The position numbers and the translations under genes are program-made. DNA of 11,362 bases, taken from NCBI GenBank assembly GCA_013812565.1, contig JACCTF010000959.1, positions 1 through 11,362 on the forward strand, given 5' to 3'. The stretch comes from Pyrinomonadaceae bacterium. GTDB taxonomy: Bacteria > Acidobacteriota > Blastocatellia > Pyrinomonadales > Pyrinomonadaceae. Under the pieces are notes generated by a model, which saw only the letters and a list, made by a program, of their open reading frames with translations, was not told the origin of the DNA and did not search any database. Within the stretch, counting starts at the first letter, position 1. The number at the start of each line of letters is the position of its first letter. Below are positions 1 to 11,362 of this stretch, piece by piece.

Positions 1-4
1 CGCT

Positions 5-613
5 TTAAGGGCGCGGTAGAAGGATGCCCCACGGGCTGTTGGAGCAGCGCCGTTCGTAGCGCCCGCGACGACGGTTATCATTATCGTCACGGCGGTAATC
101 GTCATCATAGCCTCGCGAGCTATTGCCGTAAGCATCGGCGATTTGGCGAAGGTCCTGCCGGATGTCTGACCAGATGTATTGTGTGCGCGAATCGAGTTGG
201 TTGCGCGAGATCAGGTTGTCGATGCGCCGTCCGAGTTGCAGAAGCGTTCGTGCTTCTCCCGCGCTGCGATCCAAGTTTCGGCCATCGTCAAAGCGATCTT
301 TCAAGCGGTCAGCGGCTTCGTGAAACTCTTCGGCGACTTCGTTGATGCGATCCTCACGACGAGAGCCGTTATAGCGGCTACGATCAAGCGCGTCGTCTAT
401 ATTCTTCTGGAAATCTTTACTTCGATCTTTGACGCGGCGCACTGCGTCGCGTAGCCCGCGGCGTTCATAGCGGTCGTTGCGTCCGTAATCGCGATCACGA
501 CCGCCGCGATTCCACGGATCATAAACACCCTGCGCGGCGGCAAGAGCGGGCAGCATGAGCGAGATGAGCGCTGCCGCCACAAATGCGAAGACTGAGGCAC
601 GTGGGTTAATCAT
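5..613 (-). CDS. Secreted Arg/Asp-rich helical protein, unknown function (202 aa)
   Basis: No function can be named. Residues 1-28 form a clear Sec signal peptide (hydrophobic run followed by ALAAAQ), so the mature protein is exported to the periplasm or outside. After it come a low-complexity stretch rich in Arg, Asp, Tyr and Asn (about 30-52), a predicted helical core (about 53-165), a second Arg/Asp/Tyr/Asn stretch, and a short tail containing one Cys. The core looks like two related units of 32-33 residues, each beginning with ID followed by D or N, carrying an SR pair and ending near AD. Proteins of this look seem common in acidobacteria (recollection, not searched). The start is well supported: ATG at 611-613 is preceded on the minus strand by AAGGAG (621-626) at 7 nt spacing. 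The gene is complete, with TAA at 5-7. It is probably transcribed alone, since over 300 bases separate it from the upstream gene. Confidence 0.8.
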   Translation of the reverse strand: MINPRASVFAFVAAALISLMLPALAAAQGVYDPWNRGGRDRDYGRNDRYERRGLRDAVRRVKDRSKDFQKNIDDALDRSRYNGSRREDRINEVAEEFHEAADRLKDRFDDGRNLDRSAGEARTLLQLGRRIDNLISRNQLDSRTQYIWSDIRQDLRQIADAYGNSSRGYDDDYRRDDNDNRRRGRYERRCSNSPWGILLPRP

Positions 614-620
614 TATTTAT

Positions 621-626
621 CTCCTT
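621..626 (-). promoter_or_regulatory. Strong ribosome binding site AAGGAG
   Basis: Read on the minus strand this is AAGGAG, 7 nt before the ATG at 611-613. It is one of the two clearest Shine-Dalgarno sites in the window (the other is at 1470-1473) and fixes the start of the 202-aa secreted protein. Most plus-strand genes here lack one. Confidence 0.75.
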
Positions 627-751
627 GCAAATATCTTTCTCTGAGGCAACCAGTCTTTCCAAAAGCGAGGAGGGTAAAAGGCTTGGTCAACCTTCGCTTA
701 TGTGCTTCATCCGGTAAGAGCCAAGATAAAGCTTTCGTTCAGCGCAGCCGC

Positions 752-790
752 GCGGCAAGCTTCGTGCCGCACGCTTCGTGCCGCACGCTT
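752..790. repeat. 14-bp tandem repeat next to a short stem
   Basis: The unit GCTTCGTGCCGCAC occurs at 759-772 and again, identically, at 773-786, with a third partial copy (GCTT) at 787-790. The preceding GCGGCA (752-757) can pair with TGCCGC (765-770) across a 7-nt loop, so the repeat overlaps a small hairpin. No T-run follows on either strand, so it is not a typical terminator. It resembles a short intergenic repeat with slippage-type copy variation. Confidence 0.7.
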
Positions 791-934
791 AGGAGAATTT
801 AAGTTGTGATGGAGATGAAGGAAATAGGAAGAATTATCGTAACCACACTATCGGATCGACTGTAATACGCTGCTCTGCGTCGCTCTAAAACGTGAGGGGC
901 GCGTCGCAAATCGTCGGTGAAGATGCTCACCCGC

Positions 935-1462
935 TTAACTGTTGCCGAGCAACTTCTTGACATGACTTTGCCCGCGACCTTCTAAAAATTCAGTGCGCGT
1001 CCCCGTAGTTTCAAGTACCACCCACTGCGGTGCGCCACCGTTCGTTTTGCGCACGAGCAGTAGTTCATCGCTCGCGGTGCTATCTCCGAAGTGACTGACT
1101 CGCGCGCCGGCAAGTCCGCCGCCACGTACAATGCCGTCAGCGGGCAGGCGCGGCCAACCTGCCTCAACGATGAGAGCGCGCAGGCCGACGCGCAGCGTCA
1201 GCCGTGTCCCAACCATTGTCGAGCGATGGACAGAGAAACGATGCGCGTCCGTCTGCTCAAAACTAATGCCCGCTCCGGCGCGGTTGGCGTGACCAGCCAG
1301 CGCGATGAAAGTTTCGATTAGCCACTTGATGCCGAGGGCGCGCGCCTGATCGTTGGCGGCGCGTAGAGAAAGATAGTCGCTGACATCGCTGCGCCCGGCG
1401 GTGCGTGCGCGGCTCTCGGCTTCGCTTATAATTCGTGCCCACTCCGCATCAAGTTCGCTCAC
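935..1462 (-). CDS. Conserved-looking protein of unknown function (175 aa)
   Basis: I do not recognise this protein. It has no signal peptide or membrane segment, so it is probably cytoplasmic. Residues 1-65 look helical (an acidic start, then an alanine-rich helix containing IKWLIETF). The remainder looks like beta strands separated by glycine-rich turns, including GGGLAGARV and the paired strands ELLLVRK and QWVVLETTG, ending in a basic helix with HVKKLL. The start is GTG at 1460-1462, supported by GAGG (1470-1473 on this strand) at 7 nt spacing. Stop TAA is at 935-937. It is divergent from the phosphatase gene, with about 130 bases between the starts. Codon use looks like that of the neighbours, and the coherent fold-like pattern makes it more likely a real gene than a chance frame. 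Confidence 0.7.
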   Translation of the reverse strand: MSELDAEWARIISEAESRARTAGRSDVSDYLSLRAANDQARALGIKWLIETFIALAGHANRAGAGISFEQTDAHRFSVHRSTMVGTRLTLRVGLRALIVEAGWPRLPADGIVRGGGLAGARVSHFGDSTASDELLLVRKTNGGAPQWVVLETTGTRTEFLEGRGQSHVKKLLGNS

Positions 1463-1469
1463 GTTTACG

Positions 1470-1473
1470 CCTC
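1470..1473 (-). promoter_or_regulatory. Ribosome binding site GAGG for a GTG start
   Basis: On the minus strand this reads GAGG, 7 nt before the GTG at 1460-1462. It is the main reason for accepting GTG as the start of the 175-aa protein. Confidence 0.55.
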
Positions 1474-1550
1474 GTTCGGTCTATGTCCCTCGCGCGTTTC
1501 ACCACTCGCGCTGCTTTGCTTCGGATGGTATCATGCCCGCTCGCTTGCGG

Positions 1551-1578
1551 TTAACGCGCCTGCTACAAACTCTACAAT
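1551..1578 (+). promoter_or_regulatory. Candidate sigma70-type promoter for the phosphatase gene
   Basis: TTAACG (1551-1556, four of six matches to TTGACA) is followed after 16 nt by TACAAT (1573-1578, five of six matches to TATAAT). Transcription would begin near 1585, only some 10 nt before the ATG at 1594. That gives an almost leaderless mRNA, which fits the lack of a Shine-Dalgarno site there. This was matched by eye and could be chance. Confidence 0.35.
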
Positions 1579-1593
1579 GAATTGTCTTGATTG

Positions 1594-3414
1594 ATGCGTA
1601 CAACAAACATTTGCTTCGCGCCACACCTCTCTGTCTTTGCACTCACGCTGCTGATAATTGTCAGCCTGGTTGGTCGCTCAACTGCGCAGCAGCATTACTT
1701 ACCCGATCATCATCCGCACAGACATTACCTGCCCACTGTCAGCGAGCAATCATCGCTAAACCCAAAAACTAATTCACCACCAACGCGCCCGCGACTCGTG
1801 CTGCTGATCGTTGTGGACCAGTTTCGCTACGACTATCTCGAACGCTTCGGCGATCTCTTTGTCGCTAAGGGACTGGGCAGGTTAATGCGCGAAGGGGCAT
1901 GGTGGACCAGCGCGGCTTACGACCACATGCCCACATCTACCGCGCCCGGCCACGCTACTTTAATGACCGGAACGTGGCCTGCGGAGAACGGCATCATCGG
2001 CAACGAATGGTTTGATCGCGAAACGGGGAGCAGCGTTACGAGCGTCTCAGATACGGCGGCCAAGTTGCTCGGCGGCGAGGAGGGCGCGAAAGCGGCAAGC
2101 CCGCGGCGCATGCTCGCTTCAACCCTCGGTGATGAGTTACGCCTTGCCACACAAGGACGCTCCAAAGTGATCGGCATTTCCGTAAAAGATCGTGGAGCAA
2201 TTTTAACTGCAGGTCGTGGGGCGACGGCTGCTTACTGGTTCAGCGCCAAAACCGGACAAGTGGTCTCCAGCGACTACTACTTCAATCAACTGCCGCAGTG
2301 GGTGACGAGCTTTAACAACACGCGTCCGGCGGATAAATACTTTGGCGCACGGTGGGAACGGCTGTTGCCCGAAGCTGAATACACGAGGCGTGCCGGGCCG
2401 GATGCTCCCTCGTGGGAGAAGACAGGGACGAGCAAGGATACTAACACTTTTCCGCACATCATCAGCGGCGGAGCAAGCGCTCCCGGGCCGGCTTTCTACG
2501 ACGAGCTACCCAGCTCACCCTTTGCCAACGATCTGCTCATCTCCTTCGCCGAGCAGGCAATCGCGGGCGAACTACTCGGACAGGACGATGATGCGGACGT
2601 ACTCAGCTTAAGTCTTTCAGCGAATGATTACGTCGGACATCGTTTTGGCCCGTACAGCCAAGAGGCGATGGACATCACCCTGCGCACGGATCGCCAGATC
2701 GCTGCGCTGCTCGATTATGTGGACGCACGCGTCGGATTGCGGAACACCGTAGTCGCTTTCACGGCTGATCACGGAGTCGCGCCAATCCCGGAGCATGCCG
2801 CGGCAGTCAACCTGCCGGGTGGACGTGTTAAAACATCTGCGATGCTCGAAGCGGTTCGCGCTCGGATCAACGCGCGTTACGCGGGCGGAAGCGGTGAGTT
2901 GCAAAACGGCGCTCCCTCCGCTCGTGATTACGTTCAGTCGTTTTCAAACGGCCAGATCTATTTCAACACTGCCGCGCTCATGCGTGATCGCATCAACCGC
3001 GAAGAGATTGAACGCATCGCCGGCGAAGCCGCGATGACCACTCTCGGCATCGCGCGCTACTTCACGCGCACGCAGCTTGAGGCAGGCCGCGTGAGCACCA
3101 CCGACCCGGTGGCGCGTCGCGTGCTTCACGGTTTTCATCCGCAGCGAAGCGGCGATGTGGTGATTGTTTGCGAGCCATTCAAGTTCTTCGGTGAATCGTC
3201 AGCGACCGGCACCACGCACGGTTCCCCGTATTCGTATGACACGCATGTGCCGCTAATTATCATGGGCAGTGAGGTGAAAGCCGGACGCTACCGAGAGGCA
3301 GCGAGTCCTGCCGACATCGCGCCGACGCTTGCCGCACTTTTGCGCATGCAGCCGCCAAGTAACGCGACCGGGCGGGTTCTCCTTGAAAGCCTCAATGTTA
3401 AAAGTGACAAGTGA
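1594..3414 (+). CDS. Secreted PafA-like alkaline phosphatase (606 aa)
   Basis: This is an alkaline-phosphatase-superfamily enzyme, probably a zinc phosphomonoesterase releasing phosphate in the periplasm or outside. Residues 1-31 are a signal peptide, followed by a His-rich linker in which HYLP occurs twice. The metal and catalytic set is visible: D75 in IVVDQ; T116, the likely nucleophile, in PTSTAPGHATLMTG; N137 in GIIGNEW; D345 and H349 in NDYVGH; D392 and H393 in ADHG; and H542/H551 in the HGSPYSYDTH motif, one of which should be the last metal ligand. K198 and R200 in SVKDRGAIL match the Lys/Arg pair that in PafA favours monoesters over diesters (family knowledge). ATG at 1594 is preferred, although an adjoining in-frame TTG at 1591 is possible. 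The stop codon and last residues lie inside a heptamer repeat. A nucleotide pyrophosphatase/phosphodiesterase-like role is the alternative, but the K/R pair argues against it. Confidence 0.9.
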   Translation: MRTTNICFAPHLSVFALTLLIIVSLVGRSTAQQHYLPDHHPHRHYLPTVSEQSSLNPKTNSPPTRPRLVLLIVVDQFRYDYLERFGDLFVAKGLGRLMREGAWWTSAAYDHMPTSTAPGHATLMTGTWPAENGIIGNEWFDRETGSSVTSVSDTAAKLLGGEEGAKAASPRRMLASTLGDELRLATQGRSKVIGISVKDRGAILTAGRGATAAYWFSAKTGQVVSSDYYFNQLPQWVTSFNNTRPADKYFGARWERLLPEAEYTRRAGPDAPSWEKTGTSKDTNTFPHIISGGASAPGPAFYDELPSSPFANDLLISFAEQAIAGELLGQDDDADVLSLSLSANDYVGHRFGPYSQEAMDITLRTDRQIAALLDYVDARVGLRNTVVAFTADHGVAPIPEHAAAVNLPGGRVKTSAMLEAVRARINARYAGGSGELQNGAPSARDYVQSFSNGQIYFNTAALMRDRINREEIERIAGEAAMTTLGIARYFTRTQLEAGRVSTTDPVARRVLHGFHPQRSGDVVIVCEPFKFFGESSATGTTHGSPYSYDTHVPLIIMGSEVKAGRYREAASPADIAPTLAALLRMQPPSNATGRVLLESLNVKSDK

Positions 3415-3545
3415 CGGGTGACAAGATGGAAGCAGAGTTTGTGTGATGACGATGGTTGTCCGTCTTCGGCAGCATCTCACACTCATGTTCAACAGCCACG
3501 CGAGCGTGCTCATGCCTGTCACTCGTCTCTTGTCATTCGTCACTT
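3402..3545. repeat. Heptamer-ended inverted-repeat element 1 (AAGTGAC type)
   Basis: The left arm is a tandem heptamer run: AAGTGAC (3402-3408), AAGTGAC (3409-3415), GGGTGAC (3416-3422), then AAGATGG. The right arm has four units on the opposite strand: GTCACTC (3518-3524), GTCTCTT (3525-3531), GTCATTC (3532-3538) and GTCACTT (3539-3545), which reverse-complement to GAGTGAC, AAGAGAC, GAATGAC and AAGTGAC. The arms enclose about 95 bases with no coding frame. The element fills most of the space between the phosphatase and TPR genes and overlaps the phosphatase stop codon. It carries no transposase, so it would be a non-autonomous or REP-like element. Confidence 0.8.
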
Positions 3546-3588
3546 TTGATCTATTCAATCGTTCGCAAGAATCTTAGCTGAACTAAAG

Positions 3589-5889
3589 ATGAAACAAACA
3601 AAATCAATCGCCTCGTTATGCTCGCTCTTTCTTCTCTGGTGCGCGCTGGCTGATACAGCTTCCGCGCAGCGTCGCCAAAGGCAGAAGCAAGCTAAACCGG
3701 CAGATGAAACATCTACGGCGGAGGTGTCCCCGAACGCAAGCGATAAAACTCAGACAGTGGAACTAGATGCGGTGCTCGCGCTGCCACCGGCAGAACGCAT
3801 CGAACGGTTGAAAGCATATGTGAAGACGCATCAGCAAGCTCCCGCCGCAGAGAGGACGCGCGCGATGGAATTGCTTGTCAGCGCGCACGCCGCTCTGGGT
3901 GATGACAAGTTAAAGGCGGATGACATCAAGGGGGGGATTGCTGAGTTTCGGCGAGCCATCGCGGCCGCTCCGGCAGATATGGCCGACAAGCTTTTCTTCG
4001 AAGTCGTGGCACAGTTGCCAGCTAACCTGTTTCTCCGTGGTCAAAGCGCGGCGGCAGTTGCCGCGGCTCGCTCTGTTGAGGCCAAAGCGAAAGATGATCC
4101 GAAGCGGCTGTTGGCTCTTGCATCCTTCTACCTCATGGTGGAGCAGGAACAGGAGGCAACGCGCATCGCTGAACGTGCGGTTCGACTTGCGCCTGAGATG
4201 GGAGCGGCGCATCAAGCTCTCGGGGCAGCGCACCGCATCGGTTTCCGGCTTGATGAAGCGGCCCAAGAGTTCGCTCGCGCCCTTGAACTTGAACCGCAAT
4301 CTGCCACCGCGCGCCGCAGTCTCGCCGACCTTCGCCGCGCCACCGGAAAAGCGGAAGAAGCGCTGAAGCTCTACCGCGAGCAATTGACGACGGATGCGAA
4401 AGACAAAGCGGCGCGCGCTGGTCTTGTGCTCTCGCTGTTTGATCTGGGCAAGCGAGAAGAAGCGGAGCGCGAGATGCAATCCACGACCGAGGCAGAAGCG
4501 CAAAACCTGCCGTTATTGGTTGGCGCAGCTTACTGGTACGCGGCGCAGGGTGAGGGCGCACGTGCATTAGAATTGGCCCAGCGCGCCGTCTCTCTGGAAC
4601 CGCGCTATACCTGGGCACAGATCGCTTTTGCACGCGCGCTTATTGCCCAGCAGCGCCCGCTTGACGCCGAACGGGCGCTTCGATTTGCGCTTCAGTATGG
4701 ACGCTTCCCCACGCTTGATTACGAACTTGCCACTGTGCTAGCAGCAGTCGGCCTTTATGAAGAAGCCGCAACGGAATTAGCGCGGTCCTTTATTCTAAAG
4801 AATGACCAGCTTGAAACTCGCCTCGCCGGGCGTGTTGCAGCCACGGCGACAACCTTTACTGAACTGCTCGCTCCCGAACGCCGAGCCAGCATTTTTCAAC
4901 CCGGCGCGGCTGATACCGATGGCAACGCCGCGATGCTAAAAGGTCTGCTCGCCTTTCACTCCGCGACGAGTGAAGCAAACACTAAAGGCGCGGCGGCAAC
5001 AACCGCCCCTGTGGCCGCCAAAGAATTTACTGCCGGCTCCGATGCAATGCGTGCTTTTCGTCATCTGTATGCGGCGAGCCGTCTGCTTCAGAGCGGCGCA
5101 TCAGCGCAAACGGTGCTTGATGAGGTTGAAGCGGCAGCGAGCGGAGTTGAAGCGGGGCTTGATGCACCAAGCGCGACGGTTGCCGTCTTGGCAGATGAAC
5201 TGCGTACACTACGGATGCGCGCCATCGCCGCTGGGGCAACACCAGCGCTGCCTGATGTTCCGCGTCGCACGCTCTCAAACATTGTGCGTGGGCGGCTTGA
5301 AGACATCGCCGGATATGCTTTGTTCAAAGACGGCAAGGCCGAAGAAGCCGTGACGCGTCTGCGCCGTGGAGCAAGCGTGCTGCCGGAGAATAGCTTGTGG
5401 TGGCGCACTACGCAGTGGCACCTCGGAGCGGCGCTTGATGCGAGCGGCAATCCGGCGGAGGCGCTCACGGCATACTTCAAGGGCTACGACCGGAGGTCGC
5501 CTGACCCGGCGCAGCGCGCGATCATCGAAGTGGTGTATCGCAAAGTCAACGGCTCGCTCGACGGCTTCGCCGAACGCATCGGTGCCGTACCCACCTCATC
5601 AACCAACCGCGCATCTGCTGACAGCCCAACGCAAAAAAGCGCAGCACCGCCCACCGTGAGCGATACCACTAATTCAACGGAAAGCGATCCAAACGCTGCT
5701 TCGCCTGCCACGTCCCCGCCATCGCTTAGTACAACCGCCACAGTGACGATCGGTGAAACGACCCCGACGCCGGGGAACGAAGCTTCGGCAACGGAGCAGC
5801 CGACAGAAGAGGCCGAGAAGAACAGTTCCACGAAGCGCAAGCGAAAAGCTGTGCGTCCGGGTGCAGACAAGCTGAGGCGCAATCATTAA
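3589..5889 (+). CDS. Secreted tetratricopeptide-repeat protein (766 aa)
   Basis: This is a TPR scaffold, probably binding other proteins in the periplasm or at the envelope. Its partner is unknown. Residues 1-26 form a signal peptide ending ASA, followed by a charged Arg/Lys/Gln linker. TPR-like helix pairs occur at about 110-140, 175-205, 206-240, 241-275, 310-345 and 346-400, with a second block at about 570-645. Typical signatures are EEAL or DEAA followed by a basic/alanine helix and a closing LEP or LAP. Between the blocks lies an alanine-rich region (about 430-560). From about residue 670 the chain is disordered, rich in Ser, Thr, Pro and Glu, and ends in a very basic tail (KRKRK near 749). 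No enzyme domain is visible. The ATG at 3589 starts the signal peptide directly; no Shine-Dalgarno site is evident. Its stop is 6 nt from that of the convergent thioredoxin gene. Confidence 0.88.
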   Translation: MKQTKSIASLCSLFLLWCALADTASAQRRQRQKQAKPADETSTAEVSPNASDKTQTVELDAVLALPPAERIERLKAYVKTHQQAPAAERTRAMELLVSAHAALGDDKLKADDIKGGIAEFRRAIAAAPADMADKLFFEVVAQLPANLFLRGQSAAAVAAARSVEAKAKDDPKRLLALASFYLMVEQEQEATRIAERAVRLAPEMGAAHQALGAAHRIGFRLDEAAQEFARALELEPQSATARRSLADLRRATGKAEEALKLYREQLTTDAKDKAARAGLVLSLFDLGKREEAEREMQSTTEAEAQNLPLLVGAAYWYAAQGEGARALELAQRAVSLEPRYTWAQIAFARALIAQQRPLDAERALRFALQYGRFPTLDYELATVLAAVGLYEEAATELARSFILKNDQLETRLAGRVAATATTFTELLAPERRASIFQPGAADTDGNAAMLKGLLAFHSATSEANTKGAAATTAPVAAKEFTAGSDAMRAFRHLYAASRLLQSGASAQTVLDEVEAAASGVEAGLDAPSATVAVLADELRTLRMRAIAAGATPALPDVPRRTLSNIVRGRLEDIAGYALFKDGKAEEAVTRLRRGASVLPENSLWWRTTQWHLGAALDASGNPAEALTAYFKGYDRRSPDPAQRAIIEVVYRKVNGSLDGFAERIGAVPTSSTNRASADSPTQKSAAPPTVSDTTNSTESDPNAASPATSPPSLSTTATVTIGETTPTPGNEASATEQPTEEAEKNSSTKRKRKAVRPGADKLRRNH

Positions 5890-5895
5890 CGCGGC

Positions 5896-6357
5896 TCAAG
5901 AGTGTGCGGCGAGCCTTGCGACGATAGCTTGTTTGGGCTGCGCGCCGATCATGCGGTCAACAAGCTCCCCGTTCTTGAAGATTAACAGCGCCGGGATGCT
6001 CTGGATGCCGAGTTGTGCTGCGGTTCGTGGATTTTCATCGACGTTCAATTTCGCAGTGATGTAGCGGCCAGCAGACTCGGCGGCCAATTGATCAATAATT
6101 GGACCAATCATGCGACATGGCCCACACCATTCCGCCCAACAATCGAGCAACACGGGACGAGCGCCCGCTTGCATAACATCGCGCGTGAAAGAAGCATCAG
6201 TAATTACGAGCGGCGTGGATACACCGCTGCCGTCTGCGCCGCTCCACGCATCCGTCTTCAGCATTGCGCCGCATCGTCCGCACACGGGTTGCGAGACAGC
6301 CGCCGCACTTTCATCCACGCGGTTCTTGGCGCTGCACTTGGGGCAAGTCACAATCAT
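5896..6357 (-). CDS. trxC: Thioredoxin TrxC type with N-terminal zinc ribbon (153 aa)
   Basis: This is a cytoplasmic thiol-disulfide reductase that reduces protein disulfides and is itself reduced by thioredoxin reductase (family role). Residues 1-34 form a zinc ribbon with C5/C8 (TCPKC) and C26/C29 (VCGRCG), the arrangement that distinguishes thioredoxin 2 from TrxA. The thioredoxin fold follows. It has the buried Asp at D72, the active site WCGPC with C78 and C81, and the cis-proline P122 in QSIPALLIF. Length is close to E. coli TrxC (about 139 aa), with a slightly longer linker between ribbon and fold. No signal peptide is present. ATG at 6355-6357 has GGAAGG (6369-6374 on this strand) about 11 nt upstream. 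A TATAAA hexamer at 6418-6423 (minus) could be a -10 box, but no matching -35 is clear. In E. coli trxC belongs to the OxyR oxidative-stress response; no such site is evident here. Confidence 0.93.
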   Translation of the reverse strand: MIVTCPKCSAKNRVDESAAAVSQPVCGRCGAMLKTDAWSGADGSGVSTPLVITDASFTRDVMQAGARPVLLDCWAEWCGPCRMIGPIIDQLAAESAGRYITAKLNVDENPRTAAQLGIQSIPALLIFKNGELVDRMIGAQPKQAIVARLAAHS

Positions 6358-6471
6358 CCTTTGAATTTCCTTCCGTAGAGGCGAACCAGTGCGTCTTAAT
6401 TCTTCATCACACTGTTCTTTATAGAGGATGAAAACTTACAACGATTGAGGCGAGGCGTGCAAACATTAAAG

Positions 6472-6623
6472 CAGTGATAAGTGATAAGTGACGAGTTACA
6501 AGATGAAGGCGAGATGTGGGATCGGTGTTGACCAGGAGTCCGGAGAGCGCGGCCAGCTTACCTTCTCCGGCAACGCTTTCGGGATTGCATTTCAAGTATT
6601 GCTCGTCTCGCCACTTGTCACTG
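6472..6623. repeat. Heptamer-ended inverted-repeat element 2 (AAGTGAC type)
   Basis: The left arm runs CAGTGAT (6472-6478), AAGTGAT (6479-6485), AAGTGAC (6486-6492), GAGTTAC (6493-6499) and AAGATGA (6500-6506), matching the left arm of element 1 unit by unit, including the closing AAGATG. The right arm is shorter, with GCCACTT (6610-6616) and GTCACTG (6617-6623). Just inside, GGCGAGA (6508-6514) pairs with TCTCGCC (6606-6612). A nested stem CCGGAGA (6540-6546) with TCTCCGG (6564-6570) lies within. The element sits in the promoter region shared by trxC and the M61 peptidase gene. Confidence 0.75.
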
Positions 6624-6631
6624 TTTACGCG

Positions 6632-6664
6632 GGCACCCCAACGTGGCAGCCCCGTTGGGGTGCC
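6632..6664. repeat. Perfect 12-bp palindrome with 9-nt loop
   Basis: GGCACCCCAACG (6632-6643) is followed after 9 nt by its exact reverse complement CGTTGGGGTGCC (6653-6664). The stem is GC-rich and would be very stable in RNA or as a DNA cruciform. It begins 8 nt after heptamer element 2 and lies 113 nt before the likely peptidase start. No T-run follows on either strand, so an intrinsic terminator is unlikely. Confidence 0.8.
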
Positions 6665-6777
6665 ATTGTCATTTCTGAGAAGCTACTGTCGAGCAAGAGT
6701 TTCATAGTAAGATGTCAATCTTAGAAGATATTCCTCACCCGAACCCCATTCCAAACAAAGGAAAATCAACGAACACG

Positions 6778-8640
6778 ATGCGTCATTTGCGATTGCTCCC
6801 TCTGGCGTTGGCGTTTGTTTCCGTTCTGTGTGCTATGCCTTCGACTACTCTCGCGCAGAATCGGCGCGCTGCCGAACCGCCCGCCATCGCTTTCACTGTC
6901 TCAATGCCGAAGCCTCATACGCATCTTCTGGAAGTCGAGATGCGTGTTCAAAGCGGCGGCAATGCGGCGGTGACACCGCAGGTTGATTTAGTGATGCCCG
7001 TGTGGACTCCCGGCTCGTACCTTGTCCGTGAATATGCGCGTCATGTGCAGGACTTTGCCGCGACTGATACAGAGCGGCGACATCTTCAGTGGAGCAAAAT
7101 AAACAAGAACACCTGGCGGATTGAGACAAACGGCGCGCGCGATTTCGTGGCGACCTACCGCGTTTATGCGAACGAATTGACGGTGCGCACCAATGAGTTG
7201 AACGACCGTCATGCCTTCTGGAATAACGCAGCGCTCTTGATGTACGTCGATGGATACTTGAGCGCTCCGGCGACGCTACGTGTTGTGCCCTTTGGTGATT
7301 GGAAGATCGCTACCGGGCTTCCCGCCGTTTCCGGTCAAGCGAACACTTTTCAGGCTGAGAACTTCGATGTGCTTTATGACTCTCCGGTTGAGGTGGGCCG
7401 GTTTCGCACTCTTGAGTTCAGTGTGCGCGACGTGCCGCACCGCATAGTCATTAACGGTGAAGGCAACTACGATCCTGAAAGCATGCGCGGCGACGTACAG
7501 AAAATCGTTGAAGCAGCCGTCTCCCTGATGAATGATATTCCTTATCGTGACTACACTTTTATTTTGCATCTACGACCCACGGGCGGCGGCGGTCTTGAGC
7601 ACCGCAACTCAACGGCGCTCGTCTTCGGGCGTTTCAGATTTCGTCCCGAGACAAGCTATCGCAATTTTCTCTCGCTCACGGCACACGAGTTCTTCCACTC
7701 ATGGAATGTAAAGTCGATTCGCCCCGATGCGCTTGGACCATTCGACTACACAGCTGAGAACTACACGCGCATGCTGTGGATTGCCGAAGGACTGACAAGC
7801 TATTACGAAGATATTATCTTGCGTCGCGCCGGGCTTATCTCCGATAAGGAATACCTGGAGGGTTTAGCTAAAGCGATACAAAAATTACAGAACACGCCGG
7901 GACGCCTTCAGATGAGCCTGGAGGAAGCAAGCTTCGATGCCTGGATCAAGTATTACCGCCCGGATGAAAACTCGCCAAACACGCAAATCTCTTACTACGA
8001 CAAAGGAGCCATCGTCGGCGCATTGCTCGACTTGGAGATTCGCCGCTCAACTAACGGAGCGCGCTCACTTGATGATGTTATGCGTCGCCTCTACAGGGAG
8101 TTTGCGTTGAAGAACCGCAACTACACACCCGAGGATTTTCAGCGCACCGCTGAAGCCGTAGCCGGGGCGAGCCTTGAAGATTTCTTCAGACGCTATGTCC
8201 GAGGGCGCGATGAGCTTGACTACAAACGGGCATTTGAAACCGCCGGGTTGCGGTTGGATACAACCGGCGACGAGAAATCCTCGCAAGCTAAAGCTTACCT
8301 TGGCGCAACGCTTGTTCAGGAGGGCGACCGCTTGCTTGTTAAAAATGTTCTTGCCGGTGCGCCCGCTTATGATCAGGGATTAAATGCGGGAGACCAAATC
8401 CTTGCCATAGACGGTGTGCGCGTGACACGCGAATCGTTCGATGCGCGCCTTGAAGAGAAGCGTCCCGGTGATGAAGCGCGCCTCTCTATCTTCCGCCTTG
8501 ATGAACTGCGCACGCTCGCTGTTAAGCTCGGCGAGCAGACGGAAGGCGACTACCGCATTGTGCCCGTGAAACAACCGAGCGCCGCCCAAGCGCAAATCTA
8601 TCAAGGCTGGCTGAGCAGTTCCCTTCCAAAGTCAGACTAA
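6778..8640 (+). CDS. Secreted M61-family metallopeptidase with PDZ domain (620 aa)
   Basis: This is a zinc peptidase of the M61 glycyl-aminopeptidase family, which cleaves peptides with a preference for N-terminal Gly or Ala in the characterised members. It is exported: residues 1-26 form a signal peptide (ending TTLAQ). An N-terminal beta domain follows (about 35-200; WTPGSYLVREY is typical of the family). The catalytic part contains the zinc motif H303-E-F-F-H307 in AHEFFHSWN and the third ligand E337 in WIAEGLTSYYED. A C-terminal PDZ domain (about 505-590) has LGATLV, the GLNAGDQILAIDG turn and a later strand. This is a complete M61 layout. The frame stays open upstream to an ATG at 6712, but the signal peptide begins at 6778. 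The 22 extra residues would bury the signal and look repeat-derived, so 6778 is preferred. The enoyl-CoA hydratase gene follows after 67 nt and may be co-transcribed. Confidence 0.9.
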   Translation: MRHLRLLPLALAFVSVLCAMPSTTLAQNRRAAEPPAIAFTVSMPKPHTHLLEVEMRVQSGGNAAVTPQVDLVMPVWTPGSYLVREYARHVQDFAATDTERRHLQWSKINKNTWRIETNGARDFVATYRVYANELTVRTNELNDRHAFWNNAALLMYVDGYLSAPATLRVVPFGDWKIATGLPAVSGQANTFQAENFDVLYDSPVEVGRFRTLEFSVRDVPHRIVINGEGNYDPESMRGDVQKIVEAAVSLMNDIPYRDYTFILHLRPTGGGGLEHRNSTALVFGRFRFRPETSYRNFLSLTAHEFFHSWNVKSIRPDALGPFDYTAENYTRMLWIAEGLTSYYEDIILRRAGLISDKEYLEGLAKAIQKLQNTPGRLQMSLEEASFDAWIKYYRPDENSPNTQISYYDKGAIVGALLDLEIRRSTNGARSLDDVMRRLYREFALKNRNYTPEDFQRTAEAVAGASLEDFFRRYVRGRDELDYKRAFETAGLRLDTTGDEKSSQAKAYLGATLVQEGDRLLVKNVLAGAPAYDQGLNAGDQILAIDGVRVTRESFDARLEEKRPGDEARLSIFRLDELRTLAVKLGEQTEGDYRIVPVKQPSAAQAQIYQGWLSSSLPKSD

Positions 8641-8707
8641 ACTTCCGTAGCAAAGCCCACGCACCAAAAGACCCTGAACATATATTCACTCTTCTTAGGC
8701 ACAAACG

Positions 8708-9490
8708 ATGAACGGTAAATACCAAACTATTCGCTTCACAATTGAGAATCGTGTGGCACGTCTGACCTTCGCGCGTCCGCCGCTCAACGTCTTCAACATT
8801 CAGATGATGCGTGAGATCAACAACGCCTTGAACGATTGCAGCAACCAGCGCGATACGGTCGCCGTTGTCTTCGACGCCTCGCCGGAGTCGCGCGCCTTCA
8901 GCGCCGGAGTTGCGGTTGAAGAGTATGCGGAAGAGACGAGCTATCAAATGCTCGAATCCTTTCACGAGATCTTTCACACCCTGCGGCACATGGCAAAGCC
9001 GGTGGTCGCCGTGGTGGACGGCGCGGCGCTCGGCGGTGGATGTGAACTCGTTGCCGGTTGCGACATTGTGATTGCCGGCGAACGAGCGCGCTTCGGTCAG
9101 CCGGAGATCAAGCTGGGTGTCTTCCCGCCCGTCGCGGCGCTACTGTTGCCGCGCATCATCGGTGAGCGGCGCGCGCGCGAACTAATACTAACGGGCGAGA
9201 TAATCGACGCGCCCGAAGCGTTACGCCTCGGATTGGTCAACTACGTTGTGCCGTCCACGCAGTTAGAACAGAAGACTCAGGAGGTGCTCGCGCGGCTGCG
9301 TGAGCTTTCCGCCCCCGCGCTTGAAGCGACCCGGCGTGCCCTTGATGCCGGGGCATACGGAGCTTCGTTTACGGAGGCGCTCGCTGCGATTGAAAACCTC
9401 TATCTAAACGACCTGATGAAGACAGAAGACGCTCATGAAGGCATCAAGGCATTTATGGAGAAACGCAAACCCGTGTGGCGCAATCGGTAA
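8708..9490 (+). CDS. Enoyl-CoA hydratase/isomerase (crotonase) family protein (260 aa)
   Basis: This is a full-length crotonase-fold enzyme acting on an acyl-CoA thioester in the cytoplasm. Oxyanion-hole motifs are present: FSAG (64-67) and the GGG of LGGGCE (108-113). Both acid residues used by rat mitochondrial enoyl-CoA hydratase are kept, E113 (GGGCE) and E133 (QPE), spaced 20 apart as in the rat enzyme, so water addition is plausible. The C-terminus EGIKAFMEKRKP also matches the family. The sequences FSAGVAVEE and PEIKLGVFPPVAALLLPR recall proteins annotated as cyclohexa-1,5-diene-carbonyl-CoA hydratase, but none of the other genes of benzoyl-CoA breakdown are here, so the substrate stays open. 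Start ATG 8708 has a weak AGG (8697-8699) 8 nt upstream. It follows the M61 gene by 67 nt on the same strand without an obvious terminator. Confidence 0.92.
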   Translation: MNGKYQTIRFTIENRVARLTFARPPLNVFNIQMMREINNALNDCSNQRDTVAVVFDASPESRAFSAGVAVEEYAEETSYQMLESFHEIFHTLRHMAKPVVAVVDGAALGGGCELVAGCDIVIAGERARFGQPEIKLGVFPPVAALLLPRIIGERRARELILTGEIIDAPEALRLGLVNYVVPSTQLEQKTQEVLARLRELSAPALEATRRALDAGAYGASFTEALAAIENLYLNDLMKTEDAHEGIKAFMEKRKPVWRNR

Positions 9491-9496
9491 TAAGCC

Positions 9497-9631
9497 CTCA
9501 GCCGTCAGCTATTAGCTGGTAGCAGTTACCATTACCCTTCAGCGTACCTTGCGGGCGGCGAGAGAGCGCCATACGGATGAAATGTAATACTGATCATGTC
9601 CTAAGCTGATGGCTGACGGCTGATTGCTGAA
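9497..9631. repeat. Heptamer-ended inverted-repeat element 3 (GGCTGAT type)
   Basis: The right arm is four heptamers: AGCTGAT (9604-9610), GGCTGAC (9611-9617), GGCTGAT (9618-9624) and TGCTGAA (9625-9631). The left arm has the complementary set: CTCAGCC (9497-9503), GTCAGCT (9504-9510), ATTAGCT (9511-9517) and GGTAGCA (9518-9524). The stretch 9498-9517 pairs with 9604-9623 at 18 of 20 positions. The element begins 6 nt after the enoyl-CoA hydratase stop. Its unit family and polarity differ from elements 1 and 2: the TGAY ends point outward here and inward there. Confidence 0.8.
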
Positions 9632-9700
9632 CGCTTACCAAAGTTCTAGCGCGCTTCGTTGACACATGAATGCGCCCCTTTCTATCATCAATGTTTTGCC

Positions 9701-11074
9701 ATGAAGAAGATTTTGAAGCAGTGTACGCCCGGTTTGATGTCTCGCCTGCAAATGAAGTGTAATCCTCATTCATTCGTGATAACGCGTAGTGCTCGCGCCC
9801 TAGCAGCGCGGGGCGTTATGCCGCTTTTGTTCGCCGGAACGCTCATCGCGCTCGCGCTTTTCGCAGCCGGATGCCGCGAAATGGAAGGAACAAAGGGCGT
9901 GCGCCCGCGAACGATGGGCGATGTGCCCGCCGAACGTCTAGCCTATCGCTTCGAGGCAGACATCGAAGCGCCGGAGGCCGTGAGCCGCAGCGAAGAGGCA
10001 ACTGAGAAACTCCCGTCGATTCAGATGGACTTCGAAGTGCGCCGAAAAGATGATGCGCTGCTGCGTACGATTCCTTCGCCCGACGGCCACCGCGCGCTCG
10101 CGCTTTATGCGACGGCGGAAACCCCGGAAGGCGAGTTTCTGATTGATCTATACTCAGCCGAAGGATTGTTCCTGCGCAACATACTGCCGCCAAACCTTTC
10201 GTGTGCTTTCGCCCCCGCGGTTGCATGGTCGCCCGATGGGCAATCGATTGCTTTCATTGGCCGCAAAAGCCTCGTGTTTCAATCAGACCAGCAACCCGCC
10301 GTGCCCTTCGATGATGTGCCGACTATCGATGCGGAGCCAAACGACATACCGATCATGCCTTCTCCGCCGTCAACAGTTGCGCCGCTCATTTCTCCGATTG
10401 CCGTCTTCAGCACAGAGCAGATCTATGTTTGCGACCGCGACGGTTTCAACCTTCGCCCCCTGACGACGCGTGACGGCCTTGTTTACTTCACCCTGGCGTG
10501 GGCCCCCGATGGTCGCGCGTTGGCAGCGCTGGCGTGCAAAGAGGCGGAGTGGGAAGCGCGCTCTGCCGAGAACCTGCCGCCCTCGGGTCGCCCGCGCATC
10601 ATCCAAACGGACGGCCGCGAACGCTTGCTTGATGATCAACTGGCTGAAGCGCCCCCTGTCTGGTCGCCTGACTCGTCGAAAGTCGCCACTGCCTCTGCGA
10701 CAAACGTTACCATCTATGACGCCGCGCCGGACGCGCTGACGGGCGCGCGTGTTCCGCTCGGCGATTCTTTGCTCAACGCTTCCGCACGCTTCGATGAGAC
10801 GCACAAACCGCAGTCGGCCAACAATCAAACGGCAACGACGAACGGCGCGGGCGCTGCCGCCGAACCACAAACAAGCAGCCTGCCGCTCTCCTTCAACCCG
10901 GTGGTACGACTCGAATGGACAGCACCTGAAATCTTACTGGTCCAGACCGGCTTCGTGCGCATCTTTGCCGGAGAGCCGGTCAGCCGCTACCCGCGCTGGC
11001 ACGCGCTTCACCTCAGTCCGCAGGCCGTGCTCCTCAGCGAAGCGATCCTTCGTGCGAGTGTGAAGCGTGTGTGA
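9701..11074 (+). CDS. Lipoprotein with TolB/WD40-like beta-propeller motifs (457 aa)
   Basis: This is an exported lipoprotein of unknown function. A hydrophobic segment ends in the lipobox LFAAGC with the lipidated Cys at residue 58. The mature part carries PD40/WD40-like propeller strands at about 173-190 (AVAWSPDGQSIAFIG), 265-280 (LAWAPDGRALAALA) and 320-335 (VWSPDSSKVATASA), with a less clear one near 120-140 (SPDGHRALALYA). Such TolB-like propellers usually bind proteins. Pro/Ser-rich (about 205-235) and Asn/Thr/Ala-rich (about 365-390) inserts interrupt the blades. The start is uncertain. The frame is open from GTG 9659; ATG 9701 (MKKIL) is chosen, but it leaves an unusually long region before the hydrophobic segment. 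ATG 9752, which puts the Cys at position 41, is a good alternative. No Shine-Dalgarno site decides between them. Element 3 separates it from the upstream gene, so it probably has its own promoter. Confidence 0.75.
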   Translation: MKKILKQCTPGLMSRLQMKCNPHSFVITRSARALAARGVMPLLFAGTLIALALFAAGCREMEGTKGVRPRTMGDVPAERLAYRFEADIEAPEAVSRSEEATEKLPSIQMDFEVRRKDDALLRTIPSPDGHRALALYATAETPEGEFLIDLYSAEGLFLRNILPPNLSCAFAPAVAWSPDGQSIAFIGRKSLVFQSDQQPAVPFDDVPTIDAEPNDIPIMPSPPSTVAPLISPIAVFSTEQIYVCDRDGFNLRPLTTRDGLVYFTLAWAPDGRALAALACKEAEWEARSAENLPPSGRPRIIQTDGRERLLDDQLAEAPPVWSPDSSKVATASATNVTIYDAAPDALTGARVPLGDSLLNASARFDETHKPQSANNQTATTNGAGAAAEPQTSSLPLSFNPVVRLEWTAPEILLVQTGFVRIFAGEPVSRYPRWHALHLSPQAVLLSEAILRASVKRV

Positions 11075-11137
11075 AACGTCCACGTCCAGAGCCAGTGAGT
11101 TCTCGGTTGAAGTGGCATGTGAAATAGGCACGCGAAG

Positions 11138-11206
11138 TAGCACGAGACAAGAGCGGTCTGTATTGGCTGTGCTGGCTGCCATCCACAGGCTCGGGGCCTC
11201 GTGCTA
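11138..11206. repeat. 9-bp inverted repeat, 51-nt spacer
   Basis: TAGCACGAG (11138-11146) and its exact reverse complement CTCGTGCTA (11198-11206) flank a 51-nt spacer downstream of the lipoprotein gene. The overall size is smaller than that of the heptamer elements and no heptamer run is clear. A related word, AATAGGCACG, lies just upstream. It could be the remnant of a palindromic repeat, or chance. Confidence 0.4.
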
Positions 11207-11258
11207 TTGTGAGAACTGCATAGCCCTGCCGCCGTCCAGGGTCATTCAGTTTTCGTCG

Positions 11259-11362
11259 ATGGCACAAAGAATCTCATGGATGAAACCGTTTTCGCGTTAC
11301 GCCTCCACCAGAGATCAACGACTTAGCCGATACAGAATCGTTGCACAGGTGAAATCCTCGTT
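11259..11362 (+). CDS. Possible start of a further gene, cut by the window end
   Basis: A frame opens at ATG 11259 (a second in-frame ATG lies at 11280) and stays open to the last base, giving about 34 residues that begin MAQRISWMKPFSRY and are rich in Arg and Ser. No Shine-Dalgarno site is well placed and no family can be recognised from so short a piece. An open frame of this length can easily be chance. Confidence 0.2.
   Translation, partial: MAQRISWMKPFSRYASTRDQRLSRYRIVAQVKSS

Follow-up and report, generated by a model that had tools for sequence, protein, structure and literature searches.

Heptamer repeats between bacterial genes are known from several phyla, but no account of their origin is generally accepted. 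The closest known counterparts of the elements reported here are the heptamer hairpin in the P6b region of the Nostoc trnL intron and the paired heptamer sites of Geobacter. In the Nostoc and Calothrix tRNA-Leu(UAA) intron, P6b is described as a stem-loop whose heptamers belong to either Class I (TDNGATT) or Class II (NNTGAGT), and replacement of the whole hairpin was inferred by those authors (PMC4476775, PMC3488679). In Geobacter metallireducens, multicopy tandem hepta- or octanucleotides of classes 1 to 3 are listed as "predicted global regulator binding sites" (PMC2700814). Cyanobacterial STRR sequences also consist of 7-bp tandem units between genes, and one STRR is noted in its source as hairpin forming (PMC2670836). 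No earlier description of such elements in acidobacteria, a point on which the original prediction for the present locus took no position, was found in searches of an open-access library.

The window, which is the whole 11,362-nucleotide stretch analyzed here from a Pyrinomonadaceae MAG, was predicted from its letters alone to contain three inverted arrays of about 7-bp units, and all three are present where they had been placed (Table 1). When inverted match and period-7 match were added into a joint score over 21-nt arms, E1, E2, and E3 scored 38, 37, and 39, respectively, while 2000 dinucleotide shuffles per gap gave maxima of 31, 30, and 30. The proposed unit consensus NNSTGAY fit approximately but did not describe every unit, as GAATGAC, AAGAGAC, and GAGTTAC, among others, deviate from it. 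E1 separates a type I phosphodiesterase ORF from a TPR ORF, E3 lies between an enoyl-CoA hydratase ORF and a PD40-repeat ORF, and all four of these ORFs are on the + strand; the E2 gap is divergent, with a thioredoxin ORF (−) on one side and an M61 peptidase ORF (+) on the other (Pfam names throughout). The upstream ORF runs into the E1 left arm, which provides the TGA stop of that ORF. The nonheptameric palindrome that directly adjoins E2 may be a hairpin of its own within that gap. An Rfam scan of the window gave no match at the gathering score, and a tRNA scan found none. We conclude that E1 to E3 have architecture in common but not one unit sequence.

Table 1. Positions of the three heptamer-array elements and adjoining features in the window
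Feature	Position	Strand	Description
E1	3402..3545	.	Inverted GTGAC heptamer arrays, 95 bp interior
E1 left arm	3402-3422		3 units: AAGTGAC AAGTGAC GGGTGAC
TGA stop of ORF 1591-3414	3412..3414	+	Inside E1 left array; ORF end LLESLNVKSDK*
E1 right arm	3518-3545		4 degenerate units, outside-in: AAGTGAC GAATGAC AAGAGAC GAGTGAC
E2	6472..6624	.	Inverted GTGAY arrays
E2 left arm	6472-6499		4 units: CAGTGAT AAGTGAT AAGTGAC GAGTTAC
E2 right arm	about 6608-6628		More decayed; outside-in: GTAAACAGTGACAAGTGGCGA
Palindrome	6632..6664	.	33 bp, near perfect, nonheptameric; directly adjoins E2
E3	9493..9631	.	Inverted GCTGAY arrays
E3 left arm	9497-9517		CTCAGCC GTCAGCT ATTAGCT
E3 right arm	9604-9631		AGCTGAT GGCTGAC GGCTGAT TGCTGAA

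Like the Nostoc hairpin, the acidobacterial elements have complementary arms made of degenerate heptamer arrays, and in both systems unit classes are interchangeable at one slot. The general cyanobacterial parallel drawn in the original prediction is apt and, given the two-ended Nostoc structure, closer than was claimed (PMC4476775, PMC3488679). By eye, the Nostoc class motifs fit two unit families of genome G015, TTNGATT and TGAGTGA; the units of E1 to E3 do not match the motifs exactly. P6b is a single slot in a cyanobacterial group I intron, however, whereas the acidobacterial slots are intergenic, are many, and are filled by many families, among which nesting and dispersed copies are visible. 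As described for Geobacter, the repeats there are likewise mostly paired on opposite strands at variable distance but have different units (MTYCTGA, GTTGCTYN, and TCTCCGTS) and are interpreted as regulator sites (PMC2700814). The TAACTGA repeats of Beggiatoaceae and Cyanobacteria resemble the acidobacterial units in being 7-bp, tandem, and intergenic, but the reported sets are direct (169 direct and 1 inverted in BOGUAY), whereas inverted pairs are the rule here (PMC4679880).

The two unit types of the window differ greatly in abundance within the MAG. Dimer sites of GTGAY, the E1 and E2 family, numbered 142, compared to 0 for the reversed pattern. With its differing unit sequences, the architectural class occurs far above chance in the MAG and in relatives. 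GCTGAY dimer sites, the E3 family, were rare (4, compared to 1 for the control, on 3 contigs) and comprised E3 itself, a short-loop inverted copy on C981, and a partnerless copy on C990. In the window and on 13 contigs picked by their GTGAY matches, the arms were ordered + then − in 15 of 15 GTGAY pairs, which indicates that the predicted inverted layout is valid in other copies; four more GTGAY arrays and the E2 left arm were partnerless at the pairing threshold. The proposal of a single family therefore survives as a shared plan of period 7, inverted arms, and intergenic position but not as a single heptamer, as GTGAY and GCTGAY are two of many unit families.

To survey relatives, a detector of period-7 inverted arms that is blind to unit sequence was run on 1.77 Mb sampled from 45 genomes. 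The detector found 248 hairpins, compared to 0 in one Markov copy and to 0 to 31 hairpins at periods other than 7, and no element was found in 20 of the 45 samples, which were 7 to 40 kb per genome. One genome holds nine unit families, told apart by eye, and some hairpin families are nested concentrically. We conclude that members of the class have two inverted arms, each with about three to five degenerate 7-bp units in tandem, that enclose a short or composite core. One genome holds many unrelated unit families that agree in period, layout, and position at gene boundaries, and close species can be compared gap by gap; this makes tractable the questions of why the period is seven and how one hairpin supplants another at a fixed site.

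One way in which such arrays could arise is in place, by 7-nt slippage and hairpin-templated correction at any intergenic palindrome, without mobility. Consistent with generation in place, the preference for period 7 is strong over many unrelated sequences, and unit loss in one arm is seen: between close genomes, an arm differs by one 7-bp unit, a gain or loss such as the unit slippage first proposed would give. Moreover, partner arms were more similar to each other than the mean similarity to other family members in 10 of 10 families, although detection favors matched arms, and in 103 of 118 elements some other family member matched an arm as well or better. The distribution of copies, however, is difficult to reconcile with generation in place, as hundreds of unit-sharing copies occur in one genome while a close relative is nearly without them (GTGAY dimers, 791 in G061, 691 in G062, and 6 in G060). 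Whole elements also recur together with their cores, composites included; among the matches listed, an 80-bp AGTTTCR element had dozens at about 80 to 93% identity, and a composite GTGAC[TAAATCG] element had at least about 30 in G061 and at least 2 in G060. We consider origin in place, without mobility, to be quite improbable.

The elements are almost confined to intergenic gaps, where an element typically fits closely between the stop codon of one gene and the start codon of the next. The expected enrichment between genes was borne out in two genomes: 84 of 93 element midpoints in G015 fell outside predicted genes, and 58 of 68 elements in G062 fell between them, where intergenic DNA is 18.9% and 14.3%, respectively. 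In gaps between tandem genes, median distances were 4 to 6 nt from stop to element and 8 to 11 nt from element to start. Such placement could indicate RNA hairpins under selection, in which each slot would need any intercistronic hairpin for mRNA stability, translational coupling, or termination while families drift or swap. Selection on RNA would also account for the retention of a hairpin per gap while its sequence changes, for the folding of E1, E2, and E3 better than shuffles (RNA folding z of −3.8, −3.3, and −5.4), and for T-tracts on 66 of 417 element-adjoining sides, compared to 8 of 408 positions 400 bp away. Moreover, two heptamer classes reportedly fill one role in Nostoc P6b (PMC4476775).

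RNA selection predicts an excess of G-U among arm mismatches in the transcript sense, but 67 G-U and 68 A-C mismatches were counted, and pairing thus looks DNA driven because the mismatches show no G-U preference. T-tracts likewise were found on 17 of 131 sense sides and 17 of 131 antisense sides, an equality by which a role as intrinsic terminators was rejected, and elements also occupy divergent gaps (8 of 93 in G015, and E2). The mRNA 3′-end protection and insulation suggested originally are therefore not supported as the force that maintains arm pairing, and we regard selected RNA hairpins as an unlikely explanation. Stop codons were counted as well: 17 of 20 hand-picked units have a stop on one strand, compared to 0.496 of random heptamers, and 37% of 121 upstream arms, compared to 5%, have stops in all frames; the three-frame stop idea is a lead only, because the units were hand-picked and any stop-bearing periodic array gives the same result.

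Comparison of gaps between close genomes indicated that slots persist while their occupants are exchanged. Hairpin presence per gap was conserved in three close genomes (15/2/2/12, p=5e-5), and 12 of 14 hairpins were matched in each relative, compared to rotations with a mean of 1.2 to 1.4 and a maximum of 6 to 7. Slots are not absolute, because occupancy differs in some gaps (2+2 of 31 between G061 and G062, and 4+4 between G062 and G060), and occupancy may be conserved because only certain gaps tolerate DNA. The unit family, by contrast, differed at 4 of 10 slots in the closest pair and at 7 of 12 slots relative to the third genome. The gap between a short-chain dehydrogenase and an enoyl-CoA hydratase held four unit types in five genomes, one of them a lone arm, and measured 2 bp in L072. 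Remnants outside new arms were anecdotal only, and no intermediate series for replacement through the loop was seen. We note that a conserved intergenic hairpin is not necessarily a conserved regulatory RNA, as position can persist while sequence swaps.

We favor the interpretation that E1 to E3 are nonautonomous, MITE-like mobile palindromes whose families are exchanged at persistent intergenic slots, to which we assign a probability of roughly 0.55. Like MITEs, the elements have inverted repeats at both ends, are multicopy, and lack coding capacity because they are short. They would disperse as noncoding DNA, probably through transposition-like copying, with many unit families coexisting per genome. 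A newcomer may enter at or inside a resident hairpin, at its loop or base, after which the old arms would be lost, such that slots would persist while families turn over. The enzyme would be supplied in trans and would act on hairpin or single-stranded DNA, while slippage and hairpin-templated copying would generate the 7-nt periodicity as well as the mirroring of the arms. If the host benefits, for example from an intercistronic RNA hairpin or from stops in all frames, that benefit would be secondary. No element-linked transposase was found in searches for Y1_Tnp and in three ORFs of a 1.7-kb insertion at a G061 slot; one of these ORFs was Crp-like and two had no Pfam match, and the insertion was rejected as an autonomous partner since none had a transposase domain. 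By eye, no target-site duplication was seen between occupied and short-gap sites, the latter including no clean high-identity empty site.

One candidate for an enzyme acting in trans is the RAYT (Y1_Tnp) transposase, which was offered in the original prediction and would make the elements REPIN-like. REP and REPIN sequences with RAYT are described as short intergenic multicopy palindromes of many families, often in oppositely oriented pairs (PMC3733652), and Y1_Tnp matches were found 6 times on 5 contigs of the MAG and in 49 of 60 genomes, its own included. The acidobacterial arms, unlike REP/REPIN in that report, are heptamer arrays, and association with RAYT was not found (PMC3733652). No element occurred in 34 RAYT loci (98,831 bp), where 5 to 6 were expected at 5.6 per 100 kb, the rate of the less rich genomes. 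Moreover, GTGAY dimers, the one family counted, did not rise with Y1_Tnp matches in 37 genomes (Spearman rho −0.23, p 0.18), and three genomes without a Y1_Tnp match were dimer rich when dimers were counted regardless of inversion: G010 (91% complete), G034 (90%), and G030 (71%) had 138, 241, and 410, respectively. In the MAG itself, no GTGAY array was found on the 5 RAYT contigs or on 2 GCTGAY contigs. We conclude that RAYT-driven spread is very unlikely. Binding sites for a global regulator, as proposed for Geobacter metallireducens, would fit the paired, opposite-strand tandem layout that is also found there (PMC2700814), but a single genome has nine unrelated units and units are exchanged at one gene, which does not suit one sequence-specific protein, and we think this explanation highly improbable.

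The mobile-palindrome interpretation could be extended to the target, such that the intergenic slots of Pyrinomonadaceae would be conserved landing sites in which members of a guild of heptamer palindromes supplant each other by hairpin-directed, RAYT-free insertion, either into the resident hairpin or around it, a process that would also explain the swaps at Nostoc trnL P6b. We offer this extension tentatively, as a possibility with the odds against it; if true, it would represent mobile DNA that targets hairpins instead of sequence. Canonical SbcD scored above the cutoff in 6 of 60 genomes, the MAG's own included, and only in G001 among 36 same-family relatives; the match in the MAG is weak and partial. 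Loss of SbcCD as a permissive background is a lead only, because it fails to distinguish element-rich from element-poor members of the family. No universal motif was found at element ends, but several families have A-rich flanks, and AAGARCAG was strong at the ends of the AGTTTTN family only.

The three inverted heptamer-array elements E1, E2 and E3 are real, the joint inversion and period-7 score of each gap exceeding those of all 2000 dinucleotide shuffles of that gap. The units of E1 and E2 belong to the GTGAY family and those of E3 to GCTGAY. In the own MAG (5.34 Mb, 1103 contigs, the 11,362-bp C654 being the window), the GTGAY dimer pattern RAGTGAYRAGTGAY occurred at 68 + 74 places and the pattern read backwards at 0 + 0; GCTGAY units occurred at 2 + 2 places versus 0 + 1 for the control, comprising E3 in two registers, a short-loop inverted copy on contig C981 and an unpaired site on contig C990. 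Inversion of the arms held in other copies, as all 15 paired GTGAY arrays of the window and 13 contigs chosen for GTGAY ran inward, + then −. Four other arrays and the left arm of E2 had no partner at the threshold of that scan, and arms were separated by either some 20-35 bp or some 95-140 bp. C981 also carries two more inverted period-7 elements (L058 1400-1481 and 165-224), GGATGAA-type and TTCAAAG-type, and therefore several families are present in the own MAG too.

Elements and predicted genes of the window
Feature	Position	Strand
Type I phosphodiesterase ORF	1591-3414	
E1	3402-3545	
TPR ORF	3589-5889	
Thioredoxin	5896-6357	minus
E2	6472-6624	
M61 peptidase with PDZ	6712-8640	
Enoyl-CoA hydratase	8708-9490	
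E3	9493-9631	
PD40-repeat protein	9659-11074	

A detector blind to unit sequence was applied, requiring two 21-nt arms that each match themselves at offset 7, are mutually reverse-complementary and lie ≤260 bp apart. In the window and 24 acidobacterial loci obtained by protein similarity (286,973 bp), period 7 yielded 20 elements, its harmonic 14 yielded 15 and other periods 0-6; a single Markov copy yielded one element each at periods 7 and 4. Across 45 genomes including the own MAG (1,774,607 bp), 248 period-7 elements were found and one Markov copy gave 0; periods 5, 6, 8, 9, 10 and 11, counted at a slightly stricter inversion threshold, gave 2, 16, 31, 7, 8 and 0. The relative genome G015 (394,756 bp) had 91 elements at period 7, 75 at 14, 22 at 8 and 0-7 elsewhere. 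The scan of 56 more distant loci, from different acidobacterial classes or different phyla (646,709 bp), found no period-7 element (0-2 at other periods), and 20 of the 45 genomes had no element in samples of 7-40 kb. Densities are no fair census because G015 and the contigs of a second genome, G062, were selected for GTGAY richness and several other stretches for genes of REP-associated transposases (RAYT). The class of elements is set by architecture, not by unit sequence.

Nine units were distinguished by eye in G015 (AGTTTTN, TNGAGTC, AGTGATR, GATTTTN, AAAAGGY, TAAATGG, GGGATGA, GTTTCAR and GCGGATT), with one or two positions variable, most others fixed, and variants usually mirrored in the opposite arm. 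In some concentric elements the loop of a GTGAY hairpin encloses one with AGTTTTN or TAAATGG units, and in others GATTTTN lies within TNGAGTC; a second concentric inverted array with a different unit was found in 7 of 93 elements by script and in about a dozen by eye. Moreover, the composite GTGAC[TAAATCG] recurs, besides its own slot (a gap position holding a hairpin), at no fewer than about 30 places in genome G061 and at least 2 in G060, and therefore composites seem to spread as units. Of 199 genomes drawn from across the phylum, 5 carried strict short-loop GTGAY palindromes, the own MAG being one of the five. Thirteen matches, overlapping registers counted, lie in G102, which represents another class, and thus the GTGAY type is not confined to the window's class.

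Sequence identity between G062 and G061 was 94.8% in one 13-kb alignment, and the long matched segments of two further alignments gave 92-96%. Between G060 and G062 it was 79-90%. In two aligned blocks, with hairpins called regardless of period, 12 of the 14 hairpins of G062 overlap one in G061 and likewise 12 overlap one in G060, versus means of 1.2 and 1.4 (maximum 6 and 7) in 2000 random rotations. Two of the 14 are GC-rich non-heptameric palindromes, and one of these contributes to the 12 overlaps with G061. A fairer control is the count by gap, in which any palindrome above a score threshold is a hairpin: over 31 orthologous gaps in three blocks, hairpins in both, one only, the other only or neither numbered 15/2/2/12 for G062-G061 (p 5e-5), 13/4/4/10 for G062-G060 (p 0.012) and 14/3/3/11 for G061-G060 (p 0.001), the third block overlooking a G060 element upstream of enoyl-CoA hydratase.

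Among the 14 hairpins of the two aligned blocks, the unit family differed in 7 of the 12 heptamer slots between G062 and G060 and in 4 of 10 between G062 and G061, the latter leaving out one composite (inner versus outer layer compared) and one slot with a sub-threshold G061 hairpin. Among the six "same" slots of G062 and G061, one differs by a unit base (TAAATGG versus TAAATCG). At one slot the three genomes carry three different units, TAAATGG, GTGAC and ACGATGA. Likewise, the short-chain dehydrogenase/enoyl-CoA hydratase junction (dehydrogenase domain confirmed in 5/5 scanned loci, L063 being outside the scan) contains GTGAC in L062 and L063, a GCAGTAA-type element in L061, a TGTTAGC-type in L068 and a single GATTTTN-type arm in L069; in L072 the two genes are 2 bp apart. 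Gain or loss of hairpins in some gaps counts against strict slots, as does L267:4059-4153, where the aligned flanks are about 170, 46 and 22 bp apart in G062, G061 and G060. By eye, the gaps at L063 7935-8051 and L254 2716-2787 (G062/G061) hold a further type of inverted repeat, made of ACGAAG/CACAAAG words with a period of about 8; the corresponding position in G060 is a gap of 29 bp or carries another hairpin.

An 80-bp AGTTTCR element has at least dozens of matches in G060 and G061, with identities of about 80-93%, which argues for copying of whole elements. GTGAY dimers numbered 391+400 in G061, 337+354 in G062 and 4+2 in G060 (controls 4+1, 5+2 and 16+17), indicating a recent burst or collapse of the family. 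The backwards-read pattern YAGTGARYAGTGAR is itself abundant in relatives such as G016, G001 and G012, its matches retaining the AGTGA core with a different 2-nt linker. Neither a target-site duplication nor a universal end motif emerged among the elements and gaps compared.

One proposed agent of spread was a RAYT-type transposase, and Y1_Tnp was indeed detected six times on 5 contigs of the own MAG and, across 60 genomes including that MAG, in 49. Over 37 genomes its number did not track GTGAY counts, which represent one family only (rho −0.23, p 0.18). No element lay in the 98,831 bp of 34 RAYT loci, where the less rich genomes, with 56 elements in 1.00 Mb, would predict 5-6. Moreover, G010, G034 and G030 (91, 90 and 71% complete) have many GTGAY dimers, counted regardless of inversion, without a Y1_Tnp hit. 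RAYT as the agent is not supported by these data. Only six of 60 genomes, a single one of them from the window's own family, had a canonical SbcD (TIGR00619 over cut-off), and palindrome-bearing genomes may be without this hairpin nuclease.

Elements were concentrated between genes, which were called with a simple ORF finder based on hexamer scores. In G015, 84 of the 93 element midpoints fell outside predicted genes (18.9% of the DNA); by position the 93 comprise 62 tandem, 12 convergent and 8 divergent elements, 9 within ORFs and 2 at edges. In G062, 58 of 68 lay between predicted genes (14.3% of the DNA), 7 within predicted ORFs and the other 3 at edges. In tandem gaps the median stop-to-element distance was 6 nt (G015, 55 elements) and 4 nt (G062, 46 elements), and element-to-start 11 and 8 nt, starts being approximate. 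The E1 array provides the stop codon of the upstream ORF. Most of 20 hand-listed units have a stop codon on one strand, and since a 7-bp period shifts the frame, the stops of an array fall in every reading frame.

A role in RNA, also among the possibilities first raised, was not supported as the force that keeps arms paired. Were an RNA stem under selection, G-U mismatches should be tolerated, and arm mismatches in the transcript sense between tandem genes were 67 G-U and 68 A-C. T-tracts followed 17 of 131 sense sides and 17 of 131 antisense sides, and 66 of 417 sides overall versus 8 of 408 control positions 400 bp off, reflecting A/T-rich flanks on both sides irrespective of transcription. 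Partner arms were slightly more alike than the mean of other family members in 10/10 families, a likeness biased by detection that favors matched arms, and another member matched as well or better in 103 of 118 elements. A DNA-level cause is likelier than an RNA function, although function at some slots is possible.

We conclude that the elements, real and only partly as first described, are best read as non-autonomous mobile palindromes of the heptamer-array type, exchanged at persistent intergenic slots by a mechanism that we infer. The kind of element is already known: published passages describe degenerate heptamers pairing into a hairpin in Nostoc trnL P6b (PMC3488679), whose heptamer class motifs (PMC4476775, PMC3488679) two G015 families (TTNGATT and TGAGTGA) fit by eye, tandem hepta/octamers paired on opposite strands as predicted regulator sites in Geobacter metallireducens (PMC2700814), and 169 direct sets and one inverted set of TAACTGA repeats (PMC4679880). 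A genome-wide, multi-family, slot-exchanging form was not seen among the matches listed in searches of an open-access library, which does not prove its absence.

The M61-peptidase gene of the window has its nearest matches in MAGs designated Acidobacteria or Pyrinomonadaceae bacterium; over their best segments the top 11 loci are 63-73% identical in amino acids. The window also carries a 14-mer, CTTCGTGCCGCACG, twice head-to-tail (760-787) in the intergenic stretch upstream of the first ORF on the minus strand, a near-perfect 33-bp palindrome (GGCACCCCAACG...CGTTGGGGTGCC, 6632-6664) adjoining E2 and, near the contig end, an inverted pair, AGTAGCACGAG / CTCGTGCTATT (11136-11146 / 11199-11209), which by eye is a possible hairpin.
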